64,000 nucleotides of DNA from Microbispora corallina (GTDB lineage Bacteria > Actinomycetota > Actinomycetes > Streptosporangiales > Streptosporangiaceae): NCBI RefSeq assembly GCF_016863035.1, contig NZ_BOOC01000004.1, forward strand, positions 1-64,000. The letters run 5' to 3'. Positions 1 to 64,000 of this stretch are shown here, piece after piece (within the stretch, counting starts at the first letter, position 1; each line of letters begins with the position of its first letter). Both the position numbers and the translations under genes were made by a program. The notes under the pieces were generated by a model, which saw only the letters and a list, made by a program, of their open reading frames with translations, was not told where the DNA came from and did no database searches.

Positions 1-337
1 CCGGGGCGCGAGCCGTACCCGGCGGGACCGGACACCGCGGGAAAGGCCCGCCCTCCGGCGGGCGGCGAGCCGCCCCCGTGTGCGGCCCGTCGTCCTCGGG
101 GCGGGTGGCCGTGCCGGGCCCGGCGAGGGTGCGTCGTCGCGGCGGACGCGGCCGCGCGCGTGGTCACGTCACACTTCTCGTCCCGATGCTCTCGGGCGAT
201 CCCGCTCCGGACAACGCGCCGGCCCGCACATGGGACGGGTGGGATGCCTTCAGGTGATCTGACCTGCGGCTTCACTTTCGTGTCGGGACGCGCTGCCATA
301 CTTCGCTGTCGGAGAGGCGCGTGCCTGAGGAGGTCGG
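1..337. other. left-edge non-coding stretch
   Basis: I see no convincing gene here. The short open frames on the plus strand lack a ribosome binding site and show no recognisable domain; they are what very high GC sequence gives by chance. The last part must hold the promoter and leader of the gene starting at 338; TGAGGAGG at 325-332 is that gene's Shine-Dalgarno sequence. Confidence 0.6.
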
Positions 338-2230
338 GTGGCCGGGTCGGGGGCTGACAAGGAGTTCGCGCGCCGGCTTCGCGGGCTGAAGGAGCGCAGC
401 GGGCGCAGCTACGAGGAGCTCGCGCGCTCGGCTTTCGTCAGCAGTTCCACGCTCCACCGGTACTGCAGCGGCCGCAGCGTGCCGCCCGACATCGGGGTGG
501 TCGTCCGGGTCGCCAAGGAGTGCGGCGCCGGGTCGCAGGAGCTGCAGGAGCTCCTGCGCGCGTGGGCCGCCGCGGAGGCCGAGCGCCGTCCCGCCGACGG
601 CCGCGCCGCCACCCCCGCCTCCGGCGCCGCGGCCACCGCCGGGGACTCCGGCGCCGCGGGCACGGCCACCGCCGGGGACTCCGGCACCGCCAACGCGGCC
701 GCGGTGGCGGCGACCGGCAGCGCGGGCGCGGAGGAGATGCGGACCGTCGCCCCGCCGGCGGCCGGTGCGCCGTCTCCGCCCGGCTCCGCGACGCCGGGCG
801 AAACCGGGCCGCTCGCGGCGGAGCCGGGCGCGCGACCGGCGAAAGGCGCGGATCCCCCGACGGCCGGGGCGGCCGTTCACGGCACGCGCGGGGGGCCGTC
901 CTGGGCGGCGTTGCGGGGCAGGAGGGGGGTGCGGCGGCTGGCGTTGCTCGCGGCCCTCCTCGCGGTGCTGGTGTGGGCGACGGCCGGGGCGACGACCTCG
1001 CGCTCCCCGGCCGCGGACCGGGGCCGCCGGGCGCCGCAGTGGATCTCGGGCCCGAGCTGGGAGCGGGACCCGGCGCCGGTCGACCCGCGGATGTTCGGCG
1101 TCACGATCAACTCCAACACCGGGGACATGCCCGCCTTCCAGGTCGGAGCCGTGCGGTTCTGGGACAGCGGCACGCAGTGGGCCGAGGTCGAGCCGCGCCG
1201 CGGAGAGTACTCCTGGACGACGCTCGACCGCCTCGTCGCTGGCGCGGGCCGGGCCGGGCTGCCCGCCATGTACGTCTTCGGCGCCCCGCCCTCCTGGGCC
1301 GCCCCCACGGCGCCCCTCGGGCCGTACGACGACATGGCCCGCGCCGCCGCCCCCGACGACCTGGACGACTGGGACGACTTCGTCCGGGCCGTGGTGACGC
1401 GCTACCGCGGCAGGATCGAGGCCTACGAGCTGTGGGTGCTGGCCAACGACCCGCGGTTCTACAACGGCCGCGTCGAGACCCTCGTGGAGATGGCCCGCAG
1501 GGCGAGCGGCGTCATCCGCGCGACCGACCCCCGCGCCCTCGTGGTCTGCCCCGGCATGGGCCGGCTGTGGAACCCGTCGGCCGTGGAGGTGATGCGCCGG
1601 TTCGCCGCCGCCGGGGGTTACCGCTACTGCGACGCCGCGGGCGTCAAGCTGTACCAGCGCCGCGCCTCCGATCCGCCCGAGACGATGCTGGACGTCCTCC
1701 GGGTGGCCGACCGCACGCTGCACGAGGCCGGCGTCCACCCGCCGCTGTGGAACACCGGCACCACCTACGACATCCCCCTCCAGGGGTCGCTCGACGACCA
1801 GGCCGCCGTCGAGCACGCCGTGCGGTTCTACCTGGTCGGGCTGTACGGCACCGACGACAACCTGCGCCGCATGTACTTCTACAACTGGGGCGGCACGAAG
1901 ATCCCGGTCGTCCTGCAGGCCGTGGGCGGCGCCCCGACCCGGGCGGCCCTGGCCGTGGAGCGCCTCCAGCGCTGGCTGTCCCACGCCCGCCTGCGGGCCT
2001 GCGGGCGCGGCCTGGCCATCGGCCTGCCGGACAACGTGTGGCAGTGCGCGTTCCTCCTCGACGGCCCGGGCGGCACGCGGCCGGCCGTCGTCCGCTGGAC
2101 CCACGCCGGGACCGCCGACACGGTCGCGCCCTCCGGCGCCTCCGGGGTCGAGAGGCTCGACGGCACCCGCACCCCGGTCCGTCCCGGCGACACCGTCCGC
2201 GTGACGGGGGAGCCCGTGCTCATCGGCTGA
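338..2230 (+). CDS. XRE-type HTH protein with one membrane segment and an outer glycosidase-like (GH39-type) domain
   Basis: The 630-residue protein starts at a GTG preceded by TGAGGAGG. Residues about 8-70 form a helix-turn-helix of the XRE type (SSSTLHRYCSGRSVPP is the recognition part). A long Ala/Gly/Pro-rich linker follows, then a single membrane segment at about 198-217 (LALLAALLAVLVWATAG). The remainder, outside the cell by inference, resembles a TIM-barrel of the GH39/xylosidase clan: FGVTINSNTG, VRFWDSGTQWAEVEPRRG, YELWVLANDPRFYNG. Where active members have Asn-Glu-Pro the sequence has Asn370-Asp371-Pro372. The later strand that should carry the nucleophile reads LWNTGTTYD (471 region) with no Glu. 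It may therefore sense or bind a glycan rather than cleave it. The architecture suggests a one-component membrane regulator, but DNA binding is not shown. Family-level call good; activity uncertain. Confidence 0.75.
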   Translation: MAGSGADKEFARRLRGLKERSGRSYEELARSAFVSSSTLHRYCSGRSVPPDIGVVVRVAKECGAGSQELQELLRAWAAAEAERRPADGRAATPASGAAATAGDSGAAGTATAGDSGTANAAAVAATGSAGAEEMRTVAPPAAGAPSPPGSATPGETGPLAAEPGARPAKGADPPTAGAAVHGTRGGPSWAALRGRRGVRRLALLAALLAVLVWATAGATTSRSPAADRGRRAPQWISGPSWERDPAPVDPRMFGVTINSNTGDMPAFQVGAVRFWDSGTQWAEVEPRRGEYSWTTLDRLVAGAGRAGLPAMYVFGAPPSWAAPTAPLGPYDDMARAAAPDDLDDWDDFVRAVVTRYRGRIEAYELWVLANDPRFYNGRVETLVEMARRASGVIRATDPRALVVCPGMGRLWNPSAVEVMRRFAAAGGYRYCDAAGVKLYQRRASDPPETMLDVLRVADRTLHEAGVHPPLWNTGTTYDIPLQGSLDDQAAVEHAVRFYLVGLYGTDDNLRRMYFYNWGGTKIPVVLQAVGGAPTRAALAVERLQRWLSHARLRACGRGLAIGLPDNVWQCAFLLDGPGGTRPAVVRWTHAGTADTVAPSGASGVERLDGTRTPVRPGDTVRVTGEPVLIG

Positions 2231-2354
2231 CATCGCGCCGAGGCACGGCCGCACGGTCCATCCCTTACGCCCGTATCGCCCCGATATGTAGTCACAATGC
2301 GTGATTCGTCATATTCTGTGCGTGTAAGGGACTCTTCGGGGGGAGGGTGCCGAC

Positions 2355-3305
2355 ATGCGACGCCGTACGGTGCTCGCCTTAGGGGTGCTGGCCCTGGCGG
2401 CGGGTTGCGGGACCCAGGCCCCGCCGTACCAGAGCGAGATCTCCTTGGTGGTGCCGGGGTCGTCGGGCGGGTGGGGGGACAGCGTCGCCGGGGAGTTGCG
2501 GACCCTGATCGAGGGCCGCCGGTGGGCCCGGACGGTGCGCGTCGCGGGGCAGGGCGGGGAGGGCGCGGCGGCCGTCGCGCGCTTCGTCTCCGCGGGCCGC
2601 CGGACCGACCTGCTGGTCACCGACCCCGCGCTGCTCGCCGCCGCGGCGTTGAGCGGCGCGGGCCCGCTCCTCGGCCGCACGGCGCCGCTGGCGCGGCTCG
2701 TGGGGGAGTGGGAGGTGCTGGTGACCTCGCCCGACTCGCCGTACCGCGGCTTCGACCGGCTCGCGGCCGCCCTGGTCAAGGACCCCTCGGCGGTGCCGCT
2801 CGCGGGCGGGCCCTCCGGCGGGGCCGACCACCTCCTCGCCGGCATGGTGGCCCTCGGCCTCGGGGCCGACGTGCGCCTGCTCGGCTACACGGCGTTCGAC
2901 GACCGGCGGCAGGCCGTGGCGGCGGTCCTCGACGGGCGGGTGCCGCTGGCGTTCGGCACCCCGCGCGACGTGGCGGACCACGTCCGGGCCGGCCGGTTGC
3001 GGCCGCTCGCCGTGTCGTCATCCGAGCGCCTGGACGGCCTGGACGCGCCCACGCTGAGCGAGTCGGGCGTGCGGGCCGTGTACGCCGACTGGGCCGGCCT
3101 CGTCGCCCCCGCAGCGCTCACCGGAGGGGCCCGGGACGCGCTGCTCGACCTGTGCGCCGCAGTCGCCGGGTCGGCCGGGTGGCAGGGCTGCTGCGGCCGC
3201 AACGGCTGGGCGCCCATGTACCTGGCCGGCGACGACTTCGGCCGCTGGCTGTCGGACGAGGTGCGCCGGACGTCGCAGGTCCTCGACGCGCTCGGCCTGC
3301 GCTGA
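2355..3305 (+). CDS. TctC-like solute-binding lipoprotein
   Basis: The 316-residue product begins with a short Arg-rich lipoprotein signal peptide and a lipobox LAAGC at about residues 14-18, so it is probably anchored to the outer face of the membrane. The rest reads as the substrate-binding subunit of a tripartite tricarboxylate transporter: VPGSSGGWGD near the N-terminus, GGPSGGADHLLAG in the middle, and the typical VRLLGYTAFDDRR and LRPLAVSSSERLDGL stretches. The length is normal for the family. No TctA or TctB membrane subunits are next to it, so it is an orphan binding protein that must work with a transporter elsewhere or act as a sensor. The ATG is preceded by GGGGGGAGGG. The gene lies in its own unit between the XRE gene and the nrd control region. 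Confidence 0.8.
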   Translation: MRRRTVLALGVLALAAGCGTQAPPYQSEISLVVPGSSGGWGDSVAGELRTLIEGRRWARTVRVAGQGGEGAAAVARFVSAGRRTDLLVTDPALLAAAALSGAGPLLGRTAPLARLVGEWEVLVTSPDSPYRGFDRLAAALVKDPSAVPLAGGPSGGADHLLAGMVALGLGADVRLLGYTAFDDRRQAVAAVLDGRVPLAFGTPRDVADHVRAGRLRPLAVSSSERLDGLDAPTLSESGVRAVYADWAGLVAPAALTGGARDALLDLCAAVAGSAGWQGCCGRNGWAPMYLAGDDFGRWLSDEVRRTSQVLDALGLR

Positions 3306-3333
3306 AGATCCTACCTCGCCGCGAGGCCCGAGA

Positions 3334-3380
3334 CCACAACCTGTGGGGGTGGTTGCGCGGACGGGCACAAGATGTAGGAT
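3334..3380 (+). promoter_or_regulatory. nrdAB promoter with two NrdR-type boxes
   Basis: Two similar imperfect palindromes, CCACAACCTGTGGG (3334-3347) and GCACAAGATGTAGG (3365-3378), start exactly 31 bases apart, about three helical turns. This is the tandem layout known for NrdR boxes. They match each other at 10 of 14 positions. A -35-like TTGCGC (3353-3358) and a -10-like TAGGAT (3375-3380), 16 bases apart, lie between and within the boxes, so bound NrdR would cover the promoter. Assignment to NrdR rests on spacing and on the downstream genes. Confidence 0.65.
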
Positions 3381-3385
3381 CCACT

Positions 3386-3580
3386 TCCGTCGCTGGTTCG
3401 CCCCCAGGGGTGAGGCAAGAGGGAACCCGGTGGAAGTCCGGGACTGCCCCGCAGCGGTGAGCGGGAACGACCGCCGTCATACGAGCACTGGGCGCGACGG
3501 CGCCTGGGAAGCGACGGCCAGTAGGACCGGCGGGCCCCGGCCCGCCGCGCCCGCGAGTCCGAAGACCTGCCGGCGACGCG
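3386..3580 (+). promoter_or_regulatory. cobalamin (B12) riboswitch
   Basis: The leader of nrdA carries the conserved core of the adenosylcobalamin riboswitch. GGTGGAAGTCCGGGACTGCC sits around 3429-3448 followed by CCGCAGCGGTGA, and the B12 box AGTCCGAAGACCTGCC is at about 3556-3571. Flanking CGTCGC and GGCGACG can close the outer stem. In streptomycetes such an element is known to shut down the class Ia nrd genes when B12 is available, because the B12-dependent class II enzyme can then supply deoxyribonucleotides. The boundaries are approximate. The expression platform between 3581 and 3721 is GC-rich and I cannot tell termination from ribosome-site masking. Confidence 0.92.
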
Positions 3581-3721
3581 CGTGGGCCCGATGCCCGCGC
3601 GCTGGTCCGCCGGGTCCCGAGGGAGGGTCCGCCGACGCCGCGCCGGGCGTGCCCCCGCGTGCGCCGAGGCATGCCCTCCTCACGGCTCCGGACGGTCGTG
3701 GAGCTCGCGAGGAGACAGCAC

Positions 3722-5929
3722 GTGACACAGACGAACGGGGCGACGCTCGCCCGCCCGCAGGGCGGGCCGGCCGCGGCGTGGCAGGCGATCGAGGAGGCGG
3801 CGGCGGGGGTCGTCGCCGACCCGGAGAACTCGAAGACGGCCGCCCGCCTGCTGGGCGGCCTGATTGCGGACGAGACGGCCCGGCACGGCGTGCGGTCGTT
3901 CTCGGAGTCGGTGGCCGCGGCCCACGCCGAAGGGCTGCTCGACGACGGCCTGGCCGCGTTCGTGGCGGCCGAGGCCGCCGCCCTCGACGCGCTCGTCGAC
4001 GAGGCCGCCGACGACCGGTTCGAGTACTTCGGCCTGCGCACCGTCTACGATCGCTACCTGCTGCGTCACCCGGTCACCCGGGGCGTGCTGGAGCGCCCGC
4101 AGCACTTCCTCCTGCGGGTGGCCTGCGGCCTGTCGTCGTCGGTCGGCGAGGCGGCCGAGCTGTACCGGCTCATGTCGTCCCTGGCGTACCTGCCCAGCTC
4201 GCCGACGCTGTTCAACTCCGGCACCCGCCGCCCGCAGCTGTCGTCGTGCTTCCTGCTCGACTCGCCGCGCGACGAGCTGGAGGGCATCTACGAGCGGTAC
4301 GGCCAGGTGGCCCGGCTGTCCAAGTACGCCGGCGGCATCGGCGTGTCCTGGACCCGGGTCCGGTCCCGGGGGTCGCTCATCCGGGGCACGAACGGCCTGT
4401 CCAACGGCATCGTCCCGTGGCTGCGCACCCTCGACGCCTCGGTGGCCGCCGTCAACCAGGGCGGCCGGCGCAAGGGCGCGGCCTGCGTGTACCTGGAGAC
4501 CTGGCACGCCGACGTCGAGGAGTTCCTGGAGCTGCGCGACAACACCGGTGAAGACGCCCGCCGCACCCACAACCTGAACCTCGCCAACTGGGTGCCGGAC
4601 GAGTTCATGCGCCGCGTCGAGGCCGACGGGACGTGGTCGCTGTTCGACCCGAAGGAGGCCCCCGAGCTGACCGACCTGTGGGGCGAGGCGTTCGACGCCC
4701 GCTACCGGGAGCTGGAGGCGGCCGGGCGGTATGTCCGGCAGGTCCCGGCCCGCGCCCTCTACGCCCGGATGATGCGCACCCTCGCCCAGACCGGGAACGG
4801 CTGGATGACCTTCAAGGACGCGGCCAACCGCACCTCCAACCAGACGGCGCTGGACCGCAACGTCATCCACCTGTCCAACCTCTGCACCGAGATCCTCGAG
4901 GTCACGAGCGACGCCGAGACGGCCGTGTGCAACCTCGGCTCGGTCAACCTCGCCGCGCACGTCACCGCCGAGGGCGTCGACTGGGCGCGGCTGCGGGCCA
5001 CCGTCCGCACCGCCGTCCGGTTCCTCGACCGGACCATCGACCTCGGCTACTACCCCACCCCCGAGGCGGAGGCGGCCAACCTCCGGTGGCGGCCGATCGG
5101 CCTCGGCGTCATGGGCCTGGCCGACGTCTTCTTCACGCTGCGGCTGCCGTTCGACGCGCCGGAGGCGCTGGCGCTGTCCACCCGCATCGCCGAGGAGATC
5201 GCGCTCGCGGCGTACGGCGCCTCCGCCGACCTCGCGGCCGAGCGCGGGCGGCACCCGTCGTACGGCGAGACCCGCGCGGCGCGCGGCGTGCTGCACCTCG
5301 ACCACTACCCGGCCTCCCCGGTCCACCCCGAGGAGTGGGCGGAGTTGCGGCTGCGGATCGAGGCGACCGGGCTGCGCAACTCCCTCATGGTCGCCGTCGC
5401 GCCGACCGCGACGATCGCCTCCATCGCCGGATGCCACGAGTGCGTCGAGCCGCAGGTGTCCAACGTGTTCAAGCGGGAGACCCTGTCCGGGGAGTTCCTC
5501 CAGGTCAACCGGTACCTGGTCCGCGACCTGCGCAGGCTAGGGCTGTGGACGCGGGAGACCCGCGACGCGATCAAGACGGCCGACGGCTCGGTGCAGGGGC
5601 TGCCCGGCCTGCCGGACGACCTCAAGGCGCTGTACCGGACGGCCTGGGAGCTGCCCCAGAAGGCGCTGATCGACCTCGCCGCCGCCCGGCAGCCGTACGT
5701 CGACCAGGGCCAGTCGCTCAACCTCTTCATGGCGGCGCCCACGATCGGCAAGCTGTCGTCGATGTACGCCTACGCCTGGCGGTCGGGCCTCAAGACCACC
5801 TACTACCTGCGGTCCCGTCCCGCCACGCGGATCGCCCAGACGACCGTCCCCGCCGTACGGCCGGAGGCGGCGGCCGAGGCCGTCGCCTGCTCCCTGGAGA
5901 ACCCCGAGATCTGCGAGGCCTGCCAGTGA
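3722..5929 (+). CDS. nrdA: ribonucleoside-diphosphate reductase alpha subunit (class Ia)
   Basis: The 735-residue protein is the large, catalytic subunit that reduces ribonucleoside diphosphates to deoxy forms in the cytoplasm. The redox Cys pair is visible at Cys176 (SSCFLLDS) and Cys403 (AVCNLGSVN). The radical-site motif NLCTE (Asn386, Cys388, Glu390) is intact, and the C-terminal shuttle pair CEAC is at 731-734. I chose GTG 3722 because CGAGGAGACAG lies just upstream; an earlier in-frame GTG at 3659 has no ribosome site and falls in the riboswitch leader. The first 80 or so residues do not look like an intact ATP-cone, so overall activity control by dATP may be reduced or absent. It overlaps nrdB by three bases (GTGA), indicating translational coupling, and is controlled by the riboswitch and NrdR-type boxes upstream. 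Confidence 0.93.
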   Translation: MTQTNGATLARPQGGPAAAWQAIEEAAAGVVADPENSKTAARLLGGLIADETARHGVRSFSESVAAAHAEGLLDDGLAAFVAAEAAALDALVDEAADDRFEYFGLRTVYDRYLLRHPVTRGVLERPQHFLLRVACGLSSSVGEAAELYRLMSSLAYLPSSPTLFNSGTRRPQLSSCFLLDSPRDELEGIYERYGQVARLSKYAGGIGVSWTRVRSRGSLIRGTNGLSNGIVPWLRTLDASVAAVNQGGRRKGAACVYLETWHADVEEFLELRDNTGEDARRTHNLNLANWVPDEFMRRVEADGTWSLFDPKEAPELTDLWGEAFDARYRELEAAGRYVRQVPARALYARMMRTLAQTGNGWMTFKDAANRTSNQTALDRNVIHLSNLCTEILEVTSDAETAVCNLGSVNLAAHVTAEGVDWARLRATVRTAVRFLDRTIDLGYYPTPEAEAANLRWRPIGLGVMGLADVFFTLRLPFDAPEALALSTRIAEEIALAAYGASADLAAERGRHPSYGETRAARGVLHLDHYPASPVHPEEWAELRLRIEATGLRNSLMVAVAPTATIASIAGCHECVEPQVSNVFKRETLSGEFLQVNRYLVRDLRRLGLWTRETRDAIKTADGSVQGLPGLPDDLKALYRTAWELPQKALIDLAAARQPYVDQGQSLNLFMAAPTIGKLSSMYAYAWRSGLKTTYYLRSRPATRIAQTTVPAVRPEAAAEAVACSLENPEICEACQ

Positions 5930-6933
5930 CCGAGACCATGCTCCTCGACCCCGGGATGGACCTGACCCTCCGGCCGATGCGGTACCCGGGGTTCTACGAG
6001 AGGTACCGCGCGGCCATCAGGAACACCTGGACGGTCGAGGAGGTCGACCTCCAGTCGGACCTGGCCGACCTCGCACGGCTCGGCCCGGGGGAGCGCCACC
6101 TGATCAACCGGCTCGTCGCGTTCTTCGCGACCGGCGACTCGATCGTGGCCAACAACCTCGTGCTGAACCTGTACCAGCACGTCAACGCGCCGGAGGCGCG
6201 GCTCTACCTCAGCAGGCAGCTGTTCGAGGAGGCCGTGCACGTGCAGTTCTACCTGACACTGCTGGACACCTACCTGCCCGACCACGACGAGCGGGTCAGG
6301 GCGTTCGCCGCCGTGGACCACATCCCCTCGATCCGGGACAAGGCCGAGTTCTGCTTCCGCTGGATCGACTCGATCAACGGGCTGTCGCGGCTGGAGACCC
6401 GGGAGGACCGGCGGCGGTTCCTGCTCAACCTCATCTGCTTCGCCGCCTGCATCGAGGGCCTGTTCTTCTACGGCGCCTTCGCCTACGTCTACTGGTTCCG
6501 CTCCCGCGGGCTGCTGGGCGGGCTCGCGACCGGCACCAACTGGGTGTTCCGCGACGAGTCGATGCACATGGAGTTCGCGTTCGACGTGGTCGACACCGTC
6601 CGCCGCGAGGAGCCCGGCCTGTTCGACGAGGAGCTGGCGGCCCAGGTCGTGCGCATGATGGAGGAGGCCGTGGCGGCCGAGCTCGCCTTCGCCCGGGACC
6701 TGTGCGGCGACGGCCTCGGCGGCATGACCGCGGAGCGGATGCGCGCCTACCTGGAGTACGTCGCCGACCGCCGGCTCGCCCGCCTCGGCCTGCCCGCCCG
6801 GTACGGCACCGCCAACCCGTTCGCCTTCATGGAGTTCCAGGACGTCCAGGAGCTGGCGAACTTCTTCGAGCGCAGGGTCTCGGCGTACCAGGTGGCAGTG
6901 GAGGGCGACGTGCGGCTCGACGAGTCGTTCTGA
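5926..6933 (+). CDS. nrdB: ribonucleoside-diphosphate reductase beta subunit (class Ia)
   Basis: The 335-residue partner of NrdA houses the diiron-tyrosyl radical cofactor. The metal ligands can be followed: Asp71 (ATGDSIV), Glu102 and His105 (EEAVHVQFY), Glu177 (IEGLFFYG), and Glu211 and His214 (RDESMHMEF). Tyr109, four residues after His105, is in the position of the radical tyrosine, so this is not the tyrosine-less class Ic form. The start GTG 5926 overlaps the nrdA stop; ATG 5938 is a possible alternative. Length and motifs are normal. No nrdS-type third gene follows, unlike the streptomycete nrdABS arrangement. Confidence 0.93.
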   Translation: MTETMLLDPGMDLTLRPMRYPGFYERYRAAIRNTWTVEEVDLQSDLADLARLGPGERHLINRLVAFFATGDSIVANNLVLNLYQHVNAPEARLYLSRQLFEEAVHVQFYLTLLDTYLPDHDERVRAFAAVDHIPSIRDKAEFCFRWIDSINGLSRLETREDRRRFLLNLICFAACIEGLFFYGAFAYVYWFRSRGLLGGLATGTNWVFRDESMHMEFAFDVVDTVRREEPGLFDEELAAQVVRMMEEAVAAELAFARDLCGDGLGGMTAERMRAYLEYVADRRLARLGLPARYGTANPFAFMEFQDVQELANFFERRVSAYQVAVEGDVRLDESF

Positions 6934-6951
6934 GGACGCCGACCCCCTCGT

Positions 6952-6975
6952 CCGTTATGGGGCTTCCATAAACGG
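6952..6975 (+). terminator. hairpin between nrdB and the MscS gene
   Basis: CCGTTATGG and CCATAAACGG can pair, with one bulged base, around the loop GGCTT. It lies 19 bases after the nrdB stop and 14 before the next ATG. There is no T-run, so it may be a weak terminator or an mRNA-stability element. Confidence 0.4.
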
Positions 6976-6989
6976 GCAAAGGGCTCCTC

Positions 6990-8042
6990 ATGACGACGAA
7001 AGGGGGCGCCGTCCTGTCGGTCGCGTGGAACTGGGCAACGCTGGGGATCGCCGTGGTGGCCGCCATCACGGCGGTGGAGCTGCTGCGGCGTGTGCTGAAC
7101 TCGCGGCTCATCGGGGAGAGATGGGCCCTCGCCGGGCCCGTGGTGCGCCGGTGCACCTGGCCGGGGTTCGCCACGGCGGTCGTGGCCACGGCCAACGCCG
7201 TCTACACCCCCGACATGTCGGTGGCGTCCACGCAGAACCTCATCCGGCAGATGTTCACGCTGCTGCTGATCGGCTGCGTGACGTGGCTCGTCATCCAGGC
7301 CGCGTACGCGGTGACCGACGTGGTGCTCGACCGCCTCACCCGCGTGCAGGGGGAGCGCAACCGCCGGGCGCGGCGGATCCGCACCCAGATCACGCTGGTC
7401 CGCCGCGTCTCCGCGGCCGTCGTCGTGCTGGTCGCGCTGGGGGCGATGCTGTTCACCTTCCCGCAGGTGCGGGCGCTCGGGGCGGGGCTGCTCGCCTCCG
7501 CCGGCATCGCGGGCGTGGTGGCCGGCATCGCCGCCCAGTCCACGCTGGGCAACCTGCTGGCCGGGCTCCAGCTGGCCTTCAGCGACGCGCTGCGGCTCGA
7601 CGACGTCGTGGTGGTGGAGGACGAGTGGGGCCGCATCGAGGAGCTGACGCTCACGTACGTGGCCCTGCGCCTGTGGGACGAGCGGCGGCTCATCCTCCCG
7701 GTGTCGTACTTCACCACCACCCCGTTCGAGAACTGGACGCGCCACGAGAGCCGCATCCTGGGCAGCGTCTACCTCCGGGTCGACTGGGCCGTGCCGGTGG
7801 AGGAGCTGCGGGCCGAGCTCTACCGGGCGCTGCGCGACAACCCGCTGTGGGACCAGAAGGACTGGACGCTCCAGGTCACCGACATCACCGCGGGCGGGCT
7901 GGTCGAGCTGCGCGCGCTGATGAGCGCCGCCGACTCGGCCAGCGCGTGGGACCTGCGCTGCGACATCCGGGAGCACCTGGTCCGGTTCGTCCGGGAGAAG
8001 TACCCCGAGAGCCTGCCGCGTCTACGGGTGGACCGGGTGTGA
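6990..8042 (+). CDS. small-conductance mechanosensitive channel family protein (MscS)
   Basis: The 350-residue membrane protein has hydrophobic segments near residues 6-25, 55-75, 85-105 and 145-165. These are followed by the hallmark pore helix, rich in Gly and Ala: GAGLLASAGIAGVVAGIAAQ. The beta domain follows (LRLDDVVVVEDEWGRIEEL, then LWDERRLILPVSYF). Such channels open under membrane tension and release solutes during osmotic downshock. The ATG at 6990 is preceded by AAAGGG. The gene is convergent with the next one, only ten bases apart, and seems to be transcribed alone or by read-through from nrdAB. Confidence 0.88.
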   Translation: MTTKGGAVLSVAWNWATLGIAVVAAITAVELLRRVLNSRLIGERWALAGPVVRRCTWPGFATAVVATANAVYTPDMSVASTQNLIRQMFTLLLIGCVTWLVIQAAYAVTDVVLDRLTRVQGERNRRARRIRTQITLVRRVSAAVVVLVALGAMLFTFPQVRALGAGLLASAGIAGVVAGIAAQSTLGNLLAGLQLAFSDALRLDDVVVVEDEWGRIEELTLTYVALRLWDERRLILPVSYFTTTPFENWTRHESRILGSVYLRVDWAVPVEELRAELYRALRDNPLWDQKDWTLQVTDITAGGLVELRALMSAADSASAWDLRCDIREHLVRFVREKYPESLPRLRVDRV

Positions 8043-8052
8043 GCGTGGCGCC

Positions 8053-9633
8053 TCATTGTGCGCCCGACGCCCGCAGGACCCGGGTGCCGGCCGCGATCAG
8101 GGCGGTCGCGAGGATCCACCCGGCGGCGATCAGGCCGTTCGCCAGCCACTGCGTCCAGCCGACCGGTTCCCAGGCGGCCCGCTGCTCGAACACGCTGACC
8201 GGCACGAGCAGGTCGAGCGTGTAGGTGAACGCGTCGAAATGCCGCGACTCGTCCAGCCCGATCTGGTGGGGACGCCAGTGGGAGAAGACGCTCGTGCCCA
8301 CCGCCAGCAGCAGGGCCACCCACACCCCGGCCAGCCAGGGGCGGTAGCCGTACCCGACCAGGACGTCGAGCAGCCCTCCCCACAGCCGCCCGGGCAGGCG
8401 CAGCGTCCGCCGGCGGGCCCGCTGCTTGGCCAGCAGCACCCGCCGTCCCTCCGCGTCGTGCCCGATCCTGCGGTAGTACGCCGCGAGCTCCTCGTACGGC
8501 TGGGGCCGGTAGCCGTCGGGGTCGCGGCGCAGCCACGACAGCCGCTCGGCCACCGGGGCGGGCCCCCGCAGCGAGGCGTACGTCAGGCCGTTGAGGTGCA
8601 CGTGCCCGGGGTAGGCGCCGATCCGGTCGAACAGCACGCCGATCCGCGAGTAGCCGAGGTTCACCTCCCCCTCGATCGAGGACCACAGAAGGATCAGTTC
8701 CTCGACCCGCATGTGGCTCAGGTGCAGCGCGCGGTCGGGGGCCGACAGGACGGCCTCGTCGAACGACAGCACCCCCGAGATCCGTGCCCCCCGCAGGCGC
8801 ACCGTGCCGTGGGCGGTGAATCCGTCGCTGAACTCGGCGGCGGTCGCCTCCATGTGGTCCGCCTGGACGGCGTGGGTCCCCGCGGAGACGATCACCGCTC
8901 GCTGGAGGTGCACGCCGCTGTTGAAGCGGGCGCCCACCAGCCGGAGGCATCCGGTGGCGCGCAGGTCGCGCAGGAAGGCGCCGCCGTCCACCGTCAGCCC
9001 GCCCGCCCACATCGCGACCGGCCCGCGGCTGCGCGGCTCCCGCCAGTCGTCCGGGGCGTCCGGCCCTGAGGACGGCTGGGCGGGGTCTCCCGCCGGGTGC
9101 GGGTCGGGCCCCGGGCGCCAGGGTACGGACGTGGTGGGGTTCAGCTGCGCGTGGGTGAGCCGGAACTGCCCGGTGATGTGTGCGTTGTCCAGGTACAGGC
9201 CCGACCGGATCGTGGAGCCGTCGAGGTCGAGCAGACCGTCGACGGTGGCGCGGCGCGCCGCGAAGCTGAGGACGTCGCACCCCCTGAGGCGAACGCCCCG
9301 GGTGCGCGTGTCGTTGAGCGACACCACGCCGGACAGGTGGCAGTCGAGCAGGTGGATCTTGGCCTCGATCGTGGCGTCCGACAGGTTGAGGTCGCCGACG
9401 ATCCGCGCGCCGGCGAGGCGGACGCCCGCCACGCGCCCCGGCTCGTCGTCCCGCAGGCCCAGCAGGAGGGCGGCGATCACCTCGGCCCGCACGGTCCGGG
9501 CCCGGCCCCAGGACGCGCCCTGGGCCGGGTCGTCGCCCTCCTCGCGCAGGTCGACCCAGGCCCCGCTGGGGTAGGCCGCCCAGAGGCTCCGCTCGGCGGG
9601 GGTGAGCCAACGGAAAGGGCGTGATCTTCCCAC
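8053..9633 (-). CDS. pentapeptide/beta-helix-like protein with C-terminal membrane domain
   Basis: The product has 526 residues from a GTG at 9633. The N-terminal two thirds repeat short units such as GVRLAGARIVGDLNLSDATI, typical of right-handed quadrilateral beta-helix (pentapeptide-like) proteins. The last 110 residues contain two or three hydrophobic helices (LLDVLVGYGYRPWLAGVWVA, then WLANGLIAAGWILATALIAA). Homologues in streptomycetes are often labelled membrane-associated oxidoreductase, but I see no nucleotide-binding or redox motif, so that label is not supported here. It lies 45 bases downstream of the DUF5685 gene on the same strand and may share its transcript. Function unknown. 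Confidence 0.75.
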   Translation of the reverse strand: MGRSRPFRWLTPAERSLWAAYPSGAWVDLREEGDDPAQGASWGRARTVRAEVIAALLLGLRDDEPGRVAGVRLAGARIVGDLNLSDATIEAKIHLLDCHLSGVVSLNDTRTRGVRLRGCDVLSFAARRATVDGLLDLDGSTIRSGLYLDNAHITGQFRLTHAQLNPTTSVPWRPGPDPHPAGDPAQPSSGPDAPDDWREPRSRGPVAMWAGGLTVDGGAFLRDLRATGCLRLVGARFNSGVHLQRAVIVSAGTHAVQADHMEATAAEFSDGFTAHGTVRLRGARISGVLSFDEAVLSAPDRALHLSHMRVEELILLWSSIEGEVNLGYSRIGVLFDRIGAYPGHVHLNGLTYASLRGPAPVAERLSWLRRDPDGYRPQPYEELAAYYRRIGHDAEGRRVLLAKQRARRRTLRLPGRLWGGLLDVLVGYGYRPWLAGVWVALLLAVGTSVFSHWRPHQIGLDESRHFDAFTYTLDLLVPVSVFEQRAAWEPVGWTQWLANGLIAAGWILATALIAAGTRVLRASGAQ

Positions 9634-9678
9634 GGGGGGACCCTACCGCCGCCCCCGCCGCCGCCCGGCCGGAGGTCC

Positions 9679-10887
9679 TCAGCAGTCGCAGGAGCAGCAG
9701 TCGCAATCGCAGTCGCAGCAGCAGCCGTCGCAGTCGCACGAGCAGCACTCGAAGCACCCGGAGCAGTCCGCGCACCCCGAGCAGTCGCAGCCGTCGAGGC
9801 AGCACCGCTCGGTCCACGGCGACCGGCGCTCCGGGCTCCACGGCGGCCGGTAGACGCCGCAGGTCAGGAACGTGAGGCCGCCCGCCAGCACCTTCAGCGG
9901 AACCCCCGGCCCGTCGCCGCCCCCCGGCCCGTACGGATCCGGCTCGTACGGATCGGGCTCGTAGGGGCCGGGGCCGAACGGATCACGCGCGTGGGCGTCG
10001 TGGGAGGACGCCCGGCGCGGGCCGGAGCAGCGCCGCGCCCCGGGGAAGGCCCGGCGCACGGCCCTGCGGGTCTCGTCCCGCAGCAGCGACTCGACCAGGT
10101 GCCGGTCGTCCAGGTCCAGGTCCCGTACGGCCAGGGCGAGGCCGTGCGCCGAGTCCTCGCACAGGCGCCGGGCCTCCTCCACGGAGGCGCCGGTGGCGGC
10201 GAGCGGGTTGTAGGCGCCCCGCGCCCGGTCGTCGGCCAGGTCCTCCACCGCGTCGACGAGGTGCGCGATCCTGCCGAAGTGGCGCCCGGCCTCCCGCAGC
10301 GCCTCGGCGTTGCCGGGGCGGCCGGCCAGCACCGCCGTGTGCGCGAAGGCGGCGGCCACGGCCGACTCGGTGGGCTCGGTGAGCTCCAGGAGCGTCCGGC
10401 CGGGGGAGGCCTCCAGCAGGGCCTGGCGGCCGGCGGCCTCGGTCAGCGCCGTCGCGTCGAACCCGATCGACCGCGCGCCGCGCTCGGCCGCCGCGGCCCA
10501 CGAGGCGGCGAGGCCGCGGACGGGGGCGCCGGCGAACCGCCGCGCGGCGACGCCGTCCCCGTCGGCCGCGTGGTCGCGGATCTTCCCCGCGGCCAGCGCG
10601 AGCGACACCACGGCCGCGAGGCGGGCGCCCTCTGCCCGGGACGGGACCACCTCGGCCGGCCGCAGGCCGCGCAGCGCGCAGGGACCGGCCGTCCTCCGCT
10701 CGGGGGCCCCGGGGCGCTGCGCCTCGGTGAGCACGGACAGGATCAGGCCGTCGTAGTTGGTCGCGGCCCTGGCCGCCTGCCCGTGGCGGTCGCGCAGGGT
10801 CAGGCAGAGCCCGCACAGGTGGGCCCGCCAGGCCCGGGCCACCGAGGGGCAGGAGTGGTGGGCACACGGCCGGAGGATCCCGAACAC
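9679..10887 (-). CDS. DUF5685-type protein with extreme Cys/Asp-rich tail
   Basis: The 402-residue protein begins MFGILRPCAHHSC and continues HLCGLCLTLRDRHGQAAR; the clustered Cys/His suggest a bound metal. The body is a helical domain of about 290 residues with conserved-looking acidic stretches (HLVDAVEDLADDRARGAYNP) recalling prenyltransferase-like folds, though I would not claim that activity. A Pro/Tyr/Gly-rich spacer (PDPYEPDPYGPG) leads to a 41-residue tail with 20 Cys, mostly as CDC, CCC and CSC. The tail could bind metals or be heavily disulfide-linked. I recognise the family as DUF5685, function unknown. Start is GTG 10887, with no strong ribosome site visible. Confidence 0.75.
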   Translation of the reverse strand: MFGILRPCAHHSCPSVARAWRAHLCGLCLTLRDRHGQAARAATNYDGLILSVLTEAQRPGAPERRTAGPCALRGLRPAEVVPSRAEGARLAAVVSLALAAGKIRDHAADGDGVAARRFAGAPVRGLAASWAAAAERGARSIGFDATALTEAAGRQALLEASPGRTLLELTEPTESAVAAAFAHTAVLAGRPGNAEALREAGRHFGRIAHLVDAVEDLADDRARGAYNPLAATGASVEEARRLCEDSAHGLALAVRDLDLDDRHLVESLLRDETRRAVRRAFPGARRCSGPRRASSHDAHARDPFGPGPYEPDPYEPDPYGPGGGDGPGVPLKVLAGGLTFLTCGVYRPPWSPERRSPWTERCCLDGCDCSGCADCSGCFECCSCDCDGCCCDCDCDCCSCDC

Positions 10888-10997
10888 CGCGCCGTCCTTG
10901 GGGGTCGTACGAACGGGATCATCCCGGTTCGCGGCGATTATGCCATCAGCCGAGGGCCCGGTTCGCCGCCCGGCACGGCCGTCTGGACAATCGAGGG

Positions 10998-11762
10998 GTG
11001 AATGTTACCGGTGAGTTCGCGCTCGTGATCGACGATCACGTCGCCACGCTGACCCTGAACCGTCCCGAGAAGCGCAACGCCCTCACGGCGGCCATGTGGC
11101 GGGCGCTGCCGGACATCCTGGCGGGGCTCGCCGCCGACCCCGCCGTACGGGTCCTGGTTCTCACCGGAGCCGGCGGGACTTTCTCCGCCGGTGCCGATAT
11201 TTCAGAAATTGAGGGGCTTAGTGAGAACGGTGATGACACCGGACTCACGGTCGCCGCGGAGCAGGCCCTGATCGGCTTTCCGAAACCCGTCATCGCGGCC
11301 GTCTAGGGCTACTGCGTGGGCGGCGGCTGCCAGCTCGCCCTCGCCTGCGATCTCCGTCTCGCGTCGTCCGGCGCCCGCTTCGGGATCAATCCGGCGAAGC
11401 TCGGCATCGTCTACCCGATCAGCTCCACGCGGCGGCTCGCCGCGCTCGTCGGCCCGGCCGCGGCGAAGTTGCTGATCTTCTCCGCTGAGCTCGTCGACGC
11501 AGGTCAGGCCCTCCGCGTCGGCCTCGTGGACGAGGTGCTCGCGCCCGAGGAACTGCACCCGCGGGTGTACGGCCTGGCCGCCGCCATCGCCTCCCGGTCC
11601 CGGCTGACCCTCGCCGCCGCGAAGGAGATCGTCGACGGCCGCGCGGACGAGGCGGCCTTCCTCGCCTGGCAGCGCGAGGCCCGGCTCAGCGGCGAAATGG
11701 CCGAAGGTGTGGCGGCTTTCCGGGAGGGGCGTTCCCCTCGATTCTCTTGGCATGCAAAATAG
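10998..11762 (+). pseudogene. enoyl-CoA hydratase/isomerase interrupted by an in-frame amber codon
   Basis: Read through the stop, this is a full-length, 254-position crotonase: LTLNRPEKRNALT, the oxyanion segment FSAGADISEI, then GYCVGGGCQLALACDLRLAS and FGINPAKLGIVYP. A TAG at 11304-11306 interrupts it between PKPVIAAV and GYCVGGG. At this position family members carry an ordinary residue; CAG, AAG or GAG to TAG is a single change. Both halves keep the same frame and show no other damage, so the lesion is recent, is suppressed, or is a sequencing error. No ribosome site precedes the second half (first possible start GTG 11316). If intact it would hydrate 2-enoyl-CoA in fatty acid or branched-chain breakdown. 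The upstream start is GTG 10998, divergent from the DUF5685 gene. Confidence 0.85.
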
Positions 11763-11806
11763 GCATAAACGGGACTCGCAGTGGTAATGACCCTGTGAGG
11801 TGTGAC

Positions 11807-12397
11807 ATGTCGCAGAATCCATTCGCCAGGCTCGCGCGATGGCTGGGCCTCGACAGGAATCCGCTTCGGCGCCGGTGCGACCGGGTCGAGGCGGCCGTCC
11901 GGCTGTCCGCAGTCCTGGGCGTCCTCGCGGCCGTCGTGCTCGGCATCATGCTCGGACTGCGCGAGTACGGCCTCGGGCTCAAGGAGGAGGCCCGGCAGGC
12001 CCAGACCCGTCACCCGGTGAACGCGACGCTGGTCGAGGACGTCACCACGCCCCGCCTGTCGGCGGCCGGAGCGGCGGTCGGGCACGCGCAGGCCCACTGG
12101 ACCGCGCCGGACGGCACGGTGAGGTCGGGGACGATCGACGCCTCGCCGAGCAAGCACGCGGGCGACGTCGTCGCCATCTGGACCGACCGGCACGGGACCG
12201 TCACGCCGCGGCCGCAGGACAGGGAGACGACCGTCGTCGCGGCCCTGACCGTGGGCACGGGGGTTCCGCTGGCCGCGTCGGCGTTCCTCGCGATGGTGGT
12301 GCTCAGCACCCGCGCCGTCAACCAGCGCCGGGCCCGCCGGGTGTGGGAGGCCCAGTGGACGGTGGTCGAGCCGATGTGGCGGATCAACGGCCGCTGA
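11807..12397 (+). CDS. Rv1733c-like membrane protein
   Basis: The 196-residue protein has two membrane segments, about 28-48 (LSAVLGVLAAVVLGIMLGL) and about 146-168 (TVGTGVPLAASAFLAMVVLS). Between them is a roughly 95-residue domain presumably facing outward (VNATLVEDV, AHWTAPDGTVRSGTI, VAIWTDRHG). This plan, with the Arg-rich N-terminus and the C-terminal RARRVWEAQWTVVEP, matches the Rv1733c family of actinobacteria, whose function is unknown. The start ATG 11807 follows TGTGAGGTGTGAC. The gene converges on glgC, with a shared hairpin over both stop codons. Confidence 0.8.
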   Translation: MSQNPFARLARWLGLDRNPLRRRCDRVEAAVRLSAVLGVLAAVVLGIMLGLREYGLGLKEEARQAQTRHPVNATLVEDVTTPRLSAAGAAVGHAQAHWTAPDGTVRSGTIDASPSKHAGDVVAIWTDRHGTVTPRPQDRETTVVAALTVGTGVPLAASAFLAMVVLSTRAVNQRRARRVWEAQWTVVEPMWRINGR

Positions 12398-12428
12398 CCC
12401 CGGGCCGCGAGGCCCGGGACGGGGTCAG
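12394..12428. terminator. bidirectional terminator between Rv1733c-like gene and glgC
   Basis: CTGACCCC (12394-12401) pairs with GGGGTCAG (12421-12428), and inside it GGGCC (12402-12406) pairs with GGCCC (12411-12415). The outer arms include the stop codons of both convergent genes, so one hairpin can end both transcripts. Confidence 0.65.
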
Positions 12429-13651
12429 CGCTCGATGATCTCGTTCTTGCCGATCACCACCACGCCGCTGCGGGTGACCGCGAAGCGCTGACGGTCGTAC
12501 TCGAGGTCGAACCCGATGCGGGCGCCGTCCGGGATCACGACGTTCTTGTCGATGATCGCGCGCCGTACGATCGCGCCCCTGCCGACCTTGACGCAGCCCA
12601 TCAGCACCGAGTCCTCGACGTGGGAGTGCGAGTGCAGCACCACGCCGGGGGACAGGATCGAGCGCAGGGCCGTCCCGCCGGAGACGATCACGCCGGGCGA
12701 CACCAGCGACTCCAGGGCCTGGCCGACCCGGTCGCCGTCGTTGTGCACGAACTTGGCCGGCGGCAGCGGGTCGTTCCCGGTGTAGATCGGCCACCGGTCG
12801 TTGTACAGGTTGAAGACCGGGTGGACCGAGATGAGGTCCATGTTGGCCTCGTAGTAGGCGTCGAGGGTTCCGACGTCCCGCCAGTAGCCGCGGTCGCGCT
12901 CGGTCGAGCCGGGCACCACGTTGTGCGCGAAGTCGTACACCTCGGCGCCGCCGCTCTTCACGAACATCGGGATGATGTTGCCGCCGAGGTCGTGCTTGCT
13001 GCCGGGGTCGAGGGCGTCCTCGCGCAGCGCCTCGATCAGGGTCTGCGTCTTGAAGACGTAGTTGCCCATCGAGGCGAAGATCTGGTCGGGGGCGTCGGCC
13101 AGGCCCACCGCGTCCTTCGGCTTCTCGCGGAAGGCCACGATCCGCCGGCCGGCCGGGTCGGTCTCGATCACGCCGAACTGGTCGGCCAGTTCGAGCGGCT
13201 GCCGGATCGCCGCCACCGTGACGTCGGCCCCGGAGTCGATGTGCTGGTCCACCATCTGCCGCGGGTCCATGCGGTAGATGTGGTCCGCGCCGAAGACGAT
13301 CACATGGTCCGGCAGCTCGTCGTAGATCAGGTTGAGGTTCTGGAACAGCGCGTCCGCCGACCCGGAGAACCAGTGCGGCCCGAGCCGCTGCTGGGCGGGG
13401 ACGGGCGTGACGTAGTTGCCGAGCATGGACGACAGCCGCCAGGTGCGGGAGATGTGCCGGTCGAGGCTGTGGTTCTTGTACTGCGTCAGCACGACGATCT
13501 GCAGGTAGTTGGCGTTCGCCAGGTTGGACAGAACGAAGTCGATGAGCCGGTAGATGCCCCCGAACGGGACGGCGGGCTTGGCCCGGTCCGCGGTCAGCGG
13601 CATGAGCCGCTTCCCCTCACCACCTGCGAGCACGATCGCCAGGACCTTCAT
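12425..13651 (-). CDS. glgC: glucose-1-phosphate adenylyltransferase
   Basis: The 408-residue enzyme makes ADP-glucose from glucose 1-phosphate and ATP, the first committed step of bacterial glycogen (or maltosyl donor) synthesis. The N-terminal nucleotide loop [20 protein letters not shown] is intact, as are [26 protein letters not shown] and the C-terminal left-handed beta-helix ([22 protein letters not shown]). I place the start at ATG 13651 because [11 protein letters not shown] is the family's usual N-terminus. It is divergent from glgM, with 94 bases between the two starts, an arrangement also found in mycobacteria, so the two are probably co-regulated. Confidence 0.94.
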
Positions 13652-13745
13652 AGGCAGGACCTTAACCTGCCAAACCGCTAACAAACACCCGTGACACCGC
13701 CAAACAGGACCCGCGTGTCCCGTGAGATGACTCTAAGCTCCTCAT

Positions 13746-14927
13746 ATGCGCGTCGATCTGCTCAGTCGTGAGTATCCGCCGGAGGTGTACGGCGGCGCCG
13801 GAGTCCATGTGGAGTACCTCGCACGGGAGCTGCGCGGGCTGGCCGACGTGCGGGTCCGGTGCTTCGGCGGCCCGCGTGAGGAGCCCGGGGTGTCGGCCTA
13901 CCGCGTCCCCGGCGGCCTGGCCGACGCCAACGCGGCGCTCCAGGTGCTGGGCGTCGACCTGGAGATGGCGGCCGGGTGCGAGGGCGCCGACGTCGTGCAC
14001 AGCCACACCTGGTACGCCAACTTTGCCGGCCACGTGGCCAAGATGCTGTACGGCGTGCCGCACGTCATGACCACGCACAGCCTGGAGCCCCTGCGGCCGT
14101 GGAAGGCCGAGCAGCTCGGCGGCGGCTACACGCTCTCGTCCTGGGCCGAGCGGACCGCCCTCCAGTCGGCCGACGCCGTCATCGCGGTGTCCGAGGGGAT
14201 GCGGCGCGACGTGCTCACGGCCTACCCCGAGGTCTCCCCAGACCGGGTCCGGGTGATCCACAACGGCATCGACACCGGGGAGTACGCCCCCTCGCACGGC
14301 ACGGAGGCCCTGAAGCGGCACGGCATCGACCCGGCCCGCCCGTACGTGGTCTTCGTCGGCCGCATCACCCGGCAGAAGGGCCTGGTGCACCTCCTCCACG
14401 CGGCCCGGTCGTTCGACCCGGGCGCCCAGCTCGTGCTCTGCGCCGGCGCGCCGGACACCCCCGAGATCGCCGCGGAGGTGACCGCGCTCGTCCGGGAGCT
14501 GTCCGCGAGCCGGGAGGGGGTCGTCTGGATCTCGGAGATGCTGCCGAGGCCCGAGGTGATCCAGATCCTCACCCACGCCACCGTCTTCGTGTGCCCGTCG
14601 GTGTACGAGCCCATGGGCATCGTCAACCTGGAGGCCATGGCCTGCGAGACCGCCGTCGTGGCCACCGCGACCGGCGGCATCCCGGAGGTGGTCGCCGACG
14701 GCTCGACCGGCCTGCTCGTCCCGATCGACCAGGGCCCGGACGGCGAGCCGCACGACCCGGAGGCCTTCGCGGCCGCGCTGGCCGAGCGGGTCGGGACGGT
14801 GCTCGCCGACCCCGGCCTCGCCGCCGCCATGGGGAAGGCCGGGCGCCGGCGGGCGATCGACCACTTCTCCTGGCAGCGGATCGCCGAGCGCACCCACGAG
14901 CTCTACGCGAGCCTGACGCGCGGCTGA
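13746..14927 (+). CDS. glgM: GT4 glycogen synthase / alpha-maltose-1-phosphate synthase
   Basis: The 393-residue glycosyltransferase starts MRVDLLSREYPPEVYGGAGV, with the glycine loop for nucleotide-sugar binding. It carries VHSHTWYANFAGH and the GT4 signature FVCPSVYEPMGIVNLEAMAC with the E-x7-E arrangement. Its closest known type is the actinobacterial GlgA now called GlgM, which joins ADP-glucose and glucose 1-phosphate to maltose 1-phosphate for the GlgE route. Classic GlgA activity cannot be excluded from sequence. Divergent glgC supplies its donor. A TAAGCT hexamer six bases before the ATG and no ribosome site suggest a leaderless message. Confidence 0.9.
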   Translation: MRVDLLSREYPPEVYGGAGVHVEYLARELRGLADVRVRCFGGPREEPGVSAYRVPGGLADANAALQVLGVDLEMAAGCEGADVVHSHTWYANFAGHVAKMLYGVPHVMTTHSLEPLRPWKAEQLGGGYTLSSWAERTALQSADAVIAVSEGMRRDVLTAYPEVSPDRVRVIHNGIDTGEYAPSHGTEALKRHGIDPARPYVVFVGRITRQKGLVHLLHAARSFDPGAQLVLCAGAPDTPEIAAEVTALVRELSASREGVVWISEMLPRPEVIQILTHATVFVCPSVYEPMGIVNLEAMACETAVVATATGGIPEVVADGSTGLLVPIDQGPDGEPHDPEAFAAALAERVGTVLADPGLAAAMGKAGRRRAIDHFSWQRIAERTHELYASLTRG

Positions 14928-14957
14928 TCCCCGATCCCGGGCCGGCGGCGGGGTCAG
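14924..14957. terminator. bidirectional hairpin between glgM and alcohol dehydrogenase
   Basis: CTGATCCCC (14924-14932) can pair with GGGGTCAG (14950-14957) with one bulged T. As at the glgC end, the arms include the stop codons of the two convergent genes. Confidence 0.5.
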
Positions 14958-16087
14958 GCGGGGCCGCGCGGCGGGCGCCCGGGCGCGATCATGGTGATCC
15001 CCGGCGCCGCCGGAGCCGCGCCCATGGCGGCGAGCGCCGCGGGGACGTCCTCCAGGCCGACCGTCCGCGTGACGAGCAGATCGGGGCGCAGCGTCCCGGC
15101 GGCGATCATCTCCAGCATCGCCGTGTACGCGTGGGCGGCCATGCCGTGGCTGCCCACGATCTCCAGTTCGTGCGCGATCACCCGTCCCATCGGCAGCGGC
15201 GTGTCGCCCGGGAGCAGGCCCACCTGGACGTGCCGGCCCCGCCTGCGCAGGCCGCCGACGGACGCGGCGCAGGTGGCCGCGCTCCCCAGCGCGTCGATCG
15301 AGACATGCGCCCCGCCGCCTGTCGCCTCCCGCACGGCCTCGGCCACGTCCGCGCCGCCGGAAGGGTGGCGCGCCGCCCCCGCGACGTCCCCCTCGCCTGA
15401 CCCGTGCCGCACCGCCTCGTCCGCGCCGCCGGACGCGGCCCGCACCTGGACGGCGGCGCCGAGGCGGGCGGCCATGTCGAGCGCGGCGGGGGAGACGTCC
15501 ACGGCCACGACCCGGGCGCCCGCGGCCACCCCGATCATCACGGCCGACAGTCCCACGCCGCCGCAGCCGTGCACGGCCAGCCAGTCGCCGGGGCGCACCC
15601 GGCCCTGCGCGACCACGGCGCGGAAGGCGGTCGCGAACCGGCAGCCGAGGCTCGCCGCGGCCGGGAATCCCATGCCGTCCGGGAGCCCCACCAGGTTCAC
15701 GTCGGCGTGGTCGATCGCCACCTGTTCGGCGAACGACCCCCAGTGCGTGAACCCGGGCTGCGTCTGCCGCTCGCAGACCTGCTGGTTGCCCGTGACGCAC
15801 TCACGGCAGCGCCCGCAGGCGGAGACGAACGGCGTCATCACCCGGTCGCCGGGGCGCCAGCCGGTCACCTCCGGCCCCACCGCCTCCACCACGCCGGACA
15901 GCTCGTGCCCGGGCACGTGGGGGAACGCCGTGATGTCAGGATCGTGGCCCATCCAGCCGTGCCAGTCGCTGCGGCACAGGCCGGTGGCCTCGACCCTGAT
16001 CACCGCGCCCGCCGGCGGGACGGCCGGATCCGCCACCTCCCGCACCTGGGGCTCCGCCCCGAACGCCTCGTACACCACAGCACGCAC
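14954..16087 (-). CDS. zinc-dependent alcohol dehydrogenase family protein
   Basis: The 377-residue medium-chain dehydrogenase has the catalytic-zinc signature ([14 protein letters not shown], then [12 protein letters not shown]) and the structural-zinc cluster [15 protein letters not shown]. It has a Rossmann fold ([20 protein letters not shown]). The substrate is unknown; an NAD(P)-linked alcohol or aldehyde role is inferred. Between the Rossmann core and [12 protein letters not shown] there is a stretch longer than I expect for the family. It is a roughly 24-residue in-frame duplication, with SGGADEAV and [10 protein letters not shown] 24 residues apart. The start is GTG 16087 behind GGGAGG. 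It stands alone, convergent with glgM and divergent from the YfiH-type gene. Confidence 0.88.
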
Positions 16088-16179
16088 CCGTACGCCTCCC
16101 TCGGTCCGGGCACCAACCTAGAACCTGCGCGGGCGGGCTTCGGCGGGGAGGCCGGGGCGGGCTTCAGTAGGCTGGGCTG

Positions 16180-16890
16180 GTGATTGCGATCGACCGCGTC
16201 CGCATGGCCTTCACCGACCGGCACGGCGGCGTGAGCGCCGAGCCGTACGGCACCCGCAACCTGGGCGGCGGGGTCGGGGACGACCCGGCGGCGGTCGCGG
16301 AGAACCGGGCGAAGACGGCGGCCGAGCTCGGTCTCGACCGCGTCGTGTTCATGCGCCAGGTCCACGGCGCGGACGTCGCCTACGTGACCGAGCCCTTCGA
16401 AGGGGAGCCGCCCGCCCTCGACGGCGTGCTCACCGACCGGCCCGGGCTGGGGCTCGCGGTCCTGGTGGCCGACTGCGCCCCCGTTCTGGTGGCCGACCCC
16501 GTCGCCGGGCTGGTCGGCGGGGCCCACTCCGGACGACCGGGCACGGAGGCGGGGGTCGCGACGGCGCTGGTGGAGGCGATGGCGGCCCGGGGGGCGGAGC
16601 CGTCCCGGATGGTGGCGGCGATCGGCCCGGCCGCGTGCGGGCTCTGCTACGAGGTCCCGGCCGACCTGCGGGACCGGGTGGCGGCCCGGGTTCCCGAGAC
16701 CCGCTCCACGACGCGGCGCGGCACGCCGGCGCTCGACATCAGGGCCGGCATCGAGGCCCAGCTGCGGCGGGCCGGGGTCGCCGACGTCCGGCACGACGCC
16801 CGCTGCACGATCGAGACATCCGGCCTGTACTCGTACCGGCGGGAGGGGCGCACCGGTCGCTTCGCCGGGTACGTCTGGCTCCTGCCGTGA
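16180..16890 (+). CDS. YfiH/laccase-domain polyphenol oxidase family protein
   Basis: The 236-residue protein belongs to the YfiH (DUF152) family, whose members act on purine nucleosides or, by some reports, as multicopper-like oxidases. The metal-site residues are present: QVHGAD (about residue 62), AHSGR (about 110) and CGLCYEV (about 150). Start GTG 16180 has only a weak ribosome site. In many actinomycetes this gene lies next to ftsZ; here it stands between a dehydrogenase and an antiporter with no division genes near, so it may be a second copy. The length is normal. Confidence 0.85.
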   Translation: MIAIDRVRMAFTDRHGGVSAEPYGTRNLGGGVGDDPAAVAENRAKTAAELGLDRVVFMRQVHGADVAYVTEPFEGEPPALDGVLTDRPGLGLAVLVADCAPVLVADPVAGLVGGAHSGRPGTEAGVATALVEAMAARGAEPSRMVAAIGPAACGLCYEVPADLRDRVAARVPETRSTTRRGTPALDIRAGIEAQLRRAGVADVRHDARCTIETSGLYSYRREGRTGRFAGYVWLLP

Positions 16891-16937
16891 CCGCCCTTCG
16901 TCGCGCCTGAGCCGTCCGGGCCCTACGATCGGGCGCC

Positions 16938-18041
16938 ATGGTGTTCACGCGGGCCGACTGGCGGCTGATCATCCTGTGCGTCGCGGCGGCCGCCGGGGCC
17001 GCCGTCACCCGGTTCGCCGGCGGCGGCCCGGTGCTGCCGTTCGTGGTCTCCGGCATCGCGCTGGCCGTGCTCGCCAGCCTGGTCGGACGCAGCGTGGAGG
17101 CCCTCGGCGACCGGCTCGGCGCGGGCGCGACCGGCGTGGTCCAGAGCGCGCTCGGGAACCTGCCCGAGCTGTTCGTGGTGCTGTTCGCGCTGCGCGACGG
17201 CCTCTACGGGGTGGCCAGCGCGTCCATCGTGGGGTCGATCCTGGCCAACGTGCTGCTCGTCCTCGGCCTGGCGTTCGTGGTCGGCGGCGTGCGGCACGGC
17301 CCGCAGCGCTTCGGGGCCGAGTCGGCCCGCACGAACAGCCTCCTGCTGGTGCTCGCGGTCTTCGCGCTGCTCGTCCCGGCGCTGACGGCGGCCCTGCACA
17401 CCCCGGCGGCCGGGCACGAGCGCGGCCTGTCGATCGTGGTGTCGGTGCTGCTGCTCGGGCTGTTCGCGGCGTCCCTGCCCGCGGCGATCCGCCGCCGCTC
17501 CGCGACGCCCTCGGCCGCCGGAACGCCCGGAGCGGCTGCGGGGGAGCCCGAGGCGGCCGCCGCGCCGGGGCACCAGGGCCCGCGGTGGCCGCTCGGCGTC
17601 GCGCTCGCCATGCTGGCCGCCACGGGCGTGGGCGCCGCGTTCGTCTCCGAGTGGTTCGTGGAGGCGCTCCAGCCCGCGATGAACACGCTCGGCATCTCCC
17701 AGGCGTTCGCCGGCCTCGTCATCGTCGCCATCGCGGGCAACGCGGTCGAGAACGTGGTCGGCATCCAGCTCGCCGCCCGCAACCAGGCCGACTTCGCGCT
17801 GTCGGTGATCCTGCAGAGCCCCCTGCAGATCGCCCTCGTCGTCGCCCCGGCCCTGGTGCTGCTGTCGCCTCTGGTCGGGGCCTCGTTCACGCTCGTGCTG
17901 CCGCCCCTGCTGATCGCCGCGCTCGTCATCGCCGTCCTCGTCACCGTCATCGTCGTGCTCGACGGCGAGTCGACGTGGCTGGAGGGCGCCACGCTCATCG
18001 TGCTGTACTGCGTCATCGCCGCCGCCTTCTGGTGGGGCTGA
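16938..18041 (+). CDS. calcium/proton antiporter (CaCA family)
   Basis: The 367-residue integral membrane protein has about eleven hydrophobic segments. It carries the two inverted alpha-repeats of the Ca2+/H+ exchanger family: GVVQSALGNLPELFVVLFAL in the first half and IAGNAVENVVGIQLAARNQ in the second, each with the acidic ion-binding residue. It should export calcium in exchange for protons. The loop between the halves (residues about 190-215) is Ala/Gly/Pro-rich. Start ATG 16938. It is convergent with a MarR-type gene 22 bases away. Confidence 0.9.
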   Translation: MVFTRADWRLIILCVAAAAGAAVTRFAGGGPVLPFVVSGIALAVLASLVGRSVEALGDRLGAGATGVVQSALGNLPELFVVLFALRDGLYGVASASIVGSILANVLLVLGLAFVVGGVRHGPQRFGAESARTNSLLLVLAVFALLVPALTAALHTPAAGHERGLSIVVSVLLLGLFAASLPAAIRRRSATPSAAGTPGAAAGEPEAAAAPGHQGPRWPLGVALAMLAATGVGAAFVSEWFVEALQPAMNTLGISQAFAGLVIVAIAGNAVENVVGIQLAARNQADFALSVILQSPLQIALVVAPALVLLSPLVGASFTLVLPPLLIAALVIAVLVTVIVVLDGESTWLEGATLIVLYCVIAAAFWWG

Positions 18042-18063
18042 CGACGGCGGGGCACGCCCGGCC

Positions 18064-18522
18064 TCAGCCGCGGGCCCGGGGGTCGAGCCCCGTGAGCGCC
18101 TTGCGGGCCAGCGCGTGCAGCGTGCGCCGCTCCTCCTCGTCCAGCGCGGCCAGGACCTCGTCCCGTACGGCTCCCGCGTCGGCGATGGCCGCGTCCAGCG
18201 TGGCCCGCCCCTCGTCCGTCACGGCCACCCGGTAGCGGCGCCGGTCGGAGGGGTCGCGGCGGCGCTCGGCCAGCCGCAGCGGCACCAGCGTGTCCATGAC
18301 CGCGACCAGGTCGCTCGGGTCGATGCCCAGCCGCTCGCCCAGCTCCCGCTGCGACGCCGGGCCGTAGTCGCGCAGCGCGGCGAGCACGGCGAAGTCCCAC
18401 AGCCCGAGGCCGTGCTCCCGGAGCCGTTCGCCCATCCGCCGCCGCCCGGCCACGCCCACCTTCGACAGCAGGAACGCCGTGACGCCGAGCAGGGACGGAG
18501 GCAGTTGCGGCACGTCGCTCAT
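18064..18522 (-). CDS. MarR-family transcriptional regulator
   Basis: The 152-residue winged-helix protein shows the MarR pattern: LWDFAVLAALRDYGPASQRE, LGERLGIDPSDLVAVMDTLV (recognition helix), AERRRDPSDRRRYRVAVTDEG (wing). I chose ATG 18522; ATG 18540 is an in-frame alternative, and neither has a strong ribosome site. It is divergent from a glyoxalase-like gene, with a perfect inverted repeat between them, so it probably represses that gene and itself. Confidence 0.85.
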   Translation of the reverse strand: MSDVPQLPPSLLGVTAFLLSKVGVAGRRRMGERLREHGLGLWDFAVLAALRDYGPASQRELGERLGIDPSDLVAVMDTLVPLRLAERRRDPSDRRRYRVAVTDEGRATLDAAIADAGAVRDEVLAALDEEERRTLHALARKALTGLDPRARG

Positions 18523-18549
18523 CCCGGCAGGATAGGGCATGGCCAATAG

Positions 18550-18563
18550 TTGGTGAACACCAA
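18550..18563. promoter_or_regulatory. MarR-type operator (TTGGTG-AA-CACCAA)
   Basis: A perfect inverted repeat with 6-base arms and a 2-base centre lies in the gap between the divergent MarR and glyoxalase-like genes, directly before the ribosome site of the latter. Assignment to this MarR is by position. Confidence 0.6.
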
Positions 18564-18573
18564 GGATTTTGTC

Positions 18574-18969
18574 ATGGACACTCTGTACCCCCGGGTCCTC
18601 GCGACCCGGTTCTCCGACTGCTTCCGCTTCTACGACGGCCTGCTCACCGAGGTCGCCGGCGCGCGCCTGGTGAAGGGCGCCGCGGACGGGACGTACGCCA
18701 ACTGGGACCGCGGGCCGGAGGCCGTGCTCGCCCTGGTGGACCGGTCGCTGCTGGCACGGGTGACCGGGATGGCCCTCGGCGGAGGAGACGGCGACGGGGC
18801 CATGCTGGTCCTCACCGTGGACGACGTCGAGCGGGCCGCCGAGGTGGCCGCGGCGCACGGCGGGCAGGTGGTCGTGCCCCCCGGCGACCGGCCGGAATGG
18901 GGGCCGACCTGCCGCACCGCCCACCTGCGCGACCCCGACGGCAACCTGCTGGAACTCCAGTCGTACTAG
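18574..18969 (+). CDS. VOC/glyoxalase-superfamily protein
   Basis: The 131-residue protein is a single vicinal-oxygen-chelate domain pair: LYPRVLATRFSDCFRFYDGL at the start and RTAHLRDPDGNLLELQSY at the end, the latter with the usual metal-binding Glu. These proteins include glyoxalases, dioxygenases and antibiotic-binding proteins; the substrate here is unknown. Start ATG 18574 is preceded by CAAGGA at a good distance. It is divergent from a MarR regulator, the usual layout for an inducible detoxification gene. Its stop codon overlaps the stop of the convergent hydrolase. Confidence 0.82.
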   Translation: MDTLYPRVLATRFSDCFRFYDGLLTEVAGARLVKGAADGTYANWDRGPEAVLALVDRSLLARVTGMALGGGDGDGAMLVLTVDDVERAAEVAAAHGGQVVVPPGDRPEWGPTCRTAHLRDPDGNLLELQSY

Positions 18970-19934
18970 GGCCTGCGCGGAGTCGTACGGTGAAGGGCTG
19001 ACGGCCGGCTTCCCCCGGCCGGCGCCCTCGCCGGGCCCGGGACGCGGACATGCTGGGTGAGGAAGAGGGCCGCGCGGTCCAGTGCCTCGTCGGCCTCGTC
19101 GAGGACGCCGGCGAACGACTGGAACACGTGGGGGACGTCGGCGGTGACGTCCAGGACGACGTCCACTCCGGCGGCTCTGGCGCGTTCGGCCATGCGCGTG
19201 GAGTCGTCCAGGAGCACTTCGTTGGTGCCGGCCTGCAGGAGCATCGGCGGGAAACCGGTCAGGTCGGCGAGGACGGCCGGGCTGAGCAGAGGGTGGGCCG
19301 GATCCTGCCCCGCGAGGTACATGCGTCCGGTGTGTTCCAGGGTCTCGCGCGTGAAGAAGGGGTCGAGACCGGCTTTGGTGTCCATGCTCCCGCCCGTCCG
19401 TGTGGCGTCGAGTCCGGGGGAGAACGCCACGATCGCCGCGGGCGTCGGAAGGCCCGCGTCGCGAGCGGCAAGGCAGGCGGTGACGGTGAGGCCGCCGCCG
19501 GCGGAGTCCCCGGCGAACGCGACGGCGGACGGGTCCTCGCCGCCATCGAGCAGCGCGCGGTAGGCGCTCAGCGCGTCGTCGATCGCGGCCGGGAACGGGT
19601 GCTCGGGGGCGAGCCGGTAGGCCGGCGAGAAGGCGCGGAACCCGGTCCTGGCCACCAGGTTCCCCGTCAGCGACAGCGCCGTCTCAGGTGAACCGAACAC
19701 GTAGCCGCCGCCGTGGAAGTACAGGATCGTCCCGCCGCGCGGGCCGCCATCCGGTTCGACGAGCAGTGCGGGATGGGGGCCGAGCGTCGTGGCCGAGGTG
19801 CGGATCCCGTCCGGGACGATCATCTGGGCCATCATCGCCCTGAATCCGGCCCGGAGCTCCTCAACCGGTCGAGGGCCCTCGGGCCGGGGCTGCCGCAGCA
19901 TCGCGTCGATCATCGCACGCTGTTCCCTGCTCAT
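18966..19934 (-). CDS. alpha/beta hydrolase, hormone-sensitive-lipase type
   Basis: The product of about 322 residues is an esterase of family IV. It has the oxyanion motif YFHGGGYVFGS, the nucleophile elbow FAGDSAGGG (Ser), the acid region LLQAGTNEVLLDDS and the His in DVPHVFQSF. It should cleave short acyl esters. Start ATG 19934 fits the ribosome site GGGAG better than the overlapping GTG 19937. It is divergent from a MarR gene whose operator covers the shared promoter region. Confidence 0.88.
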   Translation of the reverse strand: MSREQRAMIDAMLRQPRPEGPRPVEELRAGFRAMMAQMIVPDGIRTSATTLGPHPALLVEPDGGPRGGTILYFHGGGYVFGSPETALSLTGNLVARTGFRAFSPAYRLAPEHPFPAAIDDALSAYRALLDGGEDPSAVAFAGDSAGGGLTVTACLAARDAGLPTPAAIVAFSPGLDATRTGGSMDTKAGLDPFFTRETLEHTGRMYLAGQDPAHPLLSPAVLADLTGFPPMLLQAGTNEVLLDDSTRMAERARAAGVDVVLDVTADVPHVFQSFAGVLDEADEALDRAALFLTQHVRVPGPARAPAGGSRPSALHRTTPRRP

Positions 19935-19962
19935 CACTGCTCCCGTCGTAAGTAGATGCCGC

Positions 19963-19985
19963 TACACTATATGCCGTGGCATATA
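19963..19985. promoter_or_regulatory. divergent promoters with MarR operator TATATGCC-GT-GGCATATA
   Basis: A perfect 18-base palindrome at 19968-19985 (8-base arms, 2-base centre) contains the GTG start codon (19976) of the MarR gene at its centre. A -10-like TACACT (19963-19968) seven bases before that GTG suggests a leaderless transcript. On the other strand TATAGT (19971-19966) can serve the hydrolase. A protein on the palindrome would block both. Confidence 0.7.
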
Positions 19986-20452
19986 AATCGAACGACGTGA
20001 CCGGCGATCTCATGGGCCTGTTCGCCGACCTCGTCCGGTGCGAGACGCGTCTGTACAACGCCCTCAACGACCGCCTGCGCGAACGGCACGGGATCGTCGC
20101 GTCGCAGTTCGAGTTCCTGCGCCACCTCCGCGACCATCCCGGGTCCCGGGTGGCGGACCTCGCCGCCGAGTTCGCGGTCGGCATCGGCGCGACCAGCAAG
20201 GGCGTCGACCGTCTGGAGAAGCAGGGATGGGTCCTCCGGCAGCCGAATCCATCGGATCGCCGCTCGTCGCTGCTGGCCCTGACCGGCGCGGGATCGACGC
20301 TGGTCGACGCGGCGGAGGCCACCTTCGCCGAGCGGCTGACCGAGCTGATCGGCGACACTCTCGACGTGTCCGCGATGCCGGCTGTCGCGCGGGCCCTCTC
20401 GGGGCTTCGCTCCGTGCTGGAACGCGACCAGATCGGCATGCCCACAGGCTGA
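19976..20452 (+). CDS. MarR-family transcriptional regulator
   Basis: The 158-residue protein has a MarR winged helix: IVASQFEFLRHLRDHPGSRV, LAAEFAVGIGATSKGVDRLE (recognition) and LRQPNPSDRRSSLLALTGAG (wing). Start GTG 19976 lies inside the operator palindrome and has no ribosome site, so the message is probably leaderless. It likely represses itself and the divergent esterase gene, and may respond to the esterase's substrate or product. Confidence 0.88.
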   Translation: MAYKSNDVTGDLMGLFADLVRCETRLYNALNDRLRERHGIVASQFEFLRHLRDHPGSRVADLAAEFAVGIGATSKGVDRLEKQGWVLRQPNPSDRRSSLLALTGAGSTLVDAAEATFAERLTELIGDTLDVSAMPAVARALSGLRSVLERDQIGMPTG

Positions 20453-20648
20453 CCCGCGTACGCGAACCGGCTGCCCCCACGACCATCGCCGGGCAGCGCC
20501 GGCCCCCAGCTGCGGGACGGCTTGCAGCGGGCTTGCACGGCGGCGGGCAAGCGGGGATCAAGGGGGCTGCAGGCGGGGGCGCCTATCACTGAGGTGCACG
20601 GCCCCGGCGGCACACGGCCAGACGGGGAACCACACACAGGAGACCCCA
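20453..20648 (+). promoter_or_regulatory. leader of the secreted repeat protein gene
   Basis: No gene is visible. The stretch holds a GCTTGC/GCAAGC inverted repeat (20531-20552) and ends with ACACACAGGAG, the ribosome site of the next gene. I could not pick a confident promoter. Confidence 0.35.
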
Positions 20649-21371
20649 ATGAAGCGCACCCTTCTCGGTCTGGCCGCCGCCGCGATCGCGGGCCTCGGCG
20701 TCACCGTCCCCGCCACGCTCATGGCCGGCCCCGCCTCCGCCACCGGCGACTTCGGCCCCGACACCTGCCTGCAGGGCTACGTCTGGCGCGAGGCCCGCAC
20801 CGGCGACGTCGTCTGCGTCACCTCCGCGGTCCGGGCCCAGGCCGCCGCCGACAACAGCGTCCGCGCGAGCCGCTGGACCTCCGGCCCGTTCGGCCCGCAC
20901 ACCTGCGTCAACGGCTACGTCTGGCGCGAGGCCTTCACCGGCGACGACGTCTGCGTGCTCCCGTCGGTGCGCAGCCAGGCGCTGTCCGACAACGCCCGGG
21001 CGGCCGACCGCAAGGTCTCGGCCCGCCTGTGGATCTCCAAGTACACGATCCCGCCGCACGACAACGGCGACGGCACCTCCACCAGCACCTCGGTGGACGA
21101 CATCCCGCGGCTCAAGCTGAACGGCGACCACTACAACTTCAGCCAGGTCCGGCTCTACATCCGCTACAACACGGGCCGCCTGTTCTGGAGCGGCTCGGTC
21201 ACCGCCTCGGCCCACGCCGGGTTCGCCGGCGGCAGCTTCGGCAAGAAGACCGGCGTCTTCGACTGCACCGCCCCCGGCCGTCCCGCGAACGGCTACGCGC
21301 AGGCGTACGACGTGATCTCCGGCCGCTGGTCGGCGCGCGTCCCGGTCCGCGTCGGCTGCGCCGTCCTCTGA
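20649..21371 (+). CDS. secreted protein with two Cys-containing repeats
   Basis: The 240-residue product has a clear signal peptide (MKRTLLGLAAAAIAGLGV to ASA near residue 31). Two similar 45-residue units follow: GPDTCLQGYVWREARTGD..VCV and GPHTCVNGYVWREAFTGDDVCV, each ending in a VR.Q...DN.....R pattern and each with two Cys that could form a disulfide. The C-terminal half (residues about 125-240) is a separate domain with WISKYTIPPHDNGDGTS and two further Cys. I know the repeat type from secreted actinomycete proteins of unknown role. It is followed by a strong terminator, so it is a single-gene unit. Confidence 0.75.
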   Translation: MKRTLLGLAAAAIAGLGVTVPATLMAGPASATGDFGPDTCLQGYVWREARTGDVVCVTSAVRAQAAADNSVRASRWTSGPFGPHTCVNGYVWREAFTGDDVCVLPSVRSQALSDNARAADRKVSARLWISKYTIPPHDNGDGTSTSTSVDDIPRLKLNGDHYNFSQVRLYIRYNTGRLFWSGSVTASAHAGFAGGSFGKKTGVFDCTAPGRPANGYAQAYDVISGRWSARVPVRVGCAVL

Positions 21372-21417
21372 CCGCCCGCACAGACGGCCGCGACGTCCTC
21401 GGCCGCTCACATAGATG

Positions 21418-21449
21418 GAGGGACCGGTCCCCACGGGGGCCGGTCCCTC
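21418..21449 (+). terminator. terminator after the secreted repeat protein
   Basis: GAGGGACCGGTCCCC (21418-21432) pairs with GGGGCCGGTCCCTC (to 21449) over a short loop, followed by GTCCTTTCTG. Confidence 0.8.
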
Positions 21450-21598
21450 GTCCTTTCTGCGGTTTTCGACCATGTTCGACGCCGGATGTTCCAAAGGTCA
21501 TCTCGGGGGTAGTCGCTGCCGGTGCGGCACCGCCGACGCCGCCGGACCGCGACCCGGCGACGTCGGCGGTGCCCTCCCCCCGACGATGTGAGGACGAC

Positions 21599-22594
21599 AT
21601 GGGAACCGCGACAACGGTGCCGGAGACCCGGAGGATGAGCGGCGACGAGCTCTCCGCGGACGACGCCTACGCATCCATCAAGCGGTACGGCGGCTGGCAC
21701 CTCATCCGCGACTCGTACATCCGGTTCCGCTACGGCGACGGCGTCAGCCACGCCCGGGCGCTGGCGTTCCAGATATGCCTGGCGATCATCCCCGGCGCCA
21801 TCGCCATCGTGGGCCTCAGCTCGGTGCTGCACCAGGAAAGCCTGGGACGGCTCCTGGAGCTGACCCTGCGCCGCCTGACACCCGGAGCCGGTTCACAGGT
21901 GATCCGGGAGACGCTGTCGCAGAGCCATCGCTCGGGCGCGGGGGAGTCCCTCGCCCTCTGGTTCGGCCTGCTGACCGCCCTGGTGTCGCTGACCACGGCG
22001 ATGGCGCAGTTCGAGCGCGGCGCCAACCGCATCTACGGCATCGAGCGCGACCGGCCGTTCAAGCAGAAGTACGGCAACGCCCTGCTGATGGCGGTGACGG
22101 CGGGCGTCCTGATGAGCGTCGGCTTCGTCGTCCTGGTGGGCGGCGGGGCCGTCGGGGAGGCGGCGGCCAAGGTCTACGGCTGGAGCCAGACGACCGAGGC
22201 GGTCTTCGGCTGGCTGCGGTGGCCGGTCGGCTTCCTGCTCGCCGTCCTGTCGATCTCGGTGCTGTTCCGCTCCTCGCCGCGGCGCCGCCAGCCCGGCCAC
22301 ACCTGGCTCGCCGTCGGCGCCACCGTGGCCGTCCTGCTGTGGATGCTGCTCACCTGGCTGCTCGCCCTCTACACCGCGAGCAGCGGCACGTTCGGCGCGA
22401 CGTACGGCCCGCTGACGGCCGTCATGGCGCTGCTGCTGTGGTCGTTCCTCAGCTCGATGGCGCTGCTGCTCGGCCTCTCGTTCGCCGCGCAACTGGAGGC
22501 CTGCCGGGCGGGGCTGGACGAGCCGGTCACGCCCGATCCGGGGTCGGGCCCCACCGCCCGCGAGGACCGCCGGCAGGTGGTGACGGCCCGGTGA
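21599..22594 (+). CDS. YihY/BrkB-family inner membrane protein
   Basis: The 331-residue protein has six hydrophobic segments in the pattern of the YihY (UPF0761, formerly RNase BN/BrkB) family. Typical residues include YGDGVSHARALAFQICLAIIPG at the first segment, FERGANRIYGIERDRPF in the loop, and FGATYGPLTAVMALLLWSFL near the end. The function is unknown; a transport or stress role is often guessed. ATG 21599 is preceded by GTGAGGA. The stop overlaps the GTG of the following PAP2 gene (GTGA), so the two are translationally coupled, and a second PAP2 gene follows, forming a three-gene membrane operon. Confidence 0.85.
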   Translation: MGTATTVPETRRMSGDELSADDAYASIKRYGGWHLIRDSYIRFRYGDGVSHARALAFQICLAIIPGAIAIVGLSSVLHQESLGRLLELTLRRLTPGAGSQVIRETLSQSHRSGAGESLALWFGLLTALVSLTTAMAQFERGANRIYGIERDRPFKQKYGNALLMAVTAGVLMSVGFVVLVGGGAVGEAAAKVYGWSQTTEAVFGWLRWPVGFLLAVLSISVLFRSSPRRRQPGHTWLAVGATVAVLLWMLLTWLLALYTASSGTFGATYGPLTAVMALLLWSFLSSMALLLGLSFAAQLEACRAGLDEPVTPDPGSGPTAREDRRQVVTAR

Positions 22595-23361
22595 ACGACT
22601 GGCTGCGCAGGCGCTTCGACCCTGAGCGGCGGCTCGGGCTGCGGCTGACGGTGGCGAGCGGCGCGCTGGCGCTGGTGGCGGTGCCGTTCATGCTGCTGCT
22701 GGTGCTCGTCAAGACGGCGTCCGAGCCGCTGAACCGGATCGACCAGGGCGCCGCGGAGAGGCTGCACGCCCAGGCCGTCGCCCACCCGTCGTTCGCCCGG
22801 GCGATGGAGCTGGTCAGCGACGTGTTCGGCCCGTTGACCTGGCGGATAGCGGTCGGCGCGGCGGTGGCCTGGCTGCTGTACCGCCGGGCCTACCACCTGG
22901 CGCTGTGGGCCGCCACCACGATCACCGTGGGGGGCCTGCTCGGCCTGGCCGTCAAGGTGGTCGTGGCCCGCGCGCGCCCGCACCTGCCGGACCCCGTCGC
23001 GCTCGCGCCGGGCGCCTCGTTCCCGTCCGGGCACACGGTGAACGCCACGCTGGGCGCCGGGATCCTGCTGCTGCTCGCGCTGCCCCTGGTGCGGGAGCGG
23101 GGCAGGGCCGTCGTCTGGGCGCTCGCCGTGCTGATCCCGCTGGCCGTGGGCTTCAGCCGGATCGCGCTCGGCGTGCACTGGTTCAGCGACGTGGTCGCCG
23201 GGCTCGTGCTGGGGGTCGCCGTCGTGGCGGCGACGTCGGCCGCGTTCGAGACGTGGCGCAGAGACGTGGGCCGCCGGCCGGTCGAGCCGTACAAGGAGGG
23301 CGTCGGCCGTGAGGCGCGCCGGGATCTGCTACCTGAAGGAGGAGATCGGATTGGCCGGTGA
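22591..23361 (+). CDS. PAP2-family phosphatase (membrane)
   Basis: The 256-residue protein has six hydrophobic stretches and the three phosphatase motifs: KVVVARARPHLPD (motif 1), SFPSGHTVNA (motif 2) and SRIALGVHWFSDV (motif 3), with the catalytic His present. It probably removes phosphate from a lipid such as phosphatidic acid or an isoprenyl diphosphate at the outer face of the membrane. GTG 22591 overlaps the previous stop. Its 3' end overlaps the start of a second, different PAP2 gene. Confidence 0.88.
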   Translation: MNDWLRRRFDPERRLGLRLTVASGALALVAVPFMLLLVLVKTASEPLNRIDQGAAERLHAQAVAHPSFARAMELVSDVFGPLTWRIAVGAAVAWLLYRRAYHLALWAATTITVGGLLGLAVKVVVARARPHLPDPVALAPGASFPSGHTVNATLGAGILLLLALPLVRERGRAVVWALAVLIPLAVGFSRIALGVHWFSDVVAGLVLGVAVVAATSAAFETWRRDVGRRPVEPYKEGVGREARRDLLPEGGDRIGR

Positions 23362-24115
23362 TCGTGAGCTCGTCCGGGACGATCAGGCCCCGCCCGGGGT
23401 CGTGGCCGGGCAGGCCGCGCGGCGGGTGCTGCTGCCGCTCGTGGTGATGGCCCTGGTGACGCTGGGACTGGGGTTGCTGATCACCCGGGTCCTCGGGCAC
23501 TCCGCGCTCATCGCGGGAGACGAGGCGTTCAGCCGGGAGGTCGCGCAGGAGCGCACCCCGTTCTGGAACCAGCTGACCCACTACGGCTCGATGCTCTCCG
23601 ACACGCCGGTGATCATCGTGCTCACCGCCGTCGCGGTGATCGTCTTCCGGCTGGTCTTCCGCCGCTGGCGCGAGGGGGTCTTCCTCGTCCTGGTGGTCTG
23701 CGCCCAGTCGGCGATCTTCCTGCTGGCCACCGTGTTCGCGCAGCGGCCGCGGCCGCACGTGCCGCACCTGGACCCGGCGCCCCCCACGTCCAGCTACCCG
23801 TCCGGGCACACCAGCGCCGCCGTCGCGTTCTACTGCGGGGTCGCCCTGGTGCTCACCCTGCACACGTACCGGCACGCGATCCTCAACGCGGTGTGGTGGC
23901 TGCTCGGCGCGGGCGCGCCGCTGACGGTCGGGGCGTCGCGGATCTACCGCGGCATGCACCACCTGACCGACGTCGGCTGGGGCCTCGTGCTCGGCGTCTT
24001 CTGCCTCATCGTGGTCGGGCAGGCGATCCTGCTCCGGCCGATCCCCGCCCTCTCGTGGCGGGCACGCCGCACCCCGGTCGTCGAGAGTCCCAGGGCCGGG
24101 GCCGCCGCCCGCTGA
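23309..24115 (+). CDS. second PAP2-family phosphatase (membrane)
   Basis: The 268-residue protein carries FAQRPRPHVPH, SSYPSGHTSA and SRIYRGMHHLTDV, the three PAP2 motifs, and several membrane helices. There are two credible starts, each behind a near-perfect AAGGAGG: GTG 23309 (ribosome site 23293-23299) and TTG 23351 (ribosome site 23336-23342). Both lie inside the preceding gene, so translation is probably coupled. It is only distantly similar to its neighbour, suggesting different lipid substrates rather than a recent duplication. A strong hairpin follows. Confidence 0.87.
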   Translation: MRRAGICYLKEEIGLAGDRELVRDDQAPPGVVAGQAARRVLLPLVVMALVTLGLGLLITRVLGHSALIAGDEAFSREVAQERTPFWNQLTHYGSMLSDTPVIIVLTAVAVIVFRLVFRRWREGVFLVLVVCAQSAIFLLATVFAQRPRPHVPHLDPAPPTSSYPSGHTSAAVAFYCGVALVLTLHTYRHAILNAVWWLLGAGAPLTVGASRIYRGMHHLTDVGWGLVLGVFCLIVVGQAILLRPIPALSWRARRTPVVESPRAGAAAR

Positions 24116-24131
24116 CGCCTCGCCGCATCAC

Positions 24132-24170
24132 CGTCCGCCGCGCACGACCCGAAGGGTGGCGCGGCGGACG
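24132..24170. terminator. hairpin between convergent PAP2 and hypothetical gene
   Basis: CGTCCGCCGCGC (24132-24143) and GCGCGGCGGACG (24159-24170) are perfect 12-base arms around a 15-base loop. Confidence 0.7.
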
Positions 24171-24188
24171 CGTGTCCGGGCGCGTCGT

Positions 24189-24227
24189 CAGACGGCCAGA
24201 CGGCCAGACGGCCAGACGGCCAGACGG
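24189..24227. repeat. 8-base tandem repeat CAGACGGC, nearly five copies
   Basis: Four complete copies and a seven-base partial copy of CAGACGGC lie directly before the stop codon of the minus-strand gene that ends at 24229. It is a simple repeat, probably length-variable. Confidence 0.9.
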
Positions 24228-24228
24228 G

Positions 24229-24924
24229 TCAGGCGGTCGGGCTGCCGGTGAGGCGGCAGGCGTCGGCCCAGCGCGCCGCGTCGACGGCGGGCTCCGCGTC
24301 CGCCGGGTGGACCAGCGTCCGGCAGTCCTCGACGGCGCCGGCCAGCAGGTCGCGCAGCAACGGGTCCGGGTCGGGCACGCACGCCTGCGCGATCCCCCGT
24401 ACGGCGAGCTGCACCGTGTTGGGCGCGGCGTACCGGCGGAAGCCCTTCGCGGAGATCCGCACGCCCCGGCCGAACGTGTACGCCCAGCGGGCCGCGTCGG
24501 GCACCTGCGCCAGCGCCTCCCGGCTGCGCTCCTCCAGCCGCACCGGCCGGTCGTCGAGCTGCGCGAGCACGTGCTCGGCCGACAGGATCGACACGGCCAT
24601 GGCGAGCTGGCGCTCGTGCGCGACCACCGGCAGCGACTCGGTGGCGCAGCGCAGCGCGATCCGGACGTCGATCCGCGGGTCGTCGCCGGTCAGCCCGATC
24701 ACGGACGGGATCAGCGCGGCCAGCCGATGCCGGGCGGCGTCCGTCGTGTGGTCGTTGACGAGGCGGGCGAGCCCGGCGAGCAGCGGGTGCGTGCACGCGG
24801 GGTGGTCGCTCCACCGCTCACCGGCGAGGTAGGACGCGAACTCCATGAAGCAGGCACCCTTGCTGGGGTTGCGATGCTTGCCGCGCGAGAGCATCGGCAT
24901 TGCCTGAGGCGTGTGACCGTGCAC
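24229..24924 (-). CDS. conserved actinomycete protein of unknown function
   Basis: The 231-residue soluble protein contains MLSRGKHRNPSKGACFMEFA and LAGERWSDHPACTHPLLAGL near its N-terminus, and later ARWAYTFGRGVRISAKGFRR. I recognise these as conserved among filamentous actinomycetes, but no function is known to me. It is helical with no membrane segment. Start GTG 24924 follows GGTGGAG at the right distance; ATG 24900 and ATG 24894 are alternatives. The 8-base tandem repeat lies directly downstream. Confidence 0.7.
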   Translation of the reverse strand: MHGHTPQAMPMLSRGKHRNPSKGACFMEFASYLAGERWSDHPACTHPLLAGLARLVNDHTTDAARHRLAALIPSVIGLTGDDPRIDVRIALRCATESLPVVAHERQLAMAVSILSAEHVLAQLDDRPVRLEERSREALAQVPDAARWAYTFGRGVRISAKGFRRYAAPNTVQLAVRGIAQACVPDPDPLLRDLLAGAVEDCRTLVHPADAEPAVDAARWADACRLTGSPTA

Positions 24925-25034
24925 GAGCTACTCCACCAGAATCGCCCATCATGTCTCATTCCAGTGTGCGCTCACCGAGGGGCGTTGAGAAGAACCCCCC
25001 ACGATACTGGTCGCCTATCGCCTGAACCGCCCCG

Positions 25035-25625
25035 TCACCCGGGCAGCAGCCGCCGCAGCAGCTCGCCGACCGCGGCCTCGGCCTCCTCGGCGCTCACGCC
25101 GTCCCCGCCGGCTCCCCTGGCGACCAGCAGCGCGATCTCGTTGACCGAGGCCAGCAGGACGTGGGCGAAGACGTCGACGTGGCCCGGCTGCAGCCCGCCC
25201 GCGTCGGCGGCCGCCTGAAGGGCGGCCTTGAGCAGCCCGAACGCGTGCCTCTCCTCGATCTCCCGCCACCGGTGCCAGCCCAGCACCGCCGGGGCGTCGA
25301 CGAGCACGATCCGCCGTACGACGGGCTCCCCGGCCAGCCGCACCCAGGCGAGGCAGCCGGCGCGCAGGGCGGCCACGGGGTCGGCGATCCCCTCGGTGGC
25401 CGCGACCGTCCGCTCCGCGATGTCGCGCTCGACCGCCTCCAGGGCCGCCTCGAAGAGCGCGTCCTTGCCGGGGAAGTGGTGGTAGAGGGCCCCGCGGCTC
25501 ACCCCCGACTCCTGGAGGACGGCCTCGATCGAGGTGTCCTCGTAGCCGCGCTCGGCGAGCAGGCGGGTGGCGACGGCCACGAGGTGCTCGCGGGTCGCCT
25601 GTCCCCGTTCCGCTCTCTTGTTCAC
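25035..25625 (-). CDS. TetR-family transcriptional regulator
   Basis: The product of about 196 residues has the TetR N-terminus ATRLLAERGYEDTSIEAVLQ and the HTH ESGVSRGALYHHFPGKDALF, then a variable ligand-binding domain. GTG 25625 is preferred because TATAAC (25639-25634) lies eight bases before it and no ribosome site is present, suggesting a leaderless message; GTG 25631 is in frame too. It is divergent from an alpha/beta hydrolase, with two palindromes between, so it likely controls both. Confidence 0.88.
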   Translation of the reverse strand: MNKRAERGQATREHLVAVATRLLAERGYEDTSIEAVLQESGVSRGALYHHFPGKDALFEAALEAVERDIAERTVAATEGIADPVAALRAGCLAWVRLAGEPVVRRIVLVDAPAVLGWHRWREIEERHAFGLLKAALQAAADAGGLQPGHVDVFAHVLLASVNEIALLVARGAGGDGVSAEEAEAAVGELLRRLLPG

Positions 25626-25658
25626 GAGCACCAGTTATACCGGCCCCTGGCCAAACCG

Positions 25659-25695
25659 ACCGATCGTCGGTATGTTCTAGACCGACAGTCGGTCT
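25659..25695. promoter_or_regulatory. two TetR-type operators
   Basis: ACCGA-TCG-TCGGT (25659-25671) and AGACCGA-CAG-TCGGTCT (25679-25695) are perfect inverted repeats sharing the half-site ACCGA, with centres 22 bases apart. They lie between the divergent TetR and hydrolase genes. Confidence 0.7.
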
Positions 25696-25713
25696 GTTAC
25701 GAGAGGACGGCTC

Positions 25714-26577
25714 ATGGAACTCAAGGAGTTCGCGGCCGCGCGCCGCACGGTCACGACGCGCTCGGGTCCGGTGGCCTACACCGAGTTCGGGGAGGGGCCC
25801 GCCGCGCTGTTCGTGCACGGCGCCGGCACGAACGGCGGCCTCTGGCGGCACGTCGTCGAGGCGGTGCGGGACGAGCGGCGCTGCCTGGCGGTCGACCTGC
25901 CGCTCCACGGCGGGACGCCGGCCCGGCCCGGCCAGGACCTCACGCTGGGCGGCCTCGCCCAGGTGGTGGAGGACTTCTGCGACGCGGCCGGGCTCGACCG
26001 GGTGGACCTGGTGGCCAACGACACCGGCGGGGGAGTGGCCCAGGTCCTTGTGGCCCGGCGGCCGGACCTGGCGCGGACGCTCACGCTCACCAACTGCGAC
26101 ACCCGTGACGACATCCCGCCGGCGGCGTTCGTCCCGACGATTGAGCTCGCGGCCGCGGGGGCGATCTCCGCCACGGCGTCCGCGCTGCTCGCCGACCTGG
26201 ATCTGGTCCGGGCGAGCGGCCTCGGCGCCGGGTACGAGCACCCGGACAAGGTCGCCGACGAGACCTTCCGCGCCTACCTGGAACCCGTTCTCGGCACGCC
26301 GGAGGCCGCCCGGCAGTTCGAACGGCTGCTGCTGTCCCTGGGGCCCGCCGACCTGGTGGCCGCCGATCCCGCCCTGCGCCGGCTCACGACGCCGACGCTC
26401 GTGGTCTGGGGGACGGGCGACGTGTTCTTCGACGTGCGCTGGGCACATTGGCTGCGGGACACGATCCCCGGCGTGACGGAGGTGGTGGAGGTCGACGGCG
26501 CCAGGCTCTTCTTCCCCGAGGAGAGGCCGGACGATCTGGTCCCGCACCTGCGGCGGCACTGGGCGGCGCACGCGTGA
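25714..26577 (+). CDS. alpha/beta hydrolase-fold protein, dehalogenase-like, catalytic His absent
   Basis: The 287-residue protein has HGAGTNGGLWR, the nucleophile elbow LVANDTGGGVAQ with Asp103 (as in haloalkane dehalogenases and epoxide hydrolases rather than Ser), and VVWGTGDVFFD with Asp236. At the place of the catalytic base, where relatives read like GAGHF, it has GARLFFPEERP with Leu265. So it either uses another base or is not a hydrolase. ATG 25714 follows GAGAGGA. It is divergent from the TetR gene that likely controls it, and its 3' end abuts the tRNA cluster on the other strand. Confidence 0.82.
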   Translation: MELKEFAAARRTVTTRSGPVAYTEFGEGPAALFVHGAGTNGGLWRHVVEAVRDERRCLAVDLPLHGGTPARPGQDLTLGGLAQVVEDFCDAAGLDRVDLVANDTGGGVAQVLVARRPDLARTLTLTNCDTRDDIPPAAFVPTIELAAAGAISATASALLADLDLVRASGLGAGYEHPDKVADETFRAYLEPVLGTPEAARQFERLLLSLGPADLVAADPALRRLTTPTLVVWGTGDVFFDVRWAHWLRDTIPGVTEVVEVDGARLFFPEERPDDLVPHLRRHWAAHA

Positions 26578-26600
26578 ACCAGGCGATCACGGAGAGATCG

Positions 26601-26675
26601 TGGTGGGCGATACTGGGATTGAACCAGTGACCTCTTCCGTGTCAGGGAAGCGCTCTCCCGCTGAGCTAATCGCCC
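26601..26675 (-). tRNA. tRNA-Val (GAC), first copy, CCA encoded
   Basis: Cloverleaf folds fully: acceptor GGGCGAT/ATCGCCC, anticodon loop CUGACAC giving anticodon GAC, T loop GGTTCAATCC. The 3' CCA is encoded (26601-26603 on the complement). It is the last gene of a Gly-Cys-Val cluster. Confidence 0.95.
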
Positions 26676-26688
26676 TCCGGAAAACCAG

Positions 26689-26759
26689 AGGTGGAGACGG
26701 GATTTGAACCCGTGTACGCGGCTTTGCAGGCCGCTGCCTCGCCTCTCGGCCACTCCACC
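26689..26759 (-). tRNA. tRNA-Cys (GCA), first copy
   Basis: Acceptor GGTGGAG/CTCCACC, discriminator U typical of tRNA-Cys, anticodon loop CUGCAAA (GCA). CCA is not encoded. Confidence 0.95.
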
Positions 26760-26787
26760 GAGCGAGGCCCAGGTAAAGACCTCTGAG

Positions 26788-26859
26788 AGCGGAAGACGGG
26801 ATTCGAACCCGCGACCCTCACCTTGGCAAGGTGATGCTCTACCACTGAGCCACTTCCGC
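26788..26859 (-). tRNA. tRNA-Gly (GCC), first copy
   Basis: Acceptor GCGGAAG/CTTCCGC, anticodon loop UUGCCAA (GCC), T loop GGTTCGAATCC. First gene of the cluster in transcription order. Confidence 0.95.
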
Positions 26860-26880
26860 GTCCGCCTCACGGCGACGTGG

Positions 26881-27576
26881 CTACTGTATCGGGTTTTCGA
26901 CCCCGGTGTGTACTCGAACCGTCTGGGAGGTGGCCTTCCGGAACGCGCGGTCGGCTCCCCGCTCGATCGCGGGCAGCATAAGGAAGATCTCCAGGATCCT
27001 GGTCAGCCGGTGGACCTCGTTGCGGTGGAAGGCCGGGCCCTCCGCCCGGGCCAGCACCAGCGACAGGGCCAGCGGGGGGAGCGGCGCCGCGATCAGGTGC
27101 AGGCCGGACGGCAGCGTGAACGCCGTCGGCCGGGCGGGCGTCTCGTCGGGGAACGGCACCTCGGCGGGCGCCCGCCAGCTCGAGTACACGGTCACGCGGG
27201 GGATCTTCTCGGTCCCCGCGGCGGCCCAGTCGGCGCTGAACAGCACCGGCATCGAGTCGATCAGCGTGGCCAGCGCCCGGTCGCCCGCGGTGGTGAGGAA
27301 CTTGAGGATCTCCAGCTCGGGATAGGTGCCCGGGGCCTCCCGGGTGGCCCAGACGCCCTCGATCTCCACGCCGTCCACGCTCGTGAGCGCCTCCATGAGG
27401 TGCTCCCTCGGTGCGGCGTCCGGCCAGTACACCGTGAAGTCGTCGAGCGCCCGCCCGTCGCCGCGGTCGAGGACGGTGACCTGCGTGATGTCCGCTCCGG
27501 CGGAGCCGAGCGCGCGGGTCACCCGGCCGAGCGTCCCCGGCCGGTCCGGCAGGGCGATTCTGAGACGCAGCAGCAT
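26881..27576 (-). CDS. ACT-domain amino-acid-binding protein
   Basis: The product of about 231 residues starts with an ACT domain (LLRLRIALPDRPGTLGRVTR, then GADITQVTVLDRG). A second domain of about 130 residues (LIDSMPVLFSADWAA, EIFLMLPAIERG) may be GAF-like. ACT domains bind small ligands such as amino acids, so a regulatory role is likely. Start ATG 27576 has the strong ribosome site GGGGAGG; GTG 27594 upstream lies before that site. It is followed 21 bases later by the tRNA cluster on the same strand. Confidence 0.78.
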   Translation of the reverse strand: MLLRLRIALPDRPGTLGRVTRALGSAGADITQVTVLDRGDGRALDDFTVYWPDAAPREHLMEALTSVDGVEIEGVWATREAPGTYPELEILKFLTTAGDRALATLIDSMPVLFSADWAAAGTEKIPRVTVYSSWRAPAEVPFPDETPARPTAFTLPSGLHLIAAPLPPLALSLVLARAEGPAFHRNEVHRLTRILEIFLMLPAIERGADRAFRKATSQTVRVHTGVENPIQ

Positions 27577-27676
27577 GTCGGCCTCCCCCGCCACTAGTCA
27601 GGCCAGATTAACCGGACAAAACCCCCAAGTCCATGATCTTGTACGGTTCACGCCGCGGGGCGGGGAAAATGAACAG

Positions 27677-28789
27677 GTGAAAATCGGCACGCACGAGGTC
27701 TGGCCCCCGGTGGTGCTCGCCCCCATGGCGGGCATCACGAACATCGGCTTCCGCCGGCTGTGCCGGGAGCAGGGCGGCGGCATGTTCGTGTCCGAGATGA
27801 TCACGTCCCGGGCGCTCGTCGAGCGGGTGCCGCTGACGTTCCAGATGATCCGGTTCGGCGAGGGCGAGACGCCGCGGAGCATCCAGCTGTACGGCGTGGA
27901 TCCCGTGGTCATCGGCAAGGCGGCCCGGATGGTCGCCGAGGAGGGTCTCGCCGACCACATCGACCTCAACTTCGGCTGCCCGGTGCCCAAGGTCACCCGG
28001 AGGGGCGGCGGGTCGGCCCTGCCGTACAAACGGAACCTCCTGCGCGCCATCCTGCGGGCGGCCGTCGTCAACGCGGGCGCGCTGCCGGTGACGATGAAGA
28101 TGCGCAAGGGCATCGACGACGACCACCTCACCTACCTGGAGGCCGGCCGGATCGCGGCCGAGGAGGGCGTGGCCGCCGTCGCCCTGCACGCCCGGACCGC
28201 CCGCCAGCACTACGGCGGCGCCGCCGACTGGGACGCGATCCGGCGGCTGAAGGAGGCGGTCACCGAGATCCCCGTCCTCGGCAACGGCGACATCTGGAGC
28301 GCCGACGACGCCCTGCGCATGGTGGCCGAGACCGGCTGCGACGGCGTGGTCGTGGGGCGCGGCTGCCTCGGCAGGCCCTGGCTGTTCCGCGACCTCGATG
28401 CGGCCTTCCGGGGCTCCCCGGAACGGGCCCGCCCGGCGCTGGGGGAGGTCGGCGACATGATGCTGCGCCACGCCGAGCTGCTGTGCGAGGTCGTCGGGAG
28501 CGAGCGGCACGGGCTCGCCGACTTCCGCAAGCACGTCGGGTGGTACCTGAAGGGCTTCACCGTGGGCGCCGAGACCCGCCGGGCGCTGACGTCGGTCGTG
28601 ACGCTCGCCGAGATGGCCGAGCGCCTCGGCGAGCTGGACCGCGAGCAGCCCTGGCCCGACGAGGCCGACGGCCCGCGCGGCAAGAGCGGAGAGCGGGACA
28701 AGGTGGCGCTGCCCCACGGCTGGCTGGACGACCCCGACGACACGACGGTCCCCGGCGCCGACGCCGAGGACGCCACCTCCGGCGGCTGA
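27677..28789 (+). CDS. dusB: tRNA-dihydrouridine synthase (DusB type)
   Basis: The 370-residue flavoenzyme reduces uridines in the tRNA D-loop. The TIM barrel begins PVVLAPMAGITNIGFRRLCR; the catalytic Cys is in HIDLNFGCPVPKVTRRGGG, and HARTARQHYGGAADW, PVLGNGDIW and VVVGRGCLGRPWLF carry FMN- and tRNA-binding residues. The C-terminal helical domain has FRKHVGWYLKGF. The start GTG 27677 gives the family's usual N-terminus. The last 30 residues are a disordered Asp/Gly tail. It lies close to, but divergent from, the ACT gene and the tRNA cluster. Confidence 0.92.
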   Translation: MKIGTHEVWPPVVLAPMAGITNIGFRRLCREQGGGMFVSEMITSRALVERVPLTFQMIRFGEGETPRSIQLYGVDPVVIGKAARMVAEEGLADHIDLNFGCPVPKVTRRGGGSALPYKRNLLRAILRAAVVNAGALPVTMKMRKGIDDDHLTYLEAGRIAAEEGVAAVALHARTARQHYGGAADWDAIRRLKEAVTEIPVLGNGDIWSADDALRMVAETGCDGVVVGRGCLGRPWLFRDLDAAFRGSPERARPALGEVGDMMLRHAELLCEVVGSERHGLADFRKHVGWYLKGFTVGAETRRALTSVVTLAEMAERLGELDREQPWPDEADGPRGKSGERDKVALPHGWLDDPDDTTVPGADAEDATSGG

Positions 28790-28827
28790 CGCCCCACCGC
28801 CGGGACGACGCCGAGGACGCCACCTCC
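28760..28827. repeat. 21-base direct repeat at the 3' end of dusB
   Basis: GACGCCGAGGACGCCACCTC (plus a final C) occurs at 28760-28780, inside the dusB tail, and again at 28807-28827, after its stop. The copies are 47 bases apart, as from a local duplication. Confidence 0.85.
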
Positions 28828-28906
28828 CGGTTCACTGCGCGGCGGCGCGGCCGCGGGCGGGACGGCGGGTGACGGCCGGGGGCGGCGCGGGGGCCGCGTA
28901 CGGGGG

Positions 28907-31396
28907 CTACATGCGGGTGAGGCCGGTGACGTGCAGCACGGCCTGGCCCTCCTCGTCGGACGCGGCGAGGTCGACCTCGGCGCTGATCCCCCAGTCGTGG
29001 TCGCTGGCCGGGTCGTCGACGATCTGCCGCACCCGCCAGAGCTCCTTCTCCTCCTCGATGAGCAGCAGCGCCGGGCCGCGGGCGGCCGGGCCGGTGCCGA
29101 TCTCGTCGTGCTCGGCGTAGTAGGCGTCGAGCGCGGCCCCCCAGTCCACGTCCGGGTAGAGCTCGACGAGCTCCTCCTCCTTGTCGAGGGCGGCCAACTC
29201 CACCATCCGGAACATCGCGTTGCGCACCAGCACCCGGAACGCCCGGGCGTTCGCGGTGACCGGCCGGGTGCGGGTCTCCAGCTCGTCGCGCGACTCGAGG
29301 GCCTCCGACGGGTTGGCCAGCTTCTCCCACTCGTCGATCAGGCTGGAGTCCACCTGGCGCACCAGCTCGCCCAGCCACTCGATGAGGTCGATGAGCTCGT
29401 CGGTCTTGAGGTGCTCGGGGACCGTCTTCGACAGCGTCCGGTAGGCGTCGGCCAGGTAGCGCAGCACGGTGCCCTCCGAGCGGGCCAGCTCGTAGAACTG
29501 GATGTACTCGGTGAAGGTCATCGCCCGCTCGTACATGTCCCGGACGATCGTCTTCGGGCTCACCGCGTGGTCGCCGACCCAGGGGTGGCCGCGCCGGTAG
29601 GTCTCGTACGCGCCGAAGAGCAGGTCGGCCAGCGGCATCGGGTGGGTGATCTCGGCGAGGCGCTCCATCCGCTCCTCGTACTCGATCCCGTCGGCCTTCA
29701 TCTGCGCCACGGCCTCGGCGCGGGCCTTGTTCAGCTGCGCGTGCAGGATCTGCCGCGGGTCGTCGAGCGTCGACTCGACGATCGAGACCATGTCCAGCGC
29801 GTACGTCGGGGAGCCGGAGTCGAGCAGCTCGAACGCGGCGAGCGCGAACGTGGACAGGGCCTGGTTGAGCGCGAAGTCCTCCTGGAGGTCGACGGTGAGC
29901 CGGGCCCGGCGGCCGTGCTCGTCGGGCTCGCGCAGCGTCTCCACGATGCCGCCGGCGAGCAGCGAGCGGTAGATCGCGATGGCGTGGCTGATGTGCCGGC
30001 GCTGGGCCTTACGGTCCTCGTGGTTGTCGGTGAGCAGCCGCTTCATCGCCTGGAAGCAGTCGCCCGGCCGGTTGATCACTGACAGGAGCATGGCGTTGCT
30101 GACCTTGAAGCGCGAGGTCAGCGGCTCGGGCTCGGCCGTCTGGAGCTTCTCGAAGGTGTCCTCGCTCCAGCCGACGAACCCCTCCGGCGGCTTCTTGCGG
30201 GCGTACCCGCGCCGCCGCTTCGGGTCGTCGCCGATCTTGGCCAGGGCCCGCTCGTTCTCGATCACGTAGTCGGGCGCCTGGCACACGACATACCCCACCG
30301 TGTCGAACCCGGCGCGGCCGGCCCGCCCGGCGATCTGGTGGAACTCCCGGGCGCGCAGCCGCCGCACCTTGCTGCCGTCGAACTTCGACAGGGCGGTGAA
30401 CAGCACGGTCCTGATCGGCACGTTGACGCCGACGCCCAGCGTGTCGGTGCCGCAGATGACCTTCAGCAGCCCGGCCTGGGCCAGCCGCTCGACCAGCCGG
30501 CGGTACTTCGGCAGCATGCCGGCATGGTGGACGCCGATGCCGTGCCGGACGAGCCGCGACAGCGCCCGGCCGAACCGCGTGGTGAACCGGAAGCCGCCGA
30601 TGAGCTGCGCGATGGCCTCCTTCTCCGCCTTGGTGCACATGTTGATGCTCATCAGCGCCTGGGCCCGCTCCATCGCGGCGGCCTGGGTGAAGTGCACCAC
30701 GTAGACCGGCGCCTGCTGGGTGGACAGCAGTTCCTCCAGCGTCTCGTGCAGCGGCGTGAGCCGGTAGGAGTAGATGAGCGGCACCGGCCGCTCCGCGTGC
30801 TTCACGACGCTCGTGGGCCGGCCGGTACGGCGGGTGAGGTCGGTCTGGAAGCGCTCGACGTCGCCGAGCGTGGCCGACATCAGCACGAACTGGGCCTGCG
30901 GCAGCTCCAGCAGCGGCACCTGCCACGCCCACCCGCGGTCGGGCTCGGCGTAGAAGTGGAACTCGTCCATGATGACCGTGCCCACGTCGGCGTCGGCGCC
31001 GTCCCGCAGCGCGATCTGCGCGAGGATCTCCGCGGTGCAGCAGATCACGGGCGCGTCGGCGTTCACCGTGGCGTCGCCGGTCATCATGCCGACGTTCTCG
31101 GTGCCGAACAGCGCGCACAGGTCGAAGAACTTCTCCGACACCAGGGCCTTGATGGGCGCGGTGTAGAAGCTGATCTCGTCGCGGGCGAGCGCGGCGAAGT
31201 GGGCCCCGGCGGCGACCAGGCTCTTGCCCGACCCCGTGGGGGTGGACACGATCACGTTGTTGCCGGAGACGACCTCGATGAGGGCCTCCTCCTGCGCGGG
31301 GTAGAGCGTGAGCCCCCGCTCGGCGTTCCACGACACGAACGCGTCGAACAGCGCGTCGGGTTCGGGGTCAGGGGGAAGGCGCCGTAGCAGGCTCAT
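28907..31396 (-). CDS. DEAD/DEAH-box RNA helicase with DUF3516-type C-terminus
   Basis: The product of about 829 residues is a superfamily 2 helicase of the Ski2-like type. Walker A is STPTGSGKSL (residues about 49-58), motif II is DEFHFYAEPDRG, motif III MSATLG, motif V GTDTLGVGVNVP and motif VI HQIAGRAGRAGFD. The C-terminal 400 residues (DLLFGAYETYRRGHPWV, MYERAMTFTEYIQFYELARS) match the domain called DUF3516 found in actinobacterial helicases. It probably remodels structured RNA. Start ATG 31396 lies about 12 bases after AGGAGGG; GTG 31408 sits directly on it. Single gene, convergent with dusB. Confidence 0.9.
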   Translation of the reverse strand: MSLLRRLPPDPEPDALFDAFVSWNAERGLTLYPAQEEALIEVVSGNNVIVSTPTGSGKSLVAAGAHFAALARDEISFYTAPIKALVSEKFFDLCALFGTENVGMMTGDATVNADAPVICCTAEILAQIALRDGADADVGTVIMDEFHFYAEPDRGWAWQVPLLELPQAQFVLMSATLGDVERFQTDLTRRTGRPTSVVKHAERPVPLIYSYRLTPLHETLEELLSTQQAPVYVVHFTQAAAMERAQALMSINMCTKAEKEAIAQLIGGFRFTTRFGRALSRLVRHGIGVHHAGMLPKYRRLVERLAQAGLLKVICGTDTLGVGVNVPIRTVLFTALSKFDGSKVRRLRAREFHQIAGRAGRAGFDTVGYVVCQAPDYVIENERALAKIGDDPKRRRGYARKKPPEGFVGWSEDTFEKLQTAEPEPLTSRFKVSNAMLLSVINRPGDCFQAMKRLLTDNHEDRKAQRRHISHAIAIYRSLLAGGIVETLREPDEHGRRARLTVDLQEDFALNQALSTFALAAFELLDSGSPTYALDMVSIVESTLDDPRQILHAQLNKARAEAVAQMKADGIEYEERMERLAEITHPMPLADLLFGAYETYRRGHPWVGDHAVSPKTIVRDMYERAMTFTEYIQFYELARSEGTVLRYLADAYRTLSKTVPEHLKTDELIDLIEWLGELVRQVDSSLIDEWEKLANPSEALESRDELETRTRPVTANARAFRVLVRNAMFRMVELAALDKEEELVELYPDVDWGAALDAYYAEHDEIGTGPAARGPALLLIEEEKELWRVRQIVDDPASDHDWGISAEVDLAASDEEGQAVLHVTGLTRM

Positions 31397-31580
31397 GCTT
31401 TCGCTCACCCTCCTTATCCTGCCCAAGCCGGCGCGGTGTTTCGACCCTCGCCCGCCGCGGGGAGCCGGGAGCGCGGCCCCGGGCATCGGCCACACGGCCT
31501 CGGGCAAGCCGTGGCCCAGGAGCGGCAAAAGGGTGTGTGGCGATGCGAGAAGTCGCAGGTCAAGCCCCCAAACTAGCGGT

Positions 31581-32720
31581 ATGGGGGAGAAGGGGGCCAG
31601 GCTCGCGCCGTGGCGCCGCGGAGCGATCGTCGACGTGCTGCTGGCCCTTGCCGTCCTCGCGTTCACGATTCCGTTCACGCTGACCGGGCGGTCCTTCTCC
31701 CTCGTCTCGGCGCCGCAGTGGCTCCAGCTCGCCGCAGGGGCGGCCACCGCGGTGGCCATGCTGGGGCGCCGGTGGTCGGCCTGGCCGATGGTCGTCGGCG
31801 CCGTCGTCTGCGCGGTGCTGACCGGGCAGCTGGTGCCGCTCACGCTGGCCGCGTACTCGATGACCGCGGAGAGCAGGGTTCGCCACTGGCCGTGGGTGGT
31901 GGGCGCCATGACGCTCGCCTACATGGCGGTCGACTACGCCGAGCCGTCCACCGACCAGTTCGTTCATCTGGTCGCCGTGCGGGGGCTCACGCTCGTCTGC
32001 CTGCCCGCCCTCGTCGGGACGTGGGTGCGCGACTACCAGCGGATGATCGGCGAGCTGCGTGAGGGCGTCCGGGTGCGCGAGGAGCGCGCCGCGGCCCAGG
32101 AGCGCCGGCGCATCGCGGCCGAGCTGCACGACACCGTGACCCACGCCGTGACCGTGATGGTGCTGAACGCCGGCCTCATCCAGGACACCGAGGACCTCGG
32201 CGACATCCGCAAGCTGGCCAGGAGCATCGAGGACAAGGGCGTGCGAGCGCTGACCGAGCTGCGCGAGCTGCTCACCGCGCTGCGCCGCCGGGATTTGCCG
32301 CCCTCCGCGGAGGGCGTGGAGGGCATCCCCCAGCTCGTGGAGGAGAGCCGGGCCACCGGGCTGCGGGTGGCGCTCCATCTCGACGTCCCGGTGGAGGAGA
32401 TGTCGCGGGAGGCGGGGCACGTCTGCTACCGGGTGGTCCAGGAGGGACTGAACAACGTCCGCAAGCACGCGCCGGGCGCGGACGTGCAGGTGGCCTGCGA
32501 GGCGCACGGCAACGCGGTGAACCTCTCGGTGGTCAACAGCGGGGGCGCCCGGCCGGCCCGCCGCGGCTTCGAGGCGCCGCGCGAGTCCGGGTACGGCCTG
32601 GCCGGCCTGCGGGAACGGCTGACCCTGATCGGGGGGCGGCTCTGCTACGGCCCCACCCCCGAGGGCGGCTTCTCGCTGACGGCCCGGGTGCCGTTCCACC
32701 CGCCCGACATCGAGTCGTGA
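31581..32720 (+). CDS. two-component sensor histidine kinase (NarL/LuxR-type), orphan
   Basis: The 379-residue kinase has four or five N-terminal membrane helices (residues about 15-145). The HisKA_3 dimerisation/phosphorylation segment ERRRIAAELHDTVTHAVTVM carries the acceptor His. The ATPase domain follows, with VVQEGLNNVRKHAPGA (N box) and SGYGLAGLRERLTLIGG (G box). No periplasmic sensor domain is obvious; the signal may act in the membrane. No response regulator is adjacent, which is unusual for this type, normally paired with a LuxR-type regulator. The ATG has no ribosome site. Confidence 0.9.
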   Translation: MGEKGARLAPWRRGAIVDVLLALAVLAFTIPFTLTGRSFSLVSAPQWLQLAAGAATAVAMLGRRWSAWPMVVGAVVCAVLTGQLVPLTLAAYSMTAESRVRHWPWVVGAMTLAYMAVDYAEPSTDQFVHLVAVRGLTLVCLPALVGTWVRDYQRMIGELREGVRVREERAAAQERRRIAAELHDTVTHAVTVMVLNAGLIQDTEDLGDIRKLARSIEDKGVRALTELRELLTALRRRDLPPSAEGVEGIPQLVEESRATGLRVALHLDVPVEEMSREAGHVCYRVVQEGLNNVRKHAPGADVQVACEAHGNAVNLSVVNSGGARPARRGFEAPRESGYGLAGLRERLTLIGGRLCYGPTPEGGFSLTARVPFHPPDIES

Positions 32721-32771
32721 GGCGGCCGCCGGCCGGGGGTGCGGGCGCCGCGGCTCCCGCGGCGCGCCCGG

Positions 32772-33434
32772 TCACAGGCCCAGGTCCTCGATCTCCTTGA
32801 GCAGGGCCGACTTCCCCTCCCCGGAGGCGGGGGCCGTGGGTGTCCCCGCCGCGGCCGCCCGCCGCTCCCGGAACAGGTAGCCGCCGAGGATGCCGCCCGC
32901 GAACCCGAACAGGTGGGCCTGCCACCCGATCCCCTCGGCCGGCAGCAGCCCCGCGAACTGGTAGGCGAAGCACAGCCCCATGACCAGGCCGATGACGATG
33001 TCGATCAGGTGCCGGTCGAAGGCCCCGCGGACCAGGACGTACCCGAAGTAGCCGAACACCAGCCCGCTCGCGCCCGCCCCGATCGCCCCGGAGTCGGCCG
33101 TGAACCAGGAGCCGAGCCCGCTCGCGACCGCGATCAGCGCGGTGACGCCGAGGAACTTGCGCACGCCCCGGTAGGCGGCCAGGAAGCCGAAGATGAACAG
33201 CGGCCCGGAGTTGCCCTCGATGTGCGCCCAGCTCCAGTGCAGCAGGGGGGCGGACACGATGCCGGGCAGCCGGGCGACGTCCCAGGCCCGGATGCCGTAG
33301 CTGTAGCTGAGGCCGTAGCCGTCCGCCCAGTTGACGACCTGGACCGCCCAGATCAGCGCCAGGAAGCCGACCATGACCCAGAACGCCTTCCGGGCCTCGG
33401 CGATCATGATCTCCGCGGTGCGGCCGTCGCTCAC
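32772..33434 (-). CDS. rhomboid-family intramembrane serine protease
   Basis: The product of about 220 residues has six hydrophobic segments. The catalytic Ser is in IGAGASGLVFGYFG, the His in GWQAHLFGFAGGILGG, and the HWSWAHIEGN loop is where rhomboids carry H-x-N. It should cleave membrane proteins within the bilayer. The tail (ERRAAAAGTPTAPASGEGKS) is cytoplasmic and disordered. Start GTG 33434 is behind GGGGAGG; a farther ATG at 33461 lacks one. Single gene, convergent with the kinase gene. Confidence 0.9.
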   Translation of the reverse strand: MSDGRTAEIMIAEARKAFWVMVGFLALIWAVQVVNWADGYGLSYSYGIRAWDVARLPGIVSAPLLHWSWAHIEGNSGPLFIFGFLAAYRGVRKFLGVTALIAVASGLGSWFTADSGAIGAGASGLVFGYFGYVLVRGAFDRHLIDIVIGLVMGLCFAYQFAGLLPAEGIGWQAHLFGFAGGILGGYLFRERRAAAAGTPTAPASGEGKSALLKEIEDLGL

Positions 33435-33533
33435 GGTACCTCCCCGTCCCCAGCCGATCACGCGGGAAAGATACCGCCGACGGCCGCCCGCGGACAGGCT
33501 GTCCGCGAAGACGGAACCCCGGCTCGGGGTCCG

Positions 33534-33944
33534 CTACGCGCGCTCGATGACGACGACGGGGATCTCCCGGTCCGTCTTCTTCTGGTACTCGTCGTACGCG
33601 GGCCAGGTGGCCGCCATGACCCGCCACATGTCCGGCTTCTCCTCGGGCGTCGCGGTGCGCGCCCGCGCCTTGAATCTGTCGCCCTTGATCTGGAACTCGA
33701 CCTCGGGGTCGGCCTGCAGGTTCAGGTACCACAGCGGCGGGGTGTCGGCCCCGCCCTTGGAGGCGACCACCAGATAGTCGTCGCCGTACGGCTGGTAGAC
33801 CAGCGGCGTGCTGTGCCTGTTCCCCGACTTCCTGCCGGTGGTCGTGAGGATCGCCACAATCGTGCCCTGCCAGTCGTGGCCTTCTTCGCCGTCGGTCTCG
33901 ACGTAACGCTTCACATGTTCCTGTCCGAAAAGCATTCGGCTCAC
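33534..33944 (-). CDS. nitroreductase/deazaflavin (F420)-dependent oxidoreductase, Ddn type
   Basis: The 136-residue protein fits the Ddn family: AILTTTGRKSGNRHSTPLVY near the N-terminus, DDYLVVASKGGADTPPLWYLNL in the middle and MAATWPAYDEYQKKTDREIP at the end. Members bind F420 and reduce quinones, nitro-compounds or similar. Start GTG 33944 directly abuts the stop of the TetR gene (ATG 33935 is an alternative), so both are in one operon. Together with the divergent efflux pump this suggests a response to a toxic small molecule. Confidence 0.88.
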   Translation of the reverse strand: MSRMLFGQEHVKRYVETDGEEGHDWQGTIVAILTTTGRKSGNRHSTPLVYQPYGDDYLVVASKGGADTPPLWYLNLQADPEVEFQIKGDRFKARARTATPEEKPDMWRVMAATWPAYDEYQKKTDREIPVVVIERA

Positions 33945-34523
33945 CTACCCTTCAGCAGGCCGACAACCGTCCGCGCCCTCGATCAATTCCTGGGCCACCT
34001 GGAACGCGGCGTCCATCCGCTGCTCCTCGGTCAGGTCGTCGTCGATGAGCACGAACCACACCGCGTGCAGCGTGAAGATGCCCATCGCGCGCCTGAGCCT
34101 GGTCGTGATCGGGTCGCCGGGCTCGCCGAGCACGTCGAGCAGCGCGGTCATGCGCTCGCGGATCATCTCCATCTTGTTGTGGCCGCGCAGCGCCGTCTGG
34201 TTGCGCTCCATGAACCGCATCACCTCGTGGTGGCGGCCGCGGTTCATGTCCTCGACGTACCGGCGGAGGATCTCGGCCCGCGTCCGCGGGCCCCTCGGCT
34301 GGCGGGCCGCCCACGCGATCAGCTCGTCGAGGGCCGCGATCCGGTCCTCGGTGAGGCTGACCACGATGTCCTCTTTAGTCCGGAAGTGGTAGTACAGCGC
34401 GGCCTTGGTCACCCCGAGCGCCTCGGCGATCTCCCTGAGCGAGGTCGCCTCGTAGCCCTGCTCCGTGAAGAGCCGGAGGGCGACCTCCTGAATGCGGCTC
34501 CTCGTGTCCGTGTGTGCACCCAT
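33945..34523 (-). CDS. TetR-family transcriptional regulator
   Basis: The 192-residue protein has the TetR HTH: ALRLFTEQGYEATSLREIAE followed by ALGVTKAALYYHFRTKEDIV. The C-terminal domain (MGIFTLHAVWFVLIDDDLTE) is of the type that binds lipophilic drugs. ATG 34523 was chosen to give the usual short arm before the HTH. It is divergent from an MFS pump and cotranscribed with a Ddn-type gene. Two similar 18-base palindromes lie in between. Confidence 0.9.
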   Translation of the reverse strand: MGAHTDTRSRIQEVALRLFTEQGYEATSLREIAEALGVTKAALYYHFRTKEDIVVSLTEDRIAALDELIAWAARQPRGPRTRAEILRRYVEDMNRGRHHEVMRFMERNQTALRGHNKMEMIRERMTALLDVLGEPGDPITTRLRRAMGIFTLHAVWFVLIDDDLTEEQRMDAAFQVAQELIEGADGCRPAEG

Positions 34524-34542
34524 GCCTGCTGATCCCTTATTA

Positions 34543-34602
34543 ACTTGACGGCCGGCAAGTAAGGAGAATACCGTAATCGCGTTCACTAGCCGGTCGTCAA
34601 GT
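34543..34602. promoter_or_regulatory. two TetR-type operators 42 bases apart
   Basis: ACTTGACGGCCGGCAAGT (34543-34560) and ACTAGCCGGTCGTCAAGT (34585-34602) are imperfect 18-base palindromes sharing ACTxGxCGGxCGxCAAGT. Their spacing is four helical turns. They lie between the TetR/Ddn operon and the divergent pump. Confidence 0.75.
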
Positions 34603-34633
34603 AAGCAAAGATTCTCTCTAGGGGGGCGTCACC

Positions 34634-36220
34634 ATGACGGAGACCGCGGCCGCGCCGGGGCGGTCGAAGGAAGTAATGGCCGTCTTGCCCGGCCTCATGC
34701 TCGCGATCATGCTCGCCATGCTCGACAACATGATCGTGGGCACCGCCATGCCGCGCATCGTCGGCGAGCTGAACGGCCTCGAGTACTTCACCTGGGTGAC
34801 CACGGCCTACATCCTGGGCACGACCGTGTCGACCCCGATCTGGGGCAAGCTCGGCGACCTGTACGGCCGTAAGAACATCTTCATGGGTTCCATCGTGCTC
34901 TTCCTCGTCGGCTCCGCCCTGTGCGGTATGGCCGGCTCGTCGATCTTCGGCGGCACGGGGGACGGCATGGTCGAGCTGATCGCGTTCCGCGCCCTCCAGG
35001 GCCTCGGCGCCGGCGGCCTCATGGTCAACGTGATGGCCATCATCGGCGACCTCGTCCCGCCCCGCGAGCGCGGGCAGTACCAGGGCATCATGGCCGCCAT
35101 CATGTCCCTGGCGATGATCGCCGGCCCGCTGGTCGGCGGCTTCATCACCGACCACCTCAACTGGCGGTGGGCCTTCTACGTGAACCTGCCGCTCGGTGGC
35201 GTGGCGCTGGTCTGGCTGCTGCTCCGGCTCCACCTGCCGAAGTACCGCACCGAGCACCGCATCGACTGGCTCGGCGCCGGCGTGCTCACCGTGGGCATCA
35301 CCGCGCTCGTGCTGATCACGTCGTGGGGCGGCCAGGCGCACGGGTACCCGTGGGGCTCCTGGCAGATCATCTCGCTGGCCGTCCTGGCCGTCGTGGCGAT
35401 CGCCGTCTTCATCCCGATCGAGCGGCGGGCGGCGGAGCCGATCATGCCGCTGCACGTGTTCGGCAACCGCAACTTCACGCTGATCTCGCTGATCGGCTTC
35501 CTGCTCGGTTTCGCGATGTTCGGCGCGATCAGCTTCATCCCGCTGTTCCAGCAGCTGGTCCAGGGCGCGAGCGCGACCAACTCGGGCCTGCTCCTGCTGC
35601 CGATGATGGCCGCGGCGATGGTCGTGTCGCTGTTCGTCGGCCGTGCGATCACGAAGACCGGGACGTACCGGATCTACCCCGTCGTCGGCGGCGCGATCAT
35701 GGCCGTCGGCATGCTGCTGCTGGGCCTGCAGGACGCCCACACCCCGTCGTGGCAGACCGGCCTGTTCATCGCGGTCCTCGGCCTCGGCATGGGCTTCCTG
35801 ATGCAGACCACGATGCTGATCGCGCAGAACAGCGTCGAGCAGAAGGACCTCGGCGTCGCGAGCAGCGCCAGCACGTTCTTCCGGTCCATCGGCGGCTCGT
35901 TCGGCGTCTCGCTGTTCGGGGCGATCTTCAATAACCGCCTCGCCGACAACCTCGCCGAGAAGCTCGGCCCGCAGGCCGCGGGCGCCGTGAGCGCCGGCGG
36001 CGGCCGGATGGACCCGGCCACGCTCAGCCACCTGCCCCCGCAGATCAAGGTGCCCTTCCTGGACGCGCTCGCCGGGGCCATCGGCAACGTGTTCCTGTGG
36101 GCGATCGCGTTCGCCGTGCTGGTGCCGGTGCTGGCCGCGCTGATCAAGCACGTGCCGCTGCGCAGCGGCGCCCCCGGCGAGAGCCGGCAGGCCGAGCCGG
36201 CGGTCGCCGTCCTGGACTGA
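34634..36220 (+). CDS. MFS drug efflux transporter, DHA2 (EmrB/QacA) type
   Basis: The 528-residue protein has about 14 membrane helices. It carries LDNMIVGTAMPRIVGEL (motif D1 of the DHA2 family), GKLGDLYGRKNIFM (motif A), RALQGLGAGGLM (motif B) and GPLVGGFITDHLNWRWAFYV (motif C), so it exports drugs with proton uptake. ATG 34634 follows GGGGGGCG. It is divergent from, and surely controlled by, the TetR gene through the two operators. It ends at a strong terminator. Confidence 0.93.
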   Translation: MTETAAAPGRSKEVMAVLPGLMLAIMLAMLDNMIVGTAMPRIVGELNGLEYFTWVTTAYILGTTVSTPIWGKLGDLYGRKNIFMGSIVLFLVGSALCGMAGSSIFGGTGDGMVELIAFRALQGLGAGGLMVNVMAIIGDLVPPRERGQYQGIMAAIMSLAMIAGPLVGGFITDHLNWRWAFYVNLPLGGVALVWLLLRLHLPKYRTEHRIDWLGAGVLTVGITALVLITSWGGQAHGYPWGSWQIISLAVLAVVAIAVFIPIERRAAEPIMPLHVFGNRNFTLISLIGFLLGFAMFGAISFIPLFQQLVQGASATNSGLLLLPMMAAAMVVSLFVGRAITKTGTYRIYPVVGGAIMAVGMLLLGLQDAHTPSWQTGLFIAVLGLGMGFLMQTTMLIAQNSVEQKDLGVASSASTFFRSIGGSFGVSLFGAIFNNRLADNLAEKLGPQAAGAVSAGGGRMDPATLSHLPPQIKVPFLDALAGAIGNVFLWAIAFAVLVPVLAALIKHVPLRSGAPGESRQAEPAVAVLD

Positions 36221-36246
36221 CCTCCCTGCGGCCCGCCGGTACACGT

Positions 36247-36287
36247 GGGAGGGCCCGCCCGGTCGCCGTGACCGGGCGGGCCCTCCC
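36247..36287 (+). terminator. terminator of the efflux pump gene
   Basis: GGGAGGGCCCGCCCGGTC (36247-36264) pairs perfectly with GACCGGGCGGGCCCTCCC (36270-36287), an 18-base stem with a 5-base loop, followed by CTT. Confidence 0.9.
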
Positions 36288-36299
36288 CTTGTGCCGAGG

Positions 36300-36343
36300 G
36301 CCTGTACGGCTCACACCCCCGCGCGGGCGTGAGCCGTACAGGC
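36300..36343 (-). terminator. terminator of gnd
   Basis: GCCTGTACGGCTCAC (36300-36314) and GTGAGCCGTACAGGC (36329-36343) are perfect 15-base arms with further pairing inside the loop. It lies downstream of the minus-strand gnd gene. Confidence 0.85.
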
Positions 36344-36387
36344 GCCGGACCGGCCGGCGCACCCGAGGGGCGCCGCCGGGGACGCGG

Positions 36388-37821
36388 TCAGGCGGGCCTT
36401 TCGGAGCGGTCGCCCGACCAGTCGGTGTGGAAGACGCCCTCGCGGTCCACCCGGCGGTAGGTGTGGGCGCCGAAGAAGTCCCGCAGGCCCTGGACGAGCG
36501 CCGCCGGGAGGCGGTCCCTGCGGAGGGCGTCGTAGTAGGCGAGGGCCGAGGAGAAGCCGGGGGTGGGGACGCCGATCGTGGCGGCGGTCGCCACGACCTT
36601 CCGCCACGACTCCTGCGCCTCCTCCAGCGCCGACGCGAAGTGCGGGTCGACGAGTAGCGTGGGCAGCGCCGGGTCGGCGTCGTAGGCCGCCCGGATCCGG
36701 TCGAGGAACCGGGCCCTGATGATGCAGCCGCCGCGCCAGATCGTGGCCATCGCGCCGAGGTTGACGTTCCAGCCGTACTCGCGGCTGGCCGCCGCCATCT
36801 GGTCGAAGCCCTGGGCGTACGCCACGACCTTCGAGGCGTACAGCGCCCGGCGGACGTCCTCGACGAGGCCGGAGTCGCCCGCCGTCCCGGAGGGGCCGGT
36901 CAGCGTCCGGGCGGCCGCCCGCTGCTCGGGGTGGCCCGACAGCGCCCGGGCGAAGACCGCCTCGGCGATGCCGCTCACCGGGATCCCGAGGTCGAGCGCG
37001 GTCTGCACCGTCCAGCGGCCGGTGCCCTTCTGCTCGGCCTCGTCGACCACCACGTCGACGAACGGCTTGCCGGTCGCGGGGTCCACATGGCCCAGCACCT
37101 CGGCCGTGATCTCGATCAGGTACGACTCCAGGTCGCCCCTGTTCCACTCGCGGAACACGTCGGCGAGCTCCTTCGGGCTCAGCCCGAGGGCCTGCCTGAG
37201 CAGGTCGTAGGACTCCGCGATGAGCTGCATGTCGGAGTACTCGATGCCGTTGTGCACCATCTTCACGAAGTGGCCGGCGCCGTCGGGGCCGACGTGCACG
37301 CAGCAGGGGACGCCGTCGACCTTGGCGGCGATGTCCTCCAGCAGCGGGCCCAGCGTCTCGTACGCCTCGGCGGCGCCGCCCGGCATGATGCTCGGGCCGT
37401 TGAGCGCGCCCTCCTCCCCGCCCGAGATGCCGGTGCCGACGAAGTGGATGCCCCGCTCGCGCAGCGCCGCCTCCCGCCGCCGGGTGTCGGCGTAGTGGGC
37501 GTTGCCGCCGTCGATGATCATGTCGCCCGGCTCCATGACGGCCGCCAGCTCCTCGATCACGGCGTCGGTGGGGGCGCCCGCCTTGACCATGATGATCGCC
37601 TTGCGGGGGCGTTCGAGGCTGGCCACGAACTCCTCCACGGTGGACGACGGCACGAACGCGCCCTCGTCCTTGTGCTCCTCCATGAACCGGGTGGTACGGC
37701 TCTCGGTCCGGTTGTGCACCGCGACCACATGACCGTGGTGGGCGAAGTTGCGGGCGAGGTTGCGCCCCATCGTCGCCAGACCGGTCACACCGATGTCTGC
37801 CTTTTGCATGTCTCCAGTCAT
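36388..37821 (-). CDS. gnd: 6-phosphogluconate dehydrogenase, decarboxylating
   Basis: The 477-residue enzyme converts 6-phosphogluconate to ribulose 5-phosphate with NADP in the pentose phosphate pathway. The N-terminal dinucleotide fold is GVTGLATMGRNLARNFAHHG; catalytic-region motifs are GTGISGGEEGALNGPSIMPG and GHFVKMVHNGIEY, and the C-terminal domain contains TPGFSSALAYYDALRRDRLP. The length fits the long dimeric form. ATG 37821 and ATG 37809 are both possible starts with weak ribosome sites. No zwf or other pathway gene is adjacent. Confidence 0.95.
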   Translation of the reverse strand: MTGDMQKADIGVTGLATMGRNLARNFAHHGHVVAVHNRTESRTTRFMEEHKDEGAFVPSSTVEEFVASLERPRKAIIMVKAGAPTDAVIEELAAVMEPGDMIIDGGNAHYADTRRREAALRERGIHFVGTGISGGEEGALNGPSIMPGGAAEAYETLGPLLEDIAAKVDGVPCCVHVGPDGAGHFVKMVHNGIEYSDMQLIAESYDLLRQALGLSPKELADVFREWNRGDLESYLIEITAEVLGHVDPATGKPFVDVVVDEAEQKGTGRWTVQTALDLGIPVSGIAEAVFARALSGHPEQRAAARTLTGPSGTAGDSGLVEDVRRALYASKVVAYAQGFDQMAAASREYGWNVNLGAMATIWRGGCIIRARFLDRIRAAYDADPALPTLLVDPHFASALEEAQESWRKVVATAATIGVPTPGFSSALAYYDALRRDRLPAALVQGLRDFFGAHTYRRVDREGVFHTDWSGDRSERPA

Positions 37822-37923
37822 ATACCGCTCGTGGAGTGCCGGGCGCGGCGACCGGCCGCCGCCGCACCCGGCGGCCGGCCGCGCCGCCCTCCGCTCGATA
37901 TGGTCCGGGTCCGGCGCCGTCGC

Positions 37924-39111
37924 TCAGTAGCCGTAGCCGCCGGACGGCGCGTGGGAGTGCGACGGCCGGGGAGTGGCCGTCGCGGACGGGGTGGGCGACG
38001 CCGAGGCCGACGGAGCGCCGCCCGCGCCGGCCGGGCGGATCAGGCCGAGCAGGCCGTGCTGCGCCTTGCCGATGCCCGCCGAGAACCACAGGGCGTCGGC
38101 GCCCCCGTTCTGCTGCGTGCCCGGTTCGAGGTCCCACAGCCCCTCGACCGCCACCGCCCTGCCGTCCGACTTCCGCAGCGGGCCGAGGTAGCGGCCGTTC
38201 CGCGGGTTGTACGCGTTGATCCACCCGTCGCCGAAGTTGCCGACGAGCAGCGCGCCGCGGTAGGTCCCGAACCCGCTCGGCGCGATCGTCATCGCCCACG
38301 GCGCGTTCAGCGGGCCGCGGCTGGCGAAGCGCCGGACGAACCGGCCGCCGGGGGTGAACTGGCTCACGAACCCGTTGCCGCGTCCCGCCACGGCCTTGCC
38401 GGTCTCCGGGTCGCGCTTGGCGTACGCGACGAACACCGAGCCGCCCAGCACCTCCACGTTGAACGGCGAGTAGGACGAGGGGAGGAACCGGTCGCGGAAC
38501 TGCCAGCGCGACAGCCGTACCCGGGCGAAGTCGTCGTCGAAGACGTGCACGCGGCCGTGCGAGAACGACGGCGCGAGCAGGAACGTGCCGCGGTTCGTCC
38601 TCATGATCGCCAGGCCCTTGTAGTCGGCGCCGCGGGTGAAGGCGCCGATGATCGCGTTGCCCGGGTCGGCCTTGGCGCTCCAGGCCGTGATGGCCCCGCT
38701 CGGGCTGGAGAAGATGAACGACGCCGGCGCGGTGCCCGCCTTCCCCTTGATCGTGAAGCCCTCGCCGCTGTAGGCGACCTGGCCCGTGGGGGTGCCGCCC
38801 GGGATCCACACCTGCGTGGGGGCCTTCTTCACCGTCCCCGCGCCGCCCGTGTAGACGGTGGCCGTCCCGGTCCCGGCGTCGGACACCCACAGCGTCGCCC
38901 CCATGGCGAGCCCCCACGGGTTGACCAGCTTCGGGTCGGTGACGGCGGCCTTGCCCGCGACGTCGGAGACCAGGTCCACCTCGGCGAACCGGGTGGGCGT
39001 GTGGGCGGTCCTGCCGGACGCGACGGACGCCGGCTGGGAGTGCGCGGGGGCCGCGCCGGCGAGCGCCAGCGCGAGCGGCGCGGCGCAGAGCGTGACGATA
39101 CGTGCCCGCAT
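37924..39111 (-). CDS. secreted TIGR03118-like beta-propeller protein
   Basis: The 395-residue protein has a signal peptide (MRARIVTLCAAPLALALAGA, cleavage after AHS or ASG). A repeat-rich body follows with LVNPWGLAMGATLWVSDAGT, GEGFTIKGKAGTAPASFIFS and APWAMTIAPSGFGTYRGALL, which I recognise as the TIGR03118 type. Its role is unknown. The C-terminus is a low-complexity Ser/Ala/Pro/Thr/His tail, possibly a wall-spanning segment. ATG 39111 has the strong ribosome site CAGGAGG. A single-gene unit upstream of gnd on the same strand, about 100 bases apart. Confidence 0.8.
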   Translation of the reverse strand: MRARIVTLCAAPLALALAGAAPAHSQPASVASGRTAHTPTRFAEVDLVSDVAGKAAVTDPKLVNPWGLAMGATLWVSDAGTGTATVYTGGAGTVKKAPTQVWIPGGTPTGQVAYSGEGFTIKGKAGTAPASFIFSSPSGAITAWSAKADPGNAIIGAFTRGADYKGLAIMRTNRGTFLLAPSFSHGRVHVFDDDFARVRLSRWQFRDRFLPSSYSPFNVEVLGGSVFVAYAKRDPETGKAVAGRGNGFVSQFTPGGRFVRRFASRGPLNAPWAMTIAPSGFGTYRGALLVGNFGDGWINAYNPRNGRYLGPLRKSDGRAVAVEGLWDLEPGTQQNGGADALWFSAGIGKAQHGLLGLIRPAGAGGAPSASASPTPSATATPRPSHSHAPSGGYGY

Positions 39112-39247
39112 GGGGCCTCCTGAGAGTGGTCAGAACTGTGTCGGCATGCCCTTACGTCCCGAGATACGCCGCTTCGGCGCGGGGGGTTCAGCCGTGGCTC
39201 AGCAATCCCGGAGGCGCGAGCACGGACGGACCTGACCTATCATGACG

Positions 39248-39272
39248 AAAACCCGTAAACCCAGCGGGTTTT
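39248..39272. other. hairpin AAAACCCG/CGGGTTTT
   Basis: Perfect 8-base arms with a 9-base loop and flanking A and T runs, the shape of a small bidirectional terminator. It lies in the 280-base gap between the divergent genes at 39111 and 39392, where a terminator is unexpected; an attenuator for the downstream gene is possible. Confidence 0.5.
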
Positions 39273-39391
39273 GTATAGAGATGGCAGCCTGGTGGGCGAG
39301 GGCGCTTGGCGCACCCCCCGGTCCTCTGTTATCAGGGGGGAGCGCCCGAGGCCGGGCCGTCCACCGTCGTCTTGCAGCAACGGAGATCCTC

Positions 39392-40273
39392 GTGTTCGTA
39401 CCGCAGCCGGAACGGTCAGTCGTCGCGGTCCCCCCACCCGGAGACGGGCCGGGCTTCTGGGCCGGCGCGCCCAGCGCCGTGAGCAGGGACGGATGGATCT
39501 ACCTGGCCTACCGGCTGCGGCGGCCCATCGGCGCCGGCCGCGGCTACGCCGTCCAGGTGGCCAGGTCGGCGGACGGGGAGCGCTTCGAGCCCCTGCTGAC
39601 CCTCACCAAGGAGGCGATGAAGACCGAGTCGCTGGAGCGGCCGACGCTCGTCGTCACCCCCGAGGGGAAGTGGCGGCTCTACCTCAGCTGCGCCACCTAC
39701 GGCACCAAGCACTGGCGGGTCGAGGTGATCGAGGCCGACGACCCCGCGGACTTCGACCCGGCGAACGCGCGGGTCGTGCTGCCGGGCGACCTCAAGACCG
39801 GCGTGAAGGACCCCGTGATCGTCCACCACGGCGGCGTCTGGCACCTGTGGGCGTCCTGCCACCCGCTGGAGGACCCCGACGAGGCCGACCAGATGGTGAC
39901 CGACTACGCGACCAGCCCCGACGGCCTGGAGTGGTCGTGGCACGGCACCGCCCTCGACCGGCGGCCCGGCGCCTGGGACTCCCGAGGGGTGCGCGTGAGC
40001 GCGGTCACGTTCAGCGGCGAGACCGTCATCGCCTACTACGACGGGCGCGCGTCGGCGGCCGAGAACTACGAGGAGCGCACGGGCGTGGCGATCGGCCCGG
40101 ACCCGTCCACGCTGACGGCGACCGGAACCGAGCCCGCCGCCCAGTCGGCCCACGGCGGCGGGGGCCTGCGCTACTTGTCCGTCGTGCCGGTGCGGGGCGG
40201 CCACCGGCTCTACTACGAGCTGACCGGGCCCGGCGGCGCCCACGACCTGCGCACCGAGTTCCGCCCGGCCTGA
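39392..40273 (+). CDS. glycosidase-like five-bladed beta-propeller protein
   Basis: The product of about 293 residues shows the repeated strands of a GH43/GH32-like propeller: GFWAGAPSAVSRDGWIYLAY, SLERPTLVVTPEGKWRLYLS, GVKDPVIVHHGGVWHLWASC and ETVIAYYDGRAS. I do not see a clear catalytic triad and the protein lacks a signal peptide, so it could be a cytoplasmic hydrolase, phosphorylase or binding protein. GTG 39392 follows GGAG at good distance; an upstream in-frame ATG at 39242 lies before the hairpin and has no ribosome site, so I reject it. Substrate unknown. Confidence 0.72.
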   Translation: MFVPQPERSVVAVPPPGDGPGFWAGAPSAVSRDGWIYLAYRLRRPIGAGRGYAVQVARSADGERFEPLLTLTKEAMKTESLERPTLVVTPEGKWRLYLSCATYGTKHWRVEVIEADDPADFDPANARVVLPGDLKTGVKDPVIVHHGGVWHLWASCHPLEDPDEADQMVTDYATSPDGLEWSWHGTALDRRPGAWDSRGVRVSAVTFSGETVIAYYDGRASAAENYEERTGVAIGPDPSTLTATGTEPAAQSAHGGGGLRYLSVVPVRGGHRLYYELTGPGGAHDLRTEFRPA

Positions 40274-40324
40274 CCCGGGCGCTCTCCGGACCCGGCGGGG
40301 GCCTTGCCTCGCGCCGGGGGGTCG

Positions 40325-41296
40325 TCACGAGCCGCCGCGGGGGCGGCCGTTGCGCGCCTGCCGCTGGCCCACGGGACGGCTGCCCACCAGCCCGCCCGAC
40401 CGCTCGCGCGGGCGCAGCCAGTCGCTGAAGTCCTCGTCCGTCACGTCCTGCAGCACCGCGATGTCGGCCGCGAAGTAGGCGAGCAGCTCCTGCCGCTGGG
40501 CCCAGGTCAGCGGCTGGCGGGGCCGGCCCCTGCTCTGCAGCAGCCGCTCCATCGGCGCCGTGAGCCGCTGGCCCAGCACCGGGTCGCCGAGCCGGACGAG
40601 CCGGGCCAGCAGCCGATGCCGGCGGCTCTGCGGGGGATGGGCCGTCACGTTCTCCCTGGGCACCTCCGTCACCAGCCCCTGCTCGACCCCCAGGAAGCCG
40701 CAGATCCGGTCCAGCGTCTCGGCCGGGCGGTCGACCAGGTCCCGGTAACGGAACAGCAGCACCTGCTCGCGCGGGAACAGCGAGAACAGGTGGCGCAGCT
40801 GCTCGCCGTACCGGCCGAGCCCGATGTAGTGCCAGAACGGCGACCAGCCGTCCGCGACCCGCTGCTTCTCGGCCGCGCACGCCTCGATGACGTCGCCGAC
40901 GGGCTCAAGGCCGGCCGACCACAGGTGCGTCCAGTTGGAGTGCGCCCGCTCCACCGGATCCCGCAGCGAGACGACGAGCCGGGCACCGGGGACGGTCTCC
41001 CTGATCCGCCGCTGGGCGTCCGGGTCGTACAGGTAGAAGGGGGTCGACTCGCCCCGCAGCGTCCCCTCAGGGGCGTCGTCGAACAGCGCCTCGTAGTCGG
41101 AGCGCCGCCACACGTGCTCCCGGTAGGTCTCGGCGTCGCCCGGGCCGCCCTTCGCGGGCGGCGGCCCGTCGGTGAGGAAGAACTTCGGCTCCTTGACGGG
41201 CGACATGAACAGCCCGGGATGGCGGGCCAGGGCGGAGTGCAGCGCGGTCGTGCCGGCCTTGGGCACCCCGATGATCAGAAAGTCCGGCAGGGCCAT
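40325..41296 (-). CDS. sulfotransferase family protein
   Basis: The product of about 323 residues has the 5'-phosphosulfate loop IIGVPKAGTTALHSAL at its start and the 3'-phosphate site RLVVSLRDPVERAHSNW near residues 105-120. It should transfer sulfate from PAPS to a hydroxyl of a sugar, lipid or secondary metabolite. FRYRDLVDRPAETLDRICGF is also typical. ATG 41296 is behind GGGAGG, whereas GTG 41308 lies before it. It is convergent with the propeller gene and divergent from the WXG/protease operon. Confidence 0.9.
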   Translation of the reverse strand: MALPDFLIIGVPKAGTTALHSALARHPGLFMSPVKEPKFFLTDGPPPAKGGPGDAETYREHVWRRSDYEALFDDAPEGTLRGESTPFYLYDPDAQRRIRETVPGARLVVSLRDPVERAHSNWTHLWSAGLEPVGDVIEACAAEKQRVADGWSPFWHYIGLGRYGEQLRHLFSLFPREQVLLFRYRDLVDRPAETLDRICGFLGVEQGLVTEVPRENVTAHPPQSRRHRLLARLVRLGDPVLGQRLTAPMERLLQSRGRPRQPLTWAQRQELLAYFAADIAVLQDVTDEDFSDWLRPRERSGGLVGSRPVGQRQARNGRPRGGS

Positions 41297-41434
41297 GGGT
41301 CCTCCCACTATCCCGATTGCTTTAGTTGGTATGCACCTCCTGCGCAGGATCTCATCGGAGTGGGTCTACCACCAAGGCGACGACCTATCCCGCGCCGCCT
41401 TCTCATACCTCCCGCGCATCATGACAATCATCAG

Positions 41435-41446
41435 TAGCATTGCGTC
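41435..41446 (+). promoter_or_regulatory. -10-like TAGCAT before the WXG-type gene
   Basis: TAGCAT (41435-41440) ends six bases before ATG 41447, and no ribosome site is present, suggesting a leaderless message. No convincing -35 was seen. Confidence 0.4.
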
Positions 41447-41767
41447 ATGATCCCGAAGGATCCGGAGGAAAGCCCCGAATCTATGCGCCGGCGTGCCCAT
41501 GAGCTGAGGGAATGCGCGCGGCGTGCCCGGTCGATCGCGGAGGGGCTCGGCCCCTGTCTCGACCAGGCCGTGTCGCTGGCGACCGCGAAGGACGCCTGGC
41601 AGGGCTGGTACGCCCACGAGATCACCGGCCGGCTGACCGACCGGCAGCGCGGCCTGCGCGGCATGGCGACCCAGCTCGTGAACGACGCGGGCTCCTGGAT
41701 CGCCGAGGCGGACCGGCTCGAACAGGCGGCGGACAAGGCCGGGAAGGAGGCGAAGGCGGGCCGATGA
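41447..41767 (+). CDS. small WXG100/ESX-like helical protein
   Basis: The 106-residue protein is predicted all-helical: MRRRAHELRECARRARSIAE, then the turn KDAWQGWYAHEI with a W-x-G triplet near residue 51, then GMATQLVNDAGSWIAEADRL. Size, helix-turn-helix shape and WXG triplet fit type VII (ESX) secretion partners. Its stop overlaps the ATG of the protease gene (ATGA), so the two are made together; it may be the protease's co-secreted partner or chaperone. There is no ESX machinery in the window. The family call is inference. Confidence 0.65.
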   Translation: MIPKDPEESPESMRRRAHELRECARRARSIAEGLGPCLDQAVSLATAKDAWQGWYAHEITGRLTDRQRGLRGMATQLVNDAGSWIAEADRLEQAADKAGKEAKAGR

Positions 41768-43245
41768 GCTACGTGGGCTTCGACGTCGACAAGATCCGCG
41801 GGCTGGCGCGGGAGATGCGCAAGGCGGGCGTCACGGCCGGGCCGCTGCACCGCGACCTGGCCAAGGTGCTCGCCGACGCGGAGGCCGCGCTCGGCGGCGT
41901 GGCGCCGACCACGTCCCAGCCCCTCCTCGACGCCATGCGCGGCGGCCCGGCGAAGGGACTGCCCGGCGTGCTGGCCACCTCGCTCCCCGGCGAGGCGGGG
42001 GAGATCGACCGCCGCTGCGACCGGATCTCGCCGCCCAACGGCGGGTTCCCGCCCGGCACGGTCGTCGACCCCATGGTCGTCTTCGACCGGGCCGAGCCCG
42101 ACGAGGGGAAGGTCAACCAGGCCCTCGACCTGATCAAGGGCCTGAACGGCAAGGACTTCGGCACGAACGGCAACCGCGACGACGTCCGCGAGGTGGCCAA
42201 GCGGCTGGAGGAGCTCACCCCCGCCGAGCTCGACCTGCTGCTGTCCAAGCTCGACGACGCCGACCTCAAGCGGTTCGGCGCGCTGATCTCCGACACCGGC
42301 GACCACTGGTACAACCCGTTCGACGCCAACGGCCTCCCGGAGGGGGAGCGGCGCGACCTGCTCAGCCATCTTCTGGAGCGGTCGGGTCCGGGTTCGTGGC
42401 CCAAGCTGGCCGCCGACCTGCCCGGCGTGCAGCCGGGGTTCGACACCACGGACGTGTTCCTGGACGGCGTCAACAGCCAGAGCGGCGTCTCCACGTCGGG
42501 CCTGCACTACGGCGTGCCGAACGTGCCGCTGTTCGCCGACGGCGGCGTCCAGGCGAGCGAGGTGGCGCAGGGCACGCTCGGCGACTGCTGGTACATCGCC
42601 TCCCTCAAGGCCACGGCGGCCGCCGACCCGAAGTTCATCCAGGACGGCATCCGGCAGAACGCCAACGGCACCATCTCCGTACGGGTCTGGGACAAGGACG
42701 GCAACCTGCACTGGGTCACCATGACCCCCGACCTGCCCCTCGACTCCGGCGGGAACATCGCCTTCGCCCGCAGCGTGAGCAACGGCACGACCACCGAGAG
42801 CTGGCCGGCCTACTACGAGAAGGCGTTCGCCCTCCTCTACGGCGACGACGACGGAGGCGCCCCCGACGGCAAGGACGGCGACTCCCGCTACGACCGCAAG
42901 GAGCACGGCGACTACGGCGCCGTCGAGTGGGACTTCACCGACAAGGCCCCGCCGTACGTCACCGGGAACGACGCGGACGGCATCGACCTCGACTACGACG
43001 ACGTCAAGAAGGCGTTCGACTCCGGCCACCCGGTCATCGTGTCGAGCCACTCGAACATGGACGGCGTGCCGGACCACCTGAAGAAGGCGTACGTGACCCG
43101 GCACGTGTTCTACGTGAAGGGCTTCCAGAACGGGAAGATGGTCCTGGGGAACCCGTGGGGACCGGGATCGCCCGACCTGGTGGTCACGCCCGACGAGTTC
43201 AAGCGCATGTTCGACGACCCGCAGAAGCTGACCGTGGGGAAGTGA
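41764..43245 (+). CDS. calpain-type (C2) cysteine protease with ESX-like N-terminal domain
   Basis: The 493-residue protein has three parts. Residues 1-90 form a helical ESX-like domain (VDKIRGLAREMRKAGVTAGP). Residues about 115-215 form a linker domain (LDLIKGLNGKDFG, ALISDTGDHWYNPFDANG). A calpain protease domain follows from about 265. The triad is visible: Cys275 in QGTLGDCWYIASLKA, His447 in TRHVFYVKGF, and Asn463 in LGNPWGPGSPD. No signal peptide. This is the make-up of a type VII-exported effector or toxin, preceded by a WXG protein and followed one base later by two small proteins that could be cognate inhibitors. Substrate unknown. No truncation. Confidence 0.85.
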   Translation: MSYVGFDVDKIRGLAREMRKAGVTAGPLHRDLAKVLADAEAALGGVAPTTSQPLLDAMRGGPAKGLPGVLATSLPGEAGEIDRRCDRISPPNGGFPPGTVVDPMVVFDRAEPDEGKVNQALDLIKGLNGKDFGTNGNRDDVREVAKRLEELTPAELDLLLSKLDDADLKRFGALISDTGDHWYNPFDANGLPEGERRDLLSHLLERSGPGSWPKLAADLPGVQPGFDTTDVFLDGVNSQSGVSTSGLHYGVPNVPLFADGGVQASEVAQGTLGDCWYIASLKATAAADPKFIQDGIRQNANGTISVRVWDKDGNLHWVTMTPDLPLDSGGNIAFARSVSNGTTTESWPAYYEKAFALLYGDDDGGAPDGKDGDSRYDRKEHGDYGAVEWDFTDKAPPYVTGNDADGIDLDYDDVKKAFDSGHPVIVSSHSNMDGVPDHLKKAYVTRHVFYVKGFQNGKMVLGNPWGPGSPDLVVTPDEFKRMFDDPQKLTVGK

Positions 43246-43246
43246 G

Positions 43247-43492
43247 ATGGACAGGTGGCGGCTGCGCCGCGGCATCCCGTACCGGATGGAGCATCAGGGG
43301 GAGGCCCTGCTCGTCGGGATCAACGACCTCACTCCCGACCGGGTGACCTTCACCGTGAACGTCGACGGTGTGCCGCGCGACACCTTCGCCCTCGGGGTGG
43401 GGGAGACGGCGCGGATCGCCGGCCGGCCGTACACGGTCGTCGCGATCGACGCGGACGGCCCGGGATTCGCCGATCTGGAGGCCCGCGCATGA
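43247..43492 (+). CDS. small cytoplasmic protein, paralogue of the next gene's product (DUF6406-like?)
   Basis: The 81-residue protein has no signal peptide. Its sequence (LLVGINDLTPDRVTFTVNVD, then GVGETARIAGRPYTVVAID) aligns by eye with the mature part of the following lipoprotein: both share VG[ED]xxx[IV]AG[RH]x[YF]xVV. ATG 43247 lies one base after the protease stop, and its own stop overlaps the next ATG. Position suggests an immunity or inhibitor protein for the protease in the cytoplasm. I recall such small domains as DUF6406 but am not sure. Confidence 0.6.
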   Translation: MDRWRLRRGIPYRMEHQGEALLVGINDLTPDRVTFTVNVDGVPRDTFALGVGETARIAGRPYTVVAIDADGPGFADLEARA

Positions 43493-43896
43493 GGCCGATC
43501 CCGTCCCGTGCGCCGCTCGCGGCGCCTGCGCGATCCCTTCGCCCGCTCGCGTGGCCGTTCGCCGCGGCCGCCCTCGTCCTGGCGGTGCTCCCCGCGGTCG
43601 CGTCCTGCGCGTCGTCCGGCGGGGGAGGCGCGGACGCCTCCGCCTGCGCGGGAACCGACCGGTCCGGCGCCGTCCACGTGCTCCAGGGCGGCACGTACCC
43701 CCTGGCGGGCGGCGCCCGCGCCGGGATCAATGTGATCGGCGACGACCACGCCGCGACCCTGACGCTGCTCGGCGGCCGCCCCGGCGATCCCGCCACCGTC
43801 GACGTCAAGGTGGGCGACGAGTTCGGCGTCGCCGGGCACCGCTTCCAGGTCGTCCAGGTCTGCTCCGACAAGGTCTCCCTGGTCCCCTCCTCGTGA
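43489..43896 (+). CDS. lipoprotein paralogue of the preceding small protein
   Basis: The 135-residue product has a long Arg/Pro-rich N-region, a hydrophobic core (PFAAAALVLAVLPAVA) and a lipobox-like AVASCASS, so it is probably lipid-anchored outside. The mature part (GINVIGDDHAATLTLLGG, VKVGDEFGVAGHRFQVVQVC) resembles the 81-residue protein before it. Two versions of one domain, one inside and one outside, fit protection against a protease that is made inside and exported; this is inference. It overlaps the previous gene by ATGA and ends the operon. Confidence 0.65.
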   Translation: MRPIPSRAPLAAPARSLRPLAWPFAAAALVLAVLPAVASCASSGGGGADASACAGTDRSGAVHVLQGGTYPLAGGARAGINVIGDDHAATLTLLGGRPGDPATVDVKVGDEFGVAGHRFQVVQVCSDKVSLVPSS

Positions 43897-43908
43897 CGGG
43901 GTGACCCC

Positions 43909-45291
43909 TCATCCGCCCGCCGTGCGGTCCCGGAGGGCGAGGGCGAGCACGGCGCCGAGGGCGGCGACGACGGCGGCGGCGACGAACATGACGTCGGTCC
44001 CGGCGGCCGCCGTCCGTGCGGCGCCGACGACGGCGACCGCGACGGCCACGCCGACGGAGCCGCCGATGTAGCGGGCGGTGTTGTTCGCGCCGGAGCCCAT
44101 GGCGGCGCGGCCGGCCGGCACGCTCTCGACGGACAGGCGGGCGAGGGCCGCGTTGGCGAGGCCGCTGCCGATCCCGATCAGCACGAGCGCCGCGGACGCC
44201 CGTCCCCAGGACCAGTGGCTCGCCGTGCCGAGAAGGCCGAGGTCGCCGGCCGCCCCCACCGCGAGCCCGGCGGCGAGCTGGGCGCGGCCGGGCAGCCGCG
44301 TCCGGCCCGCGACGATCGAGGAGACGGCCGACACGCTCGTCCAGATCGCCGTCATGCCCGCCGCCTCCAGCGGGGCGAACCCGTGGGCCACCTGGACGAT
44401 CGTGGCCAGGTACGTCAGGGGCCCGATCACGGCCAGGCCGGTGACCAGGGCGCCGCCGATCGACGCGAGGAACGGCGGCCGGCGGAACAGCGACAGGTCG
44501 AGCATCGGGGCCCGCGACCGCGCCTCGATCGCCACGAACGCGGCGAGCAGCACGGCGGCTGCGGCGAACAGGGCGACGACGGAGACGCTCGCCCAACCGG
44601 CGCGGCCCTGGGTCAGCGCCGTCAGCAGCGCGGTCAGCCCGAGCCCGAGGGCGAGCACGCCCGGCACGTCCATCCGGCGGGGCGTCTCGGCCCGCGACTC
44701 CCGAAGGCGCAGGACGCCGGCCAGCGTGAGCAGGGCGGCCACGCCGCCGAGGACCCAGTAGACGAGCCGCCAGCTGCCCCACTGGGCGAGCACGGCCGAC
44801 AGCGGCGGGCCGGCCGTCAGGCCGGCGCCGATCATCGCGCCCCAGGCCGCGGTGGCCCTCACGCGGGGGGCGCCCGGAGGGAAGGCGTGGGCGATCATGC
44901 CGAGGCTCGCGCTGAGCATGGCGGCGCTGGCCCCGCCCTGCACGATCCGGGCGAGCACGAAGACGAGCGTCCCGCCCGCGGCGGCGCAGACGACGGAGGC
45001 GGCCGCCAGCGCGGCCGACCCGATCAGGAAGACGCGCTTGCGCCCGTGGTCGTCGGCCAGCGTGCCGGCCGTGAGCAGCGTCGCGGCGAGGCCGAGGGCG
45101 ATCCCGTTGAGGATCCAGACCTGGCCGGTCGGGCCGGCGCCGAGGCCCGCCGCCGTCTGGGGCAGCGTGGTGGCCGGTGCACTGTAGTTCATGAGCACGA
45201 GCAGGGTGGCGGCGCAGCCCACGAGCAGGGTGGCGGACCGGTGCGCCTGGTCGGCCGGCGGCAGCGCGGCGCGAGGAGGCGAGAGCGTCAC
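43909..45291 (-). CDS. MFS transporter, DHA2-like
   Basis: The 460-residue protein has about 12-14 membrane helices. It includes LNGIALGLAATLLTAGTLAD with DDHGRKRVFLIGS (motif A), VLARIVQGGASAAMLSASLG (motif B) and GAMIGAGLTAGPPLSAVLAQ (motif C). It probably exports a drug-like compound. GTG 45291 is preceded by GGAG. It is divergent from an HxlR regulator, with two matching palindromes between, and converges on the small lipoprotein gene. Confidence 0.88.
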   Translation of the reverse strand: MTLSPPRAALPPADQAHRSATLLVGCAATLLVLMNYSAPATTLPQTAAGLGAGPTGQVWILNGIALGLAATLLTAGTLADDHGRKRVFLIGSAALAAASVVCAAAGGTLVFVLARIVQGGASAAMLSASLGMIAHAFPPGAPRVRATAAWGAMIGAGLTAGPPLSAVLAQWGSWRLVYWVLGGVAALLTLAGVLRLRESRAETPRRMDVPGVLALGLGLTALLTALTQGRAGWASVSVVALFAAAAVLLAAFVAIEARSRAPMLDLSLFRRPPFLASIGGALVTGLAVIGPLTYLATIVQVAHGFAPLEAAGMTAIWTSVSAVSSIVAGRTRLPGRAQLAAGLAVGAAGDLGLLGTASHWSWGRASAALVLIGIGSGLANAALARLSVESVPAGRAAMGSGANNTARYIGGSVGVAVAVAVVGAARTAAAGTDVMFVAAAVVAALGAVLALALRDRTAGG

Positions 45292-45315
45292 GGCGACTCC
45301 AAGGTCTGTCTTTGA

Positions 45316-45372
45316 GTTCGTTCATCGAACCAACAGGGGGAAACCCTAGCAGTGATGGTTCGGTGATTGAAC
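45316..45372. promoter_or_regulatory. two HxlR-type operators 42 bases apart
   Basis: GTTCGTTCATCGAAC (45316-45330) and GTTCGGTGATTGAAC (45358-45372) have the same 15-base size and ends GTTCG/GAAC. They are spaced four helical turns apart between the divergent MFS and HxlR genes. Confidence 0.7.
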
Positions 45373-45391
45373 TAGCGGATAGACTGGCCGC

Positions 45392-45922
45392 ATGGCGCTG
45401 GGCAAGGACTACGAGGGCCAGGACTGCTCGCTGGCGCGGGCCCTGGAGTTGGTCGGCGAGCGGTGGACGCTGCTGGTGATCCGCGACGCGTTCTACGGCG
45501 TGCGGCGGTACAGCGACTTCGTGGCTCATCTGGACATCCCGCGGGCGGTCCTCGCCGACCGGCTGGCGGCGCTGACCGCGGCCGGTGTCCTGGAACGGCG
45601 CCGCTACCAGCAGTCGCCCCCGCGCGACGAGTACGTGCTGACCCCGATGGGGCGGGACCTGTGGCCCGCGGTCCACGCGCTGTCGCGGTGGGGCGGCCGC
45701 TACCTGTCGCCGGACGGACCGAGCAAGCTCTACACGCACGCGCTCTGCGGGTCCCCGCTCGACCAGGCGGGGACGTGTCCGGAGTGCGGCGGCCCGGTGC
45801 CGCCGGAGGACGTCGAGGCGCGGCCGGTCCGGCCGACGGCCTGCGACCGGAGGGACGACCCGGTCACCCGCCTGCTCGAAGGACCGCGCCGCCTCCTGCG
45901 GCCCCTGACGGAACCGGTCTGA
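45392..45922 (+). CDS. HxlR-family transcriptional regulator with C-terminal zinc-ribbon-like Cys cluster
   Basis: The 176-residue protein has the HxlR winged helix: DCSLARALELVGERWTLLVI, RDAFYGVRRYSDF, VLADRLAALTAAGVLERRRY. HxlR proteins are often redox or aldehyde sensors using the Cys in the DCS motif. An extra 60-residue tail has Cys residues spaced C-x8-C-x2-C (ALCGSPLDQAGTCPECGGPV), possibly a zinc ribbon. TAGACT six bases before the ATG and no ribosome site suggest a leaderless message. It likely represses the divergent MFS gene. Confidence 0.87.
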   Translation: MALGKDYEGQDCSLARALELVGERWTLLVIRDAFYGVRRYSDFVAHLDIPRAVLADRLAALTAAGVLERRRYQQSPPRDEYVLTPMGRDLWPAVHALSRWGGRYLSPDGPSKLYTHALCGSPLDQAGTCPECGGPVPPEDVEARPVRPTACDRRDDPVTRLLEGPRRLLRPLTEPV

Positions 45923-45948
45923 CCGCTCCGGGACGGTCCCTCACGCGC

Positions 45949-46440
45949 TCAGGCGCGGGCGGCGTCGCAGGCGCCCGTCCGGGTGCGGGCGGACGACCAG
46001 CGGCCCGCGTGGGCGGTGGTGGGGCGCCGGTCCCGCTCGGCGTCGAACCAGATCTCGAACCACACCTCGTTGCGGCCGCCCTCCCGGACGAGCCCCCAGC
46101 GGTCGGAGAGGGCGTCGAGCAGCGGCAGGCCCCGGCCGTTCGGGCCCTCGGGGACGGCGTGGCCGGCGCAGGGAGGCCCGGCGGAGCCGTCGTCCTCGAC
46201 GCCGACCCGCACCCGGTCGGCCAGGCACGCCACGGTGATCGTGAACGTGCCGCCCAGGCCCGACCGCGAGTGGACGACGGCGTTGGTGGCTATCTCACTC
46301 GTCAGCAGCACGCAGTCGTCGTGCCGCGGGTGGTCGCGGCCCAGCGTGGCCGACACCAGGCGGCGTGCGCGCCCGACCTGGTCCCGTCCGCCGTCGAGCC
46401 GCGCGACGCGATGTCCCGAACCGTCCCCCGAGATCTCCAT
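45949..46440 (-). CDS. RsbW/SpoIIAB-type ATP-binding (anti-sigma-like) protein
   Basis: The 163-residue protein is a lone histidine-kinase-type ATPase domain: LLTSEIATNAVVHSRSGLGG (N box), VRVGVEDDGSAG (G1 box) and NGRGLPLLDALSDRWG (G2 region). In actinomycetes such proteins are kinases that bind sigma factors or their antagonists. No sigma factor or anti-anti-sigma gene is next to it, so the partner must be elsewhere. ATG 46440 has GGGAGG upstream. The C-terminus is basic and disordered. Confidence 0.87.
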   Translation of the reverse strand: MEISGDGSGHRVARLDGGRDQVGRARRLVSATLGRDHPRHDDCVLLTSEIATNAVVHSRSGLGGTFTITVACLADRVRVGVEDDGSAGPPCAGHAVPEGPNGRGLPLLDALSDRWGLVREGGRNEVWFEIWFDAERDRRPTTAHAGRWSSARTRTGACDAARA

Positions 46441-46523
46441 GGCACCCTCCCTGTGTGGCCGCGATATCAGGACGCCCCCGCGGCTGTCCGAGATGTCACG
46501 GGAAAGTAGGAGTGTGCTAGCCC

Positions 46524-46545
46524 CCGGGAGCCGTCAGACTCCCGG
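46524..46545 (-). terminator. terminator downstream of the Spd-like gene
   Basis: CCGGGAG and CTCCCGG arms with an 8-base loop, 18 bases after the stop of the gene ending at 46563. Confidence 0.6.
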
Positions 46546-46562
46546 AGACCGATGCGACGTCG

Positions 46563-47831
46563 TCAGTGGTCGCCGGAGGACGAGCCGTTCACCGTGAGCA
46601 CGCGCTCGGGGACCTCGATGGCCGGGAACGTCCCGGTGTCCAGGATGCCGTGCTCCCGGTAGGCGGCCTCCAGCAGCGCGTGCGCCTGCGGTTCGAGCTT
46701 CCACAGCGCCCGCCACTCGCGCGCCAGCGCGACCGGGATGGCGACCTCCTGGGCGATGTCCGCCGCCCGCGGGACGTACTTGAGGTCGATCTGCTGGTCC
46801 CAGTAGCGCCGGGCCGCCCGCAGCTGCGCCGCCCGCTGGGCGGTGTCCACCGGCGGGCCGGCGTCGGCCGGGCGGTCCTCCTCGTCGTCGTCGTCCACGA
46901 GCTCCGCCCGGGCGGTGCCCGAGGGCAGAGCCGGGTGGACGGCGACGGCGACGGGCTGCTGCTCCGGCTCGGGGGCCCACGGGACGGGCGGCGTCAGGTC
47001 GATGAGGGCCGCCGTGTTGTAGAGCGCTCCAATCTGCGACAACAGCGCCTCCTGCCGTTTGTCGTCGATCGCGAGACCCGTGTACTCCACCGCGCGGTCC
47101 ATGGCCTTGTCGAGCCTGGCCAGCGCGACGCGCATCTTGCGGTCGGACGCGCCCGCCTCGCGCAGCGCGCGGGCCTTCTTGGCGGCCAGCGCGACCCGGG
47201 TGAGCCTGCGATGGGCGTCGACCTCGCTGGCGGTGCGGTCGCTCGCCTCGGCCAGGCCGACCCGCACGAGGACCCGCTCCGGAGTGAGGCGCCAGTTGAT
47301 CCGGGCCCGGCCCGTGATGCGGTGCCGCTCGATGGCCATGCCGCGCTCCCACAGCCACGCGGCCACCAGCGGCGCGGCGAGCCGGAAGACGGCCTCGGCG
47401 AGGCTGCGGGCGTCCATGCTCGACAGCACGGCCGACAGGCAGGTGAGGGCCCACACGGCGATGCCGTCGATACCGGCCGAGTAGTTCTCGCGCATGTTGC
47501 GGCGGGCGCGCACCGCGCTGGTGATGACGGCCACCTCGATGAACGCGAACAGCAGCAGGCGCAGCGGCCCGTCGAAGCCGAGCACGTCGCCGGAGAAGCG
47601 CCACATGCCCTGCGCGGACACCCCGGTGGCGATGCTGGCGGCGACGATGGTCAGGATGTCCTCGGTGGGACGGCCCGCGGCCCAGCGCCGCAGCAGCCGC
47701 GACACGACGCGGAACACCGTGCGCAGCACGAAGACGATCAACGCGAGCAGGACCAGGGCGAACACGCAGATGATGACTGTTCCGACCGGATGGTCCGACG
47801 CGAAGGCGGTTATTTGGTCAATGGGGGGCAT
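46563..47831 (-). CDS. polytopic membrane protein, DUF2637/Spd-like
   Basis: The 422-residue protein has about five membrane helices in residues 15-170 (TVIICVFALVLLALIVFVLR, LRLLLFAFIEVAVITSAV, IAVWALTCLSAVLSSMDAR). A long cytoplasmic part follows, with a charged helical segment (RALREAGASDRKMRVALARL) and a second helical region ending near ILDTGTFPAIEVPERVL. The membrane part recalls the DUF2637/Spd proteins of actinomycete conjugative elements. No transfer, replication or integrase gene is near, so it is either a relic or a chromosomal relative. The role is unknown. ATG 47831 has a weak ribosome site. Confidence 0.65.
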   Translation of the reverse strand: MPPIDQITAFASDHPVGTVIICVFALVLLALIVFVLRTVFRVVSRLLRRWAAGRPTEDILTIVAASIATGVSAQGMWRFSGDVLGFDGPLRLLLFAFIEVAVITSAVRARRNMRENYSAGIDGIAVWALTCLSAVLSSMDARSLAEAVFRLAAPLVAAWLWERGMAIERHRITGRARINWRLTPERVLVRVGLAEASDRTASEVDAHRRLTRVALAAKKARALREAGASDRKMRVALARLDKAMDRAVEYTGLAIDDKRQEALLSQIGALYNTAALIDLTPPVPWAPEPEQQPVAVAVHPALPSGTARAELVDDDDEEDRPADAGPPVDTAQRAAQLRAARRYWDQQIDLKYVPRAADIAQEVAIPVALAREWRALWKLEPQAHALLEAAYREHGILDTGTFPAIEVPERVLTVNGSSSGDH

Positions 47832-47948
47832 CAGTCACGGTCTCTCGATGTCCGGCACTCTTTACGCGAGATCATTCCAGAATGCCGTCATCCTGTACGT
47901 GAAACACGCGCGCACGGCCGTGACGGTTGGGGCAAGGGGGAGACAAGG

Positions 47949-48935
47949 TCACGTGTCGGGGGACGCGAGCCAGGCGTCGATCTCGCGGCGCAGCCGCTCC
48001 TTCGTCCCGGCCGGGGCGAACGACGCGTCGGCCGACGCCCGGGCGAGAGCGGCCAGGGCGGCGTCGTCGTAGCCGAAGGCGTCCCGCACCCTGGCGTACT
48101 CCTCCGACAGGGTCGTTCCTGCGCTCGACGGGATGTCGGTGTTGAGCGTGACGGCGAGCCCGGCGTCGAGCAGCAGCGGCAGCGGGTGGGCCGCCAGCGA
48201 CCCGACCAGGCCGAGGGCGACGTTGGACGACGGGCAGACCTCCAGCGGGATGCCCCGCTCGCGCACCTCGGCGACCAGGTCGCCGTCCTCCAGGACGCGG
48301 AAGCCGTGGCCGAGCCGCTCGGCCCGGCCGATCGTGACGGCCTCCCGGATGCTCTCCGGGCCCTCGCACTCGCCCGCGTGGTGCACGAGGCGGAGCCCGG
48401 CGTCCGCGGCGGCGGCGATCACGTCGGCGAACGGCGCGAGGGGGTACGACTCCTCCCCGGCCATGCCGATCCCGGCGACCCCGCGGTCCGCGTAGCGGGT
48501 GGCGAGCTTCAGCGTGCGCCACGCCCGGTCGGCCGACCGGCGGCGCGAGTGGTCGAGCAGCACCCGGCACTCCACGCCGTGGGCCGCCGCGCCCTCGGCC
48601 AGGCCGTCGAGCACGGCCTCCAGCGGCATCTCCAGGTCGTCCAGCCGCTCGCCGTGGGAGGCGGCGGTGAACGTGACCTCGGCGTACCGGGTGCCCTGGG
48701 CCGCCTCGTCGCGGCAGAACTCCACCGCGATCCTCCGGAAGTCCTCCGGCCGCCGCAGGCAGTGCCGTACGAGGGAGTTGTGGTCGGCGAACGCGCGGAA
48801 ACCGGCGAACGGGCCGGGCGGCGGGGGGACCGGCAGGCCGTTGGCGTCGGCGATCTCGCGGAGCGTCTCCGGCCTGATCGTGCTCTCCAGGTGGACGTGC
48901 AGATGGGCCTTGGGCAGCCGCGCGATGTCCCGCAT
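47949..48935 (-). CDS. adenosine deaminase family protein
   Basis: The 328-residue metal-dependent deaminase has KAHLHVHLEST (zinc ligands HxH), LVHHAGECEGPESI, RLGHGFRVLED and EVCPSSNVALG, so the TIM-barrel site is mostly intact. Where adenosine deaminases read TDDP it has LNTDIPSSAG: the zinc-ligand Asp is kept but the next Asp is Ile. The substrate may therefore differ from adenosine, for example another purine nucleoside. ATG 48935 gives the normal N-terminus. It is divergent from a MarR gene with a perfect palindrome in the gap. Confidence 0.87.
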   Translation of the reverse strand: MRDIARLPKAHLHVHLESTIRPETLREIADANGLPVPPPPGPFAGFRAFADHNSLVRHCLRRPEDFRRIAVEFCRDEAAQGTRYAEVTFTAASHGERLDDLEMPLEAVLDGLAEGAAAHGVECRVLLDHSRRRSADRAWRTLKLATRYADRGVAGIGMAGEESYPLAPFADVIAAAADAGLRLVHHAGECEGPESIREAVTIGRAERLGHGFRVLEDGDLVAEVRERGIPLEVCPSSNVALGLVGSLAAHPLPLLLDAGLAVTLNTDIPSSAGTTLSEEYARVRDAFGYDDAALAALARASADASFAPAGTKERLRREIDAWLASPDT

Positions 48936-48987
48936 GCCCGCGAGCCTAGGAAACGCCCCGGGTGGGCCGCATCTCGTTATTTTAATT

Positions 48988-49014
48988 AGAAACTTAATAA
49001 GTTTCTGATACAGT
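48988..49014 (+). promoter_or_regulatory. MarR operator AGAAACTT-AAT-AAGTTTCT within its promoter
   Basis: A perfect inverted repeat with 8-base arms (48988-49006) lies between a -35-like TTAGAA (48986-48991) and a -10-like TACAGT (49009-49014), 17 bases apart. TACAGT ends seven bases before the GTG at 49022. This AT-rich island stands out from its surroundings. Confidence 0.75.
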
Positions 49015-49021
49015 CTGGCGC

Positions 49022-49501
49022 GTGTCCCAGGAGATCCCCGAGCTGAACGTCGTCGGCCTGACCTCGGTGCTGGAGAGGTTCACCCGGATGTTCATCCGCC
49101 TGCCGTCGGTGCAGCGCCTGAGCTTCACGACGCTGTCGGTGCTGCACACGCTCGAGGGCCGGGGGCCGATGCGGCTCACCGACCTGACCGCCAGCGAGCA
49201 GGTCACCCAGTCGGCCGTCACGCAGATCGTGACCAAGCTGGAGCGCGAGGGCCTGGTGCGGCGCGGGCCCGACCCGTCCGACGGCCGCGCGGTCCTCGTG
49301 CGCGTGACGGCGGCCGGCGCCGCGATCGTCCGGGGGAGGCGGGCCGACCGGATCGCGCATCTGTCGGAGCTCACCGACCGGCTCAGCCCCGCCGAGCGCG
49401 AGGCCGTCGCGGCGGCGCTGCCGGCGCTGACGCGCCTCGTCGAGCTCGACCGGGAACGCTCCGGCGAGGACGGCGGAGGGCGGGCACGCGGCGGGACGTG
49501 A
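49022..49501 (+). CDS. MarR-family transcriptional regulator
   Basis: The 159-residue protein has the MarR fold: LSFTTLSVLHTLEGRGPMRL, ASEQVTQSAVTQIVTKLERE (recognition helix) and RRGPDPSDGRAVLVRVTAAG (wing). GTG 49022 lacks a ribosome site and follows a -10 element by seven bases, so it is probably leaderless. The operator in its own promoter implies autoregulation and possibly control of the divergent deaminase; the downstream epoxide hydrolase could be a further target. Confidence 0.88.
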   Translation: MSQEIPELNVVGLTSVLERFTRMFIRLPSVQRLSFTTLSVLHTLEGRGPMRLTDLTASEQVTQSAVTQIVTKLEREGLVRRGPDPSDGRAVLVRVTAAGAAIVRGRRADRIAHLSELTDRLSPAEREAVAAALPALTRLVELDRERSGEDGGGRARGGT

Positions 49502-49653
49502 GGCGCGGAACCCCCAGCCCGTCATCAACCGGAACCCGAAGCGGAAGCCCGACCCCCTCACAGACCGGGACACGTGAACCCGGGACCCCACCCCGGCACA
49601 GACGCGGCCGGGAGGCCGGCCACGCGCGCCTCCCGCGCGAACGGATCGAGGAG

Positions 49654-50925
49654 ATGACGTTGAACCAGGAGACCACGGACCAGGAGACCACCCCGGCGGC
49701 CGGGGCCCGGCCGTTCCCGCTGACGCCGGAGCCGATCCACGTCCCCGACGACGTGCTCGCCGACCTGCGGCGGCGCCTGGAGCTGACCCGCCTGCCGGAC
49801 GACGCGGGCAACGAGGACGGGTACTACGGCGTGCGCGCCGCCTACCTCAGGGAGCTCGTCGACCACTGGCGCACCGGCTACGACTGGCGCGCGGCCGAGG
49901 CCGCGATCAACGCCTACGAGCACTACCGCGTCGAGGTCGACGGCGTGCCGGTGCACTTCATGCGCCGCCCGGGGGTGGGCCCCGACCCGACGCCGCTGAT
50001 CCTCACGCACGGCTGGCCCTGGACGTTCTGGCACTGGGCCAAGGTGCTGGACCCGCTGGCCGACCCCGGCGCGCACGGCGGCGACCCGGCCGAGGCGTTC
50101 GACGTGATCGTCCCCTCGTTCCCCGGCTTCGGGTTCTCCGGCCCGCTGCCGGGCCACCCGGACATGAACTTCTGGAAGGTCGCCGACCTCTGGCACACGC
50201 TCATGACCCGCACGCTCGGGTACGAGAAGTACGCCGCCGCCGGGTGCGACGTGGGAGCCCTGGTCACCGGGCAGCTCGGGCACAAGTACGCCGGTGAGCT
50301 GTACGGCGTCCACATCGGCTCCGGCCAGAAGCTCACGCTGTTCAACGGCGACCGGGCCTGGGACCTCAGCGGTGGCCGGCCCATCCCCGAGGGCCTGCCC
50401 GCCGACGTCCACGCCCAGGTGGTCGCGCTGGACAGGCGGTTCGCCGTCCACCTCGCCGCGCACGTGCTCGCCCCGAGCACGCTGGCCCACGGGCTGTCCG
50501 ACTCGCCCGCCGGGATGCTCGCCTGGATCCTCGAACGCTGGACGAAGTGGAGCGACAACGGCGACGACATCGAGACCGTCTTCACCAGGGACGACCTGCT
50601 CACCCACGCCATGATCTACTGGGTGACGAACTCGATCGGCACCTCGATCCGGACCTACGCCAACAACAACCGCTACCCGTGGACCCCCTCCCACGACCGG
50701 TGGCCGGTCGTGGAGGCGCCCACCGGCATCACCTTCGTCGGGTACGAGAACCCGCCCGGCGTGACCACCGACCGGCGCGTGCAGAGCTACCTCGAGGGCG
50801 ACCGCGCCCCCTGGTACAACCTCGTCAACGTCACGGCCCACGACCGCGGCGGCCACTTCATCCCGTGGGAGATCCCGGGGGAGTGGGTGGACGACCTGCG
50901 GCGGACCTTCCGCGGCCGCCGCTGA
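49654..50925 (+). CDS. epoxide hydrolase (EPHN domain, alpha/beta fold)
   Basis: The 423-residue enzyme begins with the epoxide-hydrolase N-terminal domain (PEPIHVPDDVLADLRRRLEL, YDWRAAEAAINAYEHYRVEV). It then has the oxyanion motif LTHGWPWTFWHW, the nucleophile Asp in AAGCDVGALVTG and the base His in AHDRGGHFIPWEIPGEW. The two Tyr that polarise the epoxide are probably in the lid. It should open epoxides to diols. ATG 49654 sits directly on GAGGAG; TTG 49660 has better spacing and cannot be excluded. It lies 150 bases after the MarR gene, same direction. Confidence 0.9.
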   Translation: MTLNQETTDQETTPAAGARPFPLTPEPIHVPDDVLADLRRRLELTRLPDDAGNEDGYYGVRAAYLRELVDHWRTGYDWRAAEAAINAYEHYRVEVDGVPVHFMRRPGVGPDPTPLILTHGWPWTFWHWAKVLDPLADPGAHGGDPAEAFDVIVPSFPGFGFSGPLPGHPDMNFWKVADLWHTLMTRTLGYEKYAAAGCDVGALVTGQLGHKYAGELYGVHIGSGQKLTLFNGDRAWDLSGGRPIPEGLPADVHAQVVALDRRFAVHLAAHVLAPSTLAHGLSDSPAGMLAWILERWTKWSDNGDDIETVFTRDDLLTHAMIYWVTNSIGTSIRTYANNNRYPWTPSHDRWPVVEAPTGITFVGYENPPGVTTDRRVQSYLEGDRAPWYNLVNVTAHDRGGHFIPWEIPGEWVDDLRRTFRGRR

Positions 50926-51026
50926 CCGCCGCTCCCGGCCCCCGCCACCTACGGAACGCGGCCGCCGCCGACCGTTGCCGACCGCTGCCGGCGACCTCCG
51001 CCGCCTGAGGAACGCCGCCGGCGGGC

Positions 51027-52526
51027 TCAGATGTCGAGGTTCAGCCGGGCGATCGGCTCGACCAGCTCCTCCTCCTCGTAGTCGAGGTGCGACAGCAGGA
51101 CGTCCGCCAGCACGTCGACCTGCTCGCGGACGCCGTCGAGCCGGTCGGGGTCCTCGATCATCGCGACGAGCGCGGCGTCGAGGGCGGTGAGCACGCCGGC
51201 GATCACCTCGTGCTCCTGCTCCAGCCGCTCCACCACCGGCGCGAGCGACGCCTGCGCCCGCGCCAGCATCGGGAACATGTGCTCGTCCTCGATCGTGTGG
51301 TGGGTCGTCAGCAGGCGGCAGTACGACGCGCAGAACGTGCCGAGCGTCCAGTGGTTCTGCCGCATGGTCAGCTGGTTGATCATCGACCGCATGGCGGCGG
51401 CGTCGGCGCCCCCCGCCGCGACCTGTTCCAGGGCGTCCCTGATCTGGGCCAGCTCCTGGCGAAGGTGGTCGTGGATGAGCACGAGCCGCCGCCCGTTCGC
51501 CTGCTGCGCGGGGGTCAGGGCGGCGAGGTCGCGCTTGGGCAGGCGCGGGCGTCCGGTCTCGTCCAGCCGCCCGTTCCCCGTGAGGACGACCGCGGGGGGC
51601 GCGACGGCGGGGGCGGCCTCCGCCGGACCGGGTCCGGCCGGGGTCCGCTCCCGCGCGACGGCCTCGCGGACCGCCGGCGCGACCTCGCCGGCGAACGCCT
51701 TCAGGTCCCGGTCGTCGTCGGTCGCCAGCACGAACACGCTGACGCCGTGCCGCAGGGCGAGGTCGGCGAGCTGGTCGGCCCACAGGGCGGGCGGCCCGTC
51801 GAGGAAGCCGGCGCCGGGGACGCGGGACAGCCGCCCCGAGACGTTGTAGACGCGCCGGACGGCCGCCGGGTCGCGCCCCGCCCGCTCGGCCGCCTCGTCG
51901 ATGATCCGCGTCATCCCGCCCAGCTCGTCCGGGGCGGCGTACCCCGAGGAGGGGACCCAGCCGTCGCCCAGCCGCCCGGTCAGGTCCAGCATCCTGCGCC
52001 GGTACGCGCCGACCCACAGCCCGATCGGATGCGGCGGGAACGGCCCGGGCCTGGCCCCGTCCAGCCGGTAGTGCGCCCCCTCCAGGCGGACCTCCGGTCC
52101 GGGCGTCCACAAAGCCCGGATGACCGTCATGGCCTCCTCCAGCGCGTCCACCGCGTCCTTCGGCGTGCGGCGGGGGCCGCCCATGGCGGCGATCCCGTCC
52201 CAGAACCCGCCGGCCCCGAGGCCGAGCTCCACCCGTCCGCCGCTGAGCAGGTCGAGCGAGGCGGCCGCGCGGGCCAGCACGGCCGGCGGGCGCAGCGGCA
52301 GGTTGGCCACGTCGGGGAACAGCCGGATCCGCTCGGTCCGCGCCGCCATGACCGACAGCAGCGTCCACGCGTCCAGGAACGCCGGCTGGTACGGGTGGTC
52401 CTGCACGCCGACGATGTCGAGGCCCGCCTCCTCCGCCAGCGCCGCCTGCCGCACGAGCCGGTGACGCCCATCCGCGCCCGGGGTGAGGAACGCCCCGAAC
52501 CACAGCTCGTGCCCGTAGTCACCCAT
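51027..52526 (-). CDS. LLM-class F420-dependent oxidoreductase fused to a hemerythrin-like domain
   Basis: In this product of about 499 residues, residues 1-300 form a luciferase-like TIM barrel: GAFLTPGADGRHRLVRQAAL, GVQDHPYQPAFLDAWTLLSV, GGRVELGLGAGGFWDGIAAM, IGLWVGAYRRRMLDLTGRLG. After a linker, residues about 345-499 are a four-helix hemerythrin-type domain with the iron ligands in order: LIHDHLRQEL, HTIEDEHMFPML, LEQEHEVIAG and LLSHLDYEEEELVEPI. The fusion suggests a flavin/F420 enzyme linked to oxygen, NO or iron sensing; activity is unknown. ATG 52526 is preceded by a weak site; an in-frame GTG 12 bases upstream is possible. Confidence 0.88.
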   Translation of the reverse strand: MGDYGHELWFGAFLTPGADGRHRLVRQAALAEEAGLDIVGVQDHPYQPAFLDAWTLLSVMAARTERIRLFPDVANLPLRPPAVLARAAASLDLLSGGRVELGLGAGGFWDGIAAMGGPRRTPKDAVDALEEAMTVIRALWTPGPEVRLEGAHYRLDGARPGPFPPHPIGLWVGAYRRRMLDLTGRLGDGWVPSSGYAAPDELGGMTRIIDEAAERAGRDPAAVRRVYNVSGRLSRVPGAGFLDGPPALWADQLADLALRHGVSVFVLATDDDRDLKAFAGEVAPAVREAVARERTPAGPGPAEAAPAVAPPAVVLTGNGRLDETGRPRLPKRDLAALTPAQQANGRRLVLIHDHLRQELAQIRDALEQVAAGGADAAAMRSMINQLTMRQNHWTLGTFCASYCRLLTTHHTIEDEHMFPMLARAQASLAPVVERLEQEHEVIAGVLTALDAALVAMIEDPDRLDGVREQVDVLADVLLSHLDYEEEELVEPIARLNLDI

Positions 52527-52603
52527 CCCGATCCGCACCCTTTCCGCCGTTCGCCGAGCCGCCCAGGAGCCTACAGAGAGCGGCTGTGGCAGGATCCCTC
52601 GGC

Positions 52604-53317
52604 ATGGAGTTCCAGGTGCTCGAGCGGACCGTGCTGTCGGTCGTGGTCGGGTCGCGGGCGTACGGGCTGGAGACCGAGGAGTCGGACACCGACCGGCGGG
52701 GCGTGTTCGTCGTGCCGACCCCGCTGTTCTGGCGTCTCGACAAGCCGCCGGCGCACGTGGAGGGACCGCTGCCCGAGCAGTTCTCCTGGGAGGTCGAGCG
52801 CTTCTGCGAGCTGGCGCTGCGGGCCAACCCCACGGTCCTGGAGTGCCTCTGGACGCCGATCGTCGAGCGCTCCGCTCCGCAGGGCGACGAGCTGCGGGCG
52901 ATGCGGCGGGCCTTCCTGTCGCGGCGGGCACTGGAGACCTTCGGCGAGTACGCCGACCGCCAGTTCCGGCGTCTCGCCCGGCCGTCCGGATCCGGCGATC
53001 CCGACGAGACCCGGGGGCCGGACGAGACGGTGGAAAGGCGGCGCCGCAAGATGGCGATGCACGCGATCCGGGTCACACTGAGCGCCGTCCACCTCGCGCG
53101 GCACGGCGAGCCGCTCGTGCGGGTGGACGGCCACCGCGACCGCCTCCTCGCCGTACGGCGGGGCGAGACGGGATGGGACGAGGTGTGGCGCTGGCGCGAC
53201 GACCTGGTCCGCGAGCTGCGCGACCTGTCCGCCGCCGGCGTGTCCGCGCTGCCCGGGCGGCCCGACCGCGACCGGGTGGAGGAGTTCCTCGTCTCGGTGC
53301 GGAGGTCGGCCCTGTGA
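52604..53317 (+). CDS. nucleotidyltransferase-superfamily protein (YcgL-like), first of a pair
   Basis: The product of about 237 residues has SVVVGSRAYGLETEESDTDRR, the G-S-x3-G and D-x-D pattern of polymerase-beta-like nucleotidyltransferases. A helical domain follows (VERFCELALRANPTVLECLW, RRRRKMAMHAIRVTLSAVHL). Such stand-alone proteins are linked to phages, toxin/antitoxin-like pairs and RNA or protein modification; the substrate here is unknown. ATG 52604 starts the conserved part; GTG 52586 is an in-frame alternative. It overlaps the following paralogous gene by GTGA. Confidence 0.82.
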   Translation: MEFQVLERTVLSVVVGSRAYGLETEESDTDRRGVFVVPTPLFWRLDKPPAHVEGPLPEQFSWEVERFCELALRANPTVLECLWTPIVERSAPQGDELRAMRRAFLSRRALETFGEYADRQFRRLARPSGSGDPDETRGPDETVERRRRKMAMHAIRVTLSAVHLARHGEPLVRVDGHRDRLLAVRRGETGWDEVWRWRDDLVRELRDLSAAGVSALPGRPDRDRVEEFLVSVRRSAL

Positions 53318-54066
53318 CCGCCGTGCTGCCGGGCTGGCTCGGGGAGGTGGCCGGCGAGCAGCCGTACCCGCTCGCGTTCGCGACCGTCAGCGGCGCCCAC
53401 CTGTACGGGTTCCCCTCCCGGGACTCCGACGTCGACCTGAGGGGCGTCCACGTCCTGCCGCCCGAGGAGGTGGCCGGGCTGCGGACCGGGGAGCAGACCC
53501 TGGTCAGGTCGTGGGTGCGGGACGGCGTGGAGGTCGACCTCGTCACCCACGACCTGGCGAAGTTCTGCCGGATGCTGCTGGAGCGCAACGGCTACGTCCT
53601 GGAGCAGCTGCTCTCCCCGCTGGTGGTGCGCTCCTCGCCCTGGAACGAGGAGCTGCGCTCCCTGGCGCCCGGCTGCGTCACCCGCCACCACGCCCATCAC
53701 TACCTCGGGTTCGCCCGCACGCAGCGGCGGCTGTTCGGGCGGACGGGCGAGCTGAAGCCGTTGCTGTACGCCTTCCGGGTGCTGCTGACGGGCGCCCACC
53801 TCATGCGGACCGGCGCGCTCGTGGCCGACCTGACCCTGCTGGCGGGCGGGCCGGCGTACCTGCGCGACCTGGTCGCCGCGAAGCGGGAGGCCGAGCACGG
53901 CGCGCTGCCGGACGCCGCGCCCGACCGCGACCTGCTCGACCGCGACCTGGACCGGCTCGCCGCCGAGCTGGAGGAGGCCAGGGACGCCTCCCGGCTGCCG
54001 GAGACGGCCTCGGCCCGGGACGCACTCCACGACCTCGTCGTACGGATCCGGCTGGGCCGCGGCTGA
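53314..54066 (+). CDS. nucleotidyltransferase-superfamily protein, second of a pair
   Basis: The 250-residue protein has FATVSGAHLYGFPSRDSDVDLRG near residue 20, the same active-site pattern as its neighbour, and a helical C-terminus (FCRMLLERNGYVLEQLLSPL, CVTRHHAHHYLGFARTQRRL, LKPLLYAFRVLLTGAHLMRT). Sequence identity to the first copy is low outside the motifs, so the pair is old, and the overlapping stop/start implies they are made in equal amounts and may form a heterodimer. Start GTG 53314. Confidence 0.82.
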   Translation: MTAVLPGWLGEVAGEQPYPLAFATVSGAHLYGFPSRDSDVDLRGVHVLPPEEVAGLRTGEQTLVRSWVRDGVEVDLVTHDLAKFCRMLLERNGYVLEQLLSPLVVRSSPWNEELRSLAPGCVTRHHAHHYLGFARTQRRLFGRTGELKPLLYAFRVLLTGAHLMRTGALVADLTLLAGGPAYLRDLVAAKREAEHGALPDAAPDRDLLDRDLDRLAAELEEARDASRLPETASARDALHDLVVRIRLGRG

Positions 54067-54085
54067 CACGGATGAGAGGGGGATG

Positions 54086-54113
54086 CTGACAAAGAGCGAA
54101 AGGTATATATCCT
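54086..54113 (+). promoter_or_regulatory. promoter of the SAV2177-type methyltransferase gene
   Basis: CTGACA (54086-54091) and TATCCT (54108-54113), 16 bases apart, lie in an AT-rich patch (AAAGGTATATAT), 45 bases before the TTG start. Confidence 0.55.
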
Positions 54114-54158
54114 GATCATTGTCTGGAAAGCTCAGGCCGATGCACGGGGGAGCGCCTG

Positions 54159-54962
54159 TTGGACAAGGATCACGAGCCAGGGATCTTCGACCCGAAGGTC
54201 CCGAGCGTCGCCCGCCTGTACGACTACTACCTCGGCGGCAAGGACAACTTCGCGTCGGACCGCGAGGCGGCCGAGCGCGTCCTCGCCGTCGCCCCCGAGG
54301 TGCGCACCGCCGCCCGCGAGAACCGGGCCTTCCTCGGCCGCGCCGTCCGCTTCCTGGCCGCGTCCGGGGTCACGCAGTTCCTCGACGTGGGCACCGGCCT
54401 GCCGACGCAGGGGAACGTCCACGAGGTGGCGGCGACCGTGGTCGACCGGCCGCAGGTGGTGTACGTGGACAACGACCCCGTGGTGCTGAACCACGCCCGG
54501 GCCCTGCTCGCGCGCAGCGGGGACGCGACCACCGTGGTGGAGGGCGACCTGCGGCGGCCCCAGGAGATCCTCGGCCATCCCGACGTCGTCAAGGCGATCG
54601 ACTTCGACCGGCCGGTCGGCCTGCTGCTCGTGGCGATCATGCATTTCATCGCCGAGGAGGACGACCCGGCGGGCATCCTCCAGACGTTCCGCGACGCGCT
54701 GCCGCCGGGCAGCTTCCTCGTGCTGTCCCACGGCACCCGCGAGGCCCGGCAGGAGGCCGTGGCGACCGGCACACAGGTGTACCGGAGCGCGACGGCGCCG
54801 CTGGTCCTGCGGACCCGCCCCGAGATCGAGGGCCTGTTCGAGGGCTTCGACCTGGTGGAGCCCGGCGTCGTCTGGCTGCCCGAGTGGCGCCCGGACGAGG
54901 CGTACCTGCTGGAGCCTCCGGAGCGGTCGCTCATCCTGTGCGGCGTGGGCCGCAAGGCCTGA
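54159..54962 (+). CDS. SAM-dependent methyltransferase, SAV2177/DUF574 family
   Basis: The 267-residue protein begins with the family signature PSVARLYDYYLGGKDNFASD and has the SAM-binding VTQFLDVGTGLPTQGNVHEV and VVYVDNDPVVLNHARALLA. Actinomycetes carry many copies of this family; targets are unknown. TTG 54159 follows GGGGGAG. The message may continue into the LLM gene ten bases downstream. Length is normal. Confidence 0.9.
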   Translation: MDKDHEPGIFDPKVPSVARLYDYYLGGKDNFASDREAAERVLAVAPEVRTAARENRAFLGRAVRFLAASGVTQFLDVGTGLPTQGNVHEVAATVVDRPQVVYVDNDPVVLNHARALLARSGDATTVVEGDLRRPQEILGHPDVVKAIDFDRPVGLLLVAIMHFIAEEDDPAGILQTFRDALPPGSFLVLSHGTREARQEAVATGTQVYRSATAPLVLRTRPEIEGLFEGFDLVEPGVVWLPEWRPDEAYLLEPPERSLILCGVGRKA

Positions 54963-54972
54963 GGGCGGAGCG

Positions 54973-55878
54973 GTGGACCTCGGCCTCGCCCTCGCGCAGT
55001 ACGGGCCGTTCGCCTCACTCGACAGCGTCCGCCTGGTCGCCCGCGAGGCCGAGTCGATGGGCTTCGCCAGTCTGTGGGTGGGCGACCGCCTGCTCACCCC
55101 CCTCCGGCCGCGGGACCCCTACCCGGGCGGGGACGGCAGGATCCCCGAGGCCCAGCGGGTCTTCCTCGACCCGGTCGCCGTGCTGACCGTCGCCGCCGCC
55201 TGCACCGTCCGGCCGCGGCTCGGCACGAGCGTGCTGAACGGCCCGCTGTACCCGCCCGTCGCGCTGGCCCGGTCCCTGACCACGGTCGACCTGTTCAGCG
55301 GCGGGCGCCTTGTCGTGGGGCTCGGCCTCGGCTGGTCCTCCGACGAGTACGACGCCTCGGGCGTGCCGTGGAAGGGGCGAGGCGCCCGGCTGGAGGGGGT
55401 CCTCGACGTGCTGGAGGCCGTCTGGACCGCCGACCCCGTCTCCTACGCCGGCGGCCCGTGGACGGTCGCCCCGAGCCACGTCCTCCCCAAGCCGGCCCGA
55501 CGCCCGCCCGTGTACCTGGCCGGGTTCGCGCCGGCGGCGCTGCGCCGCGTGGGCCGCAGGGCCGACGGCTGGCTGCCCGCCGCCCTCCCGCCGCCCCTGC
55601 TGACCGGGATGTGGGACGTGGTCCGCCGGGCCGCCGAGGAGGCCGGGCGCGACCCCGGCGCCCTGCGGATGGCCCTGCGGTGCAATCCGATCATCACGGA
55701 CGAGCCGGTCGACCCCTCCCGTGTGCCGAGGGCGGGGACCGTCGCCCAGATCGCCGGCTACCTGGCGGAGGCGGCCGCGGCCGGGGTGCACGAGGCGTTC
55801 GTGGACCTCCAGCTCACCGCGCGCGACGACGACCACCTGCTCCGCCTGGCCGAGGCCGTGCGGAAGGCCGTGGGCTGA
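54973..55878 (+). CDS. LLM-class (luciferase-like) F420/flavin-dependent oxidoreductase
   Basis: The 301-residue TIM-barrel protein has LVAREAESMGFASLWVGDRL, RLGTSVLNGPLYPPVALARS, FSGGRLVVGLGLGWSSDEYD and RRPPVYLAGFAPAALRRVGR, all typical of the family. It probably uses F420H2 or FMN; the substrate is unknown. Unlike the other LLM gene in this window it has no extra domain. GTG 54973 follows GGGCGGAGC. It is likely cotranscribed with the methyltransferase before it. Confidence 0.88.
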   Translation: MDLGLALAQYGPFASLDSVRLVAREAESMGFASLWVGDRLLTPLRPRDPYPGGDGRIPEAQRVFLDPVAVLTVAAACTVRPRLGTSVLNGPLYPPVALARSLTTVDLFSGGRLVVGLGLGWSSDEYDASGVPWKGRGARLEGVLDVLEAVWTADPVSYAGGPWTVAPSHVLPKPARRPPVYLAGFAPAALRRVGRRADGWLPAALPPPLLTGMWDVVRRAAEEAGRDPGALRMALRCNPIITDEPVDPSRVPRAGTVAQIAGYLAEAAAAGVHEAFVDLQLTARDDDHLLRLAEAVRKAVG

Positions 55879-55973
55879 GCCGGACGGCGACATGCCGTTC
55901 TCCGGTACCCACTCCCCGGAACCGGTCGGTGTCGCGGATAATGGGCCAAGCCGCCATCATCCCAGGAGAACGC

Positions 55974-56204
55974 GTGACCTCTCTCAGCAAAGACAACCTG
56001 GACCTGGCCGCGACCGCGGAGAAGCTCGCCGACAGCGCCCCCACCGGGTCGCTGCGCCACGCCGCCGCCAAGTCGGTCGCCATCACGTTCGCCACCACGC
56101 GCGACCTGTCCCAGGCCCGCACCACCCTCGACGGGCTCGCCCCCGACGACGTGCGCAAGGCCGCGCTCGAGCTGTTCGACCAGCTCTCCGCCCGGCCCGA
56201 GTAG
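55974..56204 (+). CDS. small hypothetical helical protein
   Basis: The 76-residue protein starts at GTG 55974 behind CAGGAGA. It is helical, with LDLAATAEKLADSAPTGSLR and TTLDGLAPDDVRKAALELFD. I do not recognise a family. An in-frame ATG at 55941 would add 11 residues but has no ribosome site. It may be the last gene of the methyltransferase-LLM unit. The codon pattern looks coding (strong G/C at third positions). Confidence 0.6.
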   Translation: MTSLSKDNLDLAATAEKLADSAPTGSLRHAAAKSVAITFATTRDLSQARTTLDGLAPDDVRKAALELFDQLSARPE

Positions 56205-56220
56205 CCGCAGCCCCGGACGG

Positions 56221-56676
56221 TCAGCCCGCGGCGGTCCACGTGATCGCCGGCGGTCGCACGGCCGCGCACAGCGGATGGCCCTTGGCGTCGGTGAGGCCGA
56301 GCCGGCCGATCAGCGTGCCCGACTCCACGGCCGCCCGGGCGACGTCCGGGGCGACGGCGTCGAACATGAGCTTGGCCCGGCGGAACACGGTGAGGCCGCC
56401 GGCCGGATCGGCCGTGCCCCACGACAGGTAGACGAACCGGCCGCCCGGCCCGCCCTGGACGTGCGGCCCCCGGATGTCGACGCCGTCCGGGCCGGCCAGA
56501 GCCGTGCACTCCAGCGTCCAGGAGGCGGACGGCGCGTCCCCCGGCTGGAGGCCGTCGATCTCCCCGGGCCGGTTGCGGCGCTGCACCCCCACGTGCACGC
56601 CCGTGTACCCCGGGAAGCCCTCGGCGGCGGGGCAGTCGCGCCCCGGCAGGTCCACGCCCTCGATGCGGATCAGCAT
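56221..56676 (-). CDS. DUF5990-type protein
   Basis: The 151-residue protein reads LIRIEGVDLPGRDCPA at the start, RFVYLSWGTADPAGGLTVFR in the middle and LTDAKGHPLCAAVRPPAITW at the end. I recognise this as DUF5990, of unknown function, common in actinomycetes. ATG 56676 has GAGG nine bases before; ATG 56685 is an alternative. It lies just downstream of the second tRNA cluster on the same strand, beyond a strong hairpin. Confidence 0.72.
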   Translation of the reverse strand: MLIRIEGVDLPGRDCPAAEGFPGYTGVHVGVQRRNRPGEIDGLQPGDAPSASWTLECTALAGPDGVDIRGPHVQGGPGGRFVYLSWGTADPAGGLTVFRRAKLMFDAVAPDVARAAVESGTLIGRLGLTDAKGHPLCAAVRPPAITWTAAG

Positions 56677-56721
56677 GGGGGCCATCCTCGCAGTCTTCCC
56701 TGGAGGGGGGCGGAAAGCACG

Positions 56722-56748
56722 ACGGGCCCCGGCGTCGCCGGGGCCCGT
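56722..56748 (-). terminator. terminator of the second tRNA cluster
   Basis: Perfect 13-base arms ACGGGCCCCGGCG / CGCCGGGGCCCGT around a single T, immediately downstream of tRNA-Val. In the minus direction it is followed by CGTGCTTTCC. Confidence 0.8.
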
Positions 56749-56751
56749 TCC

Positions 56752-56826
56752 TGGTGGGCGATACTGGGATTGAACCAGTGACCTCTTCCGTGTCAGGGAA
56801 GCGCTCTCCCGCTGAGCTAATCGCCC
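56752..56826 (-). tRNA. tRNA-Val (GAC), second copy, CCA encoded
   Basis: Base-for-base the same as the copy at 26601-26675, including the encoded CCA. Confidence 0.95.
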
Positions 56827-56841
56827 GTGTGCGTTTTGCAG

Positions 56842-56912
56842 AGGTGGAGACGGGATTTGAACCCGTGTACGCGGCTTTGCAGGCCGCTGCCTCGCCTCTC
56901 GGCCACTCCACC
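56842..56912 (-). tRNA. tRNA-Cys (GCA), second copy
   Basis: Identical to the copy at 26689-26759. The spacers on either side differ from those in the first cluster. Confidence 0.95.
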
Positions 56913-56925
56913 GGGTCATGCTCCG

Positions 56926-56997
56926 AGCGGAAGACGGGATTCGAACCCGCGACCCTCACCTTGGCAAGGTGATGCTCTACCACTGAGCCACTTCCGC
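56926..56997 (-). tRNA. tRNA-Gly (GCC), second copy
   Basis: Identical to the copy at 26788-26859. First in transcription order. Confidence 0.95.
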
Positions 56998-57071
56998 GTG
57001 CGGCCCGTCACCGGACTCACGCAGAGCACTTTATCCAATCCCCGCCGAGTACCCAAATCAGAATCCGGATC

Positions 57072-57106
57072 CTTCGACCGTCGTCGAAGAATCGCTGGTC
57101 TACGGT
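57072..57106 (+). promoter_or_regulatory. ArsR operator CTTCGAC-CGTC-GTCGAAG and -10 region
   Basis: A perfect inverted repeat with 7-base arms (57072-57089) lies upstream of TACGGT (57101-57106), which ends six bases before ATG 57113. Position suggests autoregulation by the ArsR protein. Confidence 0.6.
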
Positions 57107-57112
57107 CGATAC

Positions 57113-57844
57113 ATGCCCGCCGAGTACATCGCCATGGACGCCGACGTCGCCCCGGTGGCGGCCCTGATCGCCGATCCGGCGCGCGCCGCCATGCTCACCG
57201 CCCTGCTCGACGGCAGGGCCCTCGCGGCGGGGGAGCTGGCCCGCCTGGCGGGGGTGAGCGCTCCCACCGCGAGCTCCCACCTGGCCCGGCTGCTGGATGG
57301 CGGCCTCGTCACCGTGGTCAGCCAGGGGAGGCACCGCTACTACCGCCTCGCGGGCCCCGACGTCGCCGCGGTGCTGGAGGTGCTGGCCCGGGTCAGCGAC
57401 CGGCCGGCCGTGCGGTCCCTGCGGCAGTCGCGGCAGGCCCGCCTGTTGCGCGAGGCCCGGACCTGCTACGACCACCTCGCCGGGCGGGTCGGCGTGGAGA
57501 TCTACGACGCGCTGGTCCGGGAGGGCCGGCTGCTCGACGAGGAGGAGGGCGCGCGGCGGATCACGGACGCGGGCGCGGCGGCCCTGGCCGGCCTGGGCGT
57601 GGACGTCGAGGCCGCGCGGCTCAGCCGCCGCCGGTTCGCCCCCGGCTGCCTCGACTGGCTGGAGCGCAGGCCCCACCTCGGCGGGGCGCTGGGCGCCGCC
57701 CTGCTGGAGCGGCTCCTGGACGCGGGATGGCTGGTCCGCGGCTCGGCGCGCAGGGCTCTCCGGCTGACCGAGGCCGGCCGGGACGGACTTGCCGCGACCC
57801 TCGGGTGTAAGGACCTAAGCTGCGATACGCTGGTTACCTCTTAG
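57113..57844 (+). CDS. ArsR-family winged-helix regulator
   Basis: The 243-residue protein has an N-terminal ArsR HTH: VAALIADPARAAMLTALLDG, LARLAGVSAPTASSHLARLL (recognition) and VVSQGRHRYYRLAGPDVAAV (wing). It continues with a second domain of about 130 residues with CYDHLAGRVGVEIYDALVRE and FAPGCLDWLERRPHLGGALG, typical of a longer ArsR subgroup. No metal-binding CxC motif in the HTH, so the signal is probably not arsenic. No ribosome site; likely leaderless. It lies 28 bases before hutH, same direction, and could regulate it. Confidence 0.85.
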   Translation: MPAEYIAMDADVAPVAALIADPARAAMLTALLDGRALAAGELARLAGVSAPTASSHLARLLDGGLVTVVSQGRHRYYRLAGPDVAAVLEVLARVSDRPAVRSLRQSRQARLLREARTCYDHLAGRVGVEIYDALVREGRLLDEEEGARRITDAGAAALAGLGVDVEAARLSRRRFAPGCLDWLERRPHLGGALGAALLERLLDAGWLVRGSARRALRLTEAGRDGLAATLGCKDLSCDTLVTS

Positions 57845-57872
57845 AGCTCCAGGAACGTGAAAGAGTAGGACG

Positions 57873-59420
57873 ATGCACGACAACGAGGTCGTCGCCGTCG
57901 GGCCCGAGCCGCTCACCTTCGAGGACGTCGTCCGGGTCGCCCGGTACAACGCGCCGGTGCGGCTGACGGACGACGCGATCGCGGAGATGGCCGCCTCCCG
58001 CGGGAGGATCGAGGAGCTGGCGGAGGGCGACACCCCCGCGTACGGCGTCTCCACCGGTTTCGGCGCCCTCGCCACCCGGCACATCGACCCGTCGTTGCGG
58101 GCGCGGCTCCAGCGCAGCCTGGTCCGCTCGCACGCCGCCGGCTCGGGTCCGGAGGTCGAGACCGAGGTCACCCGGGCGATGATGCTGCTGCGCCTGCGGA
58201 CGCTCGCCAGCGGCCACACCGGGGTCCGGCCGGCCACGGCCCGCGTCCTGGAGTCCCTCCTGAACGCGAAGATCACGCCGGTCGTCCACGAGTACGGAAG
58301 CCTCGGGTGCTCGGGGGACCTCGCGCCGCTGTCCCACGTCGCCCTGACGATCATGGGCGAGGGCGTGGTCCGGGACGCGTACGGGCGGCTCAGGCAGGCC
58401 GGCGAGGCGCTCAAGGAGTGCGGGATCGAGCCGGTGGAGCTGGCCGCCAAGGAGGGTCTCGCCCTGATCAACGGCACCGACGGCATGCTCGGCATGCTGG
58501 TGCTCGCCCTCGGCGACCTCACCCGCCTGCTCAGGACCGCGGACATCACGGCGGCCATGAGCGTCGAGGCCCTCCTCGGCACCGACTACGTCTTCGCGGC
58601 CGACCTGCAGGCGTTGCGCCCGCACCCCGGGCAGGCCGCCGCGGCGGCAAACATGCGGGCGCTGCTCGCCGGCTCCGGGGTGATGGCCTCCCACCGGGAC
58701 GGCTCGTGCACCCGGGTCCAGGACGCGTACTCGCTGCGCTGCGCCCCGCAGGTGGCCGGCGCCGCCAGGGACACCGTGGCCCACGCCGCGACCGTCGCCG
58801 CCCGCGAGCTGGCCAGCGCCATCGACAACCCGGTCGTGCTGGCGGACGGCCGGGTGGAGTCGAACGGCAACTTCCACGGCGCCCCCGTGGCGTACGTGCT
58901 GGACTTCCTGGCCATCGCGGTGGCCGACCTCGCCTCGATCTCCGAGCGGCGGACCGACCGGATGCTCGACGTGGCGCGCAGCCACGGCCTGCCGGCCTTC
59001 CTGGCCGACGACCCCGGCGTGGACTCCGGGCACATGATCGCCCAGTACACGCAGGCGGCCGTCGTGTCGGAGCTGAAGCGGCTGGCGGCGCCGGCGAGCG
59101 TCGACTCGATCCCGAGCTCGGCCATGCAGGAGGACCACGTCTCCATGGGCTGGTCGGCCGGGCGCAAGCTGCGCAGGGCCGTCGACGGCCTCACCCGCGT
59201 GCTCGCCGTGGAGCTGCTGACCGCGGCCCGGGCCCTCGACCTGCGCCGCCCCCACGAGCCCGCCCCCGGCACGGGCGCGGTCGTGCGGGCGCTGCGCGAG
59301 GCCGTGGCGGGCCCGGGTCCCGACCGGTTCCTCGCCCCGGAGATCGAGGCGGCCGTCCAGCTCGTCGCCGACGGCACCGTGGTCAACGCCGCCGAGTCCG
59401 CCGTCGGCGCCCTCGCCTGA
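57873..59420 (+). CDS. hutH: histidine ammonia-lyase
   Basis: The 515-residue enzyme eliminates ammonia from L-histidine to give urocanate, the first step of histidine use. The MIO prosthetic group forms from GSLGCSGDLAPLSH, in which the usual Ala-Ser-Gly is Cys-Ser-Gly, a variant also known in active actinomycete enzymes. Also present: the Tyr loop in TPAYGVSTGFGALATR, KEGLALINGTDGMLG, QDAYSLRCAPQVAGA and SIPSSAMQEDHVSMG. No hutU, hutI or hutG neighbours are seen, as in streptomycetes where hut genes are scattered. ATG 57873. Confidence 0.93.
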   Translation: MHDNEVVAVGPEPLTFEDVVRVARYNAPVRLTDDAIAEMAASRGRIEELAEGDTPAYGVSTGFGALATRHIDPSLRARLQRSLVRSHAAGSGPEVETEVTRAMMLLRLRTLASGHTGVRPATARVLESLLNAKITPVVHEYGSLGCSGDLAPLSHVALTIMGEGVVRDAYGRLRQAGEALKECGIEPVELAAKEGLALINGTDGMLGMLVLALGDLTRLLRTADITAAMSVEALLGTDYVFAADLQALRPHPGQAAAAANMRALLAGSGVMASHRDGSCTRVQDAYSLRCAPQVAGAARDTVAHAATVAARELASAIDNPVVLADGRVESNGNFHGAPVAYVLDFLAIAVADLASISERRTDRMLDVARSHGLPAFLADDPGVDSGHMIAQYTQAAVVSELKRLAAPASVDSIPSSAMQEDHVSMGWSAGRKLRRAVDGLTRVLAVELLTAARALDLRRPHEPAPGTGAVVRALREAVAGPGPDRFLAPEIEAAVQLVADGTVVNAAESAVGALA

Positions 59421-59438
59421 AACCTGTGACCCGGGCGG

Positions 59439-60650
59439 TCAGGAGACGGCGGCGACCAGCTCGACCTCCAGGAGCAGGCCGGGGCGGAACAGCCGCGGCA
59501 CCTCGACCGTCGTGCTCGCGGGCGGCTCGCCCGTGATGTGGCGCCGCCGCACGGCCCCGTACTGCGGCAGCAGGTCCATGTCGGTCAGGAACGTCCGGAT
59601 GTGCAGCACCCGGTCGAACGACGAGCCCTGGTCGGCGAGGATGCGGCGCAGGTTCTCCATGACGAACTCGGCCTGGCGGGTCATGTCGCCCTCGCCCACG
59701 ACCCGGTCGTCCTCGTCGAGGGCCACCTGGCCGGAGACGAAGAGCAGGTCGCCGGCCCGGGTGGCGTGCGAGTAGTAGCCGTTGGTCGCGGGGACCGAGG
59801 CCGGGTTCAGCCTGCGCACCGGCTCCCGCGGGCCGGCGGCCTCGGCGAACGGGATGATCGCCGTGAGGTCCCGGTCCGCCAGGCCCGCCGCGGCCGCCTC
59901 GGCCAGCCGGTCGCGGGCCGCCGCGGCCACCGACTGGGCGCTCCCCGGCCCCTCGGTGCCGAGCCGCAGGTCCTTCGCCGCCAGGCCCAGCGCGTACCGC
60001 GTTTCTGAAGGGCCCGACTCGACGGCGGGCCGCAGCCGCTCCGCGAGCGGCCCGAGCGGCGTGGCGGACAGGACGTCGACGAGGGCCGACCGGTCCAGCC
60101 CGAGCGCCCGCGCGTAGGCGAGGCCCTCGGCCAGCCCCACCTGGGCGGAGACGAACACGTTCATCACGGCCAGCTTGGTCGCCGCGCCCGTGCCCGGGCC
60201 GCCCGTCTCCCTGACGGTCCCGAAGACGGACAGCACCTCCCGCACCCGGGCGACGTCGCCGGGCGCGCCGCCCGCGAGCACGGTCAGCGTGCCGTCCGCG
60301 GCCGGCCCGACGCTGCCGAGCACGGGGGCGTCGACCAGGGCCACCCCCTCGGGGAGCAGGCCGCGCACCCGCCGGACGGCGTCCGGCCCGATCGTGGACA
60401 TCTCGACGAGCGCCGACCCCGGCCGCAGTCCCGGCCACGCGGCCCCCACGACGTCCTCCACGGCCCGCGGATCGCTGAGCATCGTCACCACAATGTCCGC
60501 TTCCGCCACGGCCGCCTCCGGTGAGGGGGCCGAGCGCGCGCCGGGCACCTGTTTCGGCGTACGGTTCCATACGGTCACGTCGTGCCCGGCGGCGACCAGC
60601 CGCCCGGCCATGGGGGCGCCCATGCGCCCCAACCCCAGAAAAGCGATCAC
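59439..60650 (-). CDS. beta-hydroxyacid dehydrogenase fused to RidA
   Basis: The product of about 403 residues has two enzymes in one chain. Residues 1-285 are a 3-hydroxyisobutyrate-type dehydrogenase or imine reductase: IAFLGLGRMGAPMAGRLVAA (NAD(P) site), VDAPVLGSVGPAADGTLTVL, and TGAATKLAVMNVFVSAQVGL with the catalytic Lys. Residues about 290-403 are a RidA/YjgF domain: ATRAGDLLFVSGQVALDEDD, MENLRRILADQGSSFDRVLH, PASTTVEVPRLFRPGLLLEV. RidA hydrolyses reactive enamines/imines, so the fusion could handle an imine made or reduced by the first domain. GTG 60650 starts the NAD site; no clear ribosome site. Divergent from a LysR gene. Confidence 0.87.
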   Translation of the reverse strand: MIAFLGLGRMGAPMAGRLVAAGHDVTVWNRTPKQVPGARSAPSPEAAVAEADIVVTMLSDPRAVEDVVGAAWPGLRPGSALVEMSTIGPDAVRRVRGLLPEGVALVDAPVLGSVGPAADGTLTVLAGGAPGDVARVREVLSVFGTVRETGGPGTGAATKLAVMNVFVSAQVGLAEGLAYARALGLDRSALVDVLSATPLGPLAERLRPAVESGPSETRYALGLAAKDLRLGTEGPGSAQSVAAAARDRLAEAAAAGLADRDLTAIIPFAEAAGPREPVRRLNPASVPATNGYYSHATRAGDLLFVSGQVALDEDDRVVGEGDMTRQAEFVMENLRRILADQGSSFDRVLHIRTFLTDMDLLPQYGAVRRRHITGEPPASTTVEVPRLFRPGLLLEVELVAAVS

Positions 60651-60665
60651 GGCCGGGACGCTAGT

Positions 60666-60677
60666 GGAGGATCCTCC
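60666..60677. promoter_or_regulatory. palindrome GGAGGATCCTCC between fusion gene and LysR gene
   Basis: A perfect 12-base palindrome at the centre of the short divergent gap, flanked by GTGGA/TCCAC. It may be the LysR binding site, though the classical T-N11-A pattern is only loosely matched. Confidence 0.45.
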
Positions 60678-60722
60678 TATTCCACCAGCGATTAGATCGC
60701 ATGGAAGCCATACCGCGAACGC

Positions 60723-61625
60723 ATGGATGGGAGCATGTTCGAGACCGACGCGCTGGTGCTGCTCGACATCGTGGCCCGTACCGGGTCCTTCACAGCGGCC
60801 GCCCTCCAGCTCAGTCACACCCAGTCCGCCGTCTCCCGCCGGATCGCCTCCCTCGAGGCCGAGGCGGGCGGCCCGCTGTTCGAGCGGCTTCCCCGCGGCG
60901 TACGGCTGACGCCGGCGGGGCGGGCGCTGCACCGCCACGCCCGCGAGGTGCTGGAGCGCCTGCGCCGGGCCGGCGAGGAGCTGTCGGCCATCCACACGGG
61001 GACGGGCGGGCGGCTGCGCGTGGGGGCGTTCGCGACGGCCAACGCGGTGCTCGTGCCCGCGGCCCTGCGCGCGTTCCGCGAGGCGAGCCCCGAGGTGGGG
61101 GTGACGCTCGTGGAGGGCCTGAGCGGCGCGCTCATGGAGGCCCTCGGCCGGGGGGAGATCGACATCGCCGTGGTCAGCGACTACCCCTCCGGGCTGGGGC
61201 CGGGGGAGGACGCCGAGGTCGTGCCGCTGATGGAGGACGAGCTCCTGGTCGCCCTCCCCGCCGACCACCCGCTGGCCGCCTGGGAGGAGGTGGACCTGCG
61301 CGACCTGAAGGACGAGAGCTGGATCGAGGGCGCGCCCCCGGGCAGCGCCACCATGCTCGCGGCCGCCTGCGCCCGGGCCGGCTTCACCCCGCGCGTGGAC
61401 ATCAGGATCGCCGAGTGGACCGGCAAGCTCGGGTACGTCGCGGCCGGCCTCGGGGTGACACTGGTGCCGGCCATGGCCGCCCCCGCCGTGCGGAGCGATC
61501 TCGCGCTGCGGCGGCTCGGCGACCTCGCGCCCCGGCGGTCGGTGTACGCGGCCCTGCCGCGCACGACGGCCCTCCCGGCCGCCCGCACGCTCCTGGCCCT
61601 CCTGCGCGACCGCGTCCCCGCCTGA
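60723..61625 (+). CDS. LysR-family transcriptional regulator
   Basis: The 300-residue protein starts with the LysR HTH: LVLLDIVARTGSFTAAALQL, SHTQSAVSRRIASLEAEAGG. An effector domain follows (LRVGAFATANAVLVPAALRA, DIAVVSDYPSG, AGLGVTLVPAMAAPAVR). ATG 60723 or ATG 60735 could be the start. It is divergent from the dehydrogenase-RidA gene and probably controls it. A hairpin at 61640-61658 ends the unit. Confidence 0.9.
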   Translation: MDGSMFETDALVLLDIVARTGSFTAAALQLSHTQSAVSRRIASLEAEAGGPLFERLPRGVRLTPAGRALHRHAREVLERLRRAGEELSAIHTGTGGRLRVGAFATANAVLVPAALRAFREASPEVGVTLVEGLSGALMEALGRGEIDIAVVSDYPSGLGPGEDAEVVPLMEDELLVALPADHPLAAWEEVDLRDLKDESWIEGAPPGSATMLAAACARAGFTPRVDIRIAEWTGKLGYVAAGLGVTLVPAMAAPAVRSDLALRRLGDLAPRRSVYAALPRTTALPAARTLLALLRDRVPA

Positions 61626-61639
61626 CCCGCTGCGAGAGG

Positions 61640-61658
61640 CGGGCGACGGTTTCGCCCG
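61640..61658 (+). terminator. hairpin after the LysR gene
   Basis: CGGGCGA and TCGCCCG arms with a 5-base loop, 15 bases after the stop. Confidence 0.55.
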
Positions 61659-61686
61659 GTGTGCTGCGTGTTGCGACAATGGAGGC

Positions 61687-62694
61687 GTGCACGACGCATT
61701 CGCCCACGTCGGGGGACGCCTGGCCACCGGCCTGCGGGACGTGACGACCGACCTCGCCGCCCTCGACGGCGAGGGGTGGTGGGCCGTCGTCGTGACGTAC
61801 GAGGGCAAGGTGACCTGTGCCCGCTTCGACCGGGTGCGCCCGGCGCCGCTGCCCCCGCCGTCCCGGCCCTGGCGGGGCCCGCGGCGCGAGGCGTGGCGCA
61901 GCTCGCTCGACCGGACGGCGTACGAGCGGGGCGTGCAGCGGATCCGGGACCACATCGAGCGGGGCGAGGTCTACCAGGCCAACCTGTGCCGGATCCTGTC
62001 CGCGCCGCTCCCCGGCCCGGCGGGCCCCCTCGCCCTGGCCGCGCGGCTGGCCGAGGGCAACCCGGCGCCGTACGCCGCGGTGGTCGACGTGCCGGGGCTG
62101 GCCGTGGTGTCGGCCTCGCCGGAGCTGTACCTGTCGCGCAGGGGCGAGGTGATCGAGTCGCGGCCGATCAAGGGGACCGGGGCGACCGCGGCCGACCTCC
62201 TCGAGAAGGACTACCCGGAGAACCTGATGATCGTGGACCTCGTCCGCAACGACCTGGGCCGCGTGGCCACGGTAGGCTCGGTGTCGGTGCCCTCCCTCTT
62301 CGCGATCGAGGAGCACCCCGGGCTGGTCCACCTGGTGTCGACCGTACGCGCCCGGCTTGACCGGGAAGCCGGCTGGCCGGAGCTGTTCGCCGCCACCTTC
62401 CCGCCCGGGTCGGTGACGGGGGCGCCGAAATCCTCCGCGCTCCACGTCATCAACGAGCTCGAACCGGAGCCCCGCGGGCCCTACTGTGGGGCCGTGGGCT
62501 GGGTCGACGCCGACAGGCGCGAGGGGGCGCTGGCCGTTGGCATACGCACCTTCTGGATCGAGCACGACACGGTCCGGTTCGGCACAGGCGCGGGCATCAC
62601 CTGGGGCTCCGACCCCCGGCTGGAGTGGCGCGAGACCGAGCTCAAGGCCGCCCGGCTGATCGGGCTCGCGTCGGAAGGCGGGCCGCGCGCATAG
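61687..62694 (+). CDS. pabB: aminodeoxychorismate synthase component I (short form)
   Basis: The 335-residue chorismate-binding enzyme has RGEVYQANLCRIL, SASPELYLSRRGEVIESRPI followed by KGTGATAA, ENLMIVDLVRNDLGRV, FPPGSVTGAPK and GTGAGITWGSDPRLEW. The Lys in PIKGT marks the aminodeoxychorismate synthase (folate) branch rather than anthranilate synthase (PIAGT). The N-terminal domain is much shorter than in typical PabB of about 450 residues; the catalytic half is complete. No glutaminase (pabA) is adjacent. GTG 61687 directly follows GGAGG, close spacing. The next gene, 14 bases on, would complete the pathway to p-aminobenzoate. Confidence 0.87.
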   Translation: MHDAFAHVGGRLATGLRDVTTDLAALDGEGWWAVVVTYEGKVTCARFDRVRPAPLPPPSRPWRGPRREAWRSSLDRTAYERGVQRIRDHIERGEVYQANLCRILSAPLPGPAGPLALAARLAEGNPAPYAAVVDVPGLAVVSASPELYLSRRGEVIESRPIKGTGATAADLLEKDYPENLMIVDLVRNDLGRVATVGSVSVPSLFAIEEHPGLVHLVSTVRARLDREAGWPELFAATFPPGSVTGAPKSSALHVINELEPEPRGPYCGAVGWVDADRREGALAVGIRTFWIEHDTVRFGTGAGITWGSDPRLEWRETELKAARLIGLASEGGPRA

Positions 62695-62708
62695 GAACGG
62701 AGAAGGAG

Positions 62709-63539
62709 ATGGCAGTACCCATCTGGGTCAACGGGGAGCTGTACGAGCCCGACAAGGCCGTGGTGTCGGTGTTCGACCACGGTCTGATGGTCGGCGACGG
62801 AGTGTTCGAGACGATCAAGGCGGTCGACGGCGAGTCCTTCGCCCTCACCCGGCACCTCGACCGCCTCGCGCTGTCCGCCAAGCGGATGGACCTCCCCGAG
62901 CCCGACCTGGCCGCGATCGCCGACGGCGTGCGCCGCTGCCTGGAGGCCGCCCCGAAGTGGCCGCTCGCCCGGATCAGGATCACTTACACGAGCGGCCCGG
63001 GCCCGCTGGGCTCCGACCGCGGCGGGGCCGGGTCGAACACGATCGTCATCGTGGGCGAGCAGGCGCCGTTCCCGGCGACCGCCGACGTGGCCGTAGTGCC
63101 CTGGCCGCGCAACGAGCGGGGCGCGCTCGCCGGCGTCAAGAGCACGTCGTACGGCGACAACGCCAAGGCCCTCGTGTACGCCAAGGAGCGCGGCGGCGCG
63201 GAGGCGATCTTCGAGAACCTCGCCGGCGACCTCTGCGAGGGCACCGGCAGCAACATCTTCATCGTCACCGGCGGCCGCCTGATCACGCCCACGCTCGCCT
63301 CCGGCTGCCTCGCCGGCATCACCCGGGCGCTCACGCTCGAGTGGTACGGCGGCGAGGAGGCCGACGTGCCGATCTCGGCGCTGTACGAGGCGGAGGAGGC
63401 GTTCCTCACCTCCACCACCCGGGACATCCAGCCGATCAGGGCCGTCAACGGTGTGGTGCTGCCCGCCGCCCCCGGCCCGGTCACGCTGGCCGCCATGAAG
63501 GCCTTCGCCGAGCGGGCCGCGGGCGACCTCGACCCGTGA
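62709..63539 (+). CDS. pabC: class IV aminotransferase / aminodeoxychorismate lyase
   Basis: The 276-residue PLP enzyme has VSVFDHGLMVGDGVFETIKA at the N-terminus, VKSTSYGDNAKALVYAKERG with the PLP Lys, DLCEGTGSNIFIVTGGRLIT and FLTSTTRDIQPIRAVNG. Fold-type IV includes aminodeoxychorismate lyase, branched-chain and D-amino-acid aminotransferases. Position directly after pabB favours the lyase that releases p-aminobenzoate. ATG 62709 follows GAGAAGGAG. Length normal. Confidence 0.87.
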   Translation: MAVPIWVNGELYEPDKAVVSVFDHGLMVGDGVFETIKAVDGESFALTRHLDRLALSAKRMDLPEPDLAAIADGVRRCLEAAPKWPLARIRITYTSGPGPLGSDRGGAGSNTIVIVGEQAPFPATADVAVVPWPRNERGALAGVKSTSYGDNAKALVYAKERGGAEAIFENLAGDLCEGTGSNIFIVTGGRLITPTLASGCLAGITRALTLEWYGGEEADVPISALYEAEEAFLTSTTRDIQPIRAVNGVVLPAAPGPVTLAAMKAFAERAAGDLDP

Positions 63540-63551
63540 CGCCCCGCCGGC

Positions 63552-64000
63552 TCAGCCCCGGCCGTACGGGTGCTGGCTCTGCGGGTTGAACCCCGTCATC
63601 CGCACCTTGCCGGCCGGGGCCGTCAGGGGATCGTCGAGGCGCAGCACGTCCAGGCCCTTGGTGATGTCGCTGGAGTAGATGTAGCCGTTGTAGTAGTAGG
63701 CCGACCAGGAGCCGCCGAGCTCCAGCTCCGGCGGCAGCGGCCCCCGCTCGAAGTAGGCGATCTCGCGGGGGTGGGCGGCGTCGGTGAAGTCCCATACCGA
63801 GACCCCGCCCATGTACCACGCCTGGACCATGACGTCCCGGCCCGGCACGGGGACGAGTGAGCCGTTGTGGGCCACGCAGTTCTCCTTCGGGCCCTGCGGG
63901 CGCGGGATCTTGTAGTAGCCCTGCCGGACCAGCCGGTGGTCGGGCGTCAGGGAGTAGACGGCGTCCGCGCCCTTCTCCGGGCTGACCTGGGCGTTGCAGG
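63552..64000 (-). CDS. LVIVD-repeat protein, 3' part only
   Basis: The last 149 or so codons of a minus-strand gene whose start is beyond the right edge. The readable part includes AVYSLTPDHRLVRQGYYKIP, KENCVAHNGSLVPVPGRDVM, VQAWYMGGVSVWDFTDAAHP and YYNGYIYSSDITKGLDVLRL. These are the repeating strands of a secreted LVIVD-type beta-propeller common in actinomycetes, function unknown. The frame is open to the window edge, so the GTG at 63875 is internal, not the start. Convergent with pabC. Confidence 0.8.
   Translation of the reverse strand, partial: CNAQVSPEKGADAVYSLTPDHRLVRQGYYKIPRPQGPKENCVAHNGSLVPVPGRDVMVQAWYMGGVSVWDFTDAAHPREIAYFERGPLPPELELGGSWSAYYYNGYIYSSDITKGLDVLRLDDPLTAPAGKVRMTGFNPQSQHPYGRG

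What the first reader, a model, noticed from the sequence alone, without database searches (positions are those of the whole stretch)
41447..43896. Four-gene operon: WXG-type protein, calpain-type protease, and an inside/outside pair of related small proteins
All four genes overlap or lie one base apart. The protease (Cys275-His447-Asn463) has an ESX-like N-terminal domain and follows a 106-residue W-x-G protein, the make-up of a type VII effector. The next two products share one domain; one has no signal, the other a lipobox. That fits an exported protease with paired inhibitors or immunity proteins on both sides of the membrane. I know of calpain-like bacterial proteases but not of this arrangement as a described system.
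Basis: partly seen in the sequence, partly recalled or inferred. Interest (0 to 1): 0.72.

Follow-up and report, generated by a model that had tools for sequence, protein, structure and literature searches.

The report
Exported protease with paired inside-outside guards
Some actinomycetes carry a four-gene set for a probably secreted protease of the calpain kind together with two small related proteins, one inside the cell and one on its surface, that probably keep the protease from harming its maker.

Summary
The operon is real: four + strand genes, 41447-43896, spaced -4, +1 and -4 nt: a W-x-G helical protein, a calpain-family protease (Pfam Peptidase_C2 E=6.6e-10; Cys275-His447-Asn463), an 81-aa protein without signal and a 135-aa lipoprotein. 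In 38 distinct loci a W-x-G gene precedes this protease type; 26 encode both an unexported and an exported partner, 8 only an exported one, 4 only an unexported one. The partners belong to one family (Pfam DUF6406). Of 103 actinomycete calpain loci, 69 have a partner starting within 60 nt downstream, against 0 of 602 other genes. Location follows the protease's route: membrane N-terminus, lipoprotein only (28 of 29, one without); no export signal, unexported only (27 of 34, seven without). Some related calpains are tips of polymorphic toxins. Best reading: a type VII-exported protease toxin with inhibitor (immunity) proteins in both compartments. Binding, inhibition and export are untested. 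Against: DUF6406 is common without calpains, 20 of 20 calpains of another family lack partners, and the rule rests on few independent switches. Compartment-specific immunity to a type VII toxin is published (EsxX), with unrelated families.

The parts
41447..41767 (+). Gene 1: 106-aa helical W-x-G protein, likely type VII co-substrate or chaperone partner of the protease
   Evidence: L20, W51, L63, L77, A88 invariant in 11 sequences including gene 1; profile match (hhalign probability 92.9, E=3.8e-7) to a W-x-G protein in the locus of an EccC/EssC-like ATPase in the same genome; Pfam alone weak
41764..43245 (+). Gene 2: 493-aa protease; residues 1-215 a conserved N-terminal region; residues about 240-487 the calpain-type catalytic domain
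   Evidence: Pfam Peptidase_C2 6.6e-10; calpain chains of the PDB 8.5e-6; CHN triad; N-terminal region searched in 297 genomes, found in 6 calpain genes plus one short weak match that is another kind of protein
43247..43492 (+). Gene 3: 81-aa DUF6406-like protein, no signal, no cysteine; candidate cytosolic inhibitor
   Evidence: AlphaFold model pLDDT 93.7, pTM 0.82, eight strands; leave-out profile E=3.7e-6; relative in G104 over the Pfam cut-off
43489..43896 (+). Gene 4: 135-aa lipoprotein with the same domain and two further cysteines also present in its relatives in L031-L034, L201, L204 and L214; candidate extracytoplasmic inhibitor
   Evidence: lipobox VASC and hydrophobic segment; leave-out profile E=3.0e-5; cysteines; DUF6406 itself only E=0.19

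Best explanation
A type VII (ESX)-exported calpain-family cysteine protease that acts as a toxin or effector, with two DUF6406-like inhibitor (immunity) proteins. Gene 1 pairs with the helical N-terminus of the protease for export (inferred). The protease folds in the cytosol before export, where gene 3 holds it inactive (inferred); after export the surface lipoprotein of gene 4 protects the envelope of the maker and its kin (inferred). Shown by sequence: the gene order, the catalytic residues, the kinship of the two small proteins, their different predicted locations, their linkage to calpains, and that location follows the protease's route over the loci examined. Rough odds by step: small proteins inhibit the protease 0.65; export by type VII 0.75; target is other bacteria rather than a host, predator or own surface 0.45.
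For: Four-gene order in 5 other genomes of the family set and in other families: L214 (f28), L192 and L194 (f21), L201 (f20). Named genomes: 36 of 42 analysed loci have the W-x-G gene; of these 24 have both partners (the exported one with a lipobox pattern in 21), 8 an exported one only, 4 an unexported one only, of which L269 has a lipoprotein upstream. Partner starting within 60 nt downstream: 69 of 103 calpains, 0 of 602 genes that lie more than 100 nt from a calpain in the same loci. Location: membrane N-terminus 28 lipoprotein, 0 unexported, 1 none; no export signal 27 unexported, 0 exported, 7 none; ESX-type 15 of 20 both (11 of this family, 4 of another pair set by hand); all 28 of the first group have a lipobox-like pattern. 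A plasmid calpain not used in building the profile fits (no signal by eye; 86-aa unexported partner, E=1.5e-18). Distances of protease and partner correlate (Mantel r=0.87, n=28; r=0.80, n=25). A second, larger related pair (43.7 and 49.4% identical in L199 and L206, the 2 of 4 loci compared) has the same inside/outside form. Toxin context: L208 has calpain at the C-terminal end (1387-1621 of 1649) behind Gln_amidase toxin stretches (best at 112-224), followed by an 88-aa partner; the L067 protease N-terminus is 61% identical over 339 residues to a Ntox17 toxin near the EccC/EssC-like ATPase in the window's own genome; tandem partner copies in L146 and L055.
Against: No binding or activity result. 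DUF6406 is common without calpains, downstream of secA-like genes or as a lone lipoprotein. 20 of 20 f19 calpains, with a W-x-G-like part in the same chain and all three catalytic residues in 19, have no partner, and DUF6406 was found in 0 of those 20 genomes. L198 and L200 have a different membrane protein instead. In 7 of 36 loci a domain that looks, by eye, like the unexported one is fused to the lipoprotein and no cytosolic copy is seen. Six proteases with a W-x-G motif in their own N-terminus have only the exported partner (L186, L260, L265, L270, L271, L273). Of the membrane type, L050_5 (counted) and a first calpain of L059 (not counted in the 103) have no partner found. The location rule is clustered on the tree: 1-2 independent contrasts. 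The window-type N-terminus was found on no other toxin in 297 genomes, so tip exchange is not shown for this type.
Confidence: 0.58

Rival explanations
1. The small proteins are positive partners: a regulatory subunit or folding helper inside, and a surface anchor or activator outside, of a protease with an ordinary role at the cell surface.
For: Same linkage and co-inheritance data would arise; two-domain lipoproteins; DUF6406 occurs without calpains; f19 calpains do without.
Against: Calpain at the end of a polymorphic toxin with a partner behind it and tandem partner copies look like immunity; unexported calpains with only an unexported partner do not need an anchor (inference).
Confidence: 0.2
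2. A secreted protease aimed at eukaryotic hosts or predators, or used for nutrition, with inhibitors only for self-protection, as with staphopain and staphostatin.
For: Staphostatin precedent for a small beta-barrel inhibitor of a bacterial papain-fold protease; no target evidence either way.
Against: Toxin architecture of relatives. A surface inhibitor is less needed for a protease harmless to bacteria (inference).
Confidence: 0.17
3. The neighbours are unrelated genes that happen to lie together.
For: None found.
Against: Order conserved over families; 69 of 103 against 0 of 602.
Confidence: 0.02

Closest known systems
EsxX with ExiAB and ExiCD, Staphylococcus aureus type VII toxin (PMC12744356; abstract and passages seen)
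   Same: Type VII substrate with one immunity system inside and another at the envelope
   Different: EsxX is a membrane-depolarising toxin; its two immunity systems are distinct families, ExiAB soluble and ExiCD polytopic; here a protease and two members of one family, the outer one a lipoprotein
Cpe1-Cpi1 (PMC12136450; passages seen)
   Same: Papain-like cysteine protease toxin with an adjacent small immunity gene
   Different: Gram-negative, tied to T6SS and CDI; one immunity protein in the passages seen; another protease group (that it is not family C2 is recalled)
Staphopain-staphostatin (review PMC7863939; passages seen)
   Same: Papain-fold protease of a bacterium with a small beta-barrel inhibitor
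   Different: Families C47 and I57; that the genes form an operon and that the inhibitor is cytosolic only is recalled, not from a call
Bacterial calpains, Rawlings 2015 (PMC4631099; abstract and passages seen)
   Same: Same peptidase family; secreted or membrane forms noted; Streptomyces and Frankia homologues mentioned
   Different: In the passages seen no partner genes; 'operon' occurs 0 times in the text

Membership tests
Calpain family C2 (Pfam Peptidase_C2) | Score over the curated cut-off | tested here: met
   39 against 23.8 bits
Calpain family C2 (Pfam Peptidase_C2) | Cys-His-Asn catalytic residues | tested here: met
   C275, H447, N463; all three aligned in 97 of 103
Calpain family C2 (Pfam Peptidase_C2) | Proteolytic activity, calcium dependence | not testable with these tools
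   none
Type VII (ESX/WXG100) substrates | WXG100 match of the partner gene | tested here: inconclusive
   W-x-G conserved; Pfam WXG100 E=0.0084 at best in 3 of 11; profile match to a W-x-G gene in the ATPase locus
Type VII (ESX/WXG100) substrates | Type VII secretion ATPase in the genome | tested here: inconclusive
   EccC-like, E=2e-111, but 374 bits under the cut-off of 509, and the search rings in 9 of 14 control genomes; beside it two FtsK_SpoIIIE stretches in one chain and a WXG100 gene with E=1.1e-10
Type VII (ESX/WXG100) substrates | Export depends on that system | not testable with these tools
   none
DUF6406 (PF19944) | Family profile match | tested here: inconclusive
   34 of 48 proteins of alignment A3 match at E<=0.01, but gene 3 has no hit and gene 4 only E=0.19; relative of gene 3 in G104 over cut-off; a leave-out profile of calpain partners finds both
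Toxin-immunity pair | Conserved adjacency of toxin and small partner | tested here: met
   69 of 103 against 0 of 602
Toxin-immunity pair | Partner neutralises the toxin | not testable with these tools
   none
Staphostatin / chagasin type inhibitors | Same fold | tested here: inconclusive
   small all-beta model; the comparison is not a full search

The most novel reading that the evidence does not exclude
DUF6406-like proteins beside calpains are a dedicated family of inhibitors of bacterial calpains, with location set by how the protease leaves the cell: inside for unexported ones, a surface lipoprotein for membrane-anchored ones, and both for most type VII-exported ones, so that one inhibitor fold guards a protease on both sides of one membrane.
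Probability: 0.45. Interest if true: 0.8.

Novelty: new variant of a known kind. Interest (0 to 1): 0.66.

Why it matters
It would give a function to part of DUF6406 (0 papers in the library hold the name), a role to bacterial calpains, of which Rawlings 2015 says that, if a doubt about one enzyme is right, none has been characterised biochemically, and a simple test case for how a cell protects itself from a folded protease before and after export. The compartment rule makes predictions that can be checked gene by gene.

Tried and rejected

Rows dropped: L065 (frame of 16792 aa), G317 (not fetched) and the first of two calpains in L059 (missed by my gene caller; membrane type, no partner found) are outside the 103; eight partial or odd rows were left out of the protease tree (95 of 103); of 69 rows, 40 were fetched as new loci; of 80 loci, the best 43 were analysed and L246 gave no intact frame. 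Classes ESX and f19, the four larger pairs, L037 (membrane type) and L201's exported partner were set by hand. L259 and L261 were counted as read.

Full report
Observation. The four + strand frames lie at 41447-41767, 41764-43245, 43247-43492 and 43489-43896, each ATG to TGA. The protease matches Peptidase_C2 at E=6.6e-10 and calpain chains of the PDB at 8.5e-6. The upstream neighbour is a sulfotransferase-like gene and the downstream one a transporter-like gene, both on the other strand (names are my reading), so the four genes form a unit of their own.

Relatives. In the window's family 32 of 297 genomes hold a match to the protease at E<=1e-5, the window's own among them; five others are close (49-81% identity), all five with the W-x-G gene before and the two small genes behind. 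PF00648 was found in 39 of 297 genomes of the family, 46 of 345 of the order and 56 of 394 of the class sample. I took 103 protease loci, the window included, and aligned them; Cys, His and Asn are all present in 97 of 103.

The small proteins. The gene right behind the calpain is a small protein of one family in 69 of 103 loci. Pfam names it DUF6406: 18 of 42 at E<=0.1 in a first set, 34 of 48 at E<=0.01 in a second. A profile of 65 such domains without any ESX-type row finds gene 3 (E=3.7e-6) and gene 4 (E=3.0e-5; for 1000 sequences). The model of P0003 has pLDDT 93.7 and pTM 0.82, eight strands. 69 of 103 calpains have a member starting within 60 nt downstream, against 0 of 602 genes more than 100 nt from a calpain in the same loci. 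The full profile was built on these same loci, so the 69 is not independent; the plasmid locus L314, not used for it, gives E=1.5e-18.

Delivery types. (a) 29 proteases have an N-terminal membrane segment, 20 of them with G-x-x-x-x-E-Y/W before it as in Flp pilins (the likeness is recalled; Pfam DUF4244 matched 2 of 27 weakly): 28 have a lipobox-bearing partner only, one none. (b) 34 have no export signal: 27 have an unexported partner only, 7 none. (c) 20 have ESX features: 11 both partners of this family, 4 both partners of another, larger related pair, 3 an exported one only, 2 none of these. (d) 20, all of family f19, carry a W-x-G-like part in the same chain and have no partner; DUF6406 was found in 0 of those 20 genomes. 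The exported partners of L067 and L144 have a membrane segment but no lipobox.

Statistics. The classes form few clades: 5 changes of class on the tree, and only one or two independent contrasts for the location rule, so the neat table must not be read as 55 independent cases. Within classes, distances of proteases and partners correlate: r=0.87 for 28 and r=0.80 for 25 loci, none of 5000 permutations as high.

The window type in named genomes. A scan with nine full-length relatives gave 80 loci, among them Planotetraspora (4), Streptosporangium, Thermoactinospora, Streptomyces, Cellulomonas, Kribbella, Catenulispora, Haloactinopolyspora and Nocardioides. Of 42 analysed, 36 have the W-x-G gene; 24 of these have both partners (21 with a lipobox pattern in the exported one), 8 an exported one only (7 with two domains, the second by eye like the unexported partner), 4 an unexported one only. 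In L269 of these four a lipoprotein of the same look lies upstream of the W-x-G gene.

The pair. In the window the two domains are 21% identical, in L035, L192 and L194 46-49%, and there the six lie together on the tree with a starred fork. So the pair was either made twice or made alike by conversion; in both cases both copies were kept. The exported partners of the window, L031-L034, L201, L204 and L214 have two more cysteines in the domain part; of 40 unexported proteins 35 have no cysteine. This fits a disulfide outside the cell (inference).

Toxin context. 339 residues of the L067 protease N-terminus are 61% identical to a protein of the window's own genome that ends in Ntox17 and lies in a locus with an EccC/EssC-like ATPase and a WXG100 gene. 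In that locus a further W-x-G gene matches the profile of gene 1. L208 has Gln_amidase toxin stretches before the calpain domain. In G159 a pilin-like N-terminus carries a HINT domain and an EndoU match just under its cut-off (24.5 against 25.3 bits). These make calpain look like one of several toxin tips. For the window type itself no exchange of tips was seen in 297 genomes.

What is known. Compartment-specific immunity for a type VII toxin was shown for EsxX, with distinct families inside and in the membrane (PMC12744356; abstract and passages). Protease toxins with immunity proteins are known (PMC12136450; passages). Dual immunity by two unlike proteins is known for a nuclease (PMC13392607; abstract). 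Bacterial calpains have been reviewed without mention of such partners in the passages seen (PMC4631099). The 2012 survey of polymorphic toxins has 'calpain' 0 times in the held part of its text (PMC3482391). DUF6406 is in no paper of the library. So the idea is known; the components and the use of one family on both sides are, as far as these searches go, not described.

Verdict. Real, conserved and well explained as an exported protease with guards in two compartments, but inhibition and export remain inferences. New variant of a known kind.

Noticed in passing
L225 (own genome, contig C27:1-18000), 2341-12187: Type VII-like locus: two W-x-G genes, a 645-aa protein, a 606-aa Ntox17 toxin, a 186-aa neighbour, a 1471-aa FtsK/SpoIIIE ATPase and a WXG100 gene.
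   Followed up: partly
L039:11893-13512 and other genes of L039, L041, L042, L063: Several large proteins begin with a pilin-like segment (such as G-x-x-x-x-E-Y, then a membrane helix, by eye); one has a HINT domain and an EndoU match just under cut-off, five others gave no or only a weak Pfam match. The pilin-like start may be a toxin delivery or anchoring module.
   Followed up: partly
L080-L082, L084-L086, L088-L090, L094-L098: DUF6406 matches downstream of a secA-like gene (gene name is my reading).
   Followed up: no
L069, L071, L073, L074, L076-L079, L083, L087, L093: A DUF6406 protein with a WRVSE motif and no calpain in view, in several loci lipoprotein-like; odd frames around some look like antisense of ribosomal RNA (not checked).
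   Followed up: no
L178-L185, L187-L191, L193, L195-L197, L202, L207, L217: Family f19 calpains with a W-x-G-like part in the same chain, many beside a thiolase-like gene (my reading), no partner, DUF6406 in 0 of 20 genomes.
   Followed up: partly
L198, L200: Calpains followed by a membrane protein of about 175 aa that the partner profile does not find; L198 has a weak WXG100 match, E=0.0013.
   Followed up: no
L036, L037: Near-identical loci; in L036 the membrane segment and catalytic domain are one frame, in L037 two frames.
   Followed up: no
L226 (own genome, contig C32:152000-171000): A second FtsK/SpoIIIE-type ATPase gene and WXG100 gene near Tad-pilus-like genes (Tad naming is my reading).
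   Followed up: no
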